Assembly: GCA_035651995.1 (NCBI GenBank)
Contig: DASRER010000048.1
Coordinates: 1-64,000 of the forward strand
DNA: 64,000 nucleotides
Source of the DNA: Terriglobales bacterium
Lineage (GTDB): Bacteria > Acidobacteriota > Terriglobia > Terriglobales > Acidobacteriaceae
Direction of reading: 5' to 3'
Part shown: one piece after another, positions 1-64,000 of the stretch
How positions within the stretch are numbered: position 1 is the first letter of the stretch
Layout: each line of letters opens with the position of its first letter
The notes under the pieces: generated by a model
What the model saw: the letters and a program-made list of their open reading frames with translations, nothing else
Database searches by the model: none
Told to the model about the DNA's origin: nothing
Translations under genes and position numbers: made by a program

Positions 1-1
1 G

Positions 2-130
2 AAAATCGAGCGCACCTTCGCCTGGTTGCACACCTATCGCCGCATCGAGATACGCCACGACCGCATCCTTGCTGTGTATCGAGGCTTCTTCCACCTCGCC
101 TGCCTGATGATTACGTTGAGGTATTTATGA
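2..130 (+). CDS. IS5-family-type transposase, C-terminal end (runs off the left edge)
   Basis: An open frame enters from the left edge and stops at 128-130. Its visible 42 residues contain ERTFAWLHTYRR followed by a run of Arg/His and the closing FFHLACLMITLRYL. This is the typical last segment of IS5-group DDE transposases, where the conserved Glu of the DDE triad lies in the E-R-x-F-x-W-L block. Only the tail is inside the window, so I cannot tell whether the element is intact. It abuts an ABC-transporter remnant within about 15 bases, so the element or a derivative probably caused that truncation. Confidence 0.7.
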   Translation, partial: KIERTFAWLHTYRRIEIRHDRILAVYRGFFHLACLMITLRYL

Positions 131-143
131 AACCAGCTCTAAT

Positions 144-368
144 CAAAAGCTCGGTTCGACCATGCTGTTCGTCTCCCACGACCTGCTCTCGGTGGCGGCG
201 ATTTGCGACCGCATCGCGATCATCCATGACGGCGAGATCGTGGAAACGGGTGAAACCGAACGCATCTTCATGCGTCCCCAGCACCCCTACACGCAGCAGC
301 TTGTCGCTGCCCTGCCTGCACAGCCCGCATTCAAGCAACGAAATGTCGCGAAGATCGCGGCGACGTGA
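144..368 (+). pseudogene. Oligopeptide/dipeptide ABC transporter ATPase, C-terminal remnant
   Basis: The frame reads QKLGSTMLFVSHDLLSV, the H-loop region of an ABC ATPase (switch His in SHDL). It then continues with CDRIAIIHDGEIVETG and ends with RPQHPYTQQLVAALP, the tail characteristic of OppD/DppD-type peptide importers (the HPYT motif). Walker A, signature and Walker B regions are missing because sequence upstream of about 140 belongs to the IS5-type element. An ATG at 162 exists, but a 68-residue product could not hydrolyse ATP. Read this as a dead 3' fragment of a peptide-import ATPase. Confidence 0.75.
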
Positions 369-405
369 GAGCCGCTTCCCGATAGCGCCAATGCCCGGAA
401 GTGGA

Positions 406-510
406 GTGAGCTGGTTTCAGAACCTGTTCGACGCCCGGCGGAAGATCGCGGCGTGGCAGAAGGAGTACAACGAAGAGCGTCCGCACAGCAGCTTGGCCTG
501 TCGCGCGCCC
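406..510 (+). pseudogene. IS3-family transposase (OrfB) C-terminal remnant
   Basis: About 35 residues match the end of an IS3-group OrfB: VSWFQNLFDARRKIAAWQ, EYNEERPHSSL and ACRAP. The ERPHSSL block is the hallmark of IS3 transposase C-termini. A second fragment at 31505-32043 on the minus strand carries nearly the same residues, so both derive from the same or sister elements. No integrase core (DDE region) precedes it, and it sits directly behind the ABC-ATPase remnant, so this is a non-functional scrap. Confidence 0.75.
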
Positions 511-528
511 AGCCTACAATCATCATCC

Positions 529-598
529 AAGGCTCCTTCTTCCCCAGCGTCTTTAGGCCCTCCAGTCCAAGACGCTGCTAGGGTAAGCTCGGAGCCTT
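529..598. repeat. Nested inverted repeat behind the IS3 remnant
   Basis: An outer pair AAGGCTCC (529-536) / GGAGCCTT (591-598) encloses an inner pair CAGCGTCTT (545-553) / AAGACGCTG (569-577). Both pairs are perfect. It could fold as a two-tier hairpin of about 70 bases. No gene clearly uses it. It may be debris of the IS3 element end or a transcription end structure. Confidence 0.4.
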
Positions 599-655
599 CG
601 CTCTTATCCAATCAACCCTTTTTCCCCACGTCAATCTCGATTTTGGGTGCCCCAT

Positions 656-686
656 CCTTTGCGGAGCGCGGTTTGCTCCGCAAAGG
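656..686. repeat. Perfect 12-bp hairpin
   Basis: CCTTTGCGGAGC (656-667) and its exact complement GCTCCGCAAAGG (675-686) flank a 7-base loop. The hairpin lies in about 650 bases (511-1191) with no recognisable gene. Neither side has a convincing T-run, so it is not a standard intrinsic terminator. Its shape suggests a dispersed palindromic intergenic element. Confidence 0.5.
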
Positions 687-898
687 GGTGGGAGCTCGCC
701 ACCAGCATTATCGCTGGAGAATAGATTGGGACGCGTGGCCCACTCAGCCTTCCTTCGGCTTGAGTGGCGGCAGTTCCCAGATCCTCTGTCAAGCCCCTAA
801 AATCCGGCAAACGTCCTCAACTTCAACCAAACACTCACAATAAATATCGCGCCACCCTTCCCATTCTCCCCACCGATTTTGCTACTCTAAAGGTGGAT

Positions 899-933
899 GC
901 CCCGCCCGCGAGCCGGCCTCGCGGCAGCGGGGC
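899..933 (+). terminator. Terminator-like GC hairpin
   Basis: GCCCCGC (899-905) pairs with GCGGGGC (927-933), and an inner CGCGAG / CTCGCG pair (907-912 / 918-923) extends the stem. It is followed by TTGTTATTT. No coding gene sits immediately upstream, so it may end read-through transcription from the mobile-element zone or belong to a short unannotated RNA. Confidence 0.4.
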
Positions 934-1191
934 TTGTTATTTGACAACTGATTGAGCCGTCGAGCTTTAAGACCTCGGTCTTAAACCAGCTCCAGTCAAT
1001 ACTTTGCCGGGAAAGAGCCGCGCAACTGCTTGCAAACAATAGAGGGCACCCGGGGGCAAGGGGGGGAGGGGCAGCTCACACTTAGCGGAGCGGCCGGTGC
1101 AGGCCCGGGCGCGTTCATTGGCCTGGCCGAGCTCCAGGAAAGTGCAGTCCCTCAGCGGTTTTTGCAGCGATGCGACAGAAAAAAAAACGAT

Positions 1192-1268
1192 TGGTCGGGG
1201 CGACAGGATTTGAACCTGTGACCCCCTGCGCCCAAGGCAGGTGCGCTACCAGGCTGCGCTACGCCCCG
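1192..1268 (-). tRNA. tRNA-Pro (UGG anticodon)
   Basis: On the minus strand the acceptor arm CGGGGCG (from 1268) pairs with CGCCCCG (1196-1202). The anticodon stem CCTGC/GCAGG carries loop CTTGGGC, giving anticodon UGG. The T-arm contains GGTTCAAATCC. The 3' end CCA is encoded (1192-1194). All arms are canonical and the length is 77 nt with CCA. It stands alone, with no other tRNA nearby. Confidence 0.96.
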
Positions 1269-1357
1269 ACACGGCGACAGGCGGGAGTTCCAACCTTGAG
1301 TTTAACACTGACTGCTCGTCGCGCACTTTCGGCGCCCATCGAAACTCGATGTCGCTT

Positions 1358-1870
1358 CTATCGCCACAGCCACCGCACCAACACCACCAGCACGGCCAGC
1401 GGCAGGAGCGCCAGGCCGAGCAGAATCATTCCCAGAATCCCCAGGAACAGCCAATCGCGCCAGCTCTGCCGGCGTCGCTCGGCGCGGCCCTGCAGCAGGT
1501 TGAAGTTCATGCGGTTCGACTTCCAGTAAAAGTCGAACGCGTCGCCCACCACGGGCAGCGCGCCGCCGACCGAATCGATGGCGATATTGGCGAGCATGCG
1601 CACCAGCGTCACGCGTGGCAGGCCCCGCCTCCATCCCGCGTAGATCACCAGGAACGAACCAATCGCCGCCAGGGCGTCCCCCAACCCGGGCAGCAATCCG
1701 AGCAGCGGATCGATTCCGAAGCGCAGCCCGACCACGGGAAGGCGAAATCCGTCGTCCAGCAGCGAGACGATGCGCTCCAGCAGGTCGTCGCTGGGACCGG
1801 CGAAGCTCCGGCCGCGCATGACGAACGGCTCGTCGGGCGAAATGATTTCCGGTTCGCGTTGCGCTTTCAT
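1358..1870 (-). CDS. DUF4112 membrane protein
   Basis: A 170-residue protein with the DUF4112 pattern: an LLDDGFRLPVVGLRFGIDP segment, then LLGLLPGLGDAL and a first hydrophobic stretch (about 65-80), a second glycine-rich segment GGALPVVGDAFDFYWKSN (about 100-120), and a strongly hydrophobic C-terminal helix ending in VVLVRWLW. This family of small integral membrane proteins has no established function. The ATG at 1870 gives the full family length. It reads toward tRNA-Pro and is divergent from the 2H-phosphoesterase gene, so the two share about 100 bases of promoter region. Confidence 0.85.
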   Translation of the reverse strand: MKAQREPEIISPDEPFVMRGRSFAGPSDDLLERIVSLLDDGFRLPVVGLRFGIDPLLGLLPGLGDALAAIGSFLVIYAGWRRGLPRVTLVRMLANIAIDSVGGALPVVGDAFDFYWKSNRMNFNLLQGRAERRRQSWRDWLFLGILGMILLGLALLPLAVLVVLVRWLWR

Positions 1871-1951
1871 CAGCTCGCGGCCTGCTCCAGACTGGCGCTG
1901 GGCCCATCATCTCACGCGCCGCGGGCAATCGGCGGCCGGCGCGAGCGGGCG

Positions 1952-1957
1952 TATAAT
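1952..1957 (+). promoter_or_regulatory. -10 box (TATAAT) for the 2H-phosphoesterase gene
   Basis: A perfect TATAAT ends 16 bases before the ATG at 1974, with no recognisable -35 hexamer or Shine-Dalgarno. If used, the transcript would start only about 9 bases before the start codon. Confidence 0.5.
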
Positions 1958-1973
1958 TCCCGAATCATCGCAG

Positions 1974-2525
1974 ATGAAGCAGCCTCTGTACGCCCTGGTT
2001 ACCTACGTTCAGGATTCGGTCGGTCAGTTCGTGGAAGACCTGCGCCACCAGCTTCATCCCGACCACGCCCATCTTCCCGCCCACATCACCTTGATGCCGC
2101 CTCGTCCGCTCGCCGGCAGCGAAGCCGACGCCATTGAGATGACCTCTCAGGTCTGCTCGTCCGTCGAACCGTTCGAGGTCGGACTCGGCGATGTGGAAAG
2201 CTTCGTCCCGCTCACGCCCACGGTCTTCATCCGCGTGGCGCACGCCGCCTACCGCATGCGCGAGCTGCACGACAGGTTGAACACCGGCGCCCTCGCCTTC
2301 ACCGAGCCCTGGCCCTACATGCCGCACCTCACGATCGTCAAAAGTGACTCGGAGCAGACCTCCCGGCATGATTTCCACCTGGCGCGCCAGCGCTGGGCTG
2401 CCTACGCCGGCGCGAAGCGCGTTCGGGTGGAACAGCTCACCTTCGTTCGCGAGGGCGAAAACCGCACCTGGCACGACATTGCTCCGATCCCGCTCGGCCG
2501 CCGCCTCGCGCCCCTAATGCGCTGA
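1974..2525 (+). CDS. 2'-5' RNA ligase / 2H phosphoesterase family protein
   Basis: The 183-residue protein has the two histidine motifs of the 2H superfamily: HITL near residue 41 and HLTI near residue 123. These act on 2',3'-cyclic or 2',5'-phosphodiester bonds in RNA-like substrates. The length fits LigT/CPDase-type members. The frame stays open further upstream, but the ATG at 1974 starts the conserved block (MKQPLYALVTYV) and lies just behind TATAAT, so I chose it. The overall sequence resembles the broad '2'-5' RNA ligase family' more than canonical ThpR, so no symbol is given. The substrate cannot be read from sequence. Confidence 0.85.
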   Translation: MKQPLYALVTYVQDSVGQFVEDLRHQLHPDHAHLPAHITLMPPRPLAGSEADAIEMTSQVCSSVEPFEVGLGDVESFVPLTPTVFIRVAHAAYRMRELHDRLNTGALAFTEPWPYMPHLTIVKSDSEQTSRHDFHLARQRWAAYAGAKRVRVEQLTFVREGENRTWHDIAPIPLGRRLAPLMR

Positions 2526-2670
2526 AGTCCCGCTCTTGCGGAAGCCGCTTTGAGCCAGCCGCCACCAGCCAACAGCGGCTGTCGGTACATGTCCTTCCGC
2601 GCGTACATGTCCTTTCCCCATCTTGGCGGACCTCGCAGGCAGGTCTAAAAGTGAAGATGGAGGTAGAGGC

Positions 2671-3939
2671 ATGCACATCGGCGTATACGGCTCCGGATAC
2701 CTGGCGACGATCGGCTCGGCCTGCCTGGCCGACTTCGGTACACCCGTCACCTGCTACGACAAGGACACGGAGCGCGTCTTCGGCCTCGCCGAGGGCAACG
2801 TCCCGTTCTACGAGAAGAACCTTCAGGACGTGATTCGCCGCAACGTGCGCGCCGGCCGCCTGATCTACTCCACCGACCAGGAATCGTTCGCGCGCAAGTC
2901 GCAGGTCATCTTCCTGGCGCAGGATTCGCAGCGCTACATCGAGGACATGGCGCTCAACCTGGCGCAGATGGCGTCGCCGGAGACCATCTTCGTGGTCATG
3001 ACGCCCTCGCCCGTAGGCACGGCGCGCCGCATCGAGCAGCGCCTGACCTCGGCCGGGCTCCAGCAGGTCGTCGTCACACAGCCGGTGTTCCTCACCGACG
3101 GATGCGCCGTCGAAGACTTCAACTGGCCCGACCGCATCGTGCTCGGCGCCGATTCGCCGCAGGCCGTCCTCACGCTCAAGCAGATTTATCGGCCGCTGGT
3201 GATGCGCGGCGTTCCCGTCATCGTGACCAACCACGAAACGGCGGAGCTGGTGCGCGAGGCCTCCACCGCCTTCGTCGCCACCAAGATTTCCTTCATTAAC
3301 GAGCTCGCCAGTTTGTGCGAGCACGTCAAGGCCGACTCCATGGACCTGGCCCTCGCGCTCGGCCTTGACAAGAAAATCGGCCCGCGCTGCCTCCAGCCCG
3401 GCGCTGCCCTGGGTGGTTCGTTCGTCGAGTCGGAGATGGAGTCGCTCGCCGAGCTGGCCTACGGCAACGGCGTCTCGCTCAAGGTCCTCACCGCCGCGCG
3501 CGAAGTCAACCGCGCCCTGTGCGACACGGTGGTGAGCAAAATCAGCTCGCTCGTGCACAACATCGCCGGAAAGGAAGTTGGCATCCTTGGCCTGGCATTC
3601 AAGCCGCACACCAGTTCGGTGGCCGGCTCGGCGTCGCTCACGGTGGCGCGCAAGCTGGCCTCCGCCGGCGCGCGCGTCCGTGCCTACGATCCGGTGGCCC
3701 AGGCGGAAGCGCGCGAGCAGCTGCAATCGGCCGTGCGCTTCTGCGAAACGCCCTACCTGGCTGCCGAAGGCGCCGATGCTCTGGTGGTCGGAACCGGCTG
3801 GCCCGAGTTCCGCTCGCTCGACTTCGACAAGATCAAGAAGCAGCTGCGCCAGCCCATCATCATCGACACCAAGAACCTGCTCGATGGTGCGCACCTGCGC
3901 TCCATGGGCTTCCAGTACGCGGGCGTCGGCCGCGCCTAG
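2671..3939 (+). CDS. UDP-glucose 6-dehydrogenase-like protein lacking the catalytic cysteine
   Basis: A 422-residue protein with the three-part UGDH/nucleotide-sugar dehydrogenase layout: Rossmann start MHIGVYGSGYLAT, the NVPFYEKNL block, the central ATKISFINELASLCE helix with its conserved Lys and Asn, and a C-terminal UDP-binding half (LGLAFKPHTSSV). The family's active-site motif GGSCFPKD reads GGSFVESE here (around residue 248-255). The nucleophilic Cys, the Lys and the Asp are therefore all absent, and two-step oxidation by the usual thiohemiacetal route looks impossible. ATG at 2671 follows a good GGAGG. Either it performs a different reaction or it is a regulatory or degenerate paralogue. 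Confidence 0.85.
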   Translation: MHIGVYGSGYLATIGSACLADFGTPVTCYDKDTERVFGLAEGNVPFYEKNLQDVIRRNVRAGRLIYSTDQESFARKSQVIFLAQDSQRYIEDMALNLAQMASPETIFVVMTPSPVGTARRIEQRLTSAGLQQVVVTQPVFLTDGCAVEDFNWPDRIVLGADSPQAVLTLKQIYRPLVMRGVPVIVTNHETAELVREASTAFVATKISFINELASLCEHVKADSMDLALALGLDKKIGPRCLQPGAALGGSFVESEMESLAELAYGNGVSLKVLTAAREVNRALCDTVVSKISSLVHNIAGKEVGILGLAFKPHTSSVAGSASLTVARKLASAGARVRAYDPVAQAEAREQLQSAVRFCETPYLAAEGADALVVGTGWPEFRSLDFDKIKKQLRQPIIIDTKNLLDGAHLRSMGFQYAGVGRA

Positions 3940-4055
3940 CTGGCCGGCCGAATCCCCGCATTTTGACGACGGCGCCGCCCGACGCCGTCGGGCTGAGAGA
4001 TCGCGCCCCGCCCGCAGCAGAGCGCCGGCACGTCTTTCAGCCCAGAGGGCATCCG

Positions 4056-4083
4056 GCCCGGAGTGGCCCAACCCACTCCGGGC
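4056..4083. promoter_or_regulatory. Perfect 11-bp inverted repeat upstream of the hexosaminidase gene
   Basis: GCCCGGAGTGG (4056-4066) and CCACTCCGGGC (4073-4083) pair perfectly around a 6-base loop. The repeat lies behind the UGDH-like gene and ends four bases before a TATATT box. It may be a terminator without a U-tract or an operator covering the -35 region of the GH20-ROK operon. Confidence 0.5.
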
Positions 4084-4086
4084 TGC

Positions 4087-4092
4087 TATATT
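4087..4092 (+). promoter_or_regulatory. -10-like box (TATATT) for the GH20 gene
   Basis: TATATT is the only AT-rich hexamer in a GC-rich gap and lies 22 bases before the GH20 start at 4115. Confidence 0.4.
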
Positions 4093-4114
4093 GGCCGCGC
4101 ATTTCACCAGGCCA

Positions 4115-6325
4115 ATGCGAAAACCACCCGCGGTCCTCTTCCTGCTGCTCTCCTGCTCTTTCGCTTTCGCGCAAACACCGTCAGCCGATCTGAAGCTCAT
4201 CCCTGCCCCGCGCGAAGTTCAGCGCAAATCCGGATCGTTCGCCATTGGCGCATCCACCCGCATCGTGCTCGCGTCGCGCACTGCGGCCGAGGACCGCATC
4301 AGCGCAGAAATGCTCGCCGAAGAGATTGAGCGCGCGACTGGCCGCAAGCCCCGAATCACTACCGGCGGCGCGTCCGGCAGCGGCCTGATCTTCCTTGGTC
4401 GGAGCAGCGCTGACGCGAACGCCCGCGCTTCGAACACGGCAATAGCGGACGAGGAAGGCTACGAAATCGTGGCTGAGCCGGCGCGCGTGGTCATCACCGC
4501 GCGCACCGCGGCCGGTGTTTTCTACGGCGGGCAGACGTTGCGGCAGCTCATTCAACCGGGCGAACGCGGCAGCGCGTCGATCCCTGCGCTCACGATTCGC
4601 GACTGGCCCGCCATGCGCTGGCGTGGCGTACACATCGACCTGAGCCGCGGCCCTGTTCCCACGCTGACCGCGCTCAAGAGTTACGTGCGGACACTTGCCG
4701 AGTACAAAATCAACATGTTCGCGCTTTACATCGAACACGTTTTCGATTACGAGGCGCATCCGCTCATCGCGCCAAAGGAAGGTTCGCTCAATGCCGCCGA
4801 GGTTCGCGAACTTGTGGAGTACGCGCGCCGCTACCACGTCCTCATACTGCCCGAGCAGCAGGCGTTCGGGCATTTGCACCATGTCCTGAAGAGCGAGGTG
4901 TACAGCGATCTGGCGGAGACGCCGCACGGACACGTGCTCGCCCCGGTCAACCCGCAGTCCTACGACCTGATCAAGTCGCTCTACGCCGAACTCGTGCCGC
5001 TGTTCCCCGCTCCGTTCTTCCACATCGGCTCCGACGAAACCTTCGAGCTCGGCATGGGGCAGACATGGACGCGCGCCACCCAGGTGGGACTTGGCCGCGT
5101 GTACCTCGAGCACCTGCAAAAAGTCTCCGAGATCATGCAGCCCTACCACAAGCGGCTCATGTTCTGGGGCGACGTCGCCATCAAGTACAAAGAGCTGCTC
5201 AACATTCTTCCCAAGGACATGATCGCGGTCGCCTGGGAGTACGACGCGCAGCCCGATTTCACGCCCAAGATCAAACCGTTTCGCGACGCGGGCCTCGACG
5301 TCGTCGTTTCGCCCGGTGCGAACAACTGGAACCTGATCTGGCCCAACTTCAATGCCGCCTTCGTCAACATCCGCAATTTCGTGCGCGACGGCCAGAAGCT
5401 CGGCGCCATCGGCATGCTGAACACCACCTGGGCCGACGACGGCGAAGCGCTGTTCGGCATGACCTGGCCCGCCCTGGTCTTCGGCGCGCAATGCTCGTGG
5501 CAGGCAGGCGAGTGCTCCATCGAACAGTTTTCCAACAGCTACGACTGGGCGTTCTATCGCAACAACGATTCCACGTTCCGCGATGTCATCCTGAACCTGA
5601 ACCGCAGCCATGCCCTGCTCACCGGCGCCGCCGCTGGCCTGGCGAACGACGACAGCTTCTGGCTGGATCCGTTCACCGAGGGCGGCTCGGTGTGGAACAA
5701 TCGCGCTCTTCCCGCCGCCCGTGATCTGCGTATCGCAGCCGAGCGCGGACTCGAATCGCTGTATCGAAACGGCGCCAAAGCGCGCCTCCACGCTGACACC
5801 GTCGACTTCCTCCGCCTGGCCGCGATGCGCCTCGATGCTCTGGGCATGAAAATTCAGTTCTCAACCGAGATCAGCCGCTACTACATGGACGCGTATCTGA
5901 ACATGAACGATCGCGACCGCGTTCGCCGCGACCTGCACGAGATTTCCGCGATCAACGCGCGCCTGGAAGACCTTCGCGACACGACCACGCGCCTGCGTGG
6001 CATTTATTCCGACGTCTGGCTGAAGGAGAACCGCCCTTACTGGTTGCAGAACGTGCTTGTCCGTTATGACACGCTCGCCGAGATCTACCAGCAGAAGATC
6101 ATGCACGTGAAAGGCGCGCAAACGCAGTTCCGCCTGCAGCAAACGCTGCCCACACCGCAGCAGATCGGCTTCTACGTCGTGCCGGGCGCGCCACCGGTGC
6201 CCGCAACCCTGCCCCCACCGCTGCCGCCGCCGGCCGGGCCGGTCCCTGCGTCCGCTGGATCGGCCGCTGCCCCTAACCCGGCTGTTTCGCCGGCGGCGGC
6301 TGCGCCGCCCGCTGCTCCGAAGTAG
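4115..6325 (+). CDS. Secreted GH20 beta-N-acetylhexosaminidase
   Basis: A 736-residue exo-enzyme that removes terminal beta-GlcNAc/GalNAc from chito-oligosaccharides or peptidoglycan-type glycans. Residues 1-20 are a signal peptide (FLLLSCSFAFAQ). A GH20b-like N-terminal domain follows, then the TIM barrel beginning around MRWRGVHIDLSRG. The catalytic pair is visible in HIGSDET (His303, Asp307, Glu308), where Asp holds the acetamido group and Glu is the acid. The last roughly 45 residues are a low-complexity Pro/Ala tail, unusual for the family. ATG 4115 starts the signal peptide, although the frame is open upstream. A ROK kinase follows after 7 bases, so the two are co-transcribed and give extracellular release followed by cytoplasmic phosphorylation of GlcNAc. 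Confidence 0.92.
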   Translation: MRKPPAVLFLLLSCSFAFAQTPSADLKLIPAPREVQRKSGSFAIGASTRIVLASRTAAEDRISAEMLAEEIERATGRKPRITTGGASGSGLIFLGRSSADANARASNTAIADEEGYEIVAEPARVVITARTAAGVFYGGQTLRQLIQPGERGSASIPALTIRDWPAMRWRGVHIDLSRGPVPTLTALKSYVRTLAEYKINMFALYIEHVFDYEAHPLIAPKEGSLNAAEVRELVEYARRYHVLILPEQQAFGHLHHVLKSEVYSDLAETPHGHVLAPVNPQSYDLIKSLYAELVPLFPAPFFHIGSDETFELGMGQTWTRATQVGLGRVYLEHLQKVSEIMQPYHKRLMFWGDVAIKYKELLNILPKDMIAVAWEYDAQPDFTPKIKPFRDAGLDVVVSPGANNWNLIWPNFNAAFVNIRNFVRDGQKLGAIGMLNTTWADDGEALFGMTWPALVFGAQCSWQAGECSIEQFSNSYDWAFYRNNDSTFRDVILNLNRSHALLTGAAAGLANDDSFWLDPFTEGGSVWNNRALPAARDLRIAAERGLESLYRNGAKARLHADTVDFLRLAAMRLDALGMKIQFSTEISRYYMDAYLNMNDRDRVRRDLHEISAINARLEDLRDTTTRLRGIYSDVWLKENRPYWLQNVLVRYDTLAEIYQQKIMHVKGAQTQFRLQQTLPTPQQIGFYVVPGAPPVPATLPPPLPPPAGPVPASAGSAAAPNPAVSPAAAAPPAAPK

Positions 6326-6332
6326 CCGCCAT

Positions 6333-7352
6333 ATGTTTTCGGCAAACAGCCTGGTGCTCGGTGTGGACGTGGGCGGCACCAAGGTCGCCGCCGGCCTGGT
6401 GGACGCTCGCGGCCAGATCGTGCACAAGGCGCGCCGCCCGATGGTCGCGAATCGCGACGCCGAAGACGCACTGGCCGTGGTTCTGCGCGCCGCCGATGCT
6501 GCGCTGGCTTTGCCCGCGGCGCGGGAGGCCAACATCGAAGCCGCCGGCATCAGCGCTCCCGGCTACATTGATTCCGAATCCGGCGCGGTCATCGGCGCTA
6601 CCAACCTTCCGTGCTGGCGCGGCTTTCCGCTGGCGCGCCGTGTTGCCGAACATACCGGTCTGGCAACCCGCATCGACAACGACGGCAACGCCGCCGCCCT
6701 GGCCGAGGCGGTCTGGGGATCGGGCGCCGGCTATCGCAGTGTCTTCTACGTGACCATCGGAACCGGCATCGGCACGGGCATGGTTTTCGATGGCCGCATC
6801 CATCACGGCCGGACCGGCGGCGCAGGCGAAGGCGGCCACGTGAGCATCGACTACCGTGGACCGCGCTGCCTTTGCGGCAAGCGCGGATGCATCGAGATGT
6901 ACGCCGCCGGACCGGCGATCGCTGCCCGCGCGCAGGGTGCGCTGGCGGCCGCAGGCAGGCGCCGCTCGGCTCCATCGAAACGCGAAGCATCGCTGCTGCG
7001 TGAATTGGCTTGCGGCAAATTAAAGGCTGTAACGGCGGAAGTCGTCGGCAAGGCCGCGTTGGAAGGCGATGCGCTCGCGAATGCGGTGTTGCGCGAGGTC
7101 GCCGACCACCTGGCGGTGTGGCTGGGCAACATCGTTGATCTGCTCGAGCCCGACGTCATCGTTGTGGGCGGCGGGCTCGGGCACCTGATGGCCAGCTTCT
7201 TCGGACACATGCGCGAGCGGATGTCGCGCTGGTCCATAAACCCGCGCTCTTCCGAGATTCCCATCGTCGGCGCCATGTACGGCGCCGAAAGCGGCATTGC
7301 AGGCGCCGCCGCCCTGTGGCAGGAAGCTCAGGGTCGTGGCGCCGGCGTGTAA
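6333..7352 (+). CDS. ROK-family sugar kinase (probable N-acetylglucosamine/glucokinase)
   Basis: A 339-residue ROK kinase without an N-terminal helix-turn-helix, so an enzyme rather than a repressor. It begins with the ATP-binding GVDVGGTKVAAGLVD. Asp and Asn of the IDNDGNAAALAEA block sit at the sugar site, and the zinc motif CLCGKRGCIE is complete. The closing VIVVGGGLG/AALWQEA region is normal. It lies 7 bases behind the GH20 gene and faces nagA and a GlmS-like SIS gene, so GlcNAc is the most likely substrate, giving GlcNAc-6-P for NagA. Glucose or another hexose cannot be excluded from sequence. Confidence 0.88.
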   Translation: MFSANSLVLGVDVGGTKVAAGLVDARGQIVHKARRPMVANRDAEDALAVVLRAADAALALPAAREANIEAAGISAPGYIDSESGAVIGATNLPCWRGFPLARRVAEHTGLATRIDNDGNAAALAEAVWGSGAGYRSVFYVTIGTGIGTGMVFDGRIHHGRTGGAGEGGHVSIDYRGPRCLCGKRGCIEMYAAGPAIAARAQGALAAAGRRRSAPSKREASLLRELACGKLKAVTAEVVGKAALEGDALANAVLREVADHLAVWLGNIVDLLEPDVIVVGGGLGHLMASFFGHMRERMSRWSINPRSSEIPIVGAMYGAESGIAGAAALWQEAQGRGAGV

Positions 7353-7365
7353 TTTCCCGCCGATC

Positions 7366-7390
7366 TCCGTGTCTCTGTGTCTCTGTGGTG
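7366..7390. repeat. Dispersed 'gtgtctctgtgtctctgtgg' intergenic element
   Basis: A short tandem of TGTCTC units between the convergent ROK and SIS genes. The same wording in inverted form occurs at 23955-24025. These resemble dispersed non-coding repeats seen in many environmental high-GC genomes. Confidence 0.5.
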
Positions 7391-7397
7391 GATGCGC

Positions 7398-8543
7398 TTA
7401 CTCCACCAGCACCGCCTTCGCCAGGTTCCGCGGCTTGTCCACGTCCAACCCGCGCCGCACAGCGACGTAATAGGCCAGCAGTTGCAGCGGGACAATTTCC
7501 AGCATTGGCAAAAGCAGCTCCGGCGCCGGCGGCACAAAGATCACATGGTCTGCGCTCTCGGCGATCTCGTCATCACCCTCGACGGCCACCGCGATCACCT
7601 GCCCCGAGCGCGCCTTCACTTCCTTGAGGTTCGAGAGCGTCTTCTCGTAACGTGTGCGCGAGCCGGCGCTGGCATCGTCCCGTGTTGCAAGAATCACCAC
7701 CGGCAGGTCTTCATCGATGAGCGCATTCGGCCCGTGCTTCATCTCGCCGGCCGGATGGCCTTCGGCGTGAATATAGGAGACTTCTTTCAGCTTCAAGGCG
7801 CCGTCGAGCGCGACCGGATAGTGCACGCCGCGCCCCAGATAGAGGAAGTCCCGCACGCCGCAATACTCCTCCGCGAGTTGCCGGCACTGCCCGGCGGTTT
7901 GCAGAGCCGAGTCGATCGCGGCCGGCACGTCGAGCAGCGCGGCGATGCGCTGCCGCAATGCCTCGCCCGACAGGTTGCCGCAATGCTCACCCAGGTACAG
8001 GGCCAGCAGGTACAGCACCGCCAGTTGCGCCGTGAACGCCTTGGTGGACGCGATGCTGATCTCCGGGCCGGCGTAGGTGTAGAGCGCGCCGTCGGCCTCG
8101 CGCGCAATCGTGGAATCAATCACGTTGCAGATGCCGATGGTCCGACCGCCCCGCGCGCTGGCCTCGCGCAATGCGTTCAGCGTATCCACGGTTTCGCCCG
8201 ATTGCGTGATCGCGACCACCAGCTCGTTCCCGCCGACGATCGGATCGCGATACGCGAACTCGCTGGCGTGGTCCACTTCCACCGGCAGCCGCGCGAGTTG
8301 TTCGATCATGTACTTGCCCGCCAGGCCGGCGTGCCGGCTGGTCCCCGAGCCGACAATCTGGATGCGCCGCAGCGCGCGAAACTCGCTCTCCTCGATTCCC
8401 AGGCCGGGGAACACCACTCGTTCGTGCGCTGACGTAAGGCGCGGGACCACCGTTTCGCGCACGCCGCGCGGCTGTTCGTGGATCTCCTTCAGCATGTGAT
8501 GCGGAAAGCCGGCCCGCTCGGACATTGCAGCTCCCTCTGCCAT
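7398..8543 (-). CDS. SIS-domain GlmS-like isomerase/deaminase (NagB-II type)
   Basis: A 381-residue protein equal to the isomerase half of GlmS. It starts with HHMLKEIHEQPRGVRETV, carries two SIS domains (VGSGTSRHAGLAGKY; TQSGETVDTL; then ALDGALKLKEVSYIHAEG, GEMKHGP) and ends DKPRNLAKAVLVE. The isomerase residues (Glu of LKE, His of KHGP, Lys of the last loop) are all present. The N-terminal Cys1 glutamine-amidotransferase domain is absent. Without ammonia supply this fits glucosamine-6-P deamination to fructose-6-P rather than synthesis. It lies 8 bases downstream of nagA in one operon, completing GlcNAc catabolism. The start at 8543 versus the in-frame ATG at 8525 is uncertain. Confidence 0.9.
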   Translation of the reverse strand: MAEGAAMSERAGFPHHMLKEIHEQPRGVRETVVPRLTSAHERVVFPGLGIEESEFRALRRIQIVGSGTSRHAGLAGKYMIEQLARLPVEVDHASEFAYRDPIVGGNELVVAITQSGETVDTLNALREASARGGRTIGICNVIDSTIAREADGALYTYAGPEISIASTKAFTAQLAVLYLLALYLGEHCGNLSGEALRQRIAALLDVPAAIDSALQTAGQCRQLAEEYCGVRDFLYLGRGVHYPVALDGALKLKEVSYIHAEGHPAGEMKHGPNALIDEDLPVVILATRDDASAGSRTRYEKTLSNLKEVKARSGQVIAVAVEGDDEIAESADHVIFVPPAPELLLPMLEIVPLQLLAYYVAVRRGLDVDKPRNLAKAVLVE

Positions 8544-8551
8544 GGTGGACG

Positions 8552-9712
8552 CTAGGACTCGAACTCCACGCCGCCGCAGAAAGTGGTGACCACCTCGCCG
8601 CTGGGCGTGACCACGACGATGTCGGCCCGCGCTCCCGGCGCAATCCTGCCGCGCTCGCGCTGCCGGCCGATGACGCGCGCCGGGTTCAGCGACGCCAGAC
8701 GCAGCGCCGGACCGAGCTCCCAGCCGGCGAATTCCATCACGTTCACCACCGCGCGCTCCATCGTGAGCACGCTGCCGGCAAGCTTGCCGTCGTGCAGGCA
8801 GCGGTCGCCGCGCACTTCAACGGTGAATGCGCCCAGCTGAAATGTGCCGTCGCCCATGCCGGTAGCGCTGATCGCGTCGGTGATCAGCACCGCGTTCTCC
8901 GCGCCCTTGGCTTTCAGGAACAGGCCCACCATGGCAGGATCGACGTGAATGCCATCGGCAATAATGTCGGCAGTCACGCGGTCATCGCTCAGCACGCAGC
9001 CGGCGATGCCCGGTTCGCGATGGTCCAGCGCGCGCATGGCGTTGAAGGTGTGCGTCGCATGGCGCGCGCCCGCAGCGATGGCCGCTCGCGCCGCGGCGAG
9101 TTCGGCGTTGCTGTGTCCCAGGCTGACGCACACACCATGCCGCACCGCCGCCGCGATCACCTCGGCAGCTCCCTCCAGTTCAGGCGCGATCGTCATCAGC
9201 GCGATGTGGCCCTGCGACGCCTGCCAGAAGCGTTCGAACAACCGCACCGACGGGGCGGCGATATCGGCCGGCGGATGCACACCGCGCTTGGCGTGGCTGA
9301 TGAACGGTCCTTCCAGGTGAATGCCAATCGGCCGCGCCAGCGGGTCGGGATGGTTGCCGGTTATGGCGTCGCCCAGGCGCTCCAGCGCGCGCAGGGTCGC
9401 GTCGAGCGGCGCCGTGACCGTGGTAGGGCAGTACGTGGTAACGCCGTGCCGCGCCAGCAGACTTTCCATGGCGGCGCGGCCGTCGGCAGCGGCGCTCATC
9501 ACGTCGATTCCGGCGCCGCCGTGCACGTGAATGTCCACATAGCCGGGCGCGAGAACATTGGCGCCAAAGTCATTGACGTGCGCGCGTGGAGGAATTGCCA
9601 CCGCGCTGCGCGGTCCCACCGCCGTGACCACGCGATCCTCGACCAGCACCACGGCGTCGGCAATGCGCTCCAGGGGCGTCCACAGCTCGGCGGCGGTCAG
9701 GGCGGTGATCAT
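8552..9712 (-). CDS. nagA: N-acetylglucosamine-6-phosphate deacetylase
   Basis: A 386-residue amidohydrolase that converts GlcNAc-6-P to GlcN-6-P plus acetate in the cytoplasm. Family motifs appear in order: GYVDIHVHGGAG (first metal site), GIHLEGPF (catalytic Glu), LGHSNAE, ATHTFNAM, ADGIHVDP and the catalytic Asp in ITDAISATGM. Length is normal. It is the first gene of the nagA-SIS operon and faces the GH20-ROK operon, so the four genes form a complete secreted-to-fructose-6-P GlcNAc route, with no dedicated transporter visible between them. Confidence 0.95.
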   Translation of the reverse strand: MITALTAAELWTPLERIADAVVLVEDRVVTAVGPRSAVAIPPRAHVNDFGANVLAPGYVDIHVHGGAGIDVMSAAADGRAAMESLLARHGVTTYCPTTVTAPLDATLRALERLGDAITGNHPDPLARPIGIHLEGPFISHAKRGVHPPADIAAPSVRLFERFWQASQGHIALMTIAPELEGAAEVIAAAVRHGVCVSLGHSNAELAAARAAIAAGARHATHTFNAMRALDHREPGIAGCVLSDDRVTADIIADGIHVDPAMVGLFLKAKGAENAVLITDAISATGMGDGTFQLGAFTVEVRGDRCLHDGKLAGSVLTMERAVVNVMEFAGWELGPALRLASLNPARVIGRQRERGRIAPGARADIVVVTPSGEVVTTFCGGVEFES

Positions 9713-9768
9713 TGAGTTGGATTGCGGGCGCGAGTGTCTGCGAGCCAGATTCTAACCAATACCGGGCG

Positions 9769-10644
9769 CTACAAATGTTTGCGACTGAGGAACTCGCGGA
9801 CCACGTCCTTCACGTCGCGACGTTCGCCGTCCACGGCGTAGTTCATGCGCCGCATCTCGTCTTCGCTGATCTGGCCGGCCAGCTCCGCCAGCGCCGCCCC
9901 AACCGCGGGATGCTCCGAGAGCGTCTTCTCGCGCACGATGGGCGCCGCTTCGTAGGGCGGGAAATAATGTTTATCGTCCTCCAGCACAACCAGCCCCAGG
10001 GCGGCGATCAAGCCGTCAGTCGCGTTGGCCGCGATCATGTCCACCTGTTTTTCCGTCAGTGCACGATACAGCAGGCCAAGGTCCATCACGCGCGGCGGCT
10101 CGGCGAAGTGGAGGTCGTAGGTCCGCGCCAGGCCCTTGTACCCGTCGGGCCGCTCCAAAAACTCGTAGCCCACTCCCAGCCGCCATTGCGGCGTGTGCGG
10201 CGCTGCTTGGGATAGCGTGCTGATGCCGAGCCGGCGCGCCTCATTTCCGCGGACCACCATGGCAAACGTGTTGTTGAAGCCGAGCGACGGCCCAACCGCA
10301 AGGCCAAAGCGTTGCGCGTATTCACGCTTCACTTCGGCGAACACTTCTTCGCGGCTGCTGCGCGGCGGCTGCTTGAGGATCGCGGTGAGAGCCGTGCCGG
10401 TGTACTCCACGTAGACGTCGATGCGTCCAGCCAGGACCGCCTGGTGGCAGATGTACGACCCTGCCAGATAAAACCTGCGGTCCACCGGCATGCCCGTGCG
10501 TCGCTCCAGGTGCTGCGCAATCAATTCGCCGAGCACCACCTGCTCGGTGAAGTTTTTCGAACCCACGACCAGGCGATCGCGCCGCGGCGGCCCGCAGGCG
10601 CACGCCAGCAGCAGCAACGCGACGACGGTCAGCGCGCGGCGCAT
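9769..10644 (-). CDS. Osmoprotectant (glycine betaine/choline-type) ABC transporter, substrate-binding lipoprotein
   Basis: A 291-residue OpuAC-type binding protein. It has a lipoprotein signal (LLLLACACGPP, with lipid attachment at Cys16 or 18), then the family opening VGSKNFTEQVVLGEL, a DVYVEYTGTAL block and the second-lobe signature AANATDGLIAALGL. These match the OpuCC/OsmF group that binds quaternary amines. It is the last of three genes, starting one base after the permease stop. Which compatible solute it binds cannot be decided here. Confidence 0.9.
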   Translation of the reverse strand: MRRALTVVALLLLACACGPPRRDRLVVGSKNFTEQVVLGELIAQHLERRTGMPVDRRFYLAGSYICHQAVLAGRIDVYVEYTGTALTAILKQPPRSSREEVFAEVKREYAQRFGLAVGPSLGFNNTFAMVVRGNEARRLGISTLSQAAPHTPQWRLGVGYEFLERPDGYKGLARTYDLHFAEPPRVMDLGLLYRALTEKQVDMIAANATDGLIAALGLVVLEDDKHYFPPYEAAPIVREKTLSEHPAVGAALAELAGQISEDEMRRMNYAVDGERRDVKDVVREFLSRKHL

Positions 10645-10645
10645 G

Positions 10646-11278
10646 TCACCAGCGCGCCTTCAGCCGCCGCTCCAGCGCGCCCAATCCGACGTCAGCGCCC
10701 ACGGCCAATGCCGCCGCCGGAATTGCGCCGGCCAGGATGAGCTGGTTGTTCACCATCGCCACCCCGCGAAAAATGAATTCGCCCAGGCCGCCGGCGCCGA
10801 TCGCAGCGGCAATCGTAGCCACGCCCACGCAGATCACGGTCGCGGTGCGAACGCCTGCGATGATCACGCCCATCGAGAGCGGCAGCTCGATGCGCCACAG
10901 CAGCTGCGAATCGGTGAGACCCATGCCGCGCGCCGCCTCGCGGATCGCCGGATCGACACCCGCGATCCCAACGTACGTGTTGCGGATGATGGGCAGCAGC
11001 GCGTACAGCGTGAGCGCCGTGATGGCCAGCCGGTCCGCGCGCGCCCCCAGCCACGGCGCGGGCAGTAGAAATCCAAAAAGCGCCAGGCTGGGAATCGTCT
11101 GCAGCACGTTCGCCAGCCCGATCACCGGCTTTTGCCAACGGCGGCGCGTGAGCATGATGCCGAGCGGCAGCCCCACCGCAATCGCCAGCAGCATGGAGAT
11201 GCCCACCAGCCACACATGTTCGAGCACGAGCGTGCTCACCTCGGCGCGGTCTTTCATCATGAATTCGAAAACGTTCAT
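10646..11278 (-). CDS. Osmoprotectant ABC transporter, permease
   Basis: A 210-residue inner-membrane permease with about five to six hydrophobic segments and the BPD_transp_1 cytoplasmic loop around REAARGMGLTDSQLLWRIELPLSMGVIIAG, which contacts the ATPase. I start it at the ATG at 11278 (MNVFEFMM), because the open frame further upstream is the repeat-like intergenic segment and lacks homology. It lies between the ATPase gene and the binding-protein gene and forms with them one OpuC/Osm-type importer with a single visible permease. Confidence 0.9.
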   Translation of the reverse strand: MNVFEFMMKDRAEVSTLVLEHVWLVGISMLLAIAVGLPLGIMLTRRRWQKPVIGLANVLQTIPSLALFGFLLPAPWLGARADRLAITALTLYALLPIIRNTYVGIAGVDPAIREAARGMGLTDSQLLWRIELPLSMGVIIAGVRTATVICVGVATIAAAIGAGGLGEFIFRGVAMVNNQLILAGAIPAAALAVGADVGLGALERRLKARW

Positions 11279-11286
11279 CGCATGCG

Positions 11287-11325
11287 CATCCTTCGTGCCC
11301 TTTGTGGCCGTTCGCGTCCTTCGTG
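11287..11325. repeat. Dispersed 'ccttcgtgccctttgtgg' element
   Basis: The 61 bases between ATPase and permease genes contain ccttcgtgccctttgtgg and ccttcgtg again, a wording typical of dispersed non-coding repeats. An 11-base tandem (cgctgttgact twice) follows at about 11329-11354 and overlaps the end of the ATPase gene. Confidence 0.4.
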
Positions 11326-11339
11326 TTTCGCTGTTGACT

Positions 11340-12116
11340 CTACGCTGTTGACTCAGCTTCCCCGCCCCGAAACGCCGCCACATATTCCCGTACCAGGGGA
11401 TCGGTTGAGCGCAGAAACTCCGCCGGCGTAAACGGCCCGCGCATCACGCCGGCTTCGAGCAGCGCGATCCGCGATCCCAGCAGCAACGCTTCGTGCAGGT
11501 CGTGAGTGACAAAGACGACGGTCTTGGCCAGCCGCCGCTGCAGCGCGCGAAATTCGCGCTGGATCTCGGCGCGCGTTAGCGGATCGAGCGCGCCGAACGG
11601 CTCATCCATGAGGAGAATCGGCGGATCGGCCGCCAGCGCGCGCGCAATCCCCACGCGCTGCCGCTGCCCGCCTGAAAGTTGATTGGGATAACGCGAGCGA
11701 AATTCGGCCGGCGGCAGTCCGACCAGCTCCAGCATTTCATCCACGCGGGCGCGGATGCGCTCCGCGGGCCATTTTTCCAGGTCGGGAACCAGCCCGACGT
11801 TGCGCTCCACCGTGAAGTGCGGGAAAACAACGGCCTCCTGGATGACGTATCCGATGCCCCGCCGCAGGCGGATCGGGTCCCACCGTAGCGTGGAGCGTCC
11901 TTCGACGATGACCTCGCCCGATGTGGGCTCCAGCAGCCGGTTGATAAGCTTCAGCGCGGTCGTTTTCCCGGACCCGCTGCGGCCGAGCAGGATGAGCGTT
12001 TCGCCGCGCGCGATCTCCAGCGTGAGTTCCCGCAGCAGCGCGCGTCCGCCGTCAACGGTGTACGTCACCCCGCGATACGCGATGGCTGGGCCGTCGCTGC
12101 GCTCTCTGCCAGACAC
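11340..12116 (-). CDS. Osmoprotectant ABC transporter, ATP-binding protein
   Basis: A 258-residue ATPase with Walker A GRSGSGKTT, Q-loop YVIQEAVVFPH, signature LSGGQRQRVGIARAL, Walker B ILLMDEPFGALD and switch histidine VFVTHDLHEAL. Its best-matching class is the OpuCA/OsmV/ProV type. No CBS domains follow, so the protein is shorter than OpuCA proper. It is the first gene of the three-gene operon. Its last few codons (ESTA) arise from a small tandem duplication. Confidence 0.92.
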   Translation of the reverse strand: MSGRERSDGPAIAYRGVTYTVDGGRALLRELTLEIARGETLILLGRSGSGKTTALKLINRLLEPTSGEVIVEGRSTLRWDPIRLRRGIGYVIQEAVVFPHFTVERNVGLVPDLEKWPAERIRARVDEMLELVGLPPAEFRSRYPNQLSGGQRQRVGIARALAADPPILLMDEPFGALDPLTRAEIQREFRALQRRLAKTVVFVTHDLHEALLLGSRIALLEAGVMRGPFTPAEFLRSTDPLVREYVAAFRGGEAESTA

Positions 12117-12192
12117 AAACCGCTACTTTGGCACGCCGAAGCCGCCAAGCGCCAGCAGGAAGCGCGAAGCATCGCCGTTTGACTTGAATCTT

Positions 12193-15100
12193 CTACTGCG
12201 TCCCCGCCGCGCCCGCCTGCACGCTCACCGCCGGCACATTCTGCTGCCGCACCAGGTCGTTGAATGCGGGAACATCGCTCGCCAGCACTTGTTTCCACTT
12301 CGCCAGCTGCTCATCTGACTCGTGGCTCAGCATCTCGAAAACTTCGTATGACTGCTTGGTTGGCGCCGTGTCCGCGCTCTCCACCACACCCGCCAGCGCG
12401 GCCAGGCGGTTGTTCAGCTTGATGGGGAAATTCAGCGGATCCTGCGAGCTGCGAGACTTGACCTGGATCAGTTCCTCCTCGATCAGCGACATCTTCTCGT
12501 TCAGCTTCTTGCCCGCCTCGGCGATGGCCTTGGCCCCTTCAGACTTCTCCACGTGCCGGTTCAGCTCTTCAATCTGCTTGCGGACGCTGCGAATCTGGTT
12601 CACGGCCTCGTGCACCTGGGTCAGCTTCTGATGGATCTGGCTCCGCAGCTCAAATTGCTTTTGCAGGTCAGCCAGCGGCGTCTTCACGCGCGGGTCCGTC
12701 CTGATTTCCAGCGGCTGAGTGTACGTTTTTCCGGCGACGGTCAACTTCAGCTGATACGTCCCCGGCAGCACCTGCGGCCCGGCCACGCTGCCCGCCCACA
12801 GGGGCGAGTTGGGCACGCGCGGTGCATCGTCCACGCGCAAGTTCCACACGAAGCGGTCGAGCCCCGGCTCGGCTGCCAGGCGGTTTGCCGCGCCTCGGCG
12901 AAATTCCGGTGGCGTTTCCGCATCGTTCGGATCAACGTCTTCCGGGCGCTGAATGTTGGAGAAGCGCCGCACGCGTTTGCCTTGCCCGTCCATGATCTCC
13001 AGCGTGATTTCCTCTTTCTCCTTGGGCGCGACCTTCAGTTGGTAATAAATCCATGCTCCCGTCGGCGGATTCTGTCCCGCGGGCGCGGTGACCGGAATCT
13101 CGAAGCCGGGCCCGCGCAGCCGATACGCGACCGCGGGCGCGTACAGCTTCGTCTCCTGGCTCGCCGGGTCGCCGGAGAACTGACGCACCGGGCTCAGATC
13201 GTCCAGAATCCAGAACGATCGGCCATGCGTGCCCACAACCAGCGCCGCGTCCTTCACAACCAGGTCGTGCACGGGCGTGGTAGGCAGGTTGCGCTGCAGC
13301 CACGGCTGCCAGTGCGCGCCGTCGTCCCAGGAGACGTACAGCCCGCTCTCCGTGCCCGCGTACAGCAGCCCGCGCCTGACTGGATCTTCGCGGACGGCGT
13401 GCAGCACGGCGCCCTGCGGAATTCCGGTGGTCACCTTCGACCAGCTCTTGCCGTAGTCCCCCGTCTTGAAGATATACGGCGCCCAGTCGTCCATCTCGTG
13501 CCGGTCCACCGCGACATAGGCCACGCCCGCTTCATGCGGCGACGCTTCCACCATGTTGACGCGCCCCCACTCGGGCATGTCTTTCGGCGTGACGTTGGTC
13601 CACGTCTTGCCCGCATCGCGCGTGATCTGCACCAGCCCATCGTCGGTGCCCACCCAGATCAGGTCTTTCTCCTTCGGCGACTCGGCCACGCTGAAGATCG
13701 TGTCGTAGTACTCCACGCTGGTGTTGTCTTTGGTGATCGGCCCGCCCGAGGGCTGCTGCTTCGACTTGTCGTTGCGCGTCAGGTCGGGCGAGATCGCCGT
13801 CCAGCTCATGCCCTTGTCGGTGCTCTTGAACAGGACGTTGGCGGCGTGGTAGATCACGTTCGCATCGTGCCGCGAGATGATGATCGGCGCCGTCCACTGG
13901 AAGCGATACTTAAGGTCCGAGGCGCCGTGGCCCATCGGATTGTCGGGCCACGGATTCACCTGCTGCTCCTGCCCGGTCCGCCGATCCAGCCGCGTAATCA
14001 ACCCGCCGTAGGAGCCGGCATAAATAATGTTCTCCGGATCGTTCGGATCGGGCGCGATGTATCCGCTCTCGCCGCCGCCTACGTCGTAGTAGTCGGCGCG
14101 GCCAATCACGCCGCTGTCACTGCGGCTGGCAATCGCGACCGTGGTGTTGTCCTGCTGCGCGCCGTACACCCAGTACGGCCAGCGATTGTCGGTGATCACG
14201 TGGTAGAACTGCGCCGTCGGCTGGTTGTCCTGCCCGGTCCAGGTCGCGCCGCCGTTCACGCTCACGTTGGCGCCGCCGTCGTTGGAGTTGATCATCCGCT
14301 GCGGATTGTTGGGATCGATCCACAATCCATGATGATCGCCGTGCGGCGCCGGCACCGGCGTGAACGTCCGCCCGCCGTCGTTCGAGCGATACATGCTGGT
14401 GTTCAGCACGTACACCGTGTCCGGGTTCTTCGGATCAGCGAAGATGTGCGTGTAGTACCACGCCCGCTGCCGCAGCCGGCGCTCGTCGTTCATCAGCCGC
14501 CAATTTTCGCCGCCGTCGTCGGAGCGGAAGACCCCGCCGTTTTCGGCCTCCACCAGCGCGTACACGCGATTCGGGTTCGTTCCCGAAACGCTCACGCCGA
14601 TCCTGCCGAGAATCGTCTTCGGCAGGCCTCCGCCCGTGATCTGCTTCCACGTGCTGCCGCCGTCGGTGGATTTGTACAAGCCGCTGCCCGGGCCGCCGCT
14701 CTCCATGCTCCACGGCGTGCGGTGCGCCTCCCACAGCGACGCGAACAGGGTGTTCGCGTTCGTGGGGTCGAAGGTGATGTCGATCGCGCCGGTCTTGTCG
14801 TCCTTATACAGGACCTTCTGCCAGGACTTGCCGCCGTCGACCGAGCGGAAGACGCCGCGGTTCACGTTCTGCCCGTACACGTGTCCCATCGCGGCCACGA
14901 AAACGGTGTTGGGATCGCGCGGATGCACGATCACGCGCCCGATCGTCTGCGTGTCGTCGAGCCCCACATGCGACCACGTCTTGCCCGCGTCCATGGATTT
15001 GTACACGCCGTTCCCGGCGACGATATTGCCGCGAATGCACGCCTCACCCGTGCCGACATAGATCACGTTCGGATCACTCTCCGCCACCGCGATGCTGCCG

Positions 15101-15537
15101 ATGGAACTAACACCGCGCACCTTGTCGAACACCGGCGTCCAGCGCAGCCCGCCATCGGTGCTCTTCCACACGCCGCCCGCCACAGCGCCGAAGTAATAGA
15201 CGTTGGGCTGGCTCGGCACGCCCGCCACAGCGAGCGCGCGCCCCCCGCGAAACGGACCGATCTGCCGCCAGGTCAGCGCGCGAAAGGCCTTCTCTTCGGC
15301 CGTCGTTGCCGGAGCTTCGCCGGCGCTGCCTGCTGATTCGGGCGTCTCCTTCGCGCGGCCCTCGGGTTGTGCCGCCTTCTTCTCCTCCGCTGCGGCAGCT
15401 TTCCACTTCTGCTCCGGCTGCTGCTGCGCCGCCGGCTTCGGCTGCTGCGTGTCCGCCTTCGGCTTTTCTTGCGCAAATGCAAACAGAATGGAAGAGACGG
15501 CAACAATCACGACCAGCGGAAACAGGCGAGCGCGCAT
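12193..15537 (-). CDS. Secreted sortilin/VPS10-like BNR-repeat protein
   Basis: A 1114-residue exported protein. A signal peptide (VVIVAVSSILFAFAQ) is followed by a Lys/Glu/Ala/Gln-rich linker (about 24-80). Next comes a beta-propeller built of BNR/Asp-box repeats (GVWKSTDGGLRW, GVYKSMDAGKTW, GVFRSVDGGKSW, GLYKSTDGGSTW and more) that spans about 90-780. The C-terminal third has Ig-like strands and a coiled-coil-rich tail (about 970-1090). The family is abundant in Acidobacteriota and is often called a glycosyl hydrolase, but no catalytic residues can be assigned. Possible roles are glycan or protein binding at the cell surface. It stands alone, with the osmoprotectant operon downstream. Confidence 0.85.
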   Translation of the reverse strand: MRARLFPLVVIVAVSSILFAFAQEKPKADTQQPKPAAQQQPEQKWKAAAAEEKKAAQPEGRAKETPESAGSAGEAPATTAEEKAFRALTWRQIGPFRGGRALAVAGVPSQPNVYYFGAVAGGVWKSTDGGLRWTPVFDKVRGVSSIGSIAVAESDPNVIYVGTGEACIRGNIVAGNGVYKSMDAGKTWSHVGLDDTQTIGRVIVHPRDPNTVFVAAMGHVYGQNVNRGVFRSVDGGKSWQKVLYKDDKTGAIDITFDPTNANTLFASLWEAHRTPWSMESGGPGSGLYKSTDGGSTWKQITGGGLPKTILGRIGVSVSGTNPNRVYALVEAENGGVFRSDDGGENWRLMNDERRLRQRAWYYTHIFADPKNPDTVYVLNTSMYRSNDGGRTFTPVPAPHGDHHGLWIDPNNPQRMINSNDGGANVSVNGGATWTGQDNQPTAQFYHVITDNRWPYWVYGAQQDNTTVAIASRSDSGVIGRADYYDVGGGESGYIAPDPNDPENIIYAGSYGGLITRLDRRTGQEQQVNPWPDNPMGHGASDLKYRFQWTAPIIISRHDANVIYHAANVLFKSTDKGMSWTAISPDLTRNDKSKQQPSGGPITKDNTSVEYYDTIFSVAESPKEKDLIWVGTDDGLVQITRDAGKTWTNVTPKDMPEWGRVNMVEASPHEAGVAYVAVDRHEMDDWAPYIFKTGDYGKSWSKVTTGIPQGAVLHAVREDPVRRGLLYAGTESGLYVSWDDGAHWQPWLQRNLPTTPVHDLVVKDAALVVGTHGRSFWILDDLSPVRQFSGDPASQETKLYAPAVAYRLRGPGFEIPVTAPAGQNPPTGAWIYYQLKVAPKEKEEITLEIMDGQGKRVRRFSNIQRPEDVDPNDAETPPEFRRGAANRLAAEPGLDRFVWNLRVDDAPRVPNSPLWAGSVAGPQVLPGTYQLKLTVAGKTYTQPLEIRTDPRVKTPLADLQKQFELRSQIHQKLTQVHEAVNQIRSVRKQIEELNRHVEKSEGAKAIAEAGKKLNEKMSLIEEELIQVKSRSSQDPLNFPIKLNNRLAALAGVVESADTAPTKQSYEVFEMLSHESDEQLAKWKQVLASDVPAFNDLVRQQNVPAVSVQAGAAGTQ

Positions 15538-15636
15538 CGAGCCCCTCCAGGATGATGAAAAGGACTGGCTATCCTAAAATCCAACGAAGGAAATGGGAAG
15601 TGGCCGCCGGTTGGGAAAGGTCGTAAAGTAGCCGCC

Positions 15637-17184
15637 GTGGACCCGCTCCGCATCCCCGAACGGTTCAACGCCGCCGCGTACTTCGTGGACCGCCACCTGG
15701 CGGAACATCGGTACGCGAAGGTCGCCTTCGAGTGCGGCGGCGAGCGTGTAACCTATGCGGCGCTCTACGAACGCGTGAATCGCTGCGGAAATGCGCTGCG
15801 CCAGCTCGGCGTCCGCGCCGGCGATCGCGTCATCCTGCTGCTGCTCGATACTCCCGCGTTTGCCTGCGCATTCTTTGGCGCCATCAAAATCGGCGCCGTG
15901 GCTGTCCCGGCGAACGTTCTGCTGAAGCCCTCAGACTGGCAGCACATTCTGGCCGACTCCGGGGCGTGCGCCGTGGTCGTGGCGCTCGAATTGCGGGATG
16001 AGTTCCTGAAGGTCGATCGCACCAAGCTGCCGAACCTCAAGTTCGTGCTCGTTGCCGGCGGAGAGTCGCTCCCCGGCGCGCTCAGTCTTGCTGACGCCAT
16101 GTCCGCTGCCTCGCCCGCGCTCGATCCCGCCGCAACCGGAAAGGACGAACCCGCGTTCTGGCTGTACTCCTCCGGTTCGACGGGCGTGCCGAAAGGATGT
16201 GTCCACCGCCATCGCGACATGCTCGTCTGCGCCGAACGCTATGCCAAGGGTGTGCTTGGAATTCGCGAAGGCGACCGTTTCTTTAGCGTCGCCAAGCTCT
16301 TCTTTGCGTATGGGCTCGGCAACGGGCTCTACTTCCCGCTTGCCGCCGGCGCAACCGGCATTCTGTGGCCCGGGAGCACCTCGCCCGCAAACATCTACTC
16401 GGTCATCGAGCGCACGCGCCCGACGTTGTTTTTCTCCGTGCCCTCGAACTTTGCCGCGCTCCTCGCCACCACACGCGAAGGCCGCGACTACGATCTCAGC
16501 AGCATCCGCTACGCCGTTTCCGCCGGCGAATCGCTGCCCGCCTCGCTCTATCACCGCTTCCATGAGCGTTTCGGAGTCGAAATCCTCGATGCCATCGGTT
16601 CCACCGAGTGCCTGCACATGTTCATCGCCAACCGGCCCGGCGCCGCCCGTGCCGGCTCCAGCGGCCAGATCATTCCCGGATACGCAGCCCGCCTGCTCGA
16701 CGAAAGCGGCCAGCCGGTCGCGGCCGGCGAAATCGGCAACCTGTTCATCCAGAGCGACGCCACCTGCATTGAGTATTGGAACCAGCCGGAGAAGACGCGC
16801 GCCACCATCCGCGAAGGCTGGATCCGCACCGGCGACAAATATCGCGTGGACGCCGACGGCTACTACTGGTACGCCGGCCGCTCCGACGACATGCTGAAGG
16901 TTTCAGGGATGTGGGTCAGTCCGGTAGAGATCGAGGCCGCGCTCATCGAACACCCCGCCGTCCTCGAAGCGGCGGTTGTCGGCCGCGAAGATGGCGAGCG
17001 CCTGGTGAAGCCAGCCGCCTACGTCGTGTTGCGCGACGCCGCTGGAACCGATGCGCTCGCCGCCGAGCTTCAGCAGTTCGTCGCGCAGAAGCTGGCCGCC
17101 TACAAGCGTCCTCGCTGGGTGGAGTTCCTGCCGGAGCTGCCCAAGACGGCCACGGGGAAAATCCAGCGCTTCAAGCTTCGCTGA
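15637..17184 (+). CDS. Benzoate-CoA ligase family protein (acyl-CoA synthetase)
   Basis: A 515-residue adenylate-forming enzyme: AMP-binding loop YSSGSTGVPKG (about 178-188), substrate-pocket segment SAGESLPASLYHRF, IGSTECLHMF (the A5 motif), RTGDKYRVDADGYYWYAGRSDDMLKVSG (A7/A8 hinge) and the closing PKTATGKIQRFKL with the catalytic Lys. The wording matches the benzoate-CoA ligase (BclA/BadA) subgroup, which activates aromatic or short acyl acids with ATP and CoA. It starts with GTG at 15637 and has no strong Shine-Dalgarno. No aromatic-degradation genes lie nearby, so the substrate is unresolved. Confidence 0.88.
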   Translation: MDPLRIPERFNAAAYFVDRHLAEHRYAKVAFECGGERVTYAALYERVNRCGNALRQLGVRAGDRVILLLLDTPAFACAFFGAIKIGAVAVPANVLLKPSDWQHILADSGACAVVVALELRDEFLKVDRTKLPNLKFVLVAGGESLPGALSLADAMSAASPALDPAATGKDEPAFWLYSSGSTGVPKGCVHRHRDMLVCAERYAKGVLGIREGDRFFSVAKLFFAYGLGNGLYFPLAAGATGILWPGSTSPANIYSVIERTRPTLFFSVPSNFAALLATTREGRDYDLSSIRYAVSAGESLPASLYHRFHERFGVEILDAIGSTECLHMFIANRPGAARAGSSGQIIPGYAARLLDESGQPVAAGEIGNLFIQSDATCIEYWNQPEKTRATIREGWIRTGDKYRVDADGYYWYAGRSDDMLKVSGMWVSPVEIEAALIEHPAVLEAAVVGREDGERLVKPAAYVVLRDAAGTDALAAELQQFVAQKLAAYKRPRWVEFLPELPKTATGKIQRFKLR

Positions 17185-17194
17185 AAGAAAGACC

Positions 17195-17266
17195 GCCACG
17201 GATTCTCGCGGCTGAACACGGATCGCTTCTTGGTCACAAAATCCGTGTCATCCGTGTTCATCAGTG
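17195..17266. repeat. Palindromic 'aatccgtgtcatccgtgttcat' element
   Basis: ccacggattctcgcggctgaacacggat is answered by the inverted wording atccgtgttcatcagtgg about 35 bases later. Such elements occur dispersed in many environmental genomes. It separates the convergent CoA ligase and rhodanese genes. Confidence 0.5.
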
Positions 17267-17273
17267 GTGAGTT

Positions 17274-17624
17274 CTACCGCTTCTCCCCGTGGTGATGGTC
17301 GCTTTCCGTCGGCAGGCCGGCATCGATCCAGCCTTTCTTCCCTTCGGCGTAGTCCCTGATGTTGGTGTATCCCATGGCCGTCAGTTCACGGGCGGCCTCT
17401 TCGGACGCGTGTCAGGTCATGCTGCCGCAGTAGACGACAATGTCCGCGTTCTTGTCCGGCAGCAGCTGCGGCCCGAGTTCCCGCACCTTGTCGAGCGGCA
17501 GATTGATCGCTCCGGGAAGGTGCGCATGGTGATAGGTCTCTGAAGGCAGCGTCTCGACCAGCACGAACTTGTCTTTGCCCTCGATCTTGCGTTTCAACTC
17601 ATCGCGGTTGATGACTCCAGCCAT
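17274..17624 (-). CDS. Rhodanese-like protein with an in-frame UGA (possible selenocysteine, or a nonsense mutation)
   Basis: ATG at 17624 follows AGGAGAGGAGG. Seventy codons read as a rhodanese N-terminal part (VINRDELKRKI, LPGAINLP, then the active-site strand DIVVYCGSMT). Codon 71 is TGA (17412-17414). The same frame then continues for 45 sense codons that complete the fold (HASEEAARELTAMGYTNI, DYAEGKKGWIDAGLP) and stops at TAG 17274-17276. In related small rhodaneses the loop after the strand reads C-x4-C-x-A-S, so TGA stands exactly where the second Cys is expected. Full length would be 116 residues, the normal family size. Either UGA is read as selenocysteine or a TGC/TGT has just mutated. 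The window shows no selA/B/C/D genes. Confidence 0.8.
17376..17397 (-). promoter_or_regulatory. Candidate bacterial SECIS-like hairpin after the UGA
   Basis: Fourteen bases after the UGA the minus strand reads GGCCG, a 12-base loop region and CGGCC. The stem is five GC pairs, with one more G-C pair possible after a mismatch. The distance from UGA to the apical loop is about 19-21 bases, inside the range usual for bacterial SECIS elements. The stem is short compared with E. coli fdhF, so this is suggestive only. Confidence 0.35.
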
Positions 17625-17691
17625 CTCGCCTCCTCTCCTTGTGGGATGCGCGGTCCCGCAAAAGGAGGCAGCTCCGTAGTTACTAACTAAA

Positions 17692-17722
17692 AACAGCCTC
17701 CGGCACGACGCCAGAGGCTGTT
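17692..17722 (-). terminator. Intrinsic terminator on the minus strand
   Basis: AACAGCCTCCGGC (17692-17704) pairs with the complement at 17710-17722 with a single mismatch around a 5-base loop. On the minus strand it is followed by TTTTTAGTTAG. It lies 16 bases past the stop of the S53-peptidase remnant, whose original gene it presumably ended. Confidence 0.7.
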
Positions 17723-17737
17723 GAGTTTGCAGCAGAG

Positions 17738-17842
17738 CTACTTCCCGTTCAAGGTCAGCGGACTGCCGACGCCGGTCACGAAGTCGTATCCGGCTTTGGC
17801 GGCGAAGCTCTCTTTTCGCGGCCTTGGCCCAGAAGTGACGCT
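17738..17842 (-). pseudogene. S53 (sedolisin/kumamolisin-like) peptidase C-terminal remnant
   Basis: Thirty-four codons ending at TAG 17738-17740 include SVTSG at the start and AGYDFVTGVGSP near the end. This is the pattern of S53 peptidase C-termini, where a VTSG segment with the Ca-binding region precedes GYDxVTGLGSP. A stop codon directly precedes the fragment and no start fits, so the rest of the gene is gone. A terminator hairpin still follows. The short length limits certainty, and S8-type peptidases share part of the motif. Confidence 0.5.
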
Positions 17843-17978
17843 TCAGTAACCAATTCCGGTGACCGTGCGCAACCTTCACGGCCCGAATGACCGCTGTTTT
17901 GCACAGCTTTTTCAACAACTTACGCAAGATTTCCCTGTTGACGCCGCCTCCACCACCCGCCACAATCCCCGAGCACCC

Positions 17979-18485
17979 ATGCTGTTCTACCTCTCCGGCG
18001 CCATCGAGTACGCTCCCGACCGCGGCACCGGCTGGCGCGCGGAGATTTCACCCTTTCTGCAGGCTCTTGGTCACCAGGTCTACGATCCGGCCGCCGACCA
18101 TCGTAAGAACCTGACCGAGGACGAGGCACAAAACTTTCGCCGATGGAAGACCGACGATCTGCCGCGCTTTCAGCGCACCATCCGAAAGATCATCGCCTGG
18201 GACCTGGACTGGATCGAGCACAAGGCCGGCTGCGTCCTTGCTTATTGGGACCAGTACTCCGGCCGGGGCGCCGGCTCGCAGGCGGAACTCACCTTGGCGC
18301 ACCGCCGCGGCCTTCCCGTCTACCTGGTCTGCGGCATGCCCGTGAGCGAAGTGAGCGGGTGGATTCTCGGTTGCGCCACCGAAGTGTTTCGGGATTTCGA
18401 AGAGCTGCGCGCTTTTCTGCTCAAGCAATCGGGGCCCGGGGATGCCCGGCCTGGCGATCAGCTCACCGTTGCGGCTGATCGCTGA
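17979..18485 (+). CDS. Nucleoside 2-deoxyribosyltransferase-like protein
   Basis: A 168-residue protein opening with MLFYLSGAIEYAPDRGTGWR, an SGAIE-type start typical of the nucleoside 2-deoxyribosyltransferase / DUF4406 fold. The middle reads DLDWIEHKAGCVLAYWD, where the D-x-D-W-I pattern and following acidic residues match the nucleophile/acid region of that superfamily. SQAELTLAHRRGLPVYLVCG is the GTxxE-type helix. ATG 17979 begins the conserved block. The frame is open upstream, but that part is not conserved in type. It precedes thymidine kinase by 29 bases, which supports a role in (deoxy)nucleoside salvage. Confidence 0.7.
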   Translation: MLFYLSGAIEYAPDRGTGWRAEISPFLQALGHQVYDPAADHRKNLTEDEAQNFRRWKTDDLPRFQRTIRKIIAWDLDWIEHKAGCVLAYWDQYSGRGAGSQAELTLAHRRGLPVYLVCGMPVSEVSGWILGCATEVFRDFEELRAFLLKQSGPGDARPGDQLTVAADR

Positions 18486-18514
18486 CCGGCTGATAAACTT
18501 TTTTTGGGGAGACC

Positions 18515-19153
18515 ATGAACCTTACCAAGGGCAACATCGGCTGGATCGAAGTGATCTGCGGTCCCATGTTCAGCGGCAAGAGCGAGGAACTCATCCGCCG
18601 CCTTCGCCGCGCCGAGATCGCGCGCCAGCGCATGCAGATTTTCAAGCCGGTGATCGATCAGCGCTACGGCGACGACCACATCGTCTCGCACAGCGACGCC
18701 AGGATCCGCTCCGTCTCCGTACGCGACGCTGCCGATATCGAATCGCGCCTCGACCTGCGCACCGAGGTCATCGGCATCGACGAGGCGCAGTTTCTCGGCA
18801 TGGAAATGGTTCCGCTGGTCATCCGCCTCGCCGACATGGGAAAGCGCATCCTGATCGCCGGCCTCGATACCGACTATCTCGGCCGCCCGTTCCATCCCAT
18901 GCCCGAACTGCTTGCCGTGGCCGACGAGATCACCAAGACGCTCGCCATCTGCATGCAGTGCGGCAACCCCGCCAAGCACACCCAGCGCCTGGTGGCCAGC
19001 GAAGACCTGATCGTGGTCGGCGCCGCCGGCATGTACGAAGCCCGCTGCCGCCGCTGCTTCGAGCCCAACCTGGCCAAGGTGGCGCAGGAAAAAGCATCGG
19101 AAAATGGCAAGGTCCAGCCGGCATCGCCTGCCGTCACCGCCGGATCGGCCTGA
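18515..19153 (+). CDS. tdk: Thymidine kinase
   Basis: A 212-residue type II thymidine kinase that phosphorylates thymidine with ATP for salvage. P-loop [19 protein letters not shown] sits near residues 14-32. Walker B/catalytic GIDEAQFLG has the base Glu. The lasso [15 protein letters not shown] binds the nucleoside. Zinc cysteines are CMQCGNPA and ARCRRCF. The C-terminal 20 or so residues are a variable Ala-rich tail. ATG 18515 follows GGGGAGACC. It is downstream of the deoxyribosyltransferase-like gene and the two probably form an operon. Confidence 0.95.
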
Positions 19154-19233
19154 ACTGTCGTCTGTTGGCGCAACTGCCGGGCAGATTCCCGGGTTGTCTT
19201 GGAGCGATCACCGCGGCCAACGGAGGCGCCTTC

Positions 19234-19676
19234 CTGGCCAAGCGGCTGCTTTCTGCAAGTGTCGCAGTCGCACTCACCGCGCTGTTGGCCGCCTGCGGCG
19301 GCGGCGTAAGCCACGTCACCACGCCCTCGGCTCCGCCCCCTGCTTCCGTCACCATCTCCGGGCAAAGTGGCGCGCTGAACGACGCGAACGCTTCCCGGAC
19401 GTTCACCGCCACGGTGGTGAACACCGCCAACACGGCGGTCACTTGGTCAGTGGTTCAGGGCGGTGGCGGAACCATCACCGGCTCCGGCGTCTACACCGCG
19501 CCGGCAACTCCGGCGACTTATGGCGCCAATCCCACCTTCCCCTACACCATCGAGGACTTACCCGCCGCCGAATTGACACCGTGCTGGCGCGCCGCGTCGC
19601 CAACAACGACAAACGCCCAAGGTCTTCGCCCGGGCGCTTGCAACTGGAAACTGGAAACTCGAAACTCCGTTTATGG
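19234..19676 (+). pseudogene. Truncated lipoprotein with Ig-like domain
   Basis: A reading frame with a lipoprotein signal (VALTALLAACGGG) is followed by a bacterial Ig-like segment (VTISGQSG, FTATVVNTANTAVTWSVV, GTITGSGVYTAP). After about residue 105 the sequence becomes non-conserved and runs into a 'gaaactggaaact' repeat. No ATG/GTG/TTG start precedes the signal peptide. Only a CTG at 19234 sits at a proper distance from GGAGG. Related proteins in such genomes are several hundred residues longer, so I read this as the 5' remnant of a larger secreted protein gene. Confidence 0.55.
19641..19669. repeat. 'gaaact' short tandem repeat
   Basis: Three to four imperfect units of ggaaact/cgaaact in the convergent gap. 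The same type occurs at 53591-53622. Confidence 0.55.
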
Positions 19677-20249
19677 CGTTTTCTTCTTCTCCTGTTTCTT
19701 CTGCTCGTCCTTTTCGATCTTCTCAATGTCTTTGCGCAATTCAACGAGTAGCGCAGGGTCGCGGCCCCTCAGCCCGCTGGGACCGCTCTTCGACCACACC
19801 ACCATGCCTCCCACGCCACGCGCGTCATAGATGCGCAGCATGTCGTCGCTGGGCCCGGTTTCCACTCCGACCGTTTGCCCGACCCCGATGGGAACATTCC
19901 GAGGAAGACCGACACGCGAATCGCCGCTGGGAAATGGCCCGTTCCCCACGCCGACCCCGCCGGTCGCTGCCAGCACCCTTCCGGCGCGCACCTCGAAGAT
20001 CAGGTCGGCATTCTCGTTCATATAAACCAGCTTGTATCTGCCCCACTTTTTCAGGGCCTGTTCCACGGCGGCAATCGCGGCCCGATCGTCAGGATTTGTG
20101 CGCATGTCGTACTCATCGCCCGTGAATCCGACCACGCGCACGTAGGTCGCGTTCACCAGCATCTTGTTCTTTGGATTCTCACCGGCTACGCCGAACAGCG
20201 GCGTGAACAGGAAAGTGATGGAAGCGATCAGTGCGCGGCGCCGCATCAT
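19671..20249 (-). CDS. Secreted protein of unknown function
   Basis: A 192-residue protein. A signal peptide (ALIASITFLFTPLFGVAG) leads into VNATYVRVVGFTGDEYD, a charged helix (AAIAAVEQALKKWGRYKLV) and MNENADLIFEVRAGR, which is compatible with a periplasmic mixed alpha/beta fold. A Gly-rich insert (GGVGVGNGPFP) follows. The last 35 residues are highly Lys/Glu-rich (KDIEKIEKDEQKKQEKKK), predicting a charged helical tail. I do not recognise a characterised family, although the 'NADLIFEV' theme is shared by hypothetical proteins of this type of genome. It stands in the same direction as the sigma/anti-sigma pair upstream but about 50 bases away. Confidence 0.7.
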   Translation of the reverse strand: MMRRRALIASITFLFTPLFGVAGENPKNKMLVNATYVRVVGFTGDEYDMRTNPDDRAAIAAVEQALKKWGRYKLVYMNENADLIFEVRAGRVLAATGGVGVGNGPFPSGDSRVGLPRNVPIGVGQTVGVETGPSDDMLRIYDARGVGGMVVWSKSGPSGLRGRDPALLVELRKDIEKIEKDEQKKQEKKKTP

Positions 20250-20302
20250 GTACCTCGCGCTGGAAATGAAGATCTATATGCGAGGCCCAACTCTACCAGA
20301 AT

Positions 20303-21712
20303 CTACGGCTGCACTGACCAAGTGCGTCCGCCGTCGATCGTGGACCAAACCTCGCCGCTCGAGGTATGCACATGGCCATGGATCGTGTCGGCGAATTCGA
20401 TGCGCGTGACGTCGGACGTCAGCTTGCGGTCGCCTGCTTCAGGAACCACCGCGTGCCAGCGGACGCCGCCGTCGTCGGAGTGATACAGCGCGCCCTTGGC
20501 GCCGCCCACCCACACGTCGGAATTGTTGGCGTTGACCGCCCGCCACACCCCGCCCTGGCCAACATTGACCGTCTGCCAGCTGCGGCCCTCGTCAACCGAG
20601 CGCATCAGCGCGCCCAGCGACACGTTCCATCGCGCGTTCAGCAGGACCGCAGGCGCCTCAGATTCACTCGCGCCGCTCTCCGATGCCCGCAGGCTCGTGC
20701 CCAGCAGGCTCTTGCTGTTGGCGAAACCAGTGGTCTTGCCCAGCCGCCCAACAAAGCCCGCCTTGTTGTTGCGGTTCTCGCTCGCAACCGTGACCGGAGT
20801 GCTCGGACCGCGACGCGCCTCAGCGCTTGCCGTTCCGCCGATCAACGGCGTGCTGCCCCAGGGCGTCGGCTGGCCCTGCAGCGAGAAGGTCTTCTCCGGC
20901 TGCGGCACCATCTCAAAACCGCCTGCGCTGGTCTGCGGCTGCACCTCAACCAGCGGAGTTGAGCCCGCTGACACCGCCACCACGCTCGAGGGTTCGTCCA
21001 CGTGCGCCTGTTCGGCGGTTGCAACCGGGCTGGTCGGTTTCGGCGCTACCTTGTCCAGCGGCCTTGCCGGCACGCGAGCGGCGCTTGCCACCTCCATGCG
21101 TTCCGGCGCACGCTTCGCCGAAGCGGGCGCCGCAAGTGCCTCTTTTGATTTCTCCCTTACATCGGGGGAAGGGCGGTCGCTGGCGGCGACCGTCGTCTCG
21201 GCCTTCTTCGGCTCGGTCTTGGATCCGCTCTTGCCCTGCGCGGGGACTGCCTCTCGCGTCACCGGCGCCACCGAGTTGGAACTGGAGCGCGCGCTGGCAA
21301 CTTGGTTCGCCGGCGGGCGGGACGGCTGATTGCGATACAGCGCGATCCCGATAACTCCCACCGCCACCACCGCTGCTGCGCTTCCCCAGCGCAGCACCGG
21401 CCAGCGCAACCACGAACTCGCGTCGCTCACCGGCCCTTGCACCAACGCTGGTGCAACAGACTCCGGCGCCGCCAGCGCAACCACGTCGCGGCACATGCCG
21501 CAAGCCGCCAGGTGCTCCACAACCTGCTCACGCTCCTGCCCCGCCAGCGCCTGCTCCATGAAGCCGGTCAGCAGGTCCGCGTCGGGATGGTTCGCCATGG
21601 CGTGCTTCTGCCGTTCGGCCGGGTTCTGGTTCGCCCCGCTGCCGTTGCCGGGACGCACCGGCCCTGCTGCCGCGCGCAAACGATCAACTACGATCTTGGG
21701 AAGCTGCCCCAT
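20303..21712 (-). CDS. Anti-sigma factor: zf-HC2 domain, one membrane helix, C-terminal Ycf48/BNR-like domain
   Basis: A 469-residue protein. Residues about 40-80 are a zinc-finger anti-sigma domain (HPDADLLTGF, EHLAACGMCRDVVALA, the H-x3-C-x2-C motif). One transmembrane helix (AAAVVAVGVIGIALY) follows at about 110-130. Then come about 200 residues of Ala/Pro/Lys-rich linker, and a C-terminal propeller-like part with BNR-type repeats (MRSVDEGRSWQTV, LYHSDDGGVRWHAV, WSTIDGGRTWSV). It is the same strand as, and 95 bases after, the ECF sigma gene, so it likely holds that sigma factor at the membrane and senses with the outer domain. Confidence 0.88.
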   Translation of the reverse strand: MGQLPKIVVDRLRAAAGPVRPGNGSGANQNPAERQKHAMANHPDADLLTGFMEQALAGQEREQVVEHLAACGMCRDVVALAAPESVAPALVQGPVSDASSWLRWPVLRWGSAAAVVAVGVIGIALYRNQPSRPPANQVASARSSSNSVAPVTREAVPAQGKSGSKTEPKKAETTVAASDRPSPDVREKSKEALAAPASAKRAPERMEVASAARVPARPLDKVAPKPTSPVATAEQAHVDEPSSVVAVSAGSTPLVEVQPQTSAGGFEMVPQPEKTFSLQGQPTPWGSTPLIGGTASAEARRGPSTPVTVASENRNNKAGFVGRLGKTTGFANSKSLLGTSLRASESGASESEAPAVLLNARWNVSLGALMRSVDEGRSWQTVNVGQGGVWRAVNANNSDVWVGGAKGALYHSDDGGVRWHAVVPEAGDRKLTSDVTRIEFADTIHGHVHTSSGEVWSTIDGGRTWSVQP

Positions 21713-21807
21713 TTTCCTGCTGTTCCTTGTCCCCGAACGGCCGTTCTTTGCCTATATTCAGAACGCCGCCGGCGGTGTTTCTTGCGCTTGCGAAACCCGC
21801 GTCCAGC

Positions 21808-22713
21808 CTATGTTTCCACGTTGCGCTGCTTGACCGGCGCCTCCTGGGCGCTCAATCGCGCCCGCAGATTCACCTGCAAGTCCCGCACGTCTGCCTCTAA
21901 CGCCTCCTCGGCCTGGCGCCGGCTCATGCCCTGGTGCAGCAGGCCCTCGCGGACCGCCGCATGCAGTGACTTCGTAATCTTGTCCAGCCTGCGGCTGATG
22001 GTGGATTCGTGTACCCCAAGCGACTTGGCGATTTCCGCCAGCGTCCGCTCATCCAGAAAATAGGAGGCGAGCACATAGCGGTCCTCGGCAGGCAACTTGC
22101 CCAGCGCCTGGTCCACCGCCTGGACCAGCCTGGGATCGGCCGGCTGCTCCTCTACCCGCTCGGCGGCGATAAACTGGTGTCCCGCCTCTTCCTCCTCATC
22201 CAGGCTGACCAGCCGGCGACGGCTGCGGTAGCGGTCCACGTGCTCCTGCGCCAGGACCGTGCGCAACCAGCCCTCCAGCGATCCGCGGCCCATGTACGAC
22301 GCCAGCTTCGACACCCGGCGCCCGTCGCGCTCATTCATTCCATACAGGTTGGCGTAGAGCGAATCGGCCAGCTCCCGCGCTGCCGACTCCTCGCGCGCGA
22401 TGGCCCAGGCCGCGTCATAGAGCTTTTCGCGATAGCGGGCAAGAAAGATGTCCCACGCTGCCTCGATGCCCGCGGCGCAGGCCCGCGCCAGCGCCAGCTC
22501 TTCCAGCTTCAGGCCGCGCCAGAACTCCGCCGCTTCCTTGGCTGCTGCGGTGGCCGGCAGGTACTTTTGCGCCGCTTCGCTGAGCGCCTGCGAAAACGCC
22601 GCCTCGCTGAGCCCGAACTTCGACGCGCCCGACTGGGCAAACAGCTTGCGCAGCACCGGACGCACTTCCGCCAGCCAGCGAGTCCCGGCCGGTGATTGGG
22701 CGCTTCCGCTCAT
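21808..22713 (-). CDS. ECF-like RNA polymerase sigma factor
   Basis: A 301-residue sigma-70-family protein. The region-2 core spans roughly 80-165 (LARYREKLYDAAWAI, SLEGWLRTVLAQEHVDRYR) and region 4 spans about 205-255 (LPAEDRYVLASYFLDERTLAEIAKSLGVHESTISRRLDKI, a clear helix-turn-helix). It has an extra N-terminal helical stretch of about 70 residues and a C-terminal tail rich in Glu/Arg, so it is longer than classical ECF factors. It heads an operon with the zf-HC2/Ycf48-like protein and is divergent from the ARPP-1 gene, which may be a target. Confidence 0.88.
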   Translation of the reverse strand: MSGSAQSPAGTRWLAEVRPVLRKLFAQSGASKFGLSEAAFSQALSEAAQKYLPATAAAKEAAEFWRGLKLEELALARACAAGIEAAWDIFLARYREKLYDAAWAIAREESAARELADSLYANLYGMNERDGRRVSKLASYMGRGSLEGWLRTVLAQEHVDRYRSRRRLVSLDEEEEAGHQFIAAERVEEQPADPRLVQAVDQALGKLPAEDRYVLASYFLDERTLAEIAKSLGVHESTISRRLDKITKSLHAAVREGLLHQGMSRRQAEEALEADVRDLQVNLRARLSAQEAPVKQRNVET

Positions 22714-22838
22714 GACGGGGATTTCTGGATGTTACCAATTTCGATGCAAAAAGGGCACCCGCGGACGTTCACAATTCCAGTGGGGTTAGTGCCCGGCCGG
22801 ACATGCACCCTGCATTCGCAGGGGAGGAATTTAGCAAC

Positions 22839-23948
22839 ATGAGACGCAGTACGTGGTTTTCTGCGACCGCCGTCGTCTCGGCGCTCGCCATGCTCCTGGT
22901 GTTCTTCGGGATGCTTCCGGCTTCATCGGCTTATGCCGGCGAAGCCACTCCCACCCAGGGATACAAAGTTCTTTCACCCATCACCCATGCCAATCTGACG
23001 ATTTTTCCCGTCGTCGCCTCCAGCGCTCGTGACACTTCGGGATTTCTCACGCTCGATGAAGGCCTTCGCTCCGGTGAAGTCGTGGTCACCGAAGCAGGAC
23101 GCATCGCCATGGTCCGCCGTCCCGGACAACGCGATTGGTTGCCCAACGGCGGCGCGCAGGTCAACAACCTGGTGCTGGTGAACAACTCCAAGCGGCCGCT
23201 GCTGCTGCTTGCCGGCGAAATCGTGACCGGCGGCAAGCAGGACCGCGTGATCGCCACGGACCGCATCGTGCCTGCGGGCAGCGACCCGATGGACCTGGGC
23301 GTCTTCTGTGTCGAGCCCGGCCGCTGGACCGCGACCTCAGACAAGTTCGGCGGCTTCTCCCAGATGGCGCAACCCAGCGTTCGCCACAAGGCCATGGGCG
23401 CCAAAAGCCAGCAGGAGGTGTGGGCCGAAGTCAACAGCTCCAAAGACAGCGCCACCCGGAACGTCGCGGCGGCATCGCCTGCGGCAGCAGCCAGCCTCGG
23501 CGGGACATCCTCCTACGCGCGCGTGATGGGCAACGATGAAGTGAAGCGCCAGGTCGACGCCATCGCCGCTCCCGTGCAGGCCAGCTTTACCGGCGTGCTG
23601 AACGAGCTGCGCGATCGCAACGCCGTGGGCGTGGTGGTGGCCGTCAACGGGCGCATCATCTGGGCCGACATCTTCGCCAGCACCTCCCTCCTGGAGAAGT
23701 ATTGGCCCAAGCTTTCGCGCTCGTATGCGGCCGAAGCCTACGTTCGCGGCGGCAACGCCAGCAGCGTGGACCTCGCCGCCGCCCAGCGCTTCCTCAACGA
23801 AGCCAGCGGCACGCGCGAGGTCAGCGAAGTCGAGCCCGGCGTCTATCGCCACACCGAGGTATCCGGCAACGGCTATCGGGTGTTCGAACTGACGTCGCTT
23901 CTGCCCAAGACCGGCTTCGACCTCCACATCGCCAAGATGGCGGAGTAG
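22839..23948 (+). CDS. ARPP-1 domain (DUF6569-type) secreted protein
   Basis: A 369-residue exported protein. The signal peptide covers about 1-33 (SALAMLLVFFGMLPASSAYAG). The ARPP-1 domain follows with GYKVLSPITHANLTIFPVV, TLDEGLRSGEVVVTE, the NNLVLVNNSKRPLLLLAGEIVTGGKQDRVIATD core and the C-terminal AVNGRIIWADIFAS strand. The molecular function of the domain is unknown. ATG 22839 has GGGGAGGA at good distance. The gene is divergent from the ECF sigma factor with 125 bases between them, so regulation by it is plausible but not shown. Confidence 0.8.
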   Translation: MRRSTWFSATAVVSALAMLLVFFGMLPASSAYAGEATPTQGYKVLSPITHANLTIFPVVASSARDTSGFLTLDEGLRSGEVVVTEAGRIAMVRRPGQRDWLPNGGAQVNNLVLVNNSKRPLLLLAGEIVTGGKQDRVIATDRIVPAGSDPMDLGVFCVEPGRWTATSDKFGGFSQMAQPSVRHKAMGAKSQQEVWAEVNSSKDSATRNVAAASPAAAASLGGTSSYARVMGNDEVKRQVDAIAAPVQASFTGVLNELRDRNAVGVVVAVNGRIIWADIFASTSLLEKYWPKLSRSYAAEAYVRGGNASSVDLAAAQRFLNEASGTREVSEVEPGVYRHTEVSGNGYRVFELTSLLPKTGFDLHIAKMAE

Positions 23949-23954
23949 GCCTTA

Positions 23955-24025
23955 CACCACAAAGGCACAGAGACACAGAGGAGACAGATCTCAATAACCT
24001 TCTCTGTGACTCTGCCTTTGTGATG
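23955..24025. repeat. 'cacaaaggcacagagacacagagg' palindromic element
   Basis: caccacaaaggcacagagac at the left is answered by tctgtgactctgcctttgtg at the right about 25 bases on, giving an imperfect long hairpin. It closes the ARPP-1 transcript and resembles dispersed elements of other environmental genomes. Confidence 0.6.
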
Positions 24026-24088
24026 GATTCAGTCGCTGGCGTTATCGCCTGCCAAGGGCGATGACGGGCCGATTCAGATACCAACCGA

Positions 24089-24545
24089 TCATGCCGGCCC
24101 GGATTTGCTGAGATACCAGATGAGCAAACCCACTGCCAGAACGAAATCAAAAATGATGCCTAGCGGATGGTAATAGTCATACCAGACATTCAGGAGGACC
24201 AACACTCCGACTATCACCCATAACGCGGGCGAGCGTCTCAACCGACCAGAGGAAGGAGCTTCCGTGAGTTCACGAATTTGTCGGCCGATGCCCCTTGAAG
24301 GCGAATCTGCCGAGAAGATAGATTGATGCCGAGTAGGAGATGGCAGTGAAGACTACAGTTTCGATCGTCGCATAACCACCTCCGCCACCGGCCCGGAAAC
24401 TCATTGCCCCACTAAGGCCAAAAAAGGGCTTCAGCGGGCCACCCGTCCAACGGGGATCTTTTCAATGCAGCTCCTTCAAGAATGCCTTGCCGCGCATGGC
24501 CAAGGCAATAATCAAAGCCATTCCGACAGCTTCAATGACGCCGGT
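24089..24545 (-). other. String of short hydrophobic reading frames downstream of the RHS tip
   Basis: Three minus-strand frames carry membrane-like segments. One ends at 24462 (GVIEAVGMALIIALAMRGKAF). A 44-residue frame is at 24270-24404 (MSFRAGGGGGYATIE, then FTAISYSASIYLLG). One ends at 24089 with LWVIVGVLVLLNVWYDYYH and FVLAVGLLIWYL, but has no clear start codon. None has a convincing ribosome binding site. They look like decayed or shuffled pieces of small membrane proteins behind the RHS fragment, perhaps old immunity genes. Beyond these and the repeat at 23955-24025 I see nothing in this gap. Confidence 0.35.
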
Positions 24546-24547
24546 TA

Positions 24548-25840
24548 CTACGACAGTGCGAAAGTAAACGAAGCATTCCAAGCGCGCAGCGCCCACACCA
24601 CGACACCGTGAAGCACGGCCAATACGCCTATTACATTCCAGAATTTCCAATCCCTCCAGCGTCGCCTAAAACCCGTGAGGACTGACCAAAATACGCCGAT
24701 GGTTAGCACAAGCATTAACGTGGCGTCTGCAGGCAAAACATCGCTAAAGTATGAGCTAATAGCGAACAAAGCGACGCCAAGCAAAACAGATGGAATAAGC
24801 CAAGACAGACTGTTGCCGTGCCCCTTTTTAGAACTTTCCGCAATTTCCCGCATCAACCTGCTCCTTATAATACCGAGCTGCTTCGGAGCGGCGTAAAACC
24901 CTGCTGCTACCGCTAGAAATCGTCCAGCGAAGCCTCCGAGTGTTCTCCCGGCTGTGGTTACTGTCTGTCCGGCCGAGCCACCCAGTTGAAGAGTGCCGGC
25001 CGTAAGTGCGACAAAATCTGGGCTCCTCAAGTATTCTGCGCCCTTCTTTGCAACTTCAATGCCTGAGCCGATGGGGTCGGAAGGATCGATGTTGTTTCCC
25101 AAGGGTATGAGGCTGGTACCGAATTTGAAGGCAGTCTTGACCAGGCACCCATTCGCATCTCGATAGTCTTGGGCGGTTGGCTGATAAGGGGCAGGAGGTT
25201 GTTCAGGAGCCCGCCTGATCATTGGCCCGCAAGGGCGTCCGCGGACATCGTCCGACTGGCACACCGAGAAGACCGGTCTCCACGCCGGCAGCCAAATTAT
25301 TTCCAGCGCGCCGGGCGGCAAGAATCCAGTCGGATTGGCGGTGACAGTTACACTTATGGTAGTTCCAGTTCCGCCTCCCCCTAGGCGGTCGTCATACGTC
25401 GCCTGAAAGCTGCTGCTGCCGCTCTTGCTCACGTTCCCGAACGCATCATAGGTGAACGTCTGCTGCCACTGCGCGCCACCGGTACCGCAGCTGACCGAGG
25501 CAATTCTTGCCAGTGCGTCATGGGTATAGGTGCACGACTTGTTGTTGGCGTTGAACGCGTCGGTGATGTTCAGCGAGCCCAGGGTGCCGTTCGTATTCCA
25601 CACGAGTGACGCGGTGAACTGCTGCCCATTCACGTTGAACGTAAACTGCGACATTCGGTTCGTGTTGGAATCGTAGCTGTACGCATCGGTATCGGCCGAG
25701 TTGGAGCCGTAGGTGACCCCCGACACCAAACCATTCGCCTGATTTCCGCTGTTATACCCCGTGGCCGTGACAGGGTTCTGGCCTGACGAAGCGCTCACCG
25801 TCTTAGGCCTGCCTTCGGAATCCACGTCATAAGTAGACAC
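24548..25840 (-). pseudogene. RHS-repeat protein, 5'-truncated C-terminal tip
   Basis: The frame begins at GTG 25840, overlapping the TonB-receptor stop by one base and without a Shine-Dalgarno. Residues 1-140 hold YD/RHS repeats (AYSYDSNTNRMSQF, YTHDALARIAS, FTYDAFGNVSKSG). The usual thousands of upstream residues and the conserved DPxG closing core are missing. A variable region follows, then (from about residue 330) a three-helix membrane domain (WLIPSVLLGVALFAIS, LMLVLTIGVFWSVL, VIGVLAVLHGVVVW) that could also be a separate gene starting at ATG 24853. Probably an RHS tip recombined next to the receptor gene. Expression is doubtful. Confidence 0.6.
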
Positions 25841-28800
25841 TAGAAGTCGAGCCGCAGTGCGAACTGGATCTGCCGCCCTGAGTTGTCGATGGTCTTGGTG
25901 ATCTTCCCGAAGCTTGACAGGGCTGCCGTCGAAGACGGTCCGGCGAAGATCGGAGTGTTGAGCAGCTTAAAGAAGTCAGCCCGGAAGCGCACGAACGTTT
26001 GGTCACCAAGCGCCCGGATGGGGAAGCTCTTCACCAGCGCCATGTCGAACCGTTGCTGGAATGGTGCGCGAAAGACGCCGCGGTTGCTTGGGCCAATCAA
26101 TCGCCCGCTCCCGGTAACCGTGTAAATCTGGTTCCCGGGTCCGTAGAAGGGCGACATCGGGCCAATCGTGCCGGTGACCAACGGCGTCCTGGAAACGCAA
26201 GCAGGATCCAAGTATTGGATGGTAGACGTACTTGTGTTCAGACCGAGGGTCAGGCTGCAGTTGGGAAGAATCACACCGTAACCAGAAACACCACTCAGCG
26301 AGGTCGAGAATACGGATTGGGTGACATAGCCGGGCAGTCCGGACTGGAGCGTGGTCAGACCAGAAACCGCCCACCCGCCGATCAGATGCTTGCTCCAATT
26401 CTGCGTCGGTCCAGGCAAATCGTACAGATACGTGATCACCAAGCGATGCGGCGTATCGAACGTGGACAGGCCACGGTTCAGGCTGGTGAGCCAAGGATTG
26501 CCGGGATTACCGATTCCCGGCTCGAAGCCAACGGTTGATGCAGTGTCGTCGATCGACTTGGACCAAGTGTAGGCCGCCTTGAAGAAAAGGTTCTTCGACA
26601 TCTGGTGACTGACCGTGAGCAGCATGGCGTGGTAGATCGAACTGCCGTTTCCCGCCATATAGAAAATGCCGCCATTCGCGATGCCGACAAAGGGCACGCG
26701 GGCGTCGCGGTTCGCGACGCTGTTGGTCACGATCCCGAACGGACCTGCATTGCTGGCGTTGCGCAGTTCTGACGAGTTCGGGTTGAGAGCGGTCTGCAGC
26801 TTGACTCCGTGAGAGCCGGCGTAGCCCAGTTCCGCCGTCCAATTCTTCAGGAACGCGTACTGCAAGGCCAGGTTCCACGATTCCTTGTACGGGGGCTGTA
26901 TGTTGCGATCAATGGCCGAGACGTAAAACTGATCGCCATTGAAGATGGGCGCTCCACTGGTGGTCAGACCGGTCAAAGTCGGCCAGCTTGACGGCCAAAT
27001 CGGAAACTTGTCGGGAGTGGGCAAGGTCGGGAAAGGATTCGCTAGGTTCATTTTCGGCGGGTTACTTGGATCGTAAACGGTGACTGCGCTTGTAGCGAAC
27101 GGTGGGTTGCTGATTGTCTGCAGTGCCTGCATGGCGGCGAGCCGCTCGTAGTACATGCCAAATCCGCCGCGCAGAGCCAGCTTGCCATTCCCGAAAACAT
27201 CAAGCGCGAAGCCGACGCGTGGGGCGAACTTGGAATCTCCCTTGTCGCTCAGCGTGGAACGGGAGGCGCCCGGCGTACCAAAATTGGGGAGCGCTGAGGG
27301 CAGGACAAACGCATTCTGGTACCCGGACCCGCCGTAAAGGGCTGTGTTCGGATCCACGAGGTTGGGATCGAAGTTGGAAATGCGGTTGTTCTTCTCGGTA
27401 GTGTTTCCGAGGTAGTCCCAGCGCAAGCCAAGGTTCAGCGTTAGCCGATTGGTGACGCGGAAATCGTCCTGGATAAAGGAGCTGATATCGCGTGCGCGGA
27501 ACGCAAACCGCTGCAGCCCGCTGCCGAGCGAGATGTAATACGGGGCGCCACGGAGGAAATCCTGGAATGTCGAAAATTCCAGGCTGCCGCGGTCGGGGGA
27601 GGGCGCGAAATTGAATTGGTATGGGCGATACTCGCCGCCGACGCGGATCGTGTGTTTCCCATGCGCCCACGAGATCGTGTCGCGAACGTCGCTGGAGAAG
27701 TTGTGCTGCTTCTGCTCGACCGAGACGCTGGCCCCGGCGAAGCTTGACGTACCGTCGTCGAACAAGAGGCTGGGGAGGGCAGGCGCGTATGACTCGTTAA
27801 ACCGCGTCATGCCTACGTCGGATGGTTTGACCGGATTTCTGGAGGAAATGTCGCGGATGTTATAGGTGAACCCGGCGACGATCTCGTTGATGACCGTGCT
27901 CGAGAACATTTGCGTGTCGCGAACGGATAAGTTGTCGTTACGCAACGGATATTGGTATGGCTGCCCGGCGCCGCCGTTGGCGCCGGAAGGGTTGAAGAAC
28001 AGGCCCTTGCTGTAGAAGTAGCTGACAGCCAGATTATGGGGGATGGCGGCGGTCGAGAACGATCGGTCGAAGCGCCCGTTCACCTGATTGGCGCTGTAAG
28101 CGACTGGCGCGGAAAATACCCAGGGCTGGAGGAGCTGGCCAACCGAGCCTTGGCCGCTCGGAACCAGGAAACCGCCAAAGGGACCGGAGTGCTGGAGAAT
28201 CTTCAGTGCCACCGGATCGATTTGGTTTGCAGGCACTCCGAAAGCGGCGGCCAGGCTGTTGGCGTCGCGTGTGCTAGGAAACACTGGGAAGAACCCGCTG
28301 CCCGAGCCGGCCACACCGTTGCGCTGACGCATTCCTTCGTAGTTGACAAAGAAATACCCCTTGTTCGTCGCGGGATGGCCGATCGGCCCGCCCAGCGAGC
28401 CGCCGAACTGATTCTGCTTCATGATCGGCCTCGGCTTGCCGGCGCGGTTGAGGAAGAAATCGTTCGCGTTCAACACCGTGTTACGGAAGTATTCGTATGC
28501 CGTGCCGTGAAAACTCGACGTTCCAGACCGCGTGATCAGGGTCACATTGCCGCCGCCGCTGAATCCGGTAGTCGCGTCATACAAGCTGGTTTGGGTACGA
28601 AACTCCTGGACCGCGTCGGGATTGGGGATCGGCACCACCCCCAATGCCAGCGAGTGAAACTCGAAATTGTTGGCATCAACGCCATTCAGCATGTAGTTGT
28701 TCGCGGTGTCGCGCGATCCAGTCACGAACATCGCTGTCGATCCTTGCAGAATCGTTGCCGAGGGCGAGGAAAGATTCGTACTCACTCCGGCGTCTGTCGC

Positions 28801-29289
28801 CAGCAGCTCAAACGGATTCCGCGTGGCCAGCGGAATGTTTGTCACCACGGTGGAAGGCAAGGTGGCGCCGAGAGTCGGGTTCGTGGTTTGAACGACCTCG
28901 GCTGCGCCGCTCACTTCCACCTTCACACTGGCCCCGCCCACAATGAGGTGGATGTTCGCCGTAGTGACCTGCGTCACAAGCACAGTAATGTCTTTCGCCA
29001 CGGCCACCTGGAAGCCGGAGTGCTCCACAGTCACGGAGTATCCGGAGGCTGGCTGCAGGAACGCGAACGTGAAGGTCCCGTTGGGCTGTGTCTTGGTGTC
29101 GCGGGAGACGCCGATCGTTTCGTTACTGAGCTTCACATTGGCGTCGGCGACTACTGCGCCGCTGGGATCAATCACTGTGCCCGTAATCGCGCCCGTAGTC
29201 GAACTGGTCTGAGCCGCCGCGAACGGGGCGACACTGAGAACCGAAAATAGACAAAACACGCGAACAAATTTGTATAGCCGCTGTTTCAT
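25840..29289 (-). CDS. TonB-dependent receptor, Oar-like, with carboxypeptidase-regulatory N-terminal domain
   Basis: A 1149-residue outer-membrane protein. A signal peptide (FCLFSVLSVAPFAAAQ) precedes a carboxypeptidase-D regulatory-like beta-sandwich (TGAITGTVIDPSGAVVADAN, about 30-110), a plug domain (NNYMLNGVDANNFEF; GGNVTLITRSGTSSFHG) and a long beta-barrel with LNLGLRWDYLGN and APRVGFALDVFGNGK. It ends in FALRLDF with the terminal Phe needed for barrel assembly. ATG 29289 follows GGAGGCGAT; a longer open frame upstream lacks one. In this island it could import the substrate of the M19 and LanC-like secreted proteins, but no ligand can be read. Confidence 0.92.
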   Translation of the reverse strand: MKQRLYKFVRVFCLFSVLSVAPFAAAQTSSTTGAITGTVIDPSGAVVADANVKLSNETIGVSRDTKTQPNGTFTFAFLQPASGYSVTVEHSGFQVAVAKDITVLVTQVTTANIHLIVGGASVKVEVSGAAEVVQTTNPTLGATLPSTVVTNIPLATRNPFELLATDAGVSTNLSSPSATILQGSTAMFVTGSRDTANNYMLNGVDANNFEFHSLALGVVPIPNPDAVQEFRTQTSLYDATTGFSGGGNVTLITRSGTSSFHGTAYEYFRNTVLNANDFFLNRAGKPRPIMKQNQFGGSLGGPIGHPATNKGYFFVNYEGMRQRNGVAGSGSGFFPVFPSTRDANSLAAAFGVPANQIDPVALKILQHSGPFGGFLVPSGQGSVGQLLQPWVFSAPVAYSANQVNGRFDRSFSTAAIPHNLAVSYFYSKGLFFNPSGANGGAGQPYQYPLRNDNLSVRDTQMFSSTVINEIVAGFTYNIRDISSRNPVKPSDVGMTRFNESYAPALPSLLFDDGTSSFAGASVSVEQKQHNFSSDVRDTISWAHGKHTIRVGGEYRPYQFNFAPSPDRGSLEFSTFQDFLRGAPYYISLGSGLQRFAFRARDISSFIQDDFRVTNRLTLNLGLRWDYLGNTTEKNNRISNFDPNLVDPNTALYGGSGYQNAFVLPSALPNFGTPGASRSTLSDKGDSKFAPRVGFALDVFGNGKLALRGGFGMYYERLAAMQALQTISNPPFATSAVTVYDPSNPPKMNLANPFPTLPTPDKFPIWPSSWPTLTGLTTSGAPIFNGDQFYVSAIDRNIQPPYKESWNLALQYAFLKNWTAELGYAGSHGVKLQTALNPNSSELRNASNAGPFGIVTNSVANRDARVPFVGIANGGIFYMAGNGSSIYHAMLLTVSHQMSKNLFFKAAYTWSKSIDDTASTVGFEPGIGNPGNPWLTSLNRGLSTFDTPHRLVITYLYDLPGPTQNWSKHLIGGWAVSGLTTLQSGLPGYVTQSVFSTSLSGVSGYGVILPNCSLTLGLNTSTSTIQYLDPACVSRTPLVTGTIGPMSPFYGPGNQIYTVTGSGRLIGPSNRGVFRAPFQQRFDMALVKSFPIRALGDQTFVRFRADFFKLLNTPIFAGPSSTAALSSFGKITKTIDNSGRQIQFALRLDF

Positions 29290-29721
29290 ATCGCCTCCAT
29301 TCGGCAGCCGCAGCGCGAGGGCCCGGCCGCAAGACTGTTTCGAACTTGTAGAACGCGTTCTCATGCAATCGTCCCTTTTCCCTGTCCCTTTGTTTCCCGG
29401 TGCTGGCGACGGCGCGGATCAAACCGCACCAGACCGGAGCAGATCAACTTGAGCCCCGCCAAGAGTCGTAAATATCGGTAAGGCGGTGACCAACAGGCTG
29501 GACCGCCACATCGTCAAGTTGGTGTTGGGCACAACATTGACAGACACAATTCGCCTTCCTCGCGGGAGTCTTTCAAGCCGGAGGTTTGACCCCAAGATCA
29601 CGGCAGCACGAAGATAGGGGGCATTCTTTCGTACTTCCGTGGGATAGTAACAATAGCGCAAAAGGGGGTGCTTGTACAGAGATAACCCCTTCTTGAGGAA
29701 TGGAATGAGCGCAACCATTGT

Positions 29722-29736
29722 TATATATATGTATAT
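29722..29736. promoter_or_regulatory. AT-rich motif upstream of the TonB receptor
   Basis: attgttatatatatgtatat (29717-29736) stands out in GC-rich DNA about 430 bases ahead of the receptor start. It matches the motif ahead of the GntR gene at about 18 of 20 positions. Otherwise 29300-30039 holds no recognisable gene. Confidence 0.4.
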
Positions 29737-30039
29737 TTTGTTGATCCGGGGGGGTTGTTGCAAACCCCAACTCGTCTTAACTCGCAATCAACTCGGCAGC
29801 GTCCGAGGTCGCAGGGCAATTGCGGTCAGATGGCCGAGATTCCGCTGGCCCGCGCGGGACTCTTCTGATGATCGACCGTCCCGCCGCCCGCCGGTGCCTT
29901 AGGGGTGGCGACCATCGCACTCGATGCGCGTCCGGATGGAGATGGCTCAAAATACGTAGACGCGACCGCGGTCTTACTGGCTGGAAGTGTAATCACTGAC
30001 CACTTGCATGAACCTATAAGCCTCGACAATGTCTTTGCC

Positions 30040-30186
30040 AGTGAATGCGGACGCTGGATCGTGGCCGCACTGCGCCACCGCAAGTTTTTCAGCGTGCCGG
30101 AACTCAATCAGGCGATCCGCGAGTTGCTGGTGCGACTGAACGAGCCTCCATTCCGCAAACGCGACGGATCGCGGGCCACCTGTTTC
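30040..30186 (+). pseudogene. IS21-family transposase (IstA) C-terminal remnant
   Basis: About 48 residues, [41 protein letters not shown] and SRATCF, match the IstA segment where W-x-x-x-x-L-R-x-R-x-F-F-S is followed by the helix with LNxxPFRKxxGSR. No integrase core and no IstB follow. It lies between the receptor and the M19 gene and marks an old insertion. Confidence 0.7.
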
Positions 30187-30279
30187 AGAGCTGGAAAAAC
30201 CCAGCTTCGCTTCCTGGGCGTAACATGTCGCAATGACCAAAGCCACACGCGGGGCGAGTACTCCGAAAGTCCCAGCGGT

Positions 30280-31389
30280 CTAACCGCAAACATCCCGAAA
30301 CAGCCGGGCAAAATTGGCGCCAACGACCTTGTCGATTGCATCGGCGTTATAGCCACGCTTGGACAGTGCGTCCGCCAGCCGGGCCAGGCGCTCCGGGCCG
30401 TTCAGTTCTTTGACATTTACGTGCATTGGCAGCCATTCCGCCCCGGGCAAGCCGACATTGCGCTTGTAATACGACTGCATGCCTTGAAGCGCTGTTTCAT
30501 CGGGGAGGTCGCTTTTCAGCACTGGGCCATCGCTGCCGAAGGAGACATGATCGATCCCCGCAACCTTCACGACGTGATCGATATGATCGACAACATCGTT
30601 GATCGAGGTCGTCGGCGCTTTGGTCAACCAGAGGCTCATATTGAAAATTCCCGTGACGCCGCCTTTCTCGGCCAGTGCCCGGATCTCTTCATCGGACTTG
30701 TTGCGCGCCGTGGGACAAAGAGCGTAACAACCTGCGTGGGTGATTGCACACGGCCGCTTGGAAAGGCGAATTGCCTCCAGCGTTGTTTGCCGGCCGCAAT
30801 GGGAAAGATCGATGAGCATCCCCAGTGAATTCATTCCCGCGACTACGTTTTCGCCGAGGTAGCTGAGACCCGCGTTGCTCTTCTCACGGAACGAATCTCC
30901 CAAAGCATTGCGCTCATTGTGCGTGAGCTGCAGGCAACGGATGCCGAGATCGTAGAAAAATTCTAGGTTGCGAATGTTGAAGTCGTTCACCGAGGCCGTG
31001 GAGGCATCGAGGATCTGAGCATCCTGGCAAGCAAGGACGACGCCGAATTTCTTTTGTTCCTTGGCCGCCATCAGATCGCCAGCGCGCAGCACTTTCATCA
31101 GAAGCGGGTTTCGCCGAAAAGCCGCATTCCAGTCGGCAAGGGCATTGATCGCGTTCGGAAAATTCCGCGGATACATGGCCACATCGATCACCGCGCCTGT
31201 AAGCCCGGCTTCGATCGCCTTCTTGGCGTCGAAATTGGGCCCGCTGTTCACGAGGGTGTCGATCGCGACCCCGCGGGCCTCGGCAGGCGACGAATCCGAA
31301 GGCGCTTTAGCGCCCGCCGTGAGGTCGGGCAATGTGGTTGCCGCCGCCGCAGCGAGACCGCTTGATACGAAGCTCCTGCGAGTGATCAT
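30280..31389 (-). CDS. M19 membrane-dipeptidase-like protein, Tat-exported, incomplete metal site
   Basis: A 369-residue protein with a twin-arginine signal ([20 protein letters not shown]). Its TIM-barrel motifs are [61 protein letters not shown] and [10 protein letters not shown], matching renal-dipeptidase (M19) enzymes that cleave dipeptides. The first zinc motif H-x-D, normally 'DGHND' near the mature N-terminus, reads IDTLVNSG, and the bridging Glu of 'EGG' reads as Gln-Asp (ACQDAQIL). At least two metal ligands are therefore missing. It lies in the island between IS21 and IS3 remnants, downstream of the GntR regulator. Catalysis on dipeptides is doubtful. Confidence 0.82.
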
Positions 31390-31504
31390 TCCTGCTCCTT
31401 ATTGATGGCGCCGCACCTTGCGCGCATGTCAGTTAGTTGAATGGTGTTCAATGACGGGGCGGTTTGGCCGAACTCCGTCTTGGTTTTGACCTGCCCCTGC
31501 CCCC

Positions 31505-32043
31505 TTACTCCGCCGACTTCTGAATACGAAAGTTGATGTCAGCCCGATCCTCGTTGGGAGAGGGGATGAGGGCGTGGGGCAAGGGGCCGGCGTTTGAGGT
31601 CCCTTGCCCCACACCAGCGATCGCTAAATCCGCTTTCGCGGCCTGCGCAGCAAACTCGTTCGGCGCGCGACAGGCCAAGCTGCAGTGCGGACGCTCTTGG
31701 TTGTACTCCCTCTGCCACGCCGCGATCTTCCGCCGGGCGTCGAACAGGTTCTGGAACCAGCTCACGTTCAGGCACTCCTCGCGCAGCTTGCCGTTGAAGC
31801 TCTCGCATCGTCCGTTCTGCGTCGGCTTACCGGGAGGAATGTACAACGGTTCGACCCGCCGTTCCAGGCGCCAGGCCAGGAAGTGACGGCTGGTCAGCCC
31901 CGGCCCATTGTCGCAGCGGATCGAGAGCGGCAAGCCACGCCGCACGATGATCTCCTCCAGCACACGCGTCACCCGACGTGAGGCGAAGCTGGTGTCCATC
32001 TCCAGCGCCAGGCACTCGCGCGTTCGAGAACGCGGTCATCGCT
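31505..32043 (-). pseudogene. IS3-family transposase (OrfB) remnant, 5'-truncated
   Basis: The frame reads RTRECLALEMDTSFASRRV, the second catalytic Asp block (RCDNGPGLTSRHFLAW, where the usual NGPE has become NGPG), PGKPTQNGRCESFNG with the catalytic Glu, and the tail SWFQNLFDARRKIAAWQREYN, QERPHCSL, ACRAP. The first Asp region and OrfA are missing, and a stop lies directly upstream. The tail is almost the same as the remnant at 406-510. It interrupts a short secreted-protein frame behind the GntR gene (32061-32159). Confidence 0.85.
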
Positions 32044-32060
32044 GCGCGGCTCACTCCCGA

Positions 32061-32159
32061 TTACGCCCTCCACGTCTTAAATAATCGATATGCGGTGCGG
32101 ATTGGCGCCAAGTGCACGACCACTAATGATGAGAACAGTACGATCAGGCGCGAGCGCAT
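32061..32159 (-). pseudogene. 5' stub of a secreted-protein gene cut by the IS3 remnant
   Basis: ATG 32159 is preceded by an excellent CAGGAGATACC. The 32 codons read as a signal peptide (RLIVLFSSLVVVHLAP) and then stop where IS3-derived sequence begins. It lies about 100 bases behind the GntR gene on the same strand, so it was probably the next gene of that operon before the insertion. The rest of the protein is lost, so no function can be given. Confidence 0.5.
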
Positions 32160-32258
32160 GGTATCTCCTGTAAGTAACGCATCTGAGGAGAGCGCACGCG
32201 TCAATCGGCGAGGTTCGGTCGTCCGAATATCTGGTCGTCGGGTAGTTGGGTACGTCGC

Positions 32259-33239
32259 TTATGTAAGCGGCGACGCCGCTCCGGCCGCAAGCCTGTTCTT
32301 GAGCATTCCCAGGGATAGCGGATCAACGCGATCTTGGATGTTGAAAATCGGGAGCTGTTTCGGTGCTTTCTTCCTGATGGTGTTGTACACAGAAGGAGGA
32401 AGCAACAGGACATCAACACTTCTCAAGAGGGCGGCGACTTTGTCGGTCTCGCCCAGGAGGCAGGAGCTGACTTCGGACCTAATTCCTAATTCAGCTTTCA
32501 ATGAGCTTGGATAAAGCTCTCGCGTCTGCTGGTCGCGGCAGATGAAACCGAAACGGGCGTCCTTGGGAAATGCGTCGATCTTGCGACGTGTCTCCGGGGA
32601 CATGTTCGTGGTCACGAAGTCCACCGGAATCTGCCGGTCACCGATGATGTGCAAGACCTCGCTCATGTGGAAACCGGTTGTGATCACGAGGGCGAGGTCT
32701 TCATTGCGAGTGCGATCAATCTCCTCACGCAGCTTATCAAGAAGCACCGGCTGAATGTTGAGCTTCAAGAACTCCTTCAACACTGCAGTAATCTCTCGCG
32801 CCTGAAGCGGATTGCACTCCACGAAAAAAACGATCTTCCTCTTCCGCTCTTCCGCTAATCGCTTCAGGATCGAAGCAACCATTTCCTTTACTTCTTCCAC
32901 GCTCTTGCCCGTTCTCAGGAGTTGCCGAACAATCTGCTGCAGCACCTGCGCAGGATCGCTCACCGAATCTGTTCTCGACTCCAGCGGCAATTGTGGCGCC
33001 ACGTGGTCCTTGACGAAGGTGCCGCGTCCGCGCTGGGTCGAAACCAGGCCCTCTCTTTCCAAGTCCTTGTAGGCCTTGCGAACGGTCTCGAAATTGACCG
33101 CGAGCTGCTTCGCGAGGCCGTGTACTGTCGGGAGCCGCTGCCCATGCTGTATCGCCCCCGTCGAAATCGAATACTTGACCAAATCCTTCAACTGCAAGTA
33201 CAGCGGCATCTTGCTTTGCTTGTTGACGATCCATTCCAT
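32259..33239 (-). CDS. GntR-family transcriptional regulator with an uncharacterised C-terminal domain
   Basis: A 326-residue protein. Residues 1-75 are a GntR winged helix (PLYLQLKDLVKYSISTGAI, QRLPTVHGLAKQLAVNFETVRKAYKDLEREGLVSTQRGRGTF), closest in layout to the YtrA/MngR type. The linker (about 85-130) is helical. Residues about 140-320 form an alpha/beta domain (KIVFFVECNPLQAREIT, LALVITTGFHMSEVLHII, DVLLLPPSVYNTI) that is neither UTRA nor FCD nor aminotransferase. It resembles a periplasmic-binding or receiver-like fold. ATG 33239 was chosen; the open frame upstream runs through an AT tract. It probably controls the island genes around it. Confidence 0.85.
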   Translation of the reverse strand: MEWIVNKQSKMPLYLQLKDLVKYSISTGAIQHGQRLPTVHGLAKQLAVNFETVRKAYKDLEREGLVSTQRGRGTFVKDHVAPQLPLESRTDSVSDPAQVLQQIVRQLLRTGKSVEEVKEMVASILKRLAEERKRKIVFFVECNPLQAREITAVLKEFLKLNIQPVLLDKLREEIDRTRNEDLALVITTGFHMSEVLHIIGDRQIPVDFVTTNMSPETRRKIDAFPKDARFGFICRDQQTRELYPSSLKAELGIRSEVSSCLLGETDKVAALLRSVDVLLLPPSVYNTIRKKAPKQLPIFNIQDRVDPLSLGMLKNRLAAGAASPLT

Positions 33240-33321
33240 TTGGGAGAAATGCCTCCCGTGCCGTGGGACTCGCCCCGGCTGCGTGCAGGCCGCTGCCGCG
33301 GAGAGCCATTTCTTGCGGCCA

Positions 33322-33350
33322 ATATATATATATATATATATAACATTAAT
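33322..33350. promoter_or_regulatory. (AT)n tract and AT-rich motif upstream of the GntR gene
   Basis: Twenty-one bases of alternating A and T (33322-33342) followed by ACATTAAT lie about 83 bases before the regulator's start. On the minus strand it reads aatgttatatatatatatat, nearly the same as the motif at 29717-29736. It may be the regulator's own operator and promoter. The dinucleotide run is also length-variable by nature. Confidence 0.45.
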
Positions 33351-33528
33351 CAACGCTTTTTGTCGACAATCCCCGGCGGGCGGAAATTACTTATTCGATT
33401 ATTCCGTATCTATGTATCCGGTACTCATCATTCAGCTCTGGCCTTGTAAACGAACGTTCCCAATAAGCTGGGCATACCGGCTTGCGACAGCTATCCCGAA
33501 GTTGGTCGTATCGGACTTCGCTGCGGGC

Positions 33529-34857
33529 TCAATAGGTGAACGGGTTGTCCGGCAATTTCATGACAGGCAGATGCTTGCCGTCTTGGAAGGCGCTGAAGTG
33601 CAGGAGCCACATGCCAATGCCGGAGGCCCCTTGCATCAAGCCCGTCTGGGCAACCAATAGGTCCGGTTTGACTCGGTGCTCAGCCTGAACCCAGCGAACG
33701 CCACGATCGTCGCGCGTGGCTTTCTTGAGCAGGAGGTCGCTCATTTGTCGCGCAAGGTCGAGATACTTCTTCTCTTTGGTGGCTTCGTACAGACTTAGGT
33801 AGAACTGTGCCTGAGCGGTGACACCGCAGCAAACGCTCACGTTATCCCACTCGCCTGGTGTCACGGCTTTACCGACGTAGTGGGTTTCGGCGAGTGAACG
33901 CGCCAGTTTCTTCATCCAATCCATCCACTGCGGATCTTTCGTCACCTCGTACAGGCGATAAAAGAAGCGCGCCGTCCCTGCCGGACCATGACACCATCCG
34001 AGGTAGTACATCTTTTTCCCCTCTGGACTGTCGTCGTGGTAGATAAGGCAGGCTTCGCCCTGCGTATCGGCAATAGAGGTCAGATAGTGCGCGCCTGCCA
34101 CCGCGGCATCCAGGAAGCGCTTATCCCCAGTTTTGCCATACAGCGTGGCCAGAAAATATGCGACGCCGGATGTGCCATGCGAGAAGTTCGGCATTTCGCG
34201 GGGAAATTTGGGATCCATCATCCACTTCAACTGCCCCGGTGCGGGGTGTTGAGCGGCATCGATCAGGTGTTCGCCCGCTCTGACAGCCAGCTCTCGGGCG
34301 CCCTTGGCGTGGAGGTGCTCATCAGCCCAGAGCAGAAAAAGTCCGGTTCCAGCGCTGCCAGCGATCACGTCGGTGGTGTCGTTCCACTTAATGCCATGGT
34401 CCGTCGGCTTGGCCGATTGCGTGAGCCATTCAACAGTCCGAAGGGCACCGTCGCGGTATTTCGTGTCCTTGGTGACGAAATACGTCTGCGCCAGAGTGAA
34501 GCCGGTACCGGCGAGCCCTTCGTACAGGCCGGGATCGTCCTGCGGCCTCATCGAAGCAAGGAGAGCGTCAGCGCCGGAGCGCGCCAACTTCAGATAGCGT
34601 TGCTCCCCAGTGTAGCGGTACGCCTCCAAGAAAAAGAGGATCGGTCCGGGCGTACCGGCATAGAGACTGGTGTTTACAGTCTTCGGATCGCGAGGGTCGC
34701 TGGACCACACGACACCAGTCTTCTGCGCAATCGTGCTCGCACTGAGCCACTGGGCAGCGCCCTCCGCCGTTGCCAAGTACGCATTTGGACGTGCGCCAGC
34801 AGCCGAAAATGTGAAGATCAGCGTGCAGGCCATGAGTTGGATTGAGCGCTTTGCCAT
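33529..34857 (-). CDS. Secreted LanC-like (lanthionine synthetase C family) protein
   Basis: A 442-residue alpha/alpha-toroid protein. The signal peptide is about 1-22 (LMACTLIFTFSAAGA). LanC-type glycine motifs repeat round the barrel: GLYEGLAGTGF (109-119), NFSHGTSGVAYFL (224-236, His227), GWCHGPAGTARFF (287-299, Cys289-His290), VCCGVTAQAQFYL (342-354, Cys343/Cys344) and QGASGIGMWLL (409-419). LanC enzymes hold zinc with Cys, Cys and His; here candidates are Cys289, Cys343 or Cys344 and His290. LanC enzymes are normally cytoplasmic, so export is odd. No lanthipeptide precursor or LanB/LanM is visible. It lies upstream of the GntR gene on the same strand. Confidence 0.8.
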   Translation of the reverse strand: MAKRSIQLMACTLIFTFSAAGARPNAYLATAEGAAQWLSASTIAQKTGVVWSSDPRDPKTVNTSLYAGTPGPILFFLEAYRYTGEQRYLKLARSGADALLASMRPQDDPGLYEGLAGTGFTLAQTYFVTKDTKYRDGALRTVEWLTQSAKPTDHGIKWNDTTDVIAGSAGTGLFLLWADEHLHAKGARELAVRAGEHLIDAAQHPAPGQLKWMMDPKFPREMPNFSHGTSGVAYFLATLYGKTGDKRFLDAAVAGAHYLTSIADTQGEACLIYHDDSPEGKKMYYLGWCHGPAGTARFFYRLYEVTKDPQWMDWMKKLARSLAETHYVGKAVTPGEWDNVSVCCGVTAQAQFYLSLYEATKEKKYLDLARQMSDLLLKKATRDDRGVRWVQAEHRVKPDLLVAQTGLMQGASGIGMWLLHFSAFQDGKHLPVMKLPDNPFTY

Positions 34858-34883
34858 GACAACCTCGTGCGTGCTCTTGGAAA

Positions 34884-35267
34884 TCATTTCGCCGGGACCA
34901 CGCAGCTTAGCAGCCCGTCCGAGTCTGCTCCGGCATCACCGGCAGCTATGCCGATATGCCGGAGATGGTGAATCAAATGATCCAGATAGTCACCTACAAG
35001 GAATTCGAGGGTGATCGGCTCGCCGCCGCTGACGATGAGGGTCCGCCTGCCAGTCTGCGCTGAGATCGCGCTCGCGGCTCGGATCAATTGTTCGTTGGCA
35101 ACCCGCCAGCGTTCGATGATTGCCTCCCATTCCATCTCCTTGATACCGATGCAACTCGACCCAACGGTCACCATCGTATCCGGGGAGGGCTGGCTTGTCA
35201 TCCAGTTGCGCGCGGACGATCCGCTGGTTTGGGGACCGAATAGTGCCCGCCAGAAAAACCGCACCAT
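34884..35267 (-). pseudogene. DinB-superfamily-like C-terminal remnant
   Basis: The last 75 residues (EAIIERWRVANEQLIRAASAI, then LEFLVGDYLDHLIHHLRHIG) resemble the last two helices of DinB/YfiT metal-binding four-helix proteins, where the closing H-x3-H-x-x-H histidines bind metal. The first 50 residues are Ser/Thr-rich and unlike the family's N-terminal helices, and total length (127) is short of the usual 150-170. It probably represents a 5'-truncated gene at the right border of the island. It overlaps the longer start option of the LanC-like gene by four bases. Confidence 0.45.
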
Positions 35268-35837
35268 TACTGCACGTCGAGTTCATCCCGCATGAGCACA
35301 TCTCACCAGCCTCGGCCCAGCGACCAGCGCCACGCCAGCGCGTGCAGCGCCCGTTAGATCAACGGACCGCCAACAGACCTCGGCCGCTAAGCTGATGATT
35401 CCATTCAAAAGGACGGGGGGAGGGGTATATGTCGAGCCCCCGTGCAGTCCCCGTCGCACAACGTGATCACCAGGATTTCCTGTGCCATCAGTGGGGAGAC
35501 GGTGGGGGCAAACACACCTCCGCCCCGGTTTTGGCGAAGGTGCAGGAGAACAGCACGAAAGAGGCGAGAACTGGCTGGCCGATGTCACCGCATTTGCCGG
35601 CCGTCCCGTCGGGTTGGTGGGCCCGACCGGCTGCTGCGCCGCCGAAGCAGGAGCGGCGTAACGCCGAGCGCGCGTTCAACCCAAACGCGATAGATGGGCG
35701 CGCGCTGCATCGGGCCCGATTGAGCGCACTCTATGACGGAGGCGGCCGGCGGCCTAGATGGCATCCGTAACCAGGGGCGGTAACTCGGGTAACGCAGCGC
35801 TCAGCGCTCGGCAGTCAGCATTCCGCCCCTGAACCAC

Positions 35838-35872
35838 TGCCGAACTGCCGGATTGCCGAACTGCGGAATTGA
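35838..35872. repeat. 'gccgaactgccggattgcc' short tandem repeat
   Basis: Imperfect units of about 12 bases (ccgaactg/ccggattg) repeat three to four times. Apart from this and the promoter at 35978, I see no recognisable gene in 35268-35992. Confidence 0.5.
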
Positions 35873-35977
35873 AAGTCGCGCCGTCCGTCCCGGTTTCGGC
35901 AGCTGGGCCATCCGCCACTTCGGCGGTCAGTCGCAGGGGCGGCCAGGTGCTGAGTGCTCTTTTTCGTCCCAATCATC

Positions 35978-35983
35978 TATAAC
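35978..35983 (+). promoter_or_regulatory. -10-like box (TATAAC) for the epoxide hydrolase gene
   Basis: TATAAC ends 9 bases before the ATG at 35993, so a transcript from it would be leaderless or nearly so. No Shine-Dalgarno is seen. Confidence 0.4.
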
Positions 35984-35992
35984 TCTCCCCGC

Positions 35993-37150
35993 ATGCCCAT
36001 CACTCCCTTTCGCCCCCAGGTCACCGACGCGCAGATCGCCGACTTGCGCCAGCGCCTCGCGCGCACCCGCTTCCCTGACGCCGTCGGCGGCTGGACCTAC
36101 GGCTTCGACATCGCCTATTTGCGCGAACTCCGCGACTACTGGCTGAACAAATTCGACTGGCGCGCGCAGGAAGCCGCGTGGTCGCGTTTTCCGCAGTTCC
36201 GCGCCGAGATTGACGGCATGGGCGTCCATTTCATCCACGCGCGCAGCGCCAATCCCAGCGCGCTGCCTATTCTGATCTCGCACGGCTGGCCGGGCTCGTT
36301 CCTCGAGATGCTCAAGCTCATCCCGCTGCTCTCCGATCCCGCCGCTCACGGCGCGGACGCGCGCGACAGCTTTCACGTGATCGTGCCGTCGCTTCCCGGC
36401 TTCGGCTTCTCCGACCGGCCGCGCGTCACCGGATTCAACACGTTCAGCATGGCGCATCTTTTTTCCGAATTGATGCGACAGCTCGGGTACGAGCGCTTCA
36501 TCGCCCAGGGTGGCGACTTCGGCGCCGGCATTTCCACCATTCTGGCGTGGAAGTATCCGCAGCGCGTTACTGCGATCCACCTGAACTACATTCCCGGTTC
36601 CTATCGTCCGCATGTTGATCCTGCACGCCCCATCACCCCCGAAGAACAAGCGGCGCTCGACGCCGACGACCGCTGGATGGAGGAAAAAGGCGCGTACTCG
36701 CACCTGCAGCGCACGCAGGCCGACGTTGCCGCCGCCGCGCTCAACGATTCGCCCATGGGCCTCGCCGCCTGGCTGATCGACAAGTTCCGCGACTGGGCCG
36801 ATTGCGAGAACCCCGATGGCACGCGCGACCTCGATCGCCGCTTCACCAAAGACGAACTGCTCGCCAACGTTTCGCTGTACTGGTTCACCGAGACGATTGC
36901 TTCATCCATGCGCCTCTATCGCGAGAGCCGCCTGGCGCCGCTTGAGTTCGGCCCCGGCGAGCGCATCGCCGCGCCTTGCGGCGTGGCTCGTTTCGCCAAG
37001 GAAGAGCCGTTCATGCCGGAGTCGTGGGTGCGCCGCGTCTACAACGTGCAGCGCTGGAAGGAAATCCCCACCGGCGGCCACTTCGCCGCATGGGAAGAGC
37101 CGGAACAACTGGCGCAGGAGCTGCGCGAATTCTGCCGCGCATACCGCTAG
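35993..37150 (+). CDS. Epoxide hydrolase (microsomal EPHX1-like alpha/beta hydrolase)
   Basis: A 385-residue protein. It starts with the EHN-type N-terminal domain (ITPFRPQVTDAQIADLRQRL, TYGFDIAYLRELRDYW), then an alpha/beta hydrolase core: oxyanion loop HGWPGSFLEML, nucleophile elbow QGGDFGAGI with the catalytic Asp, and the catalytic His in GGHFAAWEEPE near the end. The acidic member probably lies in the cap or C-terminal strand. It opens epoxides to diols by an ester intermediate. No signal peptide. ATG 35993 is 9 bases after TATAAC. A LysR gene faces it with 12 bases between stops. Confidence 0.92.
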   Translation: MPITPFRPQVTDAQIADLRQRLARTRFPDAVGGWTYGFDIAYLRELRDYWLNKFDWRAQEAAWSRFPQFRAEIDGMGVHFIHARSANPSALPILISHGWPGSFLEMLKLIPLLSDPAAHGADARDSFHVIVPSLPGFGFSDRPRVTGFNTFSMAHLFSELMRQLGYERFIAQGGDFGAGISTILAWKYPQRVTAIHLNYIPGSYRPHVDPARPITPEEQAALDADDRWMEEKGAYSHLQRTQADVAAAALNDSPMGLAAWLIDKFRDWADCENPDGTRDLDRRFTKDELLANVSLYWFTETIASSMRLYRESRLAPLEFGPGERIAAPCGVARFAKEEPFMPESWVRRVYNVQRWKEIPTGGHFAAWEEPEQLAQELREFCRAYR

Positions 37151-37162
37151 CGCGGTTGGCGG

Positions 37163-38050
37163 CTAGTTGCAGAGCGCGTCCTGGAGAAACTTCGCAACTT
37201 CGCTGGTCAGGGCCCGCGGTTGCGCGGTGATCGGCAGGGCCAATGCCTGGTGCCGCACCAGCCTGCGGCCCGCAATGCGCAAGGTCTGAAAATAGCGGCC
37301 CGTCTCTTTGAGCGCGTACTCGGGCAGCATCGAATACCCGAAACCGGCCTCCACCAGCCGCTTGATCGCCTCGGTATCGGTGGCTTCCACGATTACGCGC
37401 GCGTGCACCGGCAGCGCCTCCAGAAAGCGATCAATCAGGATCCGCATGTTGCTGTCGCGAGGATAAAGAAGAAAAGGCGCGCCATCGAGCTGGTGAGGCG
37501 CGATGGAACCGACGCGCAGAGAGCGCACGGGTGACGCGGACGGCCTCAGCAGCAACAGCTCCTCGTCGAACAGGTGAATCGTGCGCAGCTTGTCGGTCCG
37601 AATCGGCAACGACACCAGCCCGAGGTCGAAGCGCCGGTCCAGCAGCCCGGCCACGATCTCCTCGGTCGCGAGCACCGTCAGTTGGAGGTCCATGTGCGGA
37701 TACCGCTTGCGCAGATCGGCCAGCGGCTTCGCCAGCCGGTAGATGAGCGTGGTGGCGCCGGTCGCGAGGTGGAAGGGCTGGGTGTCGCTGACTGGCTCGC
37801 GCGAAAAATCCAGCTCCAGCAACCGCAACTGGTCCATCACGTTCCGCGCGTGGGCCGCCAGCCGCCGCGCTGCCGGCGTGGGCAGCAGATTCCGCCCGGA
37901 GCGGACGAACAGCTCCGACTTGACCTCCCGTGCCAGGGCCTTCAGCTGCACGCTCACTGCCGCCGGTGAAAGATCGAGCTTCTCGGCGGCGCTGGTCAGC
38001 GACGCCGAATCCATGACCGCCAGGAGCAACTCGAGTTTGCGCACTTCCAC
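37163..38050 (-). CDS. LysR-family transcriptional regulator
   Basis: A 295-residue regulator. The N-terminal winged helix (MEVRKLELLLAVMDSASLTSAAEKLDLSPAAVSVQLKALAREVKSELFVR) is canonical, followed by the two-lobed effector domain (LATGATTLIYRLAKPLADLRKRYPHMDLQL, FDLGLVSLPI, EAGFGYSMLPEYAL). It is transcribed toward the epoxide hydrolase gene and divergently from the second TonB receptor, with 273 bases between. It may control the receptor/pectinase genes. The effector is not deducible. Confidence 0.92.
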   Translation of the reverse strand: MEVRKLELLLAVMDSASLTSAAEKLDLSPAAVSVQLKALAREVKSELFVRSGRNLLPTPAARRLAAHARNVMDQLRLLELDFSREPVSDTQPFHLATGATTLIYRLAKPLADLRKRYPHMDLQLTVLATEEIVAGLLDRRFDLGLVSLPIRTDKLRTIHLFDEELLLLRPSASPVRSLRVGSIAPHQLDGAPFLLYPRDSNMRILIDRFLEALPVHARVIVEATDTEAIKRLVEAGFGYSMLPEYALKETGRYFQTLRIAGRRLVRHQALALPITAQPRALTSEVAKFLQDALCN

Positions 38051-38323
38051 GGCGGGATCCTCGCGTGTCGCGGGAGTCGTGAATTATTAACTTTGATTGA
38101 ACGAATGCTTTAAATCTTTAGCGTTGACACCCCACTATACAAACAGAGATGCTCACTGCGAATCAAGGCCCATAGAACCGGCTGCACCCAACGGTGCCCA
38201 AGAACGGATCGCCTGGTCCCTTTCTTTGGAACATGCGCGCGGGTCGATTGACTCGAAGAGTCGGCGTGGCCTCCTACCGGACGCCACCACCGGAACACGA
38301 CACCTAAGCGATATGGAGGCAGT
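38051..38323. other. Shared LysR/TonB-receptor intergenic region
   Basis: The first 100 bases are AT-rich (gaattattaactttgattgaacgaatgctttaaat), suitable for LysR binding and divergent promoters. The receptor mRNA would have a leader of roughly 180 bases with no recognisable riboswitch. TATGGAGGCAGT precedes the receptor's ATG. Confidence 0.4.
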
Positions 38324-41300
38324 ATGCGGAAGCACAGGTTTGCCATCTTCGCCGCGGCCCTTCTCTCTCTCTCAGTCTTGGCAACCGGCCAGGCGGTGAA
38401 CACCGCCCGCATCAGCGGCATCATCACCGACACGAACGGCGCCAGCATTCCTGGCGCCGAGATCAAAGTGACGCAAACCGCAACCGGCCTCACGCGCGTG
38501 ACCACGACTGAACCCGACGGTTCCTATTCGCTGGCTTCGCTTCCCGTTGGGCCTTATCAGCTCCAGGTGAAAGCCAAGGGCTTTGGCGAGTATGTGCAGA
38601 AAGGCATCGTGCTCCAGGTTGGCGAAAGCCCGCGCATGGACATTGCGCTGAAGGTCGGCACCGTCGAGCAGGTGGTGGAAGTCACCTCGGCCGTGCCCCT
38701 CGTCGAGCAACAGAACACTTCCGTCTCCACGGTCATCGATCAGCGGCGCATCGTGGACCTGCCGCTGAACGGCCGCCAGGCGACACAGCTGGTGATCCTT
38801 TCCGGCGCGGCCACCAACACCACGCTGGCCAGCAATGACCTGATCAGCACCAAGAACTACGGCAATGGCGTGGGAACCAGCTCGGTCACCATCTCGGTGG
38901 CCGGCGGCCAGGTGAACGGCACCAACTACGTTCTCGATGGCGGCGACAACAACGATTCCTTTTCCAACGTCAACCTGCCGTTTCCGTTCCCCGATGCGCT
39001 GCAGGAATACAGCGTCCAGACCAGCACCTCCTCAGCCCGCTACGGGCTGCACCCGGGCGCGGTGGTAAGCCTTGTGACCAAGTCGGGCACGAACAAGTTC
39101 CACGGCGACGTTTTTGAGTTCATCCGCAACAACGCCGTGAATGCCAAGCGCTACGCTTTCCCGGGCGCGAATCCAACCCCGGATACGCTCAAGCGCAACC
39201 AGTTCGGCGGCACGTTGGGCGGGCCGGTCCTCCGCGATAAGCTGATGTTCTTCGCCGGGTATCAGGGGACGCGCAATCGCTCCACACCCACGCCGACCTC
39301 GGTCCTGGTGCCCACGGCAGCGGCGCGCAGCGGCGACTTCAGCACCATGATGTCGGCCGCATGTCAGTCCAGCGGCACCGCGCGCCTGTTGCGCGACCCG
39401 GTAACCAATCAGAACTTCGCTAACAACTTCATCAATCCGGCGCGCTTCGATAGCGCTGCCATGAACCTGCTGAAGCTTGTGCCGGTCTCGACTGACCCCT
39501 GCGGCAAGCTTTCCGTTTCCATTCCCACCACCGGTGACGAGGATCAGGGAGTGGCGCGCCTGGACTATATCCGCAGCCAGAAGCACAGCATCTTCGCTCG
39601 CTATTTCATCGCCGACTTCCGCGATCCCGCGATTTTCGACCAGCAGAACATCCTGACCGCGACGAAGGCGGGGCAGCTTTCGCGCAGCCATTCGCTGACG
39701 CTGTCAGACACCTACACCTTCACGCCCACGCTGCTGAACACGTTTCATCTGACCGGGACGCGGCTGGCGATTGATCGCAGTAGCCCGGGCGACATCCCGA
39801 ACTTCACCTCGCTCGGCGTCAACATTCCCAATCCGCTGGATCACGCCATGGTGCTCTCCATCAGCGGCTACTTCAATGTTGCCAGCGGCACGGCGACACC
39901 GGGGCACTTCAACCGCAACGCCCTTCAGGTGGCCGACGACGTGGACTGGACCTTGGGCCGCCACCAGCTCTCGTTCGGAGTGGACTGGGTGCACAACCGG
40001 CTGAACGAGCTCTCGAACTTCCAGACCAACGGTCAGTTCACCTTCAACACCACCTTCACGCGCGACGGGTTGGCGGACTTCATGCTGGGCCTGCCCACCA
40101 CTTTCGCGCAAGGCAATCCCGAGTGGGAGAACTGGCGCCAGAATTACGTCGCGCTCTACCTCCACGACAACTACCGCATTCGCCGCAATCTGATGCTCAA
40201 TCTCGGCTTGCGCTGGGATCCGTATTACCCCGCCCATGACGTTTACAAACGCGGCAGCCACTTCGACCTGGCCGCCTACACCGCCGGTACGAAGAGTTCG
40301 GTCTTCACGAACGCGCCTCCGGGAGTGTTCTTCTGCGGCGACACCCAGACGCCTTGCTCCTATGTGAACAGCAAGGCTGCGCAGTTCTCGCCGCGCGTCG
40401 GACTGGTCTGGGACCCGTTCGGAAACGGAAAGCAGTCCATACGCGCCGGCTACGGCATCTTCTACGACAACGCCGAGACGTTCTACTTCGACCGCTTCGC
40501 CGACAATTCGCCCTACGGCGCGGGCATCAGCCTGTCATCGCCCGCGGGCGGCTTCCGGAACCCCTACCAGGGCCAGAGCGTGCCGCCGTTCCCGACACCC
40601 TTCCCGACGTCGTCATCGAACGCGTTCTTCCCCGCGAACGCCGTCTGGATCAACTCGCCACTGGACTTGCACCCGACCTACGTGCAGCAGTGGAACCTCA
40701 GCATTGATCGCCAGCTCGGCAACAACTGGGGCGTCTCCGTTTCCTATCTCGGTAACAAGACTACTCACCTGTGGCTGGGCTACGAGGCCAACGCGGCCGT
40801 GTTCATTCCCGGCACATGCGGCTCGGCAGCGTGCTCAACCACCGGCAACACGCAATCGCGACGCGTGTTGTCTCGCATCAATCCAACCGCCGGCGCTTTC
40901 TTCTCCAGCGTGACGCAGGCCTTCGACGGCGCCGATGCCTCGTACAACGGTCTGCTGCTGGCGGCCAATCACCGCTTCAGCCAGAACTTCTCGCTCAACG
41001 TCAACTACACCTGGTCGCACTGCATCAGCGACGGCGACTTCAACGGCGAGCTCACCAACAGCCGCCAGACGCAAACCCCCGATCCACGCGTCGGCGAGCG
41101 CGGCAACTGCGGATTCGATCGGCGTCAGCTGTTCAACTCATCGCTTGTGGTGTCCAGTCCGCGCTTCCAGTCCAGGCCCCTGCGCCTGCTGCTCGGCGAC
41201 TGGCAGCTGGCCAATATCCTCAGCTACACAACCGGCCAGATGATCACCGTCCTTACAGGGTCGGATCGCTCGCTCTCCGGCATCGGCAAGGACCGCCCCA

Positions 41301-41653
41301 ATCAGGTCGGCGATCCGTTCACCGGCACCTGCCCGAACGGCTCGCCCGTCGGCTCGCTCAACTGTTGGTTCAACACCGCCGCCTTCGCACAGAACGCGAC
41401 GGGCAGTTTTGGAAATGCGCCCCGCAACAGCATTGTTGGACCTGGGTTCCTCACCTTCGATCCCAATATCGCGCGCAGCTTCCGCATCCGCGAGTCACAA
41501 AACCTGCAGGTGAGATTTGAGGTGTTCAACGTGCTGAACCACCCCAACTTCGGGAACCCGGTGCTGACGCTTAGCAGTGGACAATTCGGCCAGGTCCGGT
41601 CCATAGCTGGGGAGCCTCGCGTTTTCCAGCTGGCCATGAAGTACTCATTCTGA
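38324..41653 (+). CDS. TonB-dependent receptor, Oar-like, paired with a polygalacturonase
   Basis: A 1109-residue outer-membrane protein. A signal peptide (FAAALLSLSVLATGQ) precedes a carboxypeptidase-regulatory-like domain (ARISGIITDTNGASIPGAEIKV, about 27-110), a plug (IVDLPLNGRQATQLVILSG; NGTNYVLDGGDNNDSF; VVSLVTKSGTNKFHG) and a large barrel (LMLNLGLRWDPYYPAHD; FSPRVGLVWDPFGNGK). It ends QLAMKYSF with terminal Phe. The GGAGG is good. A Tat-exported GH28 enzyme follows after 30 bases, so pectin fragments are a plausible ligand. Confidence 0.93.
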   Translation: MRKHRFAIFAAALLSLSVLATGQAVNTARISGIITDTNGASIPGAEIKVTQTATGLTRVTTTEPDGSYSLASLPVGPYQLQVKAKGFGEYVQKGIVLQVGESPRMDIALKVGTVEQVVEVTSAVPLVEQQNTSVSTVIDQRRIVDLPLNGRQATQLVILSGAATNTTLASNDLISTKNYGNGVGTSSVTISVAGGQVNGTNYVLDGGDNNDSFSNVNLPFPFPDALQEYSVQTSTSSARYGLHPGAVVSLVTKSGTNKFHGDVFEFIRNNAVNAKRYAFPGANPTPDTLKRNQFGGTLGGPVLRDKLMFFAGYQGTRNRSTPTPTSVLVPTAAARSGDFSTMMSAACQSSGTARLLRDPVTNQNFANNFINPARFDSAAMNLLKLVPVSTDPCGKLSVSIPTTGDEDQGVARLDYIRSQKHSIFARYFIADFRDPAIFDQQNILTATKAGQLSRSHSLTLSDTYTFTPTLLNTFHLTGTRLAIDRSSPGDIPNFTSLGVNIPNPLDHAMVLSISGYFNVASGTATPGHFNRNALQVADDVDWTLGRHQLSFGVDWVHNRLNELSNFQTNGQFTFNTTFTRDGLADFMLGLPTTFAQGNPEWENWRQNYVALYLHDNYRIRRNLMLNLGLRWDPYYPAHDVYKRGSHFDLAAYTAGTKSSVFTNAPPGVFFCGDTQTPCSYVNSKAAQFSPRVGLVWDPFGNGKQSIRAGYGIFYDNAETFYFDRFADNSPYGAGISLSSPAGGFRNPYQGQSVPPFPTPFPTSSSNAFFPANAVWINSPLDLHPTYVQQWNLSIDRQLGNNWGVSVSYLGNKTTHLWLGYEANAAVFIPGTCGSAACSTTGNTQSRRVLSRINPTAGAFFSSVTQAFDGADASYNGLLLAANHRFSQNFSLNVNYTWSHCISDGDFNGELTNSRQTQTPDPRVGERGNCGFDRRQLFNSSLVVSSPRFQSRPLRLLLGDWQLANILSYTTGQMITVLTGSDRSLSGIGKDRPNQVGDPFTGTCPNGSPVGSLNCWFNTAAFAQNATGSFGNAPRNSIVGPGFLTFDPNIARSFRIRESQNLQVRFEVFNVLNHPNFGNPVLTLSSGQFGQVRSIAGEPRVFQLAMKYSF

Positions 41654-41683
41654 TCCGGGCAAGACTGGTTCACGGGGTGCGCA

Positions 41684-43138
41684 GTGAAGCAACACCGGCG
41701 CGAGTTTCTGAAGAGAGTTGGCATCGGAGCAGGGGCCGCTGCGCTTTCGGCAGGCAGCGGCTTCGGCCACAGCTTATCGCCGCCCGGGACATTCTTCGCC
41801 GGGCCATCTTCGCCCTCTCCATGGGACGAAGTGCCCCGCATTCTCGCGCGCATCCGCCCGCCGTCGTTCCCGGCCCGTGATTTCGATATCACGCGCTTCG
41901 GCGCAATTGGCGACAACCAGACCGACAACACCGAAGCCTTCCGCAACGCGATCGCCGCCGCTTCCCGAGCCGGCGGCGGACGTGTGGTTGTCCCCAGGGG
42001 CAATTTCGTCACCGGCGCCATCCGCCTGATGAGCAATATCAACCTGCATGTCGCTGCCGGTGCGACCATCCGGTTCTCACGAGACAGCAAGCGCTACCCG
42101 CTGGTGTTCACCCGTTGGGAAGGCATCGAGCTAATGAACTTTTCCCCGTTCATCTATGCCTTCGAGCAGGAGAACATCGGCATCACCGGTCCGGGCACGA
42201 TTGACGGCAACTGCGACTGCGACCACTGGTGGCCGTGGAAGGGCCGCACCAACTGCGGATGGAAGCCCGGCGATCCCAGCCAGGAAAGTGACCGCGCCCG
42301 GCTGTTCGAGATGGCGGAACGCGGCGTCCCCGTCAGTGAAAGGGTTTTCGGCGAAGGCCACTACCTGCGACCGATGTTCATTCAGCCCTACCGCTGCAAA
42401 AATGTGTTGCTCGAGGGATTCACGCTGCTGAACTCTCCGATGTGGCAGGTACACCCGGTGCTCTGCACCAACGTCACCGTGCGCGGGCTCAATATCCGGA
42501 CCAGCGTGCTCGGCCCCAATACCGACGGCTGCGATCCTGAATCCTGCACCGACGTGCTGATCGAGAAGTGCTTCTTCAGCGTGGGCGACGATTGCATCGC
42601 GATCAACTCCGGGCGCAATGCGGACGGACGCCGCGTCAACGTTCCTTCACAGAACATCGTCATTCAGGACTGCCACATGAAGGACGGGCACGGCGGCGTC
42701 ACTATCGGCAGCCAGATCTCCGGCGGCGTGCGGAACGTTTTTGCGCGCAACTGCCGGATGGACAGCCCGCAGCTCGATATCGCCGTGCGCATTAAGAACA
42801 ACGCCATGCGCGGCGGCGTTATCGAGAACGTCTTCGTGCGCGACATCGACGTCGGCCAGATCGCCATGGCAGCGCTGGCTATTGACTTCTTCTATGAAGA
42901 AGGGAAAGCAGGCAAGTTCACGCCGGTGACGCGCAATGTCACTATCCAGAACCTCAAGACGAACAAGGCGAAGTACGCTCTCTACCTTCGCGGTTTTGAG
43001 AATGCGCCCATTGAGCGCATTGCGCTGGTGGATTGTGACTTCGGCGGCGTGGAAAAACCCAGCGTCATAGAGAATGTCCGCGGCCTGTCCTTCAGCAACG
43101 TCCGCGTGAACGGCGAACTGGTCGAAAAAGCGATCTAA
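41684..43138 (+). CDS. Tat-exported GH28 polygalacturonase-like glycosidase
   Basis: A 484-residue right-handed beta-helix enzyme. It has a twin-arginine signal (HRREFLKRVGIGAGAAALSAG) and an N-terminal pectate-lyase-3-like start (FDITRFGAIGDNQTDNTEAFRNAI). All four GH28 active-site blocks appear: NTDGCDPE, GDDCIAIN, DGHGGVTIGS and VRIKNN, carrying the three catalytic Asp, the His and the Arg-Lys. It cleaves galacturonan or related pectin chains. It starts with GTG at 41684, 30 bases behind the TonB receptor, forming a two-gene pectin-use unit. Confidence 0.93.
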   Translation: MKQHRREFLKRVGIGAGAAALSAGSGFGHSLSPPGTFFAGPSSPSPWDEVPRILARIRPPSFPARDFDITRFGAIGDNQTDNTEAFRNAIAAASRAGGGRVVVPRGNFVTGAIRLMSNINLHVAAGATIRFSRDSKRYPLVFTRWEGIELMNFSPFIYAFEQENIGITGPGTIDGNCDCDHWWPWKGRTNCGWKPGDPSQESDRARLFEMAERGVPVSERVFGEGHYLRPMFIQPYRCKNVLLEGFTLLNSPMWQVHPVLCTNVTVRGLNIRTSVLGPNTDGCDPESCTDVLIEKCFFSVGDDCIAINSGRNADGRRVNVPSQNIVIQDCHMKDGHGGVTIGSQISGGVRNVFARNCRMDSPQLDIAVRIKNNAMRGGVIENVFVRDIDVGQIAMAALAIDFFYEEGKAGKFTPVTRNVTIQNLKTNKAKYALYLRGFENAPIERIALVDCDFGGVEKPSVIENVRGLSFSNVRVNGELVEKAI

Positions 43139-43179
43139 TTCGCGACAGCGCGCCGAGACCGGAGACTCGAAACGGTCCC

Positions 43180-44823
43180 TTACACCGCGCTCTCGATCGC
43201 GATGTGCCGATACGCCAGCACGATGTCCGTCTTACTGATCATGCCCAGCAGCCTGCGCTCCTGGCGGCGTGACACCACCGGGAAGTTGGCCAAGTGCCGC
43301 TCGCGCATGCGCTCGACGACCTCGTGCACCGTCTGATCGGGAAAGGCCGACTGCACTTCGCGCGTGTAGACGGCCGCGACCCGCACGTTGCCGCGCTCGC
43401 CACGCGCGATCTTGGTGATGTCGCTCATGCTGAGGATGCCGCACAGCTCCTCGTCTTCGTCCACCACGGGCAGCGCGAACACCTCGCGCATGAACATGAT
43501 GTCCTGCGCCGCCTCCAGCGTGTCGCCGGGAGAGAGCACCGGAACTTCGGTCATCACTTCGCTCACGCGCACGCCGCTGAGCACATGCAGCGGCGCTGCA
43601 GTGCTGCCGTCGAGCAACTCCGGGTACGCCGCCAACCCGTGCTCGGCCAGGTCGAGCCCAGCGACCTCGCCCTCTTCACTCACCCGCAGCCCAACCGTGC
43701 TTTTCATCACCGCGAACATCACCACCGACGCCACGAGCGCGTAGGCCAAACCGGTCGCCGTGCCGATCACCTGCGCGCTTACGCTAACGGTGTATCCGTG
43801 GAAGCCGTTGGGGATCATCGGCGCCCAAAGTCCCGCCGCCAGCCCGCCCAGCAGTCCCGGCAGCGCGTGCACCGGGCCAACGTCGCAGGGGTCGTCAACT
43901 TTGAGGCGCCTGGAAATCCACGCCGAAATGAACGGAATCTGCACGCCGGCCACGATGCCGATGACAATCGCGAACAGCGGATGCACCAGGTGCACGCCCG
44001 AGCAGATCGCCACCGCGCCCGCCAGTCCGCCGTTGGGCGTGACGATGGGATGCGGCTTCTCCTGCGCCCATGTTCCGATCAGCGACCCCACGATGCCGCC
44101 GGCAATCGCCGCAATCGTGTTGATTGCCACCAGCGGCAGGTCCTGCGCAATGTTGCCGTATCCGGGCACCGAGCCCAGGTTGAATCCGAACCAGCAGAAC
44201 ATGAGCAGCATGGCGCCCAGGCCCATCATGGGAATGTCGTGCGCTGACGCCGCCGCTTTGCGTTTTCCCAGGAAACTCGCGCCCACCAACCCGACGATTC
44301 CGCCCACCGCGTGCACGCCCAGCGACCCGGCGTAATCCTGCACTCCCATGCGCGCCAGCGGTCCGTTCCACAGGATGTACGCGAACACCGGATATACGAC
44401 GCCCACGTACAGTCCGCTGAACAGCAGATAGGAGGAAAACTTCATGCGGCCGGAGAAACATCCGCTGGGGATGGCGCAGGAAACCAGCGCGAACATGAGC
44501 GACACGTAGAACGCGATGCTTTGACCGCCGTCGCTGATGAACTGCCAGGGATACTTCCATCCGTTGGGCAGCGGGTTCAGCGGCCATCCGTACTGTTTGA
44601 TGGCGAAGCCGAACAGCAGGAACACGATCGTGCCCACGCCCATGTGGCCCGTCATTTTCATCATGACGTTGGCCACATCGCGCGAGCGCACCTGCCCGCC
44701 CTCGAGCAGGAAGAAGCCCGCCTGCATCAGGAAAATAAGGCTGCCCATGGAGAGCAGCCAGAGCCAGTAAACGTTTGTCTCCAACGAATCACCCCAAAGC
44801 CGCGACAGGCGACCAACCTGCAC
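43180..44823 (-). CDS. Ammonium transporter with C-terminal CBS-domain pair
   Basis: A 547-residue Amt protein. Residues 15-385 form the eleven-helix channel: DYAGSLGVHAVGG (Asp163, His171), MFCWFGFNLGS (about 208-218) and VGPVHALPGLLGG (His319). Asp163 and the twin histidines match the conserved conduction residues. The usual C-terminal regulatory tail is replaced by two CBS modules at about 415-540 (VSEVMTEVPVLSPGDTLEAAQ, FALPVVDEDEELCGILSMSDI; AFPDQTVHEVVERMRERHLANFPVV, GMISKTDIV). CBS pairs bind adenine nucleotides, so gating by energy charge rather than by a PII protein is plausible. No glnK is adjacent. Confidence 0.92.
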   Translation of the reverse strand: MQVGRLSRLWGDSLETNVYWLWLLSMGSLIFLMQAGFFLLEGGQVRSRDVANVMMKMTGHMGVGTIVFLLFGFAIKQYGWPLNPLPNGWKYPWQFISDGGQSIAFYVSLMFALVSCAIPSGCFSGRMKFSSYLLFSGLYVGVVYPVFAYILWNGPLARMGVQDYAGSLGVHAVGGIVGLVGASFLGKRKAAASAHDIPMMGLGAMLLMFCWFGFNLGSVPGYGNIAQDLPLVAINTIAAIAGGIVGSLIGTWAQEKPHPIVTPNGGLAGAVAICSGVHLVHPLFAIVIGIVAGVQIPFISAWISRRLKVDDPCDVGPVHALPGLLGGLAAGLWAPMIPNGFHGYTVSVSAQVIGTATGLAYALVASVVMFAVMKSTVGLRVSEEGEVAGLDLAEHGLAAYPELLDGSTAAPLHVLSGVRVSEVMTEVPVLSPGDTLEAAQDIMFMREVFALPVVDEDEELCGILSMSDITKIARGERGNVRVAAVYTREVQSAFPDQTVHEVVERMRERHLANFPVVSRRQERRLLGMISKTDIVLAYRHIAIESAV

Positions 44824-44896
44824 TCGGCGACCAGTGACTCTGTCTTACGGGCAAGCGCCCGTGCTGGCAAATTCAAACTTTTTATGGGAGCGATAA

Positions 44897-44915
44897 AGGG
44901 CGCGGAGCGCGCCCT
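44897..44915. terminator. Small GC hairpin between Amt and PilZ genes
   Basis: AGGGCGCG (44897-44904) and CGCGCCCT (44908-44915) pair perfectly around GAG, without a strong T-run. It may end the PilZ transcript, whose stop is at 45018, or reduce read-through into the Amt promoter. Confidence 0.35.
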
Positions 44916-45017
44916 CTCAGTGCCTTACAGGAAGCGATTTTGAAATCTGAAACCTGAGCGGAGAAGACAGGCTTCACCTCGAGCGCCGGATCGGCCCTCG
45001 GCCCTGGCAAATTCTGT

Positions 45018-45350
45018 TCAGGCGTGCAGGCGTGGGTAATAGACCGCCGGCGGCACGCACGCGCGGCGGATACCGTCGCTTACGTCGTATGAGGGCGCGA
45101 CAAACTCAAGCCCACAGTACATGCGCTCCTGGTGCCGAACGCGAGCGCTGACCAGCATCGGCTCGGGCTGGGCGGGCATGGCAATCTCCAGCAGGACGAA
45201 GTCGCCCGGCCGCAGCCGGCCGGCTACGATGCATCCCGCTCCCGCTTGGCTGAGGTTTACGCAATGACCCTTCACGGTTGAACTGATACCGTCCATGGTG
45301 ATGCGCACGTTGACTGGCATGTCCACTTTCTGCCGCTCGTAGCGCCGCAA
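45018..45350 (-). CDS. PilZ-domain protein
   Basis: A 110-residue single-domain protein. RRYERQKVDMPVNVRI near the start holds the R-x3-R motif and VNLSQAGAG the N/D-x-S-x-x-G motif that bind c-di-GMP in PilZ proteins. The strand LRPGDFVLLEIAMP and the closing CGLEFVAPS are typical. The motif Asp is Asn here (NLSQAG), which is common but can weaken ligand binding. It is divergent from the histidine-kinase gene. Confidence 0.88.
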   Translation of the reverse strand: MRRYERQKVDMPVNVRITMDGISSTVKGHCVNLSQAGAGCIVAGRLRPGDFVLLEIAMPAQPEPMLVSARVRHQERMYCGLEFVAPSYDVSDGIRRACVPPAVYYPRLHA

Positions 45351-45599
45351 AAAGCACCTCCGGACTGCTTATCGGCTCGCGTTCCGGGCAGGGACATCTG
45401 ACCGGTCGCGGCAAGTTGCGCCTCTATGGGGGCCGCAATGATGCACCTCGTCTGCCACGGTAACTCCCTGATAAGACAATGCTTGTACTCGCCTGTTGAA
45501 ATCTGGAGATGTAATTCTTACCGCTGCCTGCAAAAATTCCGGAGCCCTTTGGTGCCGTACCGACTCTGGGTTTTCATTGCCAGCGCTGCCTCACCGGGG

Positions 45600-45605
45600 G
45601 ATAAT
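45600..45605 (+). promoter_or_regulatory. -10-like box (GATAAT) for the kinase operon
   Basis: GATAAT lies 35 bases ahead of the GTG start of the kinase gene, in the 290-base divergent gap with the PilZ gene. Confidence 0.35.
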
Positions 45606-45640
45606 TCGGCCACCTTCCGTCGTTAGTTTGGCCCGGAGCC

Positions 45641-47446
45641 GTGTCGCGACTTGGATTGACCATCCCGTTTCTCCGCCGTTTTCCGTCGGAGATTGATGCC
45701 GGTGAACGCCTCCGCGTAGAGAAGATCCTCGCCGTCGCGCGTCTGTTCCTCTCCAGTTCATCGCTGATCGCGGTGTACATGGACCCGACCGAGCCGGCAC
45801 GCTACGAACGGCTCGCCTACTTGTTGATGGCGGCCTATGTGGTCCATTCCGTCATCGTTTTTGCCTGGGTGCAGCGCAGCCGTGAAGTATCCGAGCGATT
45901 CGCTTTCACGGTGCAGGCCATCGACATCGCCTGGCCGGCGCTCATCAGCCTGTTCACCGAGGGGCCCAACAGTCCCTTCTTTCCGTTTTTCTTCTGCATG
46001 CTTTCGGCGGCGTTTCGCTGGGGATTCGTGGCCACCGCTGCCACCGCCCTGTTTGGCGTGGCCACGCTCTTTGTCGAAGGGCTGCTGCTTTCTTTCGCGG
46101 TTGGGGGCGGGCATCTGATCGAGGGAGAGTTCGAGGTCAACCGGCTGGTGCTGCGCTCTTCGTACCTGCTCATCATGGGTGTGCTGGTCGGGATCGCCGC
46201 CGAGCAGGAAAAACAGTTGCGCGCGGAGGACTCCCTCATCGCGAAGATGACCCAACGCGTGCGTTTCGCCGAAGGCAGCCTTCGCGGCACCATGCACCAG
46301 TTGTTCGACGAGATGGCGCGGCTGTTTGACGCACGCGCAATCATGGTGGTGATCGAAGAGCTCGCCACCGGACGCGCCTTCCTGTGGGAGTTTCACCCCG
46401 GCGCGAGCCTCATCACATCAAGGCTGAACCTTACCGAACTCGACGCCGAGGGACGAGTCTCCTATCTGTTCCCCGCACCGGCGTCTTCGTGGCATGCGCG
46501 GCGGCGCTCCGACGCAGGTACTGCGCCTCGCTGGCAGATCACAGGCATGACCGCAGAGGGCCAGCAGAGTCCGGACGCCGCCGCATCGGCCTCTCTCACT
46601 TCCTTTGCCGACAAGCTGCAGTGCCGCTCGCTGATCGGAGCCACAGTCCAGGCCGGCACCGCCTGGATGGGAAACCTGCTCATCGTTGATCCGACGTTGC
46701 GTGGCTCGGCCAGAGCCGAGCTGGGCTTCGTGCGAAAAATGCTGCGCAGCCTGCTTCCGGCCGTCTACAACCACTATCTCGTGCGCAAGATGCGTTCCCG
46801 CGCCGGCGCCATCGAACGCGCCCGTGCCGCACGGGAGTTGCACGATGGCGCCATCCAATCGCTGATCGCCGCCGAAATGCAGGTTGAGGTTCTGCGCCGC
46901 CGTACTTCCGAGAACGGCAGCCACATGGGCGACGAGCTCGACCGCCTGCAGCGCCTGCTCCGCAGCGAGGTGCTGAGCCTGCGCGAACTCATGCAGCAAA
47001 TGAAGCCGGCCGACGTCGGTCCTCGCGACCTGCTCGAATATCTGGCCAATATGGTGGACCGCTTCCGCCGTGACACCGGCATCGACGCGCGCTTCGTCTC
47101 GCGTCTCGACGAAATCCGCCTGCCCGCACGCACCTGCCGCGAAATTGCCCGCATCACCCAGGAAGCGCTGGTCAACGTGCGCAAGCACAGCGGCGCCGTG
47201 CGGGCCGTGGTCCGCCTCAGCCACGACGACACCCGGTGGAAACTCGAAGTGGAAGACGACGGCCGCGGCTTCAGCTTCGCCGGACGGCTCACCGGCGACG
47301 AGCTCGCCGCCTCCAGCCAGGGCCCACTCGTCATCCGCGAACGCGTACACTCGATAGGCGGACAATTGATCGTAGAGTCAACCCCCGGACGTGGGGCGCG
47401 CATCCAGGTCGAACTTACCCAACCCGCGAGCGTGATTTATGGATGA
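45641..47446 (+). CDS. NarL-type sensor histidine kinase
   Basis: A 601-residue membrane kinase. About six hydrophobic segments in residues 30-190 form a 6TM-type sensor without a periplasmic domain. Residues about 200-370 form a GAF-like domain (TMHQLFDEMARLFDARAIMVV). HisKA_3 carries the phospho-accepting His in ARAARELHDGAIQSLIAAEMQ, and the HATPase has the N-box ITQEALVNVRKHS and G-boxes EDDGRGFSF and PGRGARIQV. It starts at GTG 45641 after CCCGGAGCC. The stop overlaps the response-regulator start by 8 bases, so the two are translationally coupled. The signal is unknown. Confidence 0.92.
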   Translation: MSRLGLTIPFLRRFPSEIDAGERLRVEKILAVARLFLSSSSLIAVYMDPTEPARYERLAYLLMAAYVVHSVIVFAWVQRSREVSERFAFTVQAIDIAWPALISLFTEGPNSPFFPFFFCMLSAAFRWGFVATAATALFGVATLFVEGLLLSFAVGGGHLIEGEFEVNRLVLRSSYLLIMGVLVGIAAEQEKQLRAEDSLIAKMTQRVRFAEGSLRGTMHQLFDEMARLFDARAIMVVIEELATGRAFLWEFHPGASLITSRLNLTELDAEGRVSYLFPAPASSWHARRRSDAGTAPRWQITGMTAEGQQSPDAAASASLTSFADKLQCRSLIGATVQAGTAWMGNLLIVDPTLRGSARAELGFVRKMLRSLLPAVYNHYLVRKMRSRAGAIERARAARELHDGAIQSLIAAEMQVEVLRRRTSENGSHMGDELDRLQRLLRSEVLSLRELMQQMKPADVGPRDLLEYLANMVDRFRRDTGIDARFVSRLDEIRLPARTCREIARITQEALVNVRKHSGAVRAVVRLSHDDTRWKLEVEDDGRGFSFAGRLTGDELAASSQGPLVIRERVHSIGGQLIVESTPGRGARIQVELTQPASVIYG

Positions 47447-48104
47447 AATCATTCGCATCGTCATTGCCGACGACCACCCGATTTTTCGTGACGGCCTTCG
47501 CCGCCTGCTGGAAGCCGAGCCCGGCTTGCAGGTGGTTGGTGAGGCCTCAGACGGCCAGCAGGCGGTGCAGCTGGCGCAATCGTTGAAACCGGACGTCCTT
47601 CTTCTTGACCTCGCGATGCCGCGCTATCCCGGCCTCGACGCCTTGCGCGAGCTCTCCCGCGGCAACGGGCACCAGGTCCGGACGCTGTTGCTCACCGCCA
47701 GCATCGAGAAGCAGCAGATCGCCGAGGCCTTGCAAATCGGCGCTCGGGGTGTGGTGATGAAAGAAGCCGCCACCCAGGTGCTGTTCACGGCTTTGCGGGC
47801 GGTCATGCGGGGCCAGTACTGGGTTGGCCACGAAGCCGTCACCGACCTGCCGCAGCACCTCCGTTCGCAGCTCAAGACGGAGCCACGCGGCGGCGCGAAA
47901 CCGCGCCCCTACGGCCTGACCAACCGTGAACTGGAGATCGTGGGGAGCATCGTCGACGGCAACACCAACAAGGAGATCGCGCAAAAGTTTTCGCTCAGCG
48001 AAGATACGGTGAAGCACCACCTCACCAGCATCTTCGACAAGCTCGGCGTTGCCAATCGCCTGGAGCTGGCGCTCTTTGCGATCAACAACCGGCTGATCGG
48101 CTGA
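47439..48104 (+). CDS. LuxR/NarL-family response regulator
   Basis: A 221-residue regulator. The receiver has the acidic pair in IVIADDHPIF, the phospho-accepting Asp in DVLLLDLAMP, the switch Thr/Ser in TLLLTAS and the Lys of VVMKEAA. A LuxR-type helix-turn-helix follows (LTNRELEIVGSIVDGNTNKEIAQKFSLSEDTVKHHLTSIFDKLGV). It is the partner of the kinase whose last codons overlap its start. A GC hairpin follows 16 bases after the stop. Confidence 0.95.
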   Translation: MDEIIRIVIADDHPIFRDGLRRLLEAEPGLQVVGEASDGQQAVQLAQSLKPDVLLLDLAMPRYPGLDALRELSRGNGHQVRTLLLTASIEKQQIAEALQIGARGVVMKEAATQVLFTALRAVMRGQYWVGHEAVTDLPQHLRSQLKTEPRGGAKPRPYGLTNRELEIVGSIVDGNTNKEIAQKFSLSEDTVKHHLTSIFDKLGVANRLELALFAINNRLIG

Positions 48105-48120
48105 TCTTTCCATGTTGCAG

Positions 48121-48142
48121 CGGCGGGCGTCCTGGCCCGCCG
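48121..48142 (+). terminator. Hairpin after the two-component operon
   Basis: CGGCGGGC (48121-48128) pairs perfectly with GCCCGCCG (48135-48142) around a 6-base loop, 16 bases past the regulator's stop. It has no U-run. Confidence 0.5.
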
Positions 48143-48174
48143 AGGCGCAACGACCGACTTCCCGAGTTCCTGCC

Positions 48175-48227
48175 CGGTACTTGGTTCTGAGCACCCGGTA
48201 CTCGGTTCCGATCGCTCGGTACTCCTC
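48175..48227. repeat. 'cggtactcggttc' tandem repeat (three units, 21-base period)
   Basis: CGGTACTTGGTTC (48175), CGGTACTCGGTTC (48196) and CGGTACTCCTC (48217). It fills the convergent gap between the response regulator and the SDR gene. Confidence 0.6.
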
Positions 48228-48228
48228 T

Positions 48229-49267
48229 TTACGCCGCCGCCGTCTCTCCTCCCAGCAGCGTCAGCACTTCCCCGGTGATGTAGCTCGAATCGGCATCCGA
48301 CGCAAAGAACACGTACGCCGGCGCCACTTCTTCCGGCTGCGCCGGCCGCTCCATGGGCGTGTCCTGGCCATGCTTGCCGGCTTGTTCCGCCGGCTTGTCG
48401 GCCACGTTCAGCGGCGTCCACACCGGACCCGGCGCAACGCAGTTCACACGGATTCCGCGGTCCACCAGGTTCTGCGCCAGCGACTTGGTGAACGCGTGAA
48501 TCGCGCCCTTGGTCGCCGCGTAATCCAGCAGCGCCCGGCTGGCCTTCCAGACCGGCGATTGATCCGGTGTTGATGATGGCGCTGCCGCGGTTCAGGTAAC
48601 GCAGCGCTGCCTTCGCCATGTGGAAGTAGCCGAAGATGTTGGTGCGGAACGTCTGCTCCCATTGTTCTTCCGACAACTCCTCCAGCGACTCGGCGTGTTG
48701 CTGGAACGCGGCGTTGTTTACCAGGATGTCGAGCTGCCCGAATTCCTCCACTGTCGCCTTGACCGCATCGCGGCAGAATTCGGAGTCGCTCACGTCGCCG
48801 GCGATCAGCAGCGCGCTCCGTCCCTCGCGCTCCACTGCTTCGCGCGTTTCTTCCGCGTCTTTCTGCTCCTCCGGCAAATGAATCACCACCACGTCGGCGC
48901 CTTCGCGCGCATAGAGCACCGCCACGGCACGGCCGATGCCGGAGTCCCCGCCGGTGATGATCGCCACCTTGTCCTTCAGCTTCTCCGACCCGCGATAGTT
49001 TGGCGCGAGGTATTGCGGGCGGGGCTGTATCTCCGCTTCCAGGCCGGGTGGCTCCTGATGCTGCCCGGGAAACGGCGGCTTCGGACGCAGGCCCGCTACG
49101 GCCCGCTGCTGGCCTGGCGCACTCCCGAGCGCCGTTTTGAGGTCGGGAAACGCGACCACGTTGCCTCGCCGCGCCGCCGGCCGTTCACCATTGCCGCCCG
49201 CCGCGCCCGATGAACTCTGCTTGCGCTTGCGGGTTCGCTGCCCTGTGCTCCGCTTCGTCTGTGCCAT
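48229..49267 (-). pseudogene. Short-chain dehydrogenase/reductase (YghA-like) with a single-base frameshift
   Basis: The first frame (49267 to about 48541) gives an N-terminal Lys/Arg/Gly-rich leader and PRPQYLAPNYRGSEKLKDK. The NAD-binding VAIITGGDSGIGRAVA, VNNAAFQQ and IINTGSIAGLEG follow. At 48541-48544 one extra C shifts the frame. The second frame (48540 to 48229) continues with SRALLDYAATKGAIHAFTKSLA (catalytic Tyr and Lys) and VNCVAPGPVWTPLN, then ends GGETAAA. Removing one base restores a normal SDR of about 345 residues. Either a recent mutation or a base-calling error; the rest is undamaged. Confidence 0.85.
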
Positions 49268-49370
49268 ACTCCCGCTCCTCTGATTGGGCCCGCGCTGAAT
49301 TCAGATGCCCCGCCGGCCGGGCGTGATTGCCGCCAGCCGCCGCTCCACTCAACGGTTCACTGCCCCTTCG

Positions 49371-50099
49371 CTACCGGGCACTCAGGAGTTGTTGCTTCAG
49401 GCGGAGTGCGTTTTCCGCCGCGTAGCCCGCCTGATCATTGTCGAAATACACGTGCACTTCGCGCAGTCCGCGCCACGAGCGGATTCGCGCCGCCCATTCG
49501 GCAATCGCCTGGTCGGAGTAGCTGCCCTGGTACTTCCCGCCGGGCCCGTGCAGGCGCACGTAGGCGAAGTCAGCAGTGATCTCCAGCGGCGAATGAAGCC
49601 CGGCCAGCTCGAAGATGCAGAATGCCGCGTTGTACACACGCAGAACCTCGCACACCGGCGGCACGTGCCAGCTCGGATGCCGAAATTCGAACGCGTAGCG
49701 CAGCCGCTTCGGCAGCGCCGCCAGGAACTGCTCCAGCCTCTCCGCGTTGACGGCCCACGCGGGCGGAAGCTGGAACAGAATTGGCCCGAGCTTTTTCCCC
49801 AGCCCTTCGACCACCGGCGGCAGGAACCGGTCGAGCGCGTTCTGCGGATCTTTGAGTTTCTTGTTGTGCGTGATGAAGCGGCTGGCCTTCAGCGCAAAGC
49901 AGAAGCCCGGCGGCGTGCAATCGCGCCAGACGCGCAGCGTCTCCGCTTTCGGCAACCGGTAGAAGGTGTTGTTGATCTCGACCGCATCGAACTGCTGGAC
50001 GTAAGACGCGAGCATGCCCGAAGCGGGACAGCGCTCGTCGTAGAAGCTGCCTCGCCAGTGCTTGTAGTGCCAGCCTGAGGTCCCGATGCGTAGCTGCAT
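49371..50099 (-). CDS. DUF72 domain protein
   Basis: A 242-residue TIM-barrel-like protein with the DUF72 wording: LRIGTSGWHYKHWRGSFYDE at the start, VEINNTFYRLP, FCFALKASRFITHNKKL, ILFQLPPAW, AFEFRHPSW, and FAYVRLHGPGGKYQGSYSD near the end, then VYFDNDQAGYAAENAL. Function is not established for the family. ATG 50099 starts the conserved block. A 20-residue extension to 50159 is possible but not conserved in type. Divergent from the SRPBCC gene. Confidence 0.9.
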   Translation of the reverse strand: MQLRIGTSGWHYKHWRGSFYDERCPASGMLASYVQQFDAVEINNTFYRLPKAETLRVWRDCTPPGFCFALKASRFITHNKKLKDPQNALDRFLPPVVEGLGKKLGPILFQLPPAWAVNAERLEQFLAALPKRLRYAFEFRHPSWHVPPVCEVLRVYNAAFCIFELAGLHSPLEITADFAYVRLHGPGGKYQGSYSDQAIAEWAARIRSWRGLREVHVYFDNDQAGYAAENALRLKQQLLSAR

Positions 50100-50243
50100 G
50101 CTTTCCCGCGTCTCCGTGTGCCCGATTTCTGCTCGGGCGCAATGGGTTGCGCCAGACATCGGGCGCCGCTGTATTCAAGCAACCTGCGCCGGAGTCGCAC
50201 GGTTCTTATGAAGACATCATCCATGAAGATACGGAGGAGCGCC

Positions 50244-51050
50244 ATGATGGGCCGGAAGTGGAGCAGCCTTGCCTCAAAGCGGTGGTCAAACGCGGCGGAA
50301 TCGGGCCGCGACAAAGTGCGCGACAAGCTAAGCCTTCTCGCCGAAAGCCGGATCGCTCGCAATCTGCTCGCCCGCCGCCGGTCACGCAAGTGGGCGGGCT
50401 TCGCCGCCGGCGCAGTGGCCGGGGCCGTGGCCGCCGCCGGCGCCGTCGTCCTGTGGCGGTTTGCGGGACGGATGCGCGAAGGCCGCATCCTTCGCATCGA
50501 CAAAAGCCTTCAAATCGGACGCCCCGTCGAGGAAGTATTTCAGGCTTGGTCCGACTTAGCGCGCTTGCCGCAGTACGTTGACTTCATACGCGAGGTGCGC
50601 TGCGACGGACCACTCTCCGACTGGACGGTTGATCTCGACGGCCGCATGGTCCACTGGCGAGCGGAAACCACACAACATGTTCCGAACCAGGCGCTGGGCT
50701 GGAAATCACTGCGGGGACCGCATCATACCGGCCGGATCGACTTCTCGCCCATCGGGCACGACACGCTGGTGCACATCACCATGAATTACGAACCGCCGCT
50801 CCGCCTGGGCCGGCTGTTTTCTCCCGCGGCGCCCATGCTGGAAGGCCGCATCGAGCGCGCGTTGCGCGAGTTCAAATCGGCGCTGGAGAACGGAGGGCGC
50901 GCCGCGCAGCGAGCCACCGGCACCGAGGGTCAGCTTGCCGCCCCCGGCGAGCAGCCCCCATCGCGCCATGCCGACATTCGGCAGACGTCACGCTTCGGTT
51001 CGCCCGACCTGGCAGTGGACTATACGCGCCCGCCGGAGACGAAGTCGTAA
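50244..51050 (+). CDS. SRPBCC (polyketide cyclase/dehydrase-like) membrane-anchored protein
   Basis: A 268-residue protein. A basic N-terminal region and a short Ala/Gly-rich hydrophobic helix (AGFAAGAVAGAVAAAGAVVLW, about 52-72) precede an SRPBCC helix-grip domain (IDKSLQIGRPVEEVFQAWSDLARLPQYV, SDWTVDLDGRMVHWRAETTQHV, GRIDFSPIGHDTLVHITMNYEPP). The tail is disordered and polar. GGAGG sits 7 bases before the ATG at 50244, so I prefer it over in-frame ATGs at 50208 and 50223. Proteins of this kind occur in stress operons; the ligand is unknown. Confidence 0.82.
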   Translation: MMGRKWSSLASKRWSNAAESGRDKVRDKLSLLAESRIARNLLARRRSRKWAGFAAGAVAGAVAAAGAVVLWRFAGRMREGRILRIDKSLQIGRPVEEVFQAWSDLARLPQYVDFIREVRCDGPLSDWTVDLDGRMVHWRAETTQHVPNQALGWKSLRGPHHTGRIDFSPIGHDTLVHITMNYEPPLRLGRLFSPAAPMLEGRIERALREFKSALENGGRAAQRATGTEGQLAAPGEQPPSRHADIRQTSRFGSPDLAVDYTRPPETKS

Positions 51051-51071
51051 GCAGCAGTTATGGACTGGGGG

Positions 51072-51599
51072 TTATTTCTTTCTGTCCGGGGTCGCCGCCT
51101 GCGCATCCTCCGCGTCCTGCGGGAACGACTTCAACCCCACTTCGCGCATGAACGCGCTTTCTTTCTTGTGCGCGTCGGTGCTGTGCTTGGTCAGCGTGCC
51201 GCGCAGGACGAAGTAGGCTTCCTCGGCGCGCGTTTTCCCGGCGCCGCGCTCTACCCGTCCCTTGAAGTCGAACCACACGCCGTGCACCGCCTGCGTAGTG
51301 AAGCTCAGGTCGCGCCCTGCCAGCTTGCCTTCCCTGATGAAGTGATCGAGAAAGGCGCCCTTGTCGCTCTCGAGGTCGCCGTAGCGGGAGATAAACCCGC
51401 CGACCTTTTTCTCCAGCGGACGATCCGGCGGACCATCCTGCACGTCGATCTGCACGAACTCGCCGTCTTCCAGGAAGCTGTACATGCCAGAGATCTCGTC
51501 ACTGGGAAGGACGGGGGTCACGGGCGCGGCGGATTTGTTCTGCGCCACCGCAGCGACGGCAAGGATCAATCCAACCACTGCCGATACAGCCCGTTGCAT
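51072..51599 (-). CDS. Secreted protein of unknown function
   Basis: A 175-residue protein with a signal peptide (AVSAVVGLILAVAAVAQ). The mature part begins with a strand-turn-strand pattern (EISGMYSFLEDGEFVQIDVQDG) followed by KVGGFISRYGDLESDKGAFLDHFI, LSFTTQAVHGVWFDFKGRVERG and EAYFVLRGTLTKH. It could be a small beta-barrel of lipocalin- or META-like type. The C-terminal 30 residues are polar. I recognise no characterised family. ATG 51599 begins the signal peptide (longer option 51617). Convergent with the SRPBCC gene. Confidence 0.7.
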   Translation of the reverse strand: MQRAVSAVVGLILAVAAVAQNKSAAPVTPVLPSDEISGMYSFLEDGEFVQIDVQDGPPDRPLEKKVGGFISRYGDLESDKGAFLDHFIREGKLAGRDLSFTTQAVHGVWFDFKGRVERGAGKTRAEEAYFVLRGTLTKHSTDAHKKESAFMREVGLKSFPQDAEDAQAATPDRKK

Positions 51600-51729
51600 G
51601 GAATCAGAATACCTCACTTTTCATCCCAGTTTTCCGGAGCGTCAAATCGGCCCGGGCGGACGTGACCTGCCGTAACGGCCTCGTCTGCGTGCTCGGCTTC
51701 GGCCGGGAATCGCCCGCGCCAGGCTGGGC

Positions 51730-51735
51730 TATAAT
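51730..51735 (+). promoter_or_regulatory. -10 box (TATAAT) for the TonB-type gene
   Basis: A perfect TATAAT ends 26 bases before the ATG at 51762, in a divergent gap with the secreted-protein gene. No -35 hexamer is recognisable. Confidence 0.5.
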
Positions 51736-51761
51736 CCGCAACAGCTCCTCTCTGGTGTTGG

Positions 51762-53558
51762 ATGCCGAGTCTTTCAGATCGGACGGACGCGCACGGGGAG
51801 ACTCGGCCCGCAGCCGCGCCACGTCTGCTTACCGAACTCGAACCCTGGCACCACGTCTTCTTCCGCAATCTCGGCGACCTGCTGTTTCTCAGGGGCCAGC
51901 CTGCGCCGCTCATCGCCGCGCGGACCGCGCCTTTCTGGCCCGACGTGTTTGTCACTCGCGGCCTGCCCACCCGCGCCCTGACGCAGTCAGGCCTCGGGCA
52001 CGTTCTCGTCCTGCTCGCAATTTACGGCATCTCGACGGCCTGGTTTTCGTCGCGAGCCGGGCAGGTGAATGCCTTTCGCAACGCCAGTATCACCTACTAC
52101 AACGTTTCCGAGTACCTGCCGCCCATCGAATCCGGCAGCGAGCCCGCCAAGATTGAAAAGAAGGGCGAGCCGGCATTCGCCAAACAGAAAATCATTTCGC
52201 TGCCCCGTAACCCCGACAATTCCCGGCAGACGATCATCGACCCCTCCACCACGCGCATCCTCCGCGGAGACGTCCGCATGCCGAACCTGGTGGCCTGGGA
52301 CCCTGTTCCCGCGCCGGTGCCGATGGCCGGCGCCCGCGATGCTTCAAAGATTTTCCTCCCCGCGCCCGACCTGAGCGTTGTCCAGCCGGCGCCCTCCGAC
52401 GCCCGCGGCAATGTTGCGCGCGTTGCACTGCCCTCTCCGTCGCTCGACGTGGTTCAGCCGGCGCCCAAACCCGGCGGCGCCGCAACCGACGTGGCCAGGC
52501 TCAACCTTCCCGGCGCCGCGCTCGATGCCGTGGTCCCGCCGCCCGCGAACGCAACCGACGTCACTCGCAAGCCCGGCGAGTTGAACATGTCCGCAGCGCT
52601 CACGTCGGTCCAGGTCCCGCGTCTTCCCGTACCGGAGGAGCGCGCGGCCGTGGCGGGAGCCGGTGGCGGCGGTGAGGGCGCTTCGGCGCCCTTGTCAGCC
52701 GGCATAGGTGGCGCCGCGGGCCAGGCGGCAGGTAGGCTGATCGCCCTCGGGCTCGACCCGGCCGCGGTTCACGGGCCCATTCCCGTACCCGGCGGCAATC
52801 GCAGCGGCGCTTTTGCTGCTGGACCAGAGGGCAAACCCGGCGCGCCCGGCACGCCCGATATCACTGCGGGCGGCAGCGGACCCGGCGGCAGCGGCTCCGG
52901 TTCCGGCGGACCTGGACGCGGCAGCTCCTCCGGCGAAGTGCCCCCCGGCATCACCATCGGCGCCGGTCCTAATCCTCCAGGCGGCGTGGTTGCGGGCGGT
53001 GTGCCGACCGTCGCGTCGCCTCCGGGCACGAATGGCAATGCCCGTTCCGCGCCCAGCAATGCAGGCAAGAGTCCGCTGATGGCTTCCGTGACGCCTCCTC
53101 GCGTTGGCGACGTCGCTCGGCAGCCCCAGCCTCCGAATGCTCCGGCGAAGGTCGAAGACCAGGTGTTCGGCGCCAGGAAGTATTACTCGATGGCGCTCAA
53201 CATGCCGAACCTCACGTCATCCGGAGGCAGCTGGATCGTGAACTTTGCCGAACTCGGCGAATCACGCGTGAAGGGCGAACTCACGGCGCCGGTGCCCACG
53301 CTGAAAGTTGATCCGAAGTACCCGCCTGACCTGATGGCTTCGCGCGTGGAAGGTGTTGTGACGCTCTACGCCGTGATTCACTCCGATGGCACGGTCGGCG
53401 AGGTCCGCATCCTGCGCGGACTCGACGACCGCCTCGACGAGAACGCGCGCACCGCCCTCGAGCACTGGCACTTTCAGCCCGCCACCAAGAACGGCGCCGC
53501 CGTGGCGCTGGAAGCAGTCGTGCAAATCCCGTTCAAAGCATTCAGAGTTCGGTTCTGA
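51762..53558 (+). CDS. TonB-family energy-transducing protein with a long repetitive linker
   Basis: A 598-residue protein. The cytoplasmic start (about 1-70) leads to one transmembrane helix (GHVLVLLAIYGISTAWF, about 78-95). A periplasmic Pro/Ala/Gly linker of about 380 residues follows. It contains three copies of a roughly 25-residue unit (LPAPDLSVVQPAP, LPSPSLDVVQPAP, LPGAALDAVVPPP) and a Gly/Ser-rich stretch. The C-terminal TonB domain covers about 505-598 (TLKVDPKYPPDLMASRVEGVVTLYAVIHSDGTVGEVRILRG, ALEHWHFQPATKNG). It would transmit proton-motive energy to receptors such as the two in this window; exbB/exbD are not nearby. Confidence 0.88.
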   Translation: MPSLSDRTDAHGETRPAAAPRLLTELEPWHHVFFRNLGDLLFLRGQPAPLIAARTAPFWPDVFVTRGLPTRALTQSGLGHVLVLLAIYGISTAWFSSRAGQVNAFRNASITYYNVSEYLPPIESGSEPAKIEKKGEPAFAKQKIISLPRNPDNSRQTIIDPSTTRILRGDVRMPNLVAWDPVPAPVPMAGARDASKIFLPAPDLSVVQPAPSDARGNVARVALPSPSLDVVQPAPKPGGAATDVARLNLPGAALDAVVPPPANATDVTRKPGELNMSAALTSVQVPRLPVPEERAAVAGAGGGGEGASAPLSAGIGGAAGQAAGRLIALGLDPAAVHGPIPVPGGNRSGAFAAGPEGKPGAPGTPDITAGGSGPGGSGSGSGGPGRGSSSGEVPPGITIGAGPNPPGGVVAGGVPTVASPPGTNGNARSAPSNAGKSPLMASVTPPRVGDVARQPQPPNAPAKVEDQVFGARKYYSMALNMPNLTSSGGSWIVNFAELGESRVKGELTAPVPTLKVDPKYPPDLMASRVEGVVTLYAVIHSDGTVGEVRILRGLDDRLDENARTALEHWHFQPATKNGAAVALEAVVQIPFKAFRVRF

Positions 53559-53590
53559 CGGGCCTATACGCGGACGACAGTTGCGGAACC

Positions 53591-53622
53591 GGAAACTTCG
53601 AAACTTGAAACTCGAAACTTGC
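53591..53622. repeat. 'gaaactt' short tandem repeat
   Basis: Four units of (c/t)gaaactt/c in the convergent gap; same type as 19641-19669. Confidence 0.6.
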
Positions 53623-53627
53623 TCTTC

Positions 53628-55892
53628 TTATCTGCTGGCCATGGCCTGGCTTCCCGCCTCCAGCGCCTCATAGATAGACGCGCTGGTGCACACCTCATAA
53701 TAAGGACGCTGCGTCCACTCCTTGAGCGAGCCATCGGCCGCGTCGATGTGCGGCACCATGCCGACCCGCACCACCAGGTCGGAAAACGACGCTCCGCTCA
53801 CCGGCACCAGCCCGCGATAAAGTGTGACGCTCTCGGTGTTCCACAACATGGGCAGATCGAGCTTGTGCTCGCGGAGCGAAATCTCCTCACGCAGTTTGCG
53901 GAACGCCTCCGCGCTTATGTTGATGCCGCTCACGTTGTAGCGCATGAGGAACTCGTCGGGATTGCCGCCGGTGTCCTTGTCCTCGACCGTCTGGAACGTG
54001 AACACGTTGAATGGCGTCTCGCGTCCGGCCAGCAGCCTGCGCGCGCCTTTGCTGCTGCCTGACAGGCGGTCGCTCTCGTTCAGCGCGCTGGAGATCATGA
54101 TGCGCGAGGTGCCGTCCATCAGGTACATGGGCGCGGCGTCCTTGTAGCAGATGCCGATGCCGATCTCCAGTGTGGGCAGCCCGGCGTTGGCCGACTGCTC
54201 GTTGTAGCCGCGCACCACCTGGATCATCTCGCGGGCCAGCGCGCAGGCGCGCGCCACGCAGGCGCTGCGCTCTCCCTCGCGCTCGAACACCGCCAGGATC
54301 ACCGCGTCACCTTCGAGGAAGACTTTCGTGGCGTCGAAGCGCGGCAGCAGCTTGTTCACCGGATCGTAGAAGTTCAGGCTGAAGTACGATGCCGGATTCA
54401 GCCCGCGCTCCAGCAGCGTGCGCGTCAGGGTGGTCGAGTCGCGCACGTCGGCTTTCACAATGACGTGCCCGATCACCTTCTCCTCCGCCGGCTTCTGTTC
54501 CACCGGCAGCAGGAATTCATACAGCGTGTGATTGATGGAAGAGAGTTCGCGCAGTTTGTCGCTGGTGATCAGGTTGATCTGGTCGCAGGCGGCGTTCACC
54601 GCTTCCATGCGCCGCAGATCGCGGCGGTAACGCATGAAGTCGAGCAGGAAGCGTCCCGCAACCTTGGCCCGCTCCGTGCCCTTCAGTCCCGCCACGCGCT
54701 TCTGGGCGACGTTCAGCGCGTCGGGCGAGAGCTTGCCATGCTCCTGCAGCAGCGTCATCACGCGCCCGTGCTCTTCCTTGCTGAGCAGCGCCGCCTTGAG
54801 CTGCTGCGCGTGGATCTGCGGCCAGTAGTGCGCCAGCAGCGCCACCACTTCGTATGACGCGACGACGCGGTCCATCACGCCTTCTTCTTCGAGCAGCTCC
54901 GTCCACGCGTTCAGTACCGCGCGCTGCGCCTTGCCCTTCGCGGTCTCCTCGTCGGGCGCGCCGGCCGCTACCAGCTCCTGCGCATTCTCGGGCTGGCTGA
55001 GCAGCCCGTCATAGGTGGCGTAGTTGGGGGCCAGCTTCAGTGCTCCGATCGACTCCAGGAACTGCGCGGCGATGGCCGCCATGCGCGCCACGCGGTCCGG
55101 ATCGCGCTCGTAGTTGCCCAGCATCACGTAATGCTCGGCGTTCAGGTAGTCGTCCCACACGTCTTCGGTGAACAGCAGGCGGTTAATCAGCAGTCCGTAG
55201 AGCTCGGCTTGCTCGTCGCCCAGCAAGGAGCGCCGCAGGCGCGCCAGCTTTTCCTTTTCCACTTCGCGCCAGGTTTGGAACAGCTCCTGGCCCGACTTGC
55301 GGATGATGTGCTTCTTGTTGACGTGGAGTTGTCCCACCCGGTCACGGATCTCGATCGCCTTTGCCGGATTCGGCGCGCGCGGTCCCTCCAGCCCGCTCAG
55401 CCGGCTGCGGCAGCGCTCCAGCACGATGGAGAACTGCAATCCCAGCTCGGCGCGCAGGAACTTCAGCACCGCCAGGCGCGCCAGCATGTCGAGCGACGGA
55501 TTCTCCTCCGCCTTGGCGCGATCGAGAGCGGCGGCGTGCAGGTCACCAAGCATGTTTTTGAAGTCGGCGGGATCGGGTTGCTTGGGCGCCGCCGGCTTCG
55601 GAGGCCCGCCCTGGGGACCCAGCATGGGCAACGTGCGCACCGTGCCAATAGCAGCCGGCGAGCCGGACTGCGGCCCCAGCTGCGCCAGGTCTTCCACGTT
55701 GCCGTACTTGGCAATCATGCGCGCCACCTGCGCGCGTGCCACCCCGCAGAACTTCGGGCTGAGGAAAACGTCGTGGCGCACGTTGTCCACGCCGGGGATG
55801 AGGTTTTCCAGGACCAGGACAGGGTTGTACTGCGTGAGCTTGAACTGGCGCGCAAGCTCGGCAACATTCGCTTTCGGGCGAAACAGCGCCAT
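53628..55892 (-). CDS. Large protein with a C-terminal class III nucleotide-cyclase homology domain
   Basis: A 754-residue protein without signal peptide or membrane helices. Residues 1-470 are mostly helical and Arg/Leu/Glu-rich, with no family I recognise. Residues about 474-640 resemble a class III adenylate/guanylate cyclase domain: HVIVKADVRDSTTLTRTLL (metal Asp482), KVFLEGDAVILAVFE (second metal Asp529), LPTLEIGIGICY and SRIMISSALNESDRL. The latter matches the region with the transition-state Asn (here Asn605) and Arg. A further 110 residues follow. Both metal aspartates are kept, so cyclase activity is conceivable. The base-selecting Lys/Asp pair cannot be placed with certainty. Confidence 0.7.
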   Translation of the reverse strand: MALFRPKANVAELARQFKLTQYNPVLVLENLIPGVDNVRHDVFLSPKFCGVARAQVARMIAKYGNVEDLAQLGPQSGSPAAIGTVRTLPMLGPQGGPPKPAAPKQPDPADFKNMLGDLHAAALDRAKAEENPSLDMLARLAVLKFLRAELGLQFSIVLERCRSRLSGLEGPRAPNPAKAIEIRDRVGQLHVNKKHIIRKSGQELFQTWREVEKEKLARLRRSLLGDEQAELYGLLINRLLFTEDVWDDYLNAEHYVMLGNYERDPDRVARMAAIAAQFLESIGALKLAPNYATYDGLLSQPENAQELVAAGAPDEETAKGKAQRAVLNAWTELLEEEGVMDRVVASYEVVALLAHYWPQIHAQQLKAALLSKEEHGRVMTLLQEHGKLSPDALNVAQKRVAGLKGTERAKVAGRFLLDFMRYRRDLRRMEAVNAACDQINLITSDKLRELSSINHTLYEFLLPVEQKPAEEKVIGHVIVKADVRDSTTLTRTLLERGLNPASYFSLNFYDPVNKLLPRFDATKVFLEGDAVILAVFEREGERSACVARACALAREMIQVVRGYNEQSANAGLPTLEIGIGICYKDAAPMYLMDGTSRIMISSALNESDRLSGSSKGARRLLAGRETPFNVFTFQTVEDKDTGGNPDEFLMRYNVSGINISAEAFRKLREEISLREHKLDLPMLWNTESVTLYRGLVPVSGASFSDLVVRVGMVPHIDAADGSLKEWTQRPYYEVCTSASIYEALEAGSQAMASR

Positions 55893-55981
55893 CAGAGCTC
55901 TGGACGCGGCTGCTGCCGCTTATTCTCCGCTTACCGGGCGCGCCGAATCAATCACTGCCGCTGCCGCGCCAATCCGCCGGT

Positions 55982-57433
55982 TCAGCGTGCCGAAGCGAGC
56001 CGCCCGGAATCGCTGCCGGCGAGCGCGTCTTCCAGCGTGGGCTCGTGGAAACTGGCCAGCCGATGCCGCAACTCGCGAGCGTCGTCCATCGCGCCGGTTT
56101 TTTCGTAGGCGCCGGCCAGCAGGCCCGCGGAAATCGGGTTCACCACATCCTCTTCCAGATGCGGGATCGCTTGCGGAAATTTTCCCTGCGCCACCAGCAG
56201 TGCTCCCGCAGCCCCGTGATAAGAACGCTGGATCAGGTGGCTGCGGCTGGCGGCCGCCATGCTCGCCAGCTCGGCTACGGCTTTCGCGGCGCCCGCGCGG
56301 CCATCGGCAAACCGGGCCCGCAACGCGCGCGCGTACAGAATTTGCGCGTGCTCTTCCGCGCGATCGGACTTCGCCATCCCGGGATCGGCGGCGAGCGCCT
56401 TTTCGGCACGGTCCAGCCACTTCGTGGCGGCCGCGTTGCTGGTGGCGTACATCCCCATCGCGCGATACGCCGTCGCGCGCCGCCGTGCCATGCCGAGCGC
56501 GCGCGCTTTTGCCGCCACTTCGCCGAACGCCTTGTCGGCGTCCTCAAACTTCATCTCGCGCACATACGTGAGGGCGGATTGCAGCGCGTAGTCCACGGCA
56601 TCGCCCTGCGTCGGGGCGTTGGCGATGGCTTCGGCGTACGCGGCGCGGGCCTTCTGGCCCTCACCCATCAGAGCGTACGTATCGGCCAAGCCCAGCAAAG
56701 AAAACTTGGGATCGATTTTCAGCGAGGCGCGGTAGTGCTCCAGCGCCTGGTCGTAGCGTCCCGCCATGCGGCAAACCTCGCCCCACGAATCATGCGGGTT
56801 CGGCTCGTTGGGCAGCAGCGCCGCGTAGCGCGCCATCACTTCAACGGCCTTATCGTAGTTGCGCGAGAACGCGTATGAGTAACCCAGTTCGTTGAGCACC
56901 GCCGGATAGTTCTGGTCGGCGGCCAACGCCCGCTCCAGCAGCTTCTGTCCCTGCTCATAACGCCGTTGCAGGATCAGCCATCGCCCTGCCAGGAAGCCGA
57001 TGCGCGGATCGTCGGGAAAATCGTGCAGCAGGTCGTTCATGGCCGCGATCGCGGTCACGTAATCGTTTTCCCGCGATCCCGCGATCCAGGAAATCAGGAG
57101 CTTCTCGCCCCGTGAGCTGCGCGGCGCCAGCCGGCGCGCGGCGGTAAGTTCGCGCGTCTCCTCCGCCGGATCAGTGGTGCAATACGCCACGAACAGGTGC
57201 GCCAGCGCAAAGCTCGCGTCGGCTTTGGCGGCGGCGCGAAATTCATCGAGCGCCGGGCCAAGCTGAAGATTTTCGATGGCCGCGATTCCGCGCTCGAACT
57301 TCGCACGCGCTTCGGCCGACGCGGTGCTCGCCGGCACCAACTTCGGCTGACTCGCCGCTTGTGGGGCGGGCATCGCCGTCACGCATGCGGCAGCAGCAAC
57401 CAGGCACACTGCCAGATCGCGGATCTTCAGCAT
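55982..57433 (-). CDS. Secreted TPR-repeat protein
   Basis: A 483-residue protein with a signal peptide (LAVCLVAAAACVTAMPAPQAA) and about nine TPR-like helix pairs, for instance NLQLGPALDEFRAAAKADASF, YEQGQKLLERALAADQNYPAVLNELGYSYAFSRNYDKAVEVMARY and YDQALEHYRASLKIDPKFS. Such alpha-solenoids bind proteins; partner unknown. ATG 57433 follows GAGGGACCCG, better placed than the ATG at 57454. It lies upstream of the cyclase-domain gene on the same strand (89 bases). Confidence 0.85.
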   Translation of the reverse strand: MLKIRDLAVCLVAAAACVTAMPAPQAASQPKLVPASTASAEARAKFERGIAAIENLQLGPALDEFRAAAKADASFALAHLFVAYCTTDPAEETRELTAARRLAPRSSRGEKLLISWIAGSRENDYVTAIAAMNDLLHDFPDDPRIGFLAGRWLILQRRYEQGQKLLERALAADQNYPAVLNELGYSYAFSRNYDKAVEVMARYAALLPNEPNPHDSWGEVCRMAGRYDQALEHYRASLKIDPKFSLLGLADTYALMGEGQKARAAYAEAIANAPTQGDAVDYALQSALTYVREMKFEDADKAFGEVAAKARALGMARRRATAYRAMGMYATSNAAATKWLDRAEKALAADPGMAKSDRAEEHAQILYARALRARFADGRAGAAKAVAELASMAAASRSHLIQRSYHGAAGALLVAQGKFPQAIPHLEEDVVNPISAGLLAGAYEKTGAMDDARELRHRLASFHEPTLEDALAGSDSGRLASAR

Positions 57434-57560
57434 CGGGTCCCTCGTCGAGCACACGAATGCGGCTTCACGCGAACGCTAGCACATCGGAACCACGCGGCCA
57501 ATGTTACCGACGGTACCGTGCGCACCGTGGTTCATGGGCCTTCCCGGCCGCGCAGTTTGG

Positions 57561-57566
57561 TATTAT
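57561..57566 (+). promoter_or_regulatory. -10-like box (TATTAT)
   Basis: TATTAT ends 21 bases before the ATG at 57588, in the divergent gap with the TPR gene. Confidence 0.4.
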
Positions 57567-57587
57567 CGGCGGCGAAAAACTGTATTT

Positions 57588-58061
57588 ATGCTTCTTTTGG
57601 GCCGAGTGGCGTTGTTGATGTGCGCGGTTTGCGCCTGCTGCTCGACCGCACTCGCGCGCGACATTGCTATCGTCGTGCACAAAGGAAACTCCACCCGCAG
57701 CATTCCCTTCGCGACCCTGGTTCGCATGTGCAAGGGCCTGCAGCGCAAATGGCCCGACAATCGCGATCTCACCGTCGTCATGCGCCAGCCCGCCGCGCCC
57801 GAGATGAAGCTGGTGCTGCGGAAGATTTTTGCGCTCACGCCCGAGGCCACCAACCAGCTCATCACGGCTGCGAATCAAACCCGCCGCGACCATCCTGCGA
57901 TCCTCCTGGTCGATTCCGACGACGTGCTCATCAGGGCCGTCGAAACCAATCCCGGCGCCATCGGCCTGGTGGATGTTTACTCCATCACGGGCACGATCAA
58001 CGTCGTAAAGGTGGACGGCAAGTCTCCTCTCGAACCCGGCTACGTGCTTCACGGAAACTGA
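57588..58061 (+). CDS. Small secreted phosphate-binding-protein-like (PBP-like) protein
   Basis: A 157-residue protein. The signal peptide (LLMCAVCACCSTALA) precedes DIAIVVHKGNSTRSIPFATLVRMCKG, the opening of small PstS-like substrate-binding domains ('V..sl..isl..L..if.G'). Later come AILLVDSDDVLIRAVETNPGAIGLVDVYS (the NPGAIGYV-type strand) and a final INVVKVDGKSPLEPGYVL. This half-length architecture is common for 'phosphate ABC transporter substrate-binding-like' proteins with no transporter alongside. ATG 57588 begins the signal peptide. The ligand may be an oxyanion, unproven. Confidence 0.72.
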   Translation: MLLLGRVALLMCAVCACCSTALARDIAIVVHKGNSTRSIPFATLVRMCKGLQRKWPDNRDLTVVMRQPAAPEMKLVLRKIFALTPEATNQLITAANQTRRDHPAILLVDSDDVLIRAVETNPGAIGLVDVYSITGTINVVKVDGKSPLEPGYVLHGN

Positions 58062-58121
58062 TCAGCTCTTCGTCGCCGGTGCTCCTTCGCATCTGGGGGA
58101 GTTGATATTCCGTTGTGACGA

Positions 58122-58275
58122 ATGAGCCGCCCTCTGCCGCCATCGTTGCCGCTCAAAGCACGGCTTCGAACAGGTGGACTCCTTGCCGCCACGATCCTCG
58201 CGTCGAGCATGGCATTCGGCGACAGCACCGTCGTCAGCGTGGCGTTGCCTGCGCTCCAGGCAAATCTTCACGCGA
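58122..58275 (+). pseudogene. MFS drug-transporter N-terminal remnant
   Basis: ATG 58122 opens with a basic stretch and then the first helix of a DHA2 (EmrB/QacA-type) transporter, GLLAATILASSMAFGDSTVVSVALPALQANLHAT, including the D-x-T-V-V-x-V-A-L-P motif. After HAT the MFS similarity ends, because from about 58275 the bases are the 3' end of the M28 peptidase gene on the opposite strand. Only some 50 of about 450 residues remain. Confidence 0.75.
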
Positions 58276-59940
58276 CGGCTCGTCGCCGGGCAGCCACCGC
58301 ACCAGCTGCGGCTGGCTCGCCGCCTTCCAACCCAGGATGAAGCCGAACACCGCCATTTGGGCCTCGCCGCGAAAATCCATGTCGTCGCGATATTCATCGC
58401 TGGGCTGGTGGTAGCGGTGCGCGGTGTACTCCTCGGCCTGCTTCGCTCCCCATTGCTGATCGTGTCCGCGAAACTTGTCGCCCTGGTTCACGGAGAACGC
58501 CGGTATCCCGACGCGCGCCAGGCTGAAATGATCGGACCGGTAATAATGCCCGGCCTGCGGCCGCGGATCGGGCTTGATCTCCAGCCCGAATGAACGCGCC
58601 ACGCTCTCGACGGTGGGATAGAACGTGGTGCGCTCCGAGCCGGCAACTTGGGTCTGCTCGGGAATCCCGAACGGTTGCACGTTGTCGAAGTTCAGGGCGA
58701 GGGTGATCTTGTCCGCTGCAGCCGGCAAATGCAGCCCAAGGTACTCGGAGCCCAGCAGTCCCTGCTCTTCTGCGGTGACCGAAGCGAAGTAGATCGAGCG
58801 CGCCGGCCGCGGCCTCACGTTCGACCACGCCCGCGCCAGTTCCAGCAGGATGCCGCAGCCGGTAGCGTTGTCGGCCGCGCCATTGTAGATCTGGTCGCCC
58901 TTCAATGCGGGATCAATTCCCAGGTGGTCATAGTGCGCGCTGTACATCACGCCCTCACCCGCCCGCGGCCCCGCGCCCGGCAACTCGGCAATCACATTGT
59001 TCGAATCGAACGGGCGCACGCGGCTCACGATGTGAGCGTGCGCCTCGACCGCGAGCGGAATCGGGCGAAAATCGCGGGACTTCGCCTGCTGCATGAGCGC
59101 GTCCAGGTCCTGCCCGGCTGACTTCAGAACCTGCCGTGCAACTTCCAGCTGAACCCAACCGGCCGCCTTCAACTTCGGCCCCGGCTTGTCGCGCAGAAAT
59201 GATCTCTCGCCGCCCCACGAATTCCGCACTACCTCCCAGCCGTAGCTGGCCATGTCGGTTTTGTGAATGAGCAGCACGCCGGCCGCTCCCTTGCGCGCGC
59301 CTTCTTCGTACTTGTAGGTCCAGCGGCCGTAGTAGGTGAGCGCATCGCCCTTGAAGAACTTCGGATCGCTCGACGGCGGCTCGTTGACCAGCATCAGCAG
59401 GATTTTGCCGCGCACGTCGGCGTCCTTGTAGTCGTTCCACTTGTACTCGGGCGCGTCGATGCCATATCCCACGAACACCACCGGCGCGTCGATGTCGACC
59501 ACTGGTTGCTGCGTCTCGTCGTGCACCACGTAGTCTTCCAGCAGTCGCAGGGAGGCCGCATCCGCGCGCGGCGGCGCGATGGTGAACCGCGTCTCCGGCA
59601 GGGGTGTGTTGCCCACCAGCGGGACTCGTTGCAGATAGCTGCCCTTATCGCCCGCCGGCTTCAGGCCAAGCAGCGCGAACTGCGTGGCGATGTACTCCGC
59701 GGCGAGATCGCCTCCGCGCTGCCCGGTTCCGCGTCCCTCGAGAAGGTCGCTGGAGAGAAACTTCACGTGCGCGCGGATGCGCTCGGCGCTGATTGACTTC
59801 ATCGGCCCCGAGATCCCCGGCGGCAGGTTGAGCGCCGGCCTGTCCGAGGCAGGGCTGGATGCGGATGTTGGCGCCTGCTGTGCGATGACTACCGTCGCAG
59901 CCAGCACGGTTACAAGCACAAGACCGATGTCTCTCTTCAT
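58234..59940 (-). CDS. Secreted M28-family metallopeptidase
   Basis: A 568-residue exported aminopeptidase-type enzyme. Its parts are a signal peptide (LVLVTVLAATVVIAQ), an N-terminal M28 part (AHVKFLSSDLLEGRGTGQRGGDLAAEYIA), a PA-type insert (GYGIDAPEYKWNDYKDADVRGKI, AAGVLLIHKTDMA) and the catalytic part with zinc ligands. These are YSAHYDHLG (His, Asp), GAADNATGCGILLELAR (bridging Asp), TAEEQGLLGS (base Glu and ligand Glu), NFDN and a late His (YHQPSDEY). ATG 59940 starts the signal peptide. The last dozen residues (SREDLPGAQATPR) come from DNA antisense to the MFS remnant, so the original C-terminus was altered by the same rearrangement. Confidence 0.9.
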   Translation of the reverse strand: MKRDIGLVLVTVLAATVVIAQQAPTSASSPASDRPALNLPPGISGPMKSISAERIRAHVKFLSSDLLEGRGTGQRGGDLAAEYIATQFALLGLKPAGDKGSYLQRVPLVGNTPLPETRFTIAPPRADAASLRLLEDYVVHDETQQPVVDIDAPVVFVGYGIDAPEYKWNDYKDADVRGKILLMLVNEPPSSDPKFFKGDALTYYGRWTYKYEEGARKGAAGVLLIHKTDMASYGWEVVRNSWGGERSFLRDKPGPKLKAAGWVQLEVARQVLKSAGQDLDALMQQAKSRDFRPIPLAVEAHAHIVSRVRPFDSNNVIAELPGAGPRAGEGVMYSAHYDHLGIDPALKGDQIYNGAADNATGCGILLELARAWSNVRPRPARSIYFASVTAEEQGLLGSEYLGLHLPAAADKITLALNFDNVQPFGIPEQTQVAGSERTTFYPTVESVARSFGLEIKPDPRPQAGHYYRSDHFSLARVGIPAFSVNQGDKFRGHDQQWGAKQAEEYTAHRYHQPSDEYRDDMDFRGEAQMAVFGFILGWKAASQPQLVRWLPGDEPSREDLPGAQATPR

Positions 59941-60037
59941 GCCGCCGATTGTAAATGGCGCGCAAACAACAACGCCCGGCCAAAGGGCCGGGCAGTTTAG
60001 TATTCGATCCCGCGCCGCGGGATCAGTTTTTGGACCC

Positions 60038-60535
60038 TCAACCGCCCTTGAAGTCGGGCACCTGCTCGCCCGGCAGAAACACGACAAGTTTCGCTCCCTG
60101 GTGCCGTGCCGCCGCCACGCCGGTGACGTGCTGCACGTCGGCGCGCGACCAGCCCACACTCGTCAGCTCGATCTTTCCCGCCTCGTTCACCAGGAACAGT
60201 GTCGGGACGTTCGTCAGGCCGTAGGCGTTGGAAACCGGATACCGTTCGGTGTCGTCGAGCGCGATCGGGAACGTTATGCCGAATTTCTCGGCGAAGGCCG
60301 CGCTGTTTGCCGCCGAATCCTGCGAGACGCCGACGATCGCCAGTCCCTTTCCGTGCGTGCCCTGGAAAATGCGCTCTATATAAGGAAGCGCCATCTGACA
60401 CACCGGACAACTTATCTTGAAGAAGGCCAACAGCACAGGACCGCTCTTGCGGACGTCCGACAAACGAAACTCGCCGCCTCCCAGCAGCGGCAGTACGACT
60501 TCCGGCGCAGCTGTACCCGCCTTCAGAGCAGCCAT
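60038..60535 (-). CDS. AhpC/TSA-TlpA-type thioredoxin-fold protein
   Basis: A 165-residue redoxin without signal peptide. APEVVLPLLGGGEFRLSDVRKSGPVLLAFFKISCPVCQMALPYIERIF has the CPVC active site (about residues 43-46) in the TlpA/AhpC position. VSQDSAANSAAFAEKFGITFPIALDD and the cis-Pro segment LTNVPTLFLVNEAGKI are standard. The resolving pair suggests a thiol reductase or peroxiredoxin. It lies 79 bases behind mutY on the same strand, with GGAGG ten bases ahead of its ATG. Confidence 0.88.
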   Translation of the reverse strand: MAALKAGTAAPEVVLPLLGGGEFRLSDVRKSGPVLLAFFKISCPVCQMALPYIERIFQGTHGKGLAIVGVSQDSAANSAAFAEKFGITFPIALDDTERYPVSNAYGLTNVPTLFLVNEAGKIELTSVGWSRADVQHVTGVAAARHQGAKLVVFLPGEQVPDFKGG

Positions 60536-60597
60536 TCGGTTGGGGCCTCCATTGGGAAGTTGTTCGAGCGGCGATGACTCATTTCGTTAGATATCGA

Positions 60598-60603
60598 ATT
60601 ATC
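60598..60603 (-). promoter_or_regulatory. AT-rich promoter region for the redoxin gene
   Basis: The gap 60571-60616 is markedly AT-rich for this DNA. On the minus strand TGATAAT (-10 box GATAAT at 60598-60603) would give a leader of about 55 bases. No clear -35 is seen. Confidence 0.3.
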
Positions 60604-60613
60604 AAATACGATT

Positions 60614-61573
60614 CTAAAGCGCCAGTCCTGCCCGGCGCAGCGCTTTGCGCGTCACGCCGGTCAGCGCCAGCCGCGGCAAACGCCGGCGATCTATCCACTC
60701 GCCGCGTTCGCGCCCGGTCCCGCGATGCACTTCCACGCGGTAGTCGGTGGTGGTGATCGAGTGCTTGAGACGAAACAGTAGCCCGCCGTTCGCGGAATCC
60801 AGCGACGGCAGCTCCCACATCCCAGGCATGAGCGAGGCATCCGCTTCGCGCCGCACGAGCCGCACTTTCGCGCCTCCAGCCGCGAACGCCAGCGCATACC
60901 TCAGCTCAGCTTTGCGCCGGTCCGCTGCCGGAGCAGGCGGCGCTGCGCCTCGCGTCGCGCAGAGGTTCACCACCGGACACGCGGCACACAGCGGTCCATG
61001 AGGCAGGCACACGGTGGCTCCCAGCTCCATCATCGCCTGGTTGAAGTCGCCGGGATTTCGCGGGTCCAGCAACTCGCCGGCGGCCTTCCACAACGCCTCT
61101 CCGCGCAATCTGCGGCCCACGACGCGCCCAATCAGGCGCTCCACGTTGCCGTCCACCACGGCCGTGGGTTCTCCGAACGCGATGCTGGCCACGGCCGCGG
61201 CGGTGTAGCGCCCCACGCCGGGAAGCAATTGCAGTTCAGCAGCCGTGCGCGGGAACTGGCCTTCGCGCTCGCGGACCAGCATGCGCGCCGCCGCGTGAAG
61301 CGCCCGCGCCCGGCGGTAATATCCGAGCCCGCTCCAGGCGGCCAGCACCGATGACTCACGCGCCCGCGCCAGGCGCCGCACCGTAGGGAACCTTGCCAGG
61401 AAGCGCGGAAAGTAATCTGCCGCCACCGCCGCGCGCGTCTGCTGCAGCATCACTTCGGAAACCCACACGCGATACGGATCGCGGTCGGCGCGCCACGGCA
61501 GGCTGCGCCTGGCGTGCGCGTACCAGCGCAGAAGATTTCTGCGAAACCGCCGGCGGTCGGGAGTGGCTTGCAT
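60614..61573 (-). CDS. mutY: A/G-specific adenine DNA glycosylase
   Basis: A 319-residue base-excision enzyme removing adenine opposite 8-oxoG. MutY wording: SLPWRADRDPYRVWVSEVMLQQTRAAVAADYFPRFL (catalytic Glu in SEVMLQQT), the helix-hairpin-helix LPGVGRYTAAAVASIAFGEPTAVVDGNVERL with the essential Asp, and four Fe-S cysteines CLPHGPLCAACPVVNLC in C-x6-C-x2-C-x5-C spacing. A shorter NUDIX-like C-terminal domain (MPGMWELPSLD) checks for 8-oxoG. ATG 61573 is the first start with conserved sequence. The frame is open further upstream, overlapping the lipoprotein gene on the other strand. Confidence 0.95.
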   Translation of the reverse strand: MQATPDRRRFRRNLLRWYAHARRSLPWRADRDPYRVWVSEVMLQQTRAAVAADYFPRFLARFPTVRRLARARESSVLAAWSGLGYYRRARALHAAARMLVREREGQFPRTAAELQLLPGVGRYTAAAVASIAFGEPTAVVDGNVERLIGRVVGRRLRGEALWKAAGELLDPRNPGDFNQAMMELGATVCLPHGPLCAACPVVNLCATRGAAPPAPAADRRKAELRYALAFAAGGAKVRLVRREADASLMPGMWELPSLDSANGGLLFRLKHSITTTDYRVEVHRGTGRERGEWIDRRRLPRLALTGVTRKALRRAGLAL

Positions 61574-61680
61574 CGGCCCGATTGTAAATGTCGCGCCAAA
61601 TATCCACATCGAAACAGGTGCAACACGGGTTGGCAGCCTCGGCATCCATCTCTCTGCGGGCAACGCTGTGCCCGCCGGCC

Positions 61681-62229
61681 ATGACTTGGTTTCGCATCCC
61701 CGCAATACTCGCTTTGTCAGCGCTTCTCTGCCTCCCCGGATGCGGCGGTGGCAGTTCTTCCAGCAACAACGCGCCCACCGTGACCTCTACCAACCCTGCT
61801 CCGGGTGACACGTCGGTGCACGCGCCGGTGATCATTTCGCTGGGCCCCGGACAGAGCGCGATGGGCGTCAACATCAACGTGCCCGCACCGGCCGCTTCGC
61901 CCGCGCCCAACGCCGAGGTGCTGGGTGTAGCGCCCGCCAGCGGCATGGCATCAGCATTCAACACCGGCGCCACGATCCACGTGGGCAGCACGCAGCGGGT
62001 CATTGTGTTTGGACCGGGAATAGACGGCAGCATGCAGGTCATCGTCGGCGGCGCCAACGACGTTGCCGTGGCCAACGTCCAGTCCATCAGGGCGACCGAC
62101 GGCACGCCCGGCATCTCCTTCGACGCGACCGTGAGCGGCAACGCCGCGCTGGGAGGGCGCACCGTCTACCTGCGCAATCCGCAAAACGATATCACCGCGT
62201 TCACCAGCGGCCTCGAGGTAGTCCCGTGA
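61681..62229 (+). CDS. Lipoprotein of a secreted-protease operon
   Basis: A 182-residue protein. Its lipoprotein signal (ILALSALLCLPGCGGG, lipid-attachment Cys at about 19) is followed by a Ser linker and an Ig/IPT-like opening (APTVTSTNPAPGDTSVHAPVIISLGPG). Strands such as TIHVGSTQRVIVFGPGIDGSMQVIVGG and GRTVYLRNPQNDITAFTSGLEVV follow. The fold is all-beta; role unknown. Its TGA stop overlaps the GTG start of the next gene (GTGA), so the genes are coupled. Confidence 0.78.
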   Translation: MTWFRIPAILALSALLCLPGCGGGSSSSNNAPTVTSTNPAPGDTSVHAPVIISLGPGQSAMGVNINVPAPAASPAPNAEVLGVAPASGMASAFNTGATIHVGSTQRVIVFGPGIDGSMQVIVGGANDVAVANVQSIRATDGTPGISFDATVSGNAALGGRTVYLRNPQNDITAFTSGLEVVP

Positions 62230-62753
62230 GACGCGTGCTTGCACTCGCCACGTTGCTGATCGCCGTTGTGGCTTCGGGCACCACCGTCGAGCCGCTCTCG
62301 ATTGAAACCATGACCAGGCGCGCCGCACGCGTGGTGGAAGCCCGCGCCATCGAGAGCTGGCCGGCGTGGGACACCTCGCAGCATCTCATCTACACCTACA
62401 CGCGCTTTCAGGTCGTACGCGCACTCAAAGGCAGCGCCGCCGCCACCGTGGTCGTGCGCCAGCTCGGCGGCAGCGATGGCCACTACACGCAGAAGGTCTC
62501 CGGTGTGCGCCCCTGGGGCGCCGGACAGGAAACAGTCCTCTTCCTGCGGCCGAGTGACGGGGGAGGCGGCGTGTTCGCCGTCGTCGGCCTCATGCAGGGC
62601 GACTTTCGCGTGACGCGCGCCGCCCGGGGTGAAGCAGTGGTGAGCAATGGTGTGGCGGGTGTCTCGGCGCGCGGTGGCTCCGCCTTCACTGGATCGCACA
62701 TGCGCCTGAGTGAACTGGAAGCGCGCGTGGCGCGCGCGGCGGTGCAGCCATGA
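62226..62753 (+). CDS. Small secreted protein, middle gene of the protease operon
   Basis: A 175-residue protein. The start is GTG, overlapping the upstream stop. After a signal peptide (VLALATLLIAVVASG) comes EPLSIETMTRRAARVVEARAIESWPAW, then strands TRFQVVRALKGSAAATVVVRQLGG and ETVLFLRPSDGGGGVFAVVGLMQGDFRV. The layout '..A..VV.G.V......W.....I.T...f.V...lKG' is common to small secreted proteins found beside matrixin-like proteases, but no function is known. The stop overlaps the next ATG (ATGA). Confidence 0.75.
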   Translation: MRRVLALATLLIAVVASGTTVEPLSIETMTRRAARVVEARAIESWPAWDTSQHLIYTYTRFQVVRALKGSAAATVVVRQLGGSDGHYTQKVSGVRPWGAGQETVLFLRPSDGGGGVFAVVGLMQGDFRVTRAARGEAVVSNGVAGVSARGGSAFTGSHMRLSELEARVARAAVQP

Positions 62754-63775
62754 AGGCGAAGTTCAGCCGCGCCCATCACGGACAACGGCAGGCTGCCGCT
62801 GCGCTGCTCTGTCTGCTGGTTGCGGGCGTGTTGTTGGTGCGCCCCGCGTCTTCAACCATTCCCGCACTCTCGCCCAACGGCAATACACCCGCCGCCGACC
62901 GCTGGGACTTTACCGCGTTCCCCGTTACGTGGAGCCTGAACCCGGCCGCTAACGGCAATGTCCCCGGCGCTTCCGCTCTGCCCGGCCTCATCCAGACGGC
63001 CTTCAACACGTGGACTTCGGCGCCGAATGCGGCGCTGGCCGTTGGCCGCGGACCCAACTCGAGCGCCACATCGGGCGGATTCGATCCGCAGTCCAGCAGC
63101 AACATCAACCTCATCTGTTTCGTCTGCCAGGGCGACTTCTCCAAGGACGCCGAAACCCTGGCCGTGACCATCACCACGATTGAAAACAGCCCCGGCGGTC
63201 CGGACGGACACGGCGGCCGCACGCGCTTTGTCGGGCAGATTCTCGACGCCGATATTCTCTTCAACCCGAACGACCAGTTCTCGACCGGCGGCGGCGGCAA
63301 CGGCCAGGACCTGCTCACCGTGGCCACGCACGAGATCGGACACTTTTTGGGCCTCGACCACTCCGGCGTGGTGCGCGCCGTGATGTTCCCCTTCGCACCA
63401 ACGGTGCTGACCACGCTCAGCTACGACGACGTGGCCGGCATCTCCGCCCTGTATCCCAAACCCTCGCCCGATGTGCCCACCGGAACCATCAGCGGCGCGG
63501 TGCACATGGGTTCCGGCAGTCCGGTGTTTGGCGCACACGTTTTTGCCGAGTCGCAGACTTCGGCGCTGCCCTTCGGTGGCTCAATCCGGAAGTCGCCCAT
63601 CAGCGCCATGACCGCGCCCGATGGCGCCTACACCATCAGCGGCCTTCCCGCCGATTCCTACATCGTGGTTGCCGAGCCGCTCGATGGACCGGTGTCCGAC
63701 TCCGACGTGGAGTCCTTTCCCAAGGCGTTCCATCAGAGCGCGGTCCAGACCGGATTTACGACACGCTGGCATTAG
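62750..63775 (+). CDS. Matrixin-like (M10) secreted metalloprotease
   Basis: A 341-residue secreted protease. A signal peptide covers about 1-35 (LLCLLVAGVLLVRPASS). The catalytic domain contains FNTWTSAPN near its start, a DADILFNPND strand, the zinc motif HEIGHFLGLDHS and a Met-turn-like VMFPF. A carboxypeptidase-regulatory-like beta domain (GTISGAVHMGSGSPVFGAHVFAE, DGAYTISGLPADSYIVVAEPL) follows at about 245-325. It ends TGFTTRWH at 63775, perhaps short by a strand. Tight overlaps with the two upstream genes suggest that the lipoprotein and small secreted protein assist its export, folding or inhibition. Confidence 0.85.
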   Translation: MKAKFSRAHHGQRQAAAALLCLLVAGVLLVRPASSTIPALSPNGNTPAADRWDFTAFPVTWSLNPAANGNVPGASALPGLIQTAFNTWTSAPNAALAVGRGPNSSATSGGFDPQSSSNINLICFVCQGDFSKDAETLAVTITTIENSPGGPDGHGGRTRFVGQILDADILFNPNDQFSTGGGGNGQDLLTVATHEIGHFLGLDHSGVVRAVMFPFAPTVLTTLSYDDVAGISALYPKPSPDVPTGTISGAVHMGSGSPVFGAHVFAESQTSALPFGGSIRKSPISAMTAPDGAYTISGLPADSYIVVAEPLDGPVSDSDVESFPKAFHQSAVQTGFTTRWH

Positions 63776-63777
63776 CG

Positions 63778-64000
63778 GCAAAAAGAAAGAGCGGAGGCCG
63801 CTAGACCTCCGCTCTTCCTGGCTCGTACCCTCCCCCAGGTTGAGCCGCTTTGCGGGCGTCAACGAAGCCGAGCGCAGCGAGGTGAGTGGGAGCCCGCTGG
63901 CGAAATCCTGAGCGAAGCGAAGGATCCCTCCGCAAGAGAAGGATCCCTGGGGCAAAGAAAGAGCGGAGGCCGCTAGGCCTCCGCTCTTCCTGGCTCGTAC
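63778..64000. repeat. Duplicated hairpin unit at the right edge
   Basis: gaaagagcggaggccgctag through ctcttcctggctcgtac occurs at 63785-63830 and again at 63959-64000 with one difference. Between them is a segment with cgaaatcctgagcgaagcga and ggatccct wording. No gene is visible. The second unit is cut by the window end, so more copies may follow. Confidence 0.75.
63788..63817 (+). terminator. Hairpin terminator after the protease operon
   Basis: AAGAGCGGAGG (63788-63798) pairs with CCTCCGCTCTT (63807-63817) around an 8-base loop, 13 bases past the stop. It is followed by CCTGG rather than T-rich DNA. Confidence 0.6.

Follow-up and report, generated by a model that had tools for sequence, protein, structure and literature searches.

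Is a rhodanese gene that carries an in-frame TGA next to its active site broken, or does the codon specify selenocysteine (Sec)? The question is raised by a short gene within a stretch of 64,000 nucleotides (hereafter, the window) of contig DASRER010000048.1 from a Terriglobales bacterium of the family Acidobacteriaceae (assembly GCA_035651995.1). A preliminary description of this DNA, made from the letters alone, proposed a Sec-containing rhodanese with a C-x4-U redox pair, with a Cys codon recently mutated to a stop as the alternative. The comparisons below support the former: Sec genes, homologs with TGA or Cys at the same position, a hairpin past the TGA and a translated tail were all found. 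As the best overall explanation, it is highly likely that the gene encodes a rhodanese selenoprotein whose UGA is decoded by means of a hairpin and SelB and whose chemistry would involve Cys66 and Sec71.

The interrupted rhodanese gene

The gene lies on the minus strand, which the preliminary description had not specified, with the ATG at 17624-17622, the TGA at 17414-17412 and a TAG stop at 17276-17274 (Table 1). As originally described, the frame is broken by a single TGA, at codon 71, five codons past the active-site Cys, and then runs for 45 in-frame codons to a normal stop. When this TGA is read as Sec, a protein of 116 residues is obtained, with the active-site stretch Y-C66-G-S-M-T-U71-H-A-S. 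Rhodanese sequence does continue past the TGA, as had been claimed: the match to the Pfam Rhodanese family (PF00581) crosses it, spanning residues 8-101 with 58 bits (E 1.4e-15; cut-off 22.2). The reported Shine-Dalgarno element can likewise be read from the sequence as AAGGAGAGGAGG.

Table 1. Coordinates in the window of the rhodanese gene and the features associated with it.
Feature	Position	Strand	Basis or remarks
Putative rhodanese selenoprotein gene	17274..17624	(-)	116 codons, Sec71 among them, followed by TAG; translated with TGA as Sec; PF00581, 58 bits
TGA codon 71, read as selenocysteine	17412..17414	(-)	TGA at the aligned codon in 19/25 family-level loci, window included
Active-site Cys66 codon	17427..17429	(-)	Cys in 18/19 TGA-type loci; rhodanese alignment
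Shine-Dalgarno-like AAGGAGAGGAGG	17629..17640	(-)	Upstream of the ATG; read from the sequence
SECIS-like hairpin GGCCGCC-CGUGAACU-GACGGCC	17376..17397	(-)	Pairing table (29 sequences), 22-mer energy, covariance model
Terminator-like stem-loop, downstream of the gene	17195..17212	(-)	Consensus scan only
Terminator-like stem-loop, upstream of the gene, same strand	17692..17722	(-)	Consensus scan only

The gene appears to be monocistronic, since terminator-like stem-loops are present on both sides of it and the neighboring long ORFs (15637-17184 and 17859-18485) are located on the opposite strand. The scan that gave these stem-loops returned 4 sites against 1.1 expected in 851 bases. When ORFs of 110 residues or more, called mechanically, were compared by blastp over 21 loci (the window, L053, L054 and L133-L150), no operon partner was detected, as no neighbor group occurred in more than 4 of the 21. 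An Rfam search over 17200-17700 gave only two matches, both at chance level.

The tail after the TGA was compared between the window and 12 relatives taken from 28 of the TGA type. Over 429 codon pairs after the TGA, 98, 48 and 203 differences fall at codon positions 1, 2 and 3, and over 792 codon pairs before it the corresponding numbers are 218, 152 and 448; all of these comparisons share the window as one partner and are not independent. Residue identity with the same relatives is 72% after the TGA and 64% before it. Because the differences stay third-position-heavy, sequence comparison indicates that the tail is under protein-level selection and is translated.

Conservation of the TGA and its proposed decoding

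Some rhodanese match was found in 268 of 300 genomes of the same family. Residue 71 is encoded by TGA in 19 of 25 family-level loci (L021-L045, the window being L021), by a Cys codon in four (L033, L037, L039, and L042) and by TGG, for Trp, in two (L041 and L044); within this set, L030 runs off its contig, L043 aligns from residue 39 only, and L045 has a downstream frame fault. Cys66 is present in 18 of the 19 TGA-type loci, the exception being L040, with Trp. The Cys relative L033 has Cys at both loop positions, and its genome, G109, carries a TGA form as well (L146). Two TGA-type copies (L151 and L152) also occur within one genome, G643. A scan of named genomes gave at least 594 pattern matches and at least 259 relatives, from which the best 80 were retained, with the best match per locus; position 71 is Cys in 60, TGA in 11 and another residue in 9 of these 80. 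The closest named relatives among the matches listed are an Acidobacteria bacterium (L053) and Candidatus Sulfotelmatobacter (L054). At the phylum level, a search of 396 genomes gave 27 matches at E <= 1e-18, 15 of them with one TGA, including the window. In 13 of the 15 phylum regions fetched (a set from which the TGA match in G433 was left out), the TGA stands five codons past the Cys. The alignment of homologs suggested earlier as a check thus finds mostly Cys or TGA at this position, both in the 25 family-level loci and in the best 80 of at least 259 named relatives.

The source assembly (3.66 Mb, 48 contigs, 99% complete) contains all four of the genes for which a search had been recommended: selA, selB, selC (tRNA-Sec), and selD. 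The tRNA-Sec scores 69.5 bits (Rfam gathering score 47), and ARAGORN calls a tRNA-SeC with anticodon TCA at the same place; for the next two Rfam tRNA-Sec matches, which likewise reach the gathering score, ARAGORN gives tRNA-Ser. SelB scores 353 bits (cut-off 242), and SelD, which has one in-frame TGA of its own (AGUASK), is over its cut-off with 374 bits. Near SelD lies a piece of SelA with 397 bits (cut-off 268), cut by the edge of the fetched region.

SelB was further surveyed in 78 chosen genomes, comprising 31 with a TGA-type gene, 7 in which the loci read gave Cys or Trp forms only, and, as background, a further 40 genomes of the family that are fairly complete. It is over the cut-off in 28, 6, and 26 of these, respectively (60 of 78 in total), and the difference between 28/31 and 26/40 has a Fisher p of 0.023. 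Matches under the cut-off and about 265 positions long were taken to be probable EF-Tu. The three TGA-type genomes with no SelB over the cut-off are G091, G556, which is 75% complete, and G222, in which a 196-bit SelB match to positions 1-160 is perhaps a SelB fragment. G091 is 99% complete and is the genome of L040, in which the TGA is retained while the active-site Cys has become Trp; given this Trp at position 66 and the lack of a SelB match above the cut-off, this copy looks decayed.

In TGA-type genes, a hairpin, GCCGCC-CGUGAAyU-GGCGGC, begins 15 nt past the TGA. Its six stem pairs form in 29, 29, 29, 28, 27, and 29 of 29 TGA-type sequences, i.e., the window and 28 others picked for having the TGA, with Cys and Trp loci left out. 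By eye, the hairpin sequence is absent from all 21 Cys-type loci compared. The consensus hairpin fits the bSECIS rules as given in the available text of a 2026 review (PMC13188914), including a minimum free energy of -7.5 kcal/mol or below; the consensus 20-mer has -11.1 kcal/mol. Synonymous change is reduced over the hairpin: third positions differ in 16 of 84 pairs within codons 77-83, whereas codons 5-70 and 84-107 together give 590 of 1077 (Fisher p 1e-10; the pairs share the window as partner and are not independent). In codons 72-76, which are outside the latter count, they differ in 45 of 60 pairs. Synonymous conservation measured as the mean share of the commonest codon is less clear than the third-position count, with 0.85 for codons 77-83, 0.84 for the best other seven-codon stretch (from codon 64) and 0.61 outside. 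No two-sided pair change was found in the hairpin of the Sec clade in an alignment of 25 sequences. L023 departs at two pairs but can make an alternative 6-bp stem, GCCAGC/GCUGGC.

The hairpin of the window itself is the weak point of the case and its least certain element. It has an 8-nt loop, CGUGAACU, 6 pairs around one mismatch, and a UGA-to-loop distance of 21 nt; the mismatch is C.A at 17392/17381, the loop is unchanged, and a G-C pair is added at the base. The 22-mer has -7.2 kcal/mol, compared with the limit of -7.5 in the available text of the review, and free folding of 54 nt of the window prefers a different structure. A covariance model was built from 25 sequences (alignment A3), including the window, with L032, L043, L045, and L054 left out by choice. 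On the genome, this model gives 56.7 bits at the window site, which is itself a row of the model, and no more than 15.9 bits elsewhere among the 150 of 8225 first-look candidates that were scored. In the proposed decoding, the hairpin within the codons past UGA 71 would recruit SelB with Sec-tRNA(Sec), whereupon selenocysteine would be inserted. Decoding of UGA 71 as Sec is well supported by comparison with the relatives.

Were the gene a pseudogene, this copy would be truncated, either by a Cys codon that had recently mutated to a stop or by an error in sequencing. Such an origin would agree with the imperfect hairpin of the window and with Cys being the commonest residue at this position in the best 80 of at least 259 named relatives, but the same TGA occurs in 19 of 25 family-level loci and in 13 of 15 fetched phylum regions, the differences past it are third-position-heavy, and Sec machinery is present in the genome. 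Since many diverged loci retain both the TGA and the hairpin downstream, and since selection acts on the tail as protein, the nonsense mutation named at the outset is very unlikely. It is also improbable that the family is a true selenoprotein family whose SECIS is decaying in this organism, with mostly a 70-residue fragment as the product. One C.A mismatch in the stem, an energy of -7.2 kcal/mol where the consensus 20-mer has -11.1 and the decayed appearance of the relative L040 (Trp at 66; no SelB over the cut-off in G091) fit this reading, whereas the loop keeps its sequence, an extra base pair closes the foot of the 22-mer, the covariance model reaches 56.7 bits at the site, though with the window as one of its rows, and the frame is otherwise intact. 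It is extremely unlikely that Trp or some other residue is inserted at the UGA, through readthrough or a changed code. TGG does occupy the position in 2 of 25 family-level loci, but both are diverged (50% and 44% identity), and L041 lacks Cys66 as well. Moreover, the usual alternative is Cys (60 of the best 80 of at least 259 named relatives), the Sec gene set of the genome is complete, and a neighboring ORF of 515 residues terminates in TGA.

Proposed active-site chemistry and fused forms

In an AlphaFold2 model, with Cys replacing Sec (mean pLDDT 85.5), residue 66 is located at the end of a strand, and residue 71 lies two residues short of the helix that follows. In rhodaneses, the catalytic Cys ends the strand that leads into the active-site loop, and Cys66 fits this placement in both the alignment and the predicted model. 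When aligned to canonical rhodaneses, the loop of the window protein is two residues longer and has no Arg at its end. According to the available text of PMC8533005, sulfur transfer from thiosulfate in RDL2, TST, and a DUF442 protein depends on the residue that closes the six-residue loop, and this residue is Arg, Thr, or Ser in 13 solved rhodaneses. Judging from the lack of an Arg at the loop end, the predicted role is probably the handling of persulfides, polysulfides, or disulfides rather than that of a thiosulfate sulfurtransferase.

The proposed cycle begins at Cys66, the usual rhodanese position, where a sulfane sulfur would be taken up to give a persulfide. This persulfide would then be attacked by Sec71 of the same active-site loop, or Sec71 would form a selenenylsulfide with Cys66; the sulfur would be released or handed on, and a thiol or thioredoxin would reset the Cys66-Sec71 pair. 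Such an assignment, with a Cys66 persulfide and Sec71 as the resolving partner acting on persulfides, polysulfides, or disulfides, has in our estimate about an even chance of being right. The roles might instead be reversed, with Sec71 as the main nucleophile, in selenium transfer or in peroxide or disulfide reduction, and Cys66 as the resolving residue. Selenols are in general stronger nucleophiles than thiols, a selenium-delivery role has been proposed for rhodaneses, and the rhodanese-CBS relative L090 has TGA at both positions. However, Cys66 stands where rhodaneses canonically have their catalytic Cys, and 18 of 19 TGA-type loci retain it; L033, with Cys at both positions, is compatible with either order. 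We regard this reversed order as possible but doubtful.

The C-x4-U rhodanese also occurs joined to other domains. In six loci of the phylum (L159-L164), it is followed by a potassium-channel-like part with a filter-like SIGYGD motif and variants of it, and the TGA is at the same site in all six; Pfam gave Rhodanese and Ion_trans_2 in the three that were scanned. Examples are located at L160:304-1551 (+) and L161:2772-3989 (-). The hairpin of this type, in a register picked afterwards from the L160 fold (the first register tried paired poorly), has five pairs that form in 6/6, one in 5/6 and outer pairs in 3/6 and 2/6, with one two-sided change. A search of the 396 phylum genomes with one channel fusion found seven, namely the genomes of L159-L164 and G373, whose frame has the channel part but shows no rhodanese over the 330 residues that precede the filter motif. 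On sequence grounds, these fusions are a possible selenoprotein channel. In Actinomycetota and Chloroflexota contigs, eight TGA rhodaneses are followed by further sequence (L077, L078, L083, L085, L088, L094, L095, and L090, the last of which is U-x4-U with TGA at both positions), and Pfam found Rhodanese and CBS in both of those scanned, L090 and L095. A hairpin of different sequence lies at the same place in this group, with six pairs in 8/8 and one two-sided change.

Judging from the channel and CBS fusions, the C-x4-U module appears able to couple to membrane or regulatory domains. More speculatively, and rather unlikely on present evidence, the C-x4-U rhodanese, whether standing alone in Acidobacteriota or fused as described, would be a selenium-based sensor or reactor for reactive sulfur, the persulfide or redox state of its Cys-Sec pair gating the channel or CBS part. 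If this were true, the channel fusion would be a selenocysteine-controlled ion channel.

Other TGA-containing rhodaneses were encountered in the regions read. A second rhodanese of the CxU form, with the TGA two residues past the Cys, is present at L031:1082-1384 (-), L155:4961-5374 (+), L156:4786-5271 (+), L157:1816-2154 (-) and near 6165 in L123, and it lies near the C-x4-U gene in L031 and L155-L157. Against NF041203 (cut-off 115), the two of these that were scanned reach 96 and 90 bits. A deltaproteobacterial rhodanese at L113:6001-6315 reads YCRGYG-U, has a start that is lipoprotein-like by eye and is nearer to TsoB than the window protein is (66 bits; cut-off 805).

Relation to known rhodaneses and selenoproteins

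To date, the rhodanese selenoprotein motifs listed in the available text of the 2026 review (PMC13188914) are UxxS, UxxG, CxU (NF041203), UxxG, and UxxxxU (TsoB, NF045694); the term CxxxxU was not found in that text. Rhodanese selenoproteins are also listed, several without a motif, in the accessible parts of a 2022 review (PMC9312934) and of the Sargasso Sea (PMC1088965) and GOS (PMC2398784) papers. Because the COG0607 sulfurtransferase selenoproteins appear in the accessible parts of PMC2398784 and PMC9312934 without any motif, a C-x4-U form could be hidden in these older lists. A term search found no "rhodanese" in the main text of the deep-Sep paper (PMC12013277). Literature searches returned nothing on rhodaneses with CXXXXC or on a rhodanese-CBS selenoprotein, and, among the matches listed, nothing by title or abstract start on a rhodanese-potassium channel fusion; TsoB was found as a selenoprotein only in the 2026 review. 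In NCBIfam 20.0, no model is over its cut-off for the window protein. As far as this literature and NCBIfam 20.0 go, the Cys-x4-Sec loop is a new arrangement among rhodanese selenoproteins. It adds a selenoprotein type that NCBIfam 20.0 misses, and as this collection does not recognize it, proteins of this kind may be truncated at residue 70 when annotated automatically.

TsoB is the best NCBIfam match of the window protein, at 52.5 bits, far below the cut-off of 805. The two share a rhodanese domain and, by the motif in the available text of PMC13188914, a Sec that comes second in an x4 spacing. Yet both positions are Sec in TsoB, which also has a large fused portion (model length 572), whereas the window protein has Cys66 and 116 residues. 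The CxU form (form 3, NF041203, rhodanese_LYCAU) is, like the window protein, a small rhodanese with a catalytic Cys and a nearby Sec, but its Sec is located two residues past the Cys instead of five, and the window protein scores 35.2 bits against a cut-off of 115. Forms 1, 2, and 4 (UxxS and UxxG) have a PF00581 domain and Sec; compared by the motifs in the available text of the review rather than by sequences, they start with Sec, while the window motif starts with Cys. Thiosulfate rhodaneses such as RDL2, PspE, and GlpE share the rhodanese domain and one catalytic Cys, but their loop is the six-residue type ending in Arg, Thr, or Ser (13 structures in the available text of PMC8533005), in contrast to the window protein, in which the fifth residue past the Cys is Sec.

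A Foldseek search with the predicted model returned mainly rhodaneses, with the chains of Bacillus halodurans BH2092 (PDB 3nhv and 3o3w) among the best. BH2092 has the rhodanese fold and the same loop spacing, YCWGPAC (C-x4-C), but Cys replaces Sec, and identity in the structural match is 23%. Given these solved C-x4-C structures and the matched Cys homologs of the window protein, the contribution of selenium to rhodanese chemistry is directly testable.
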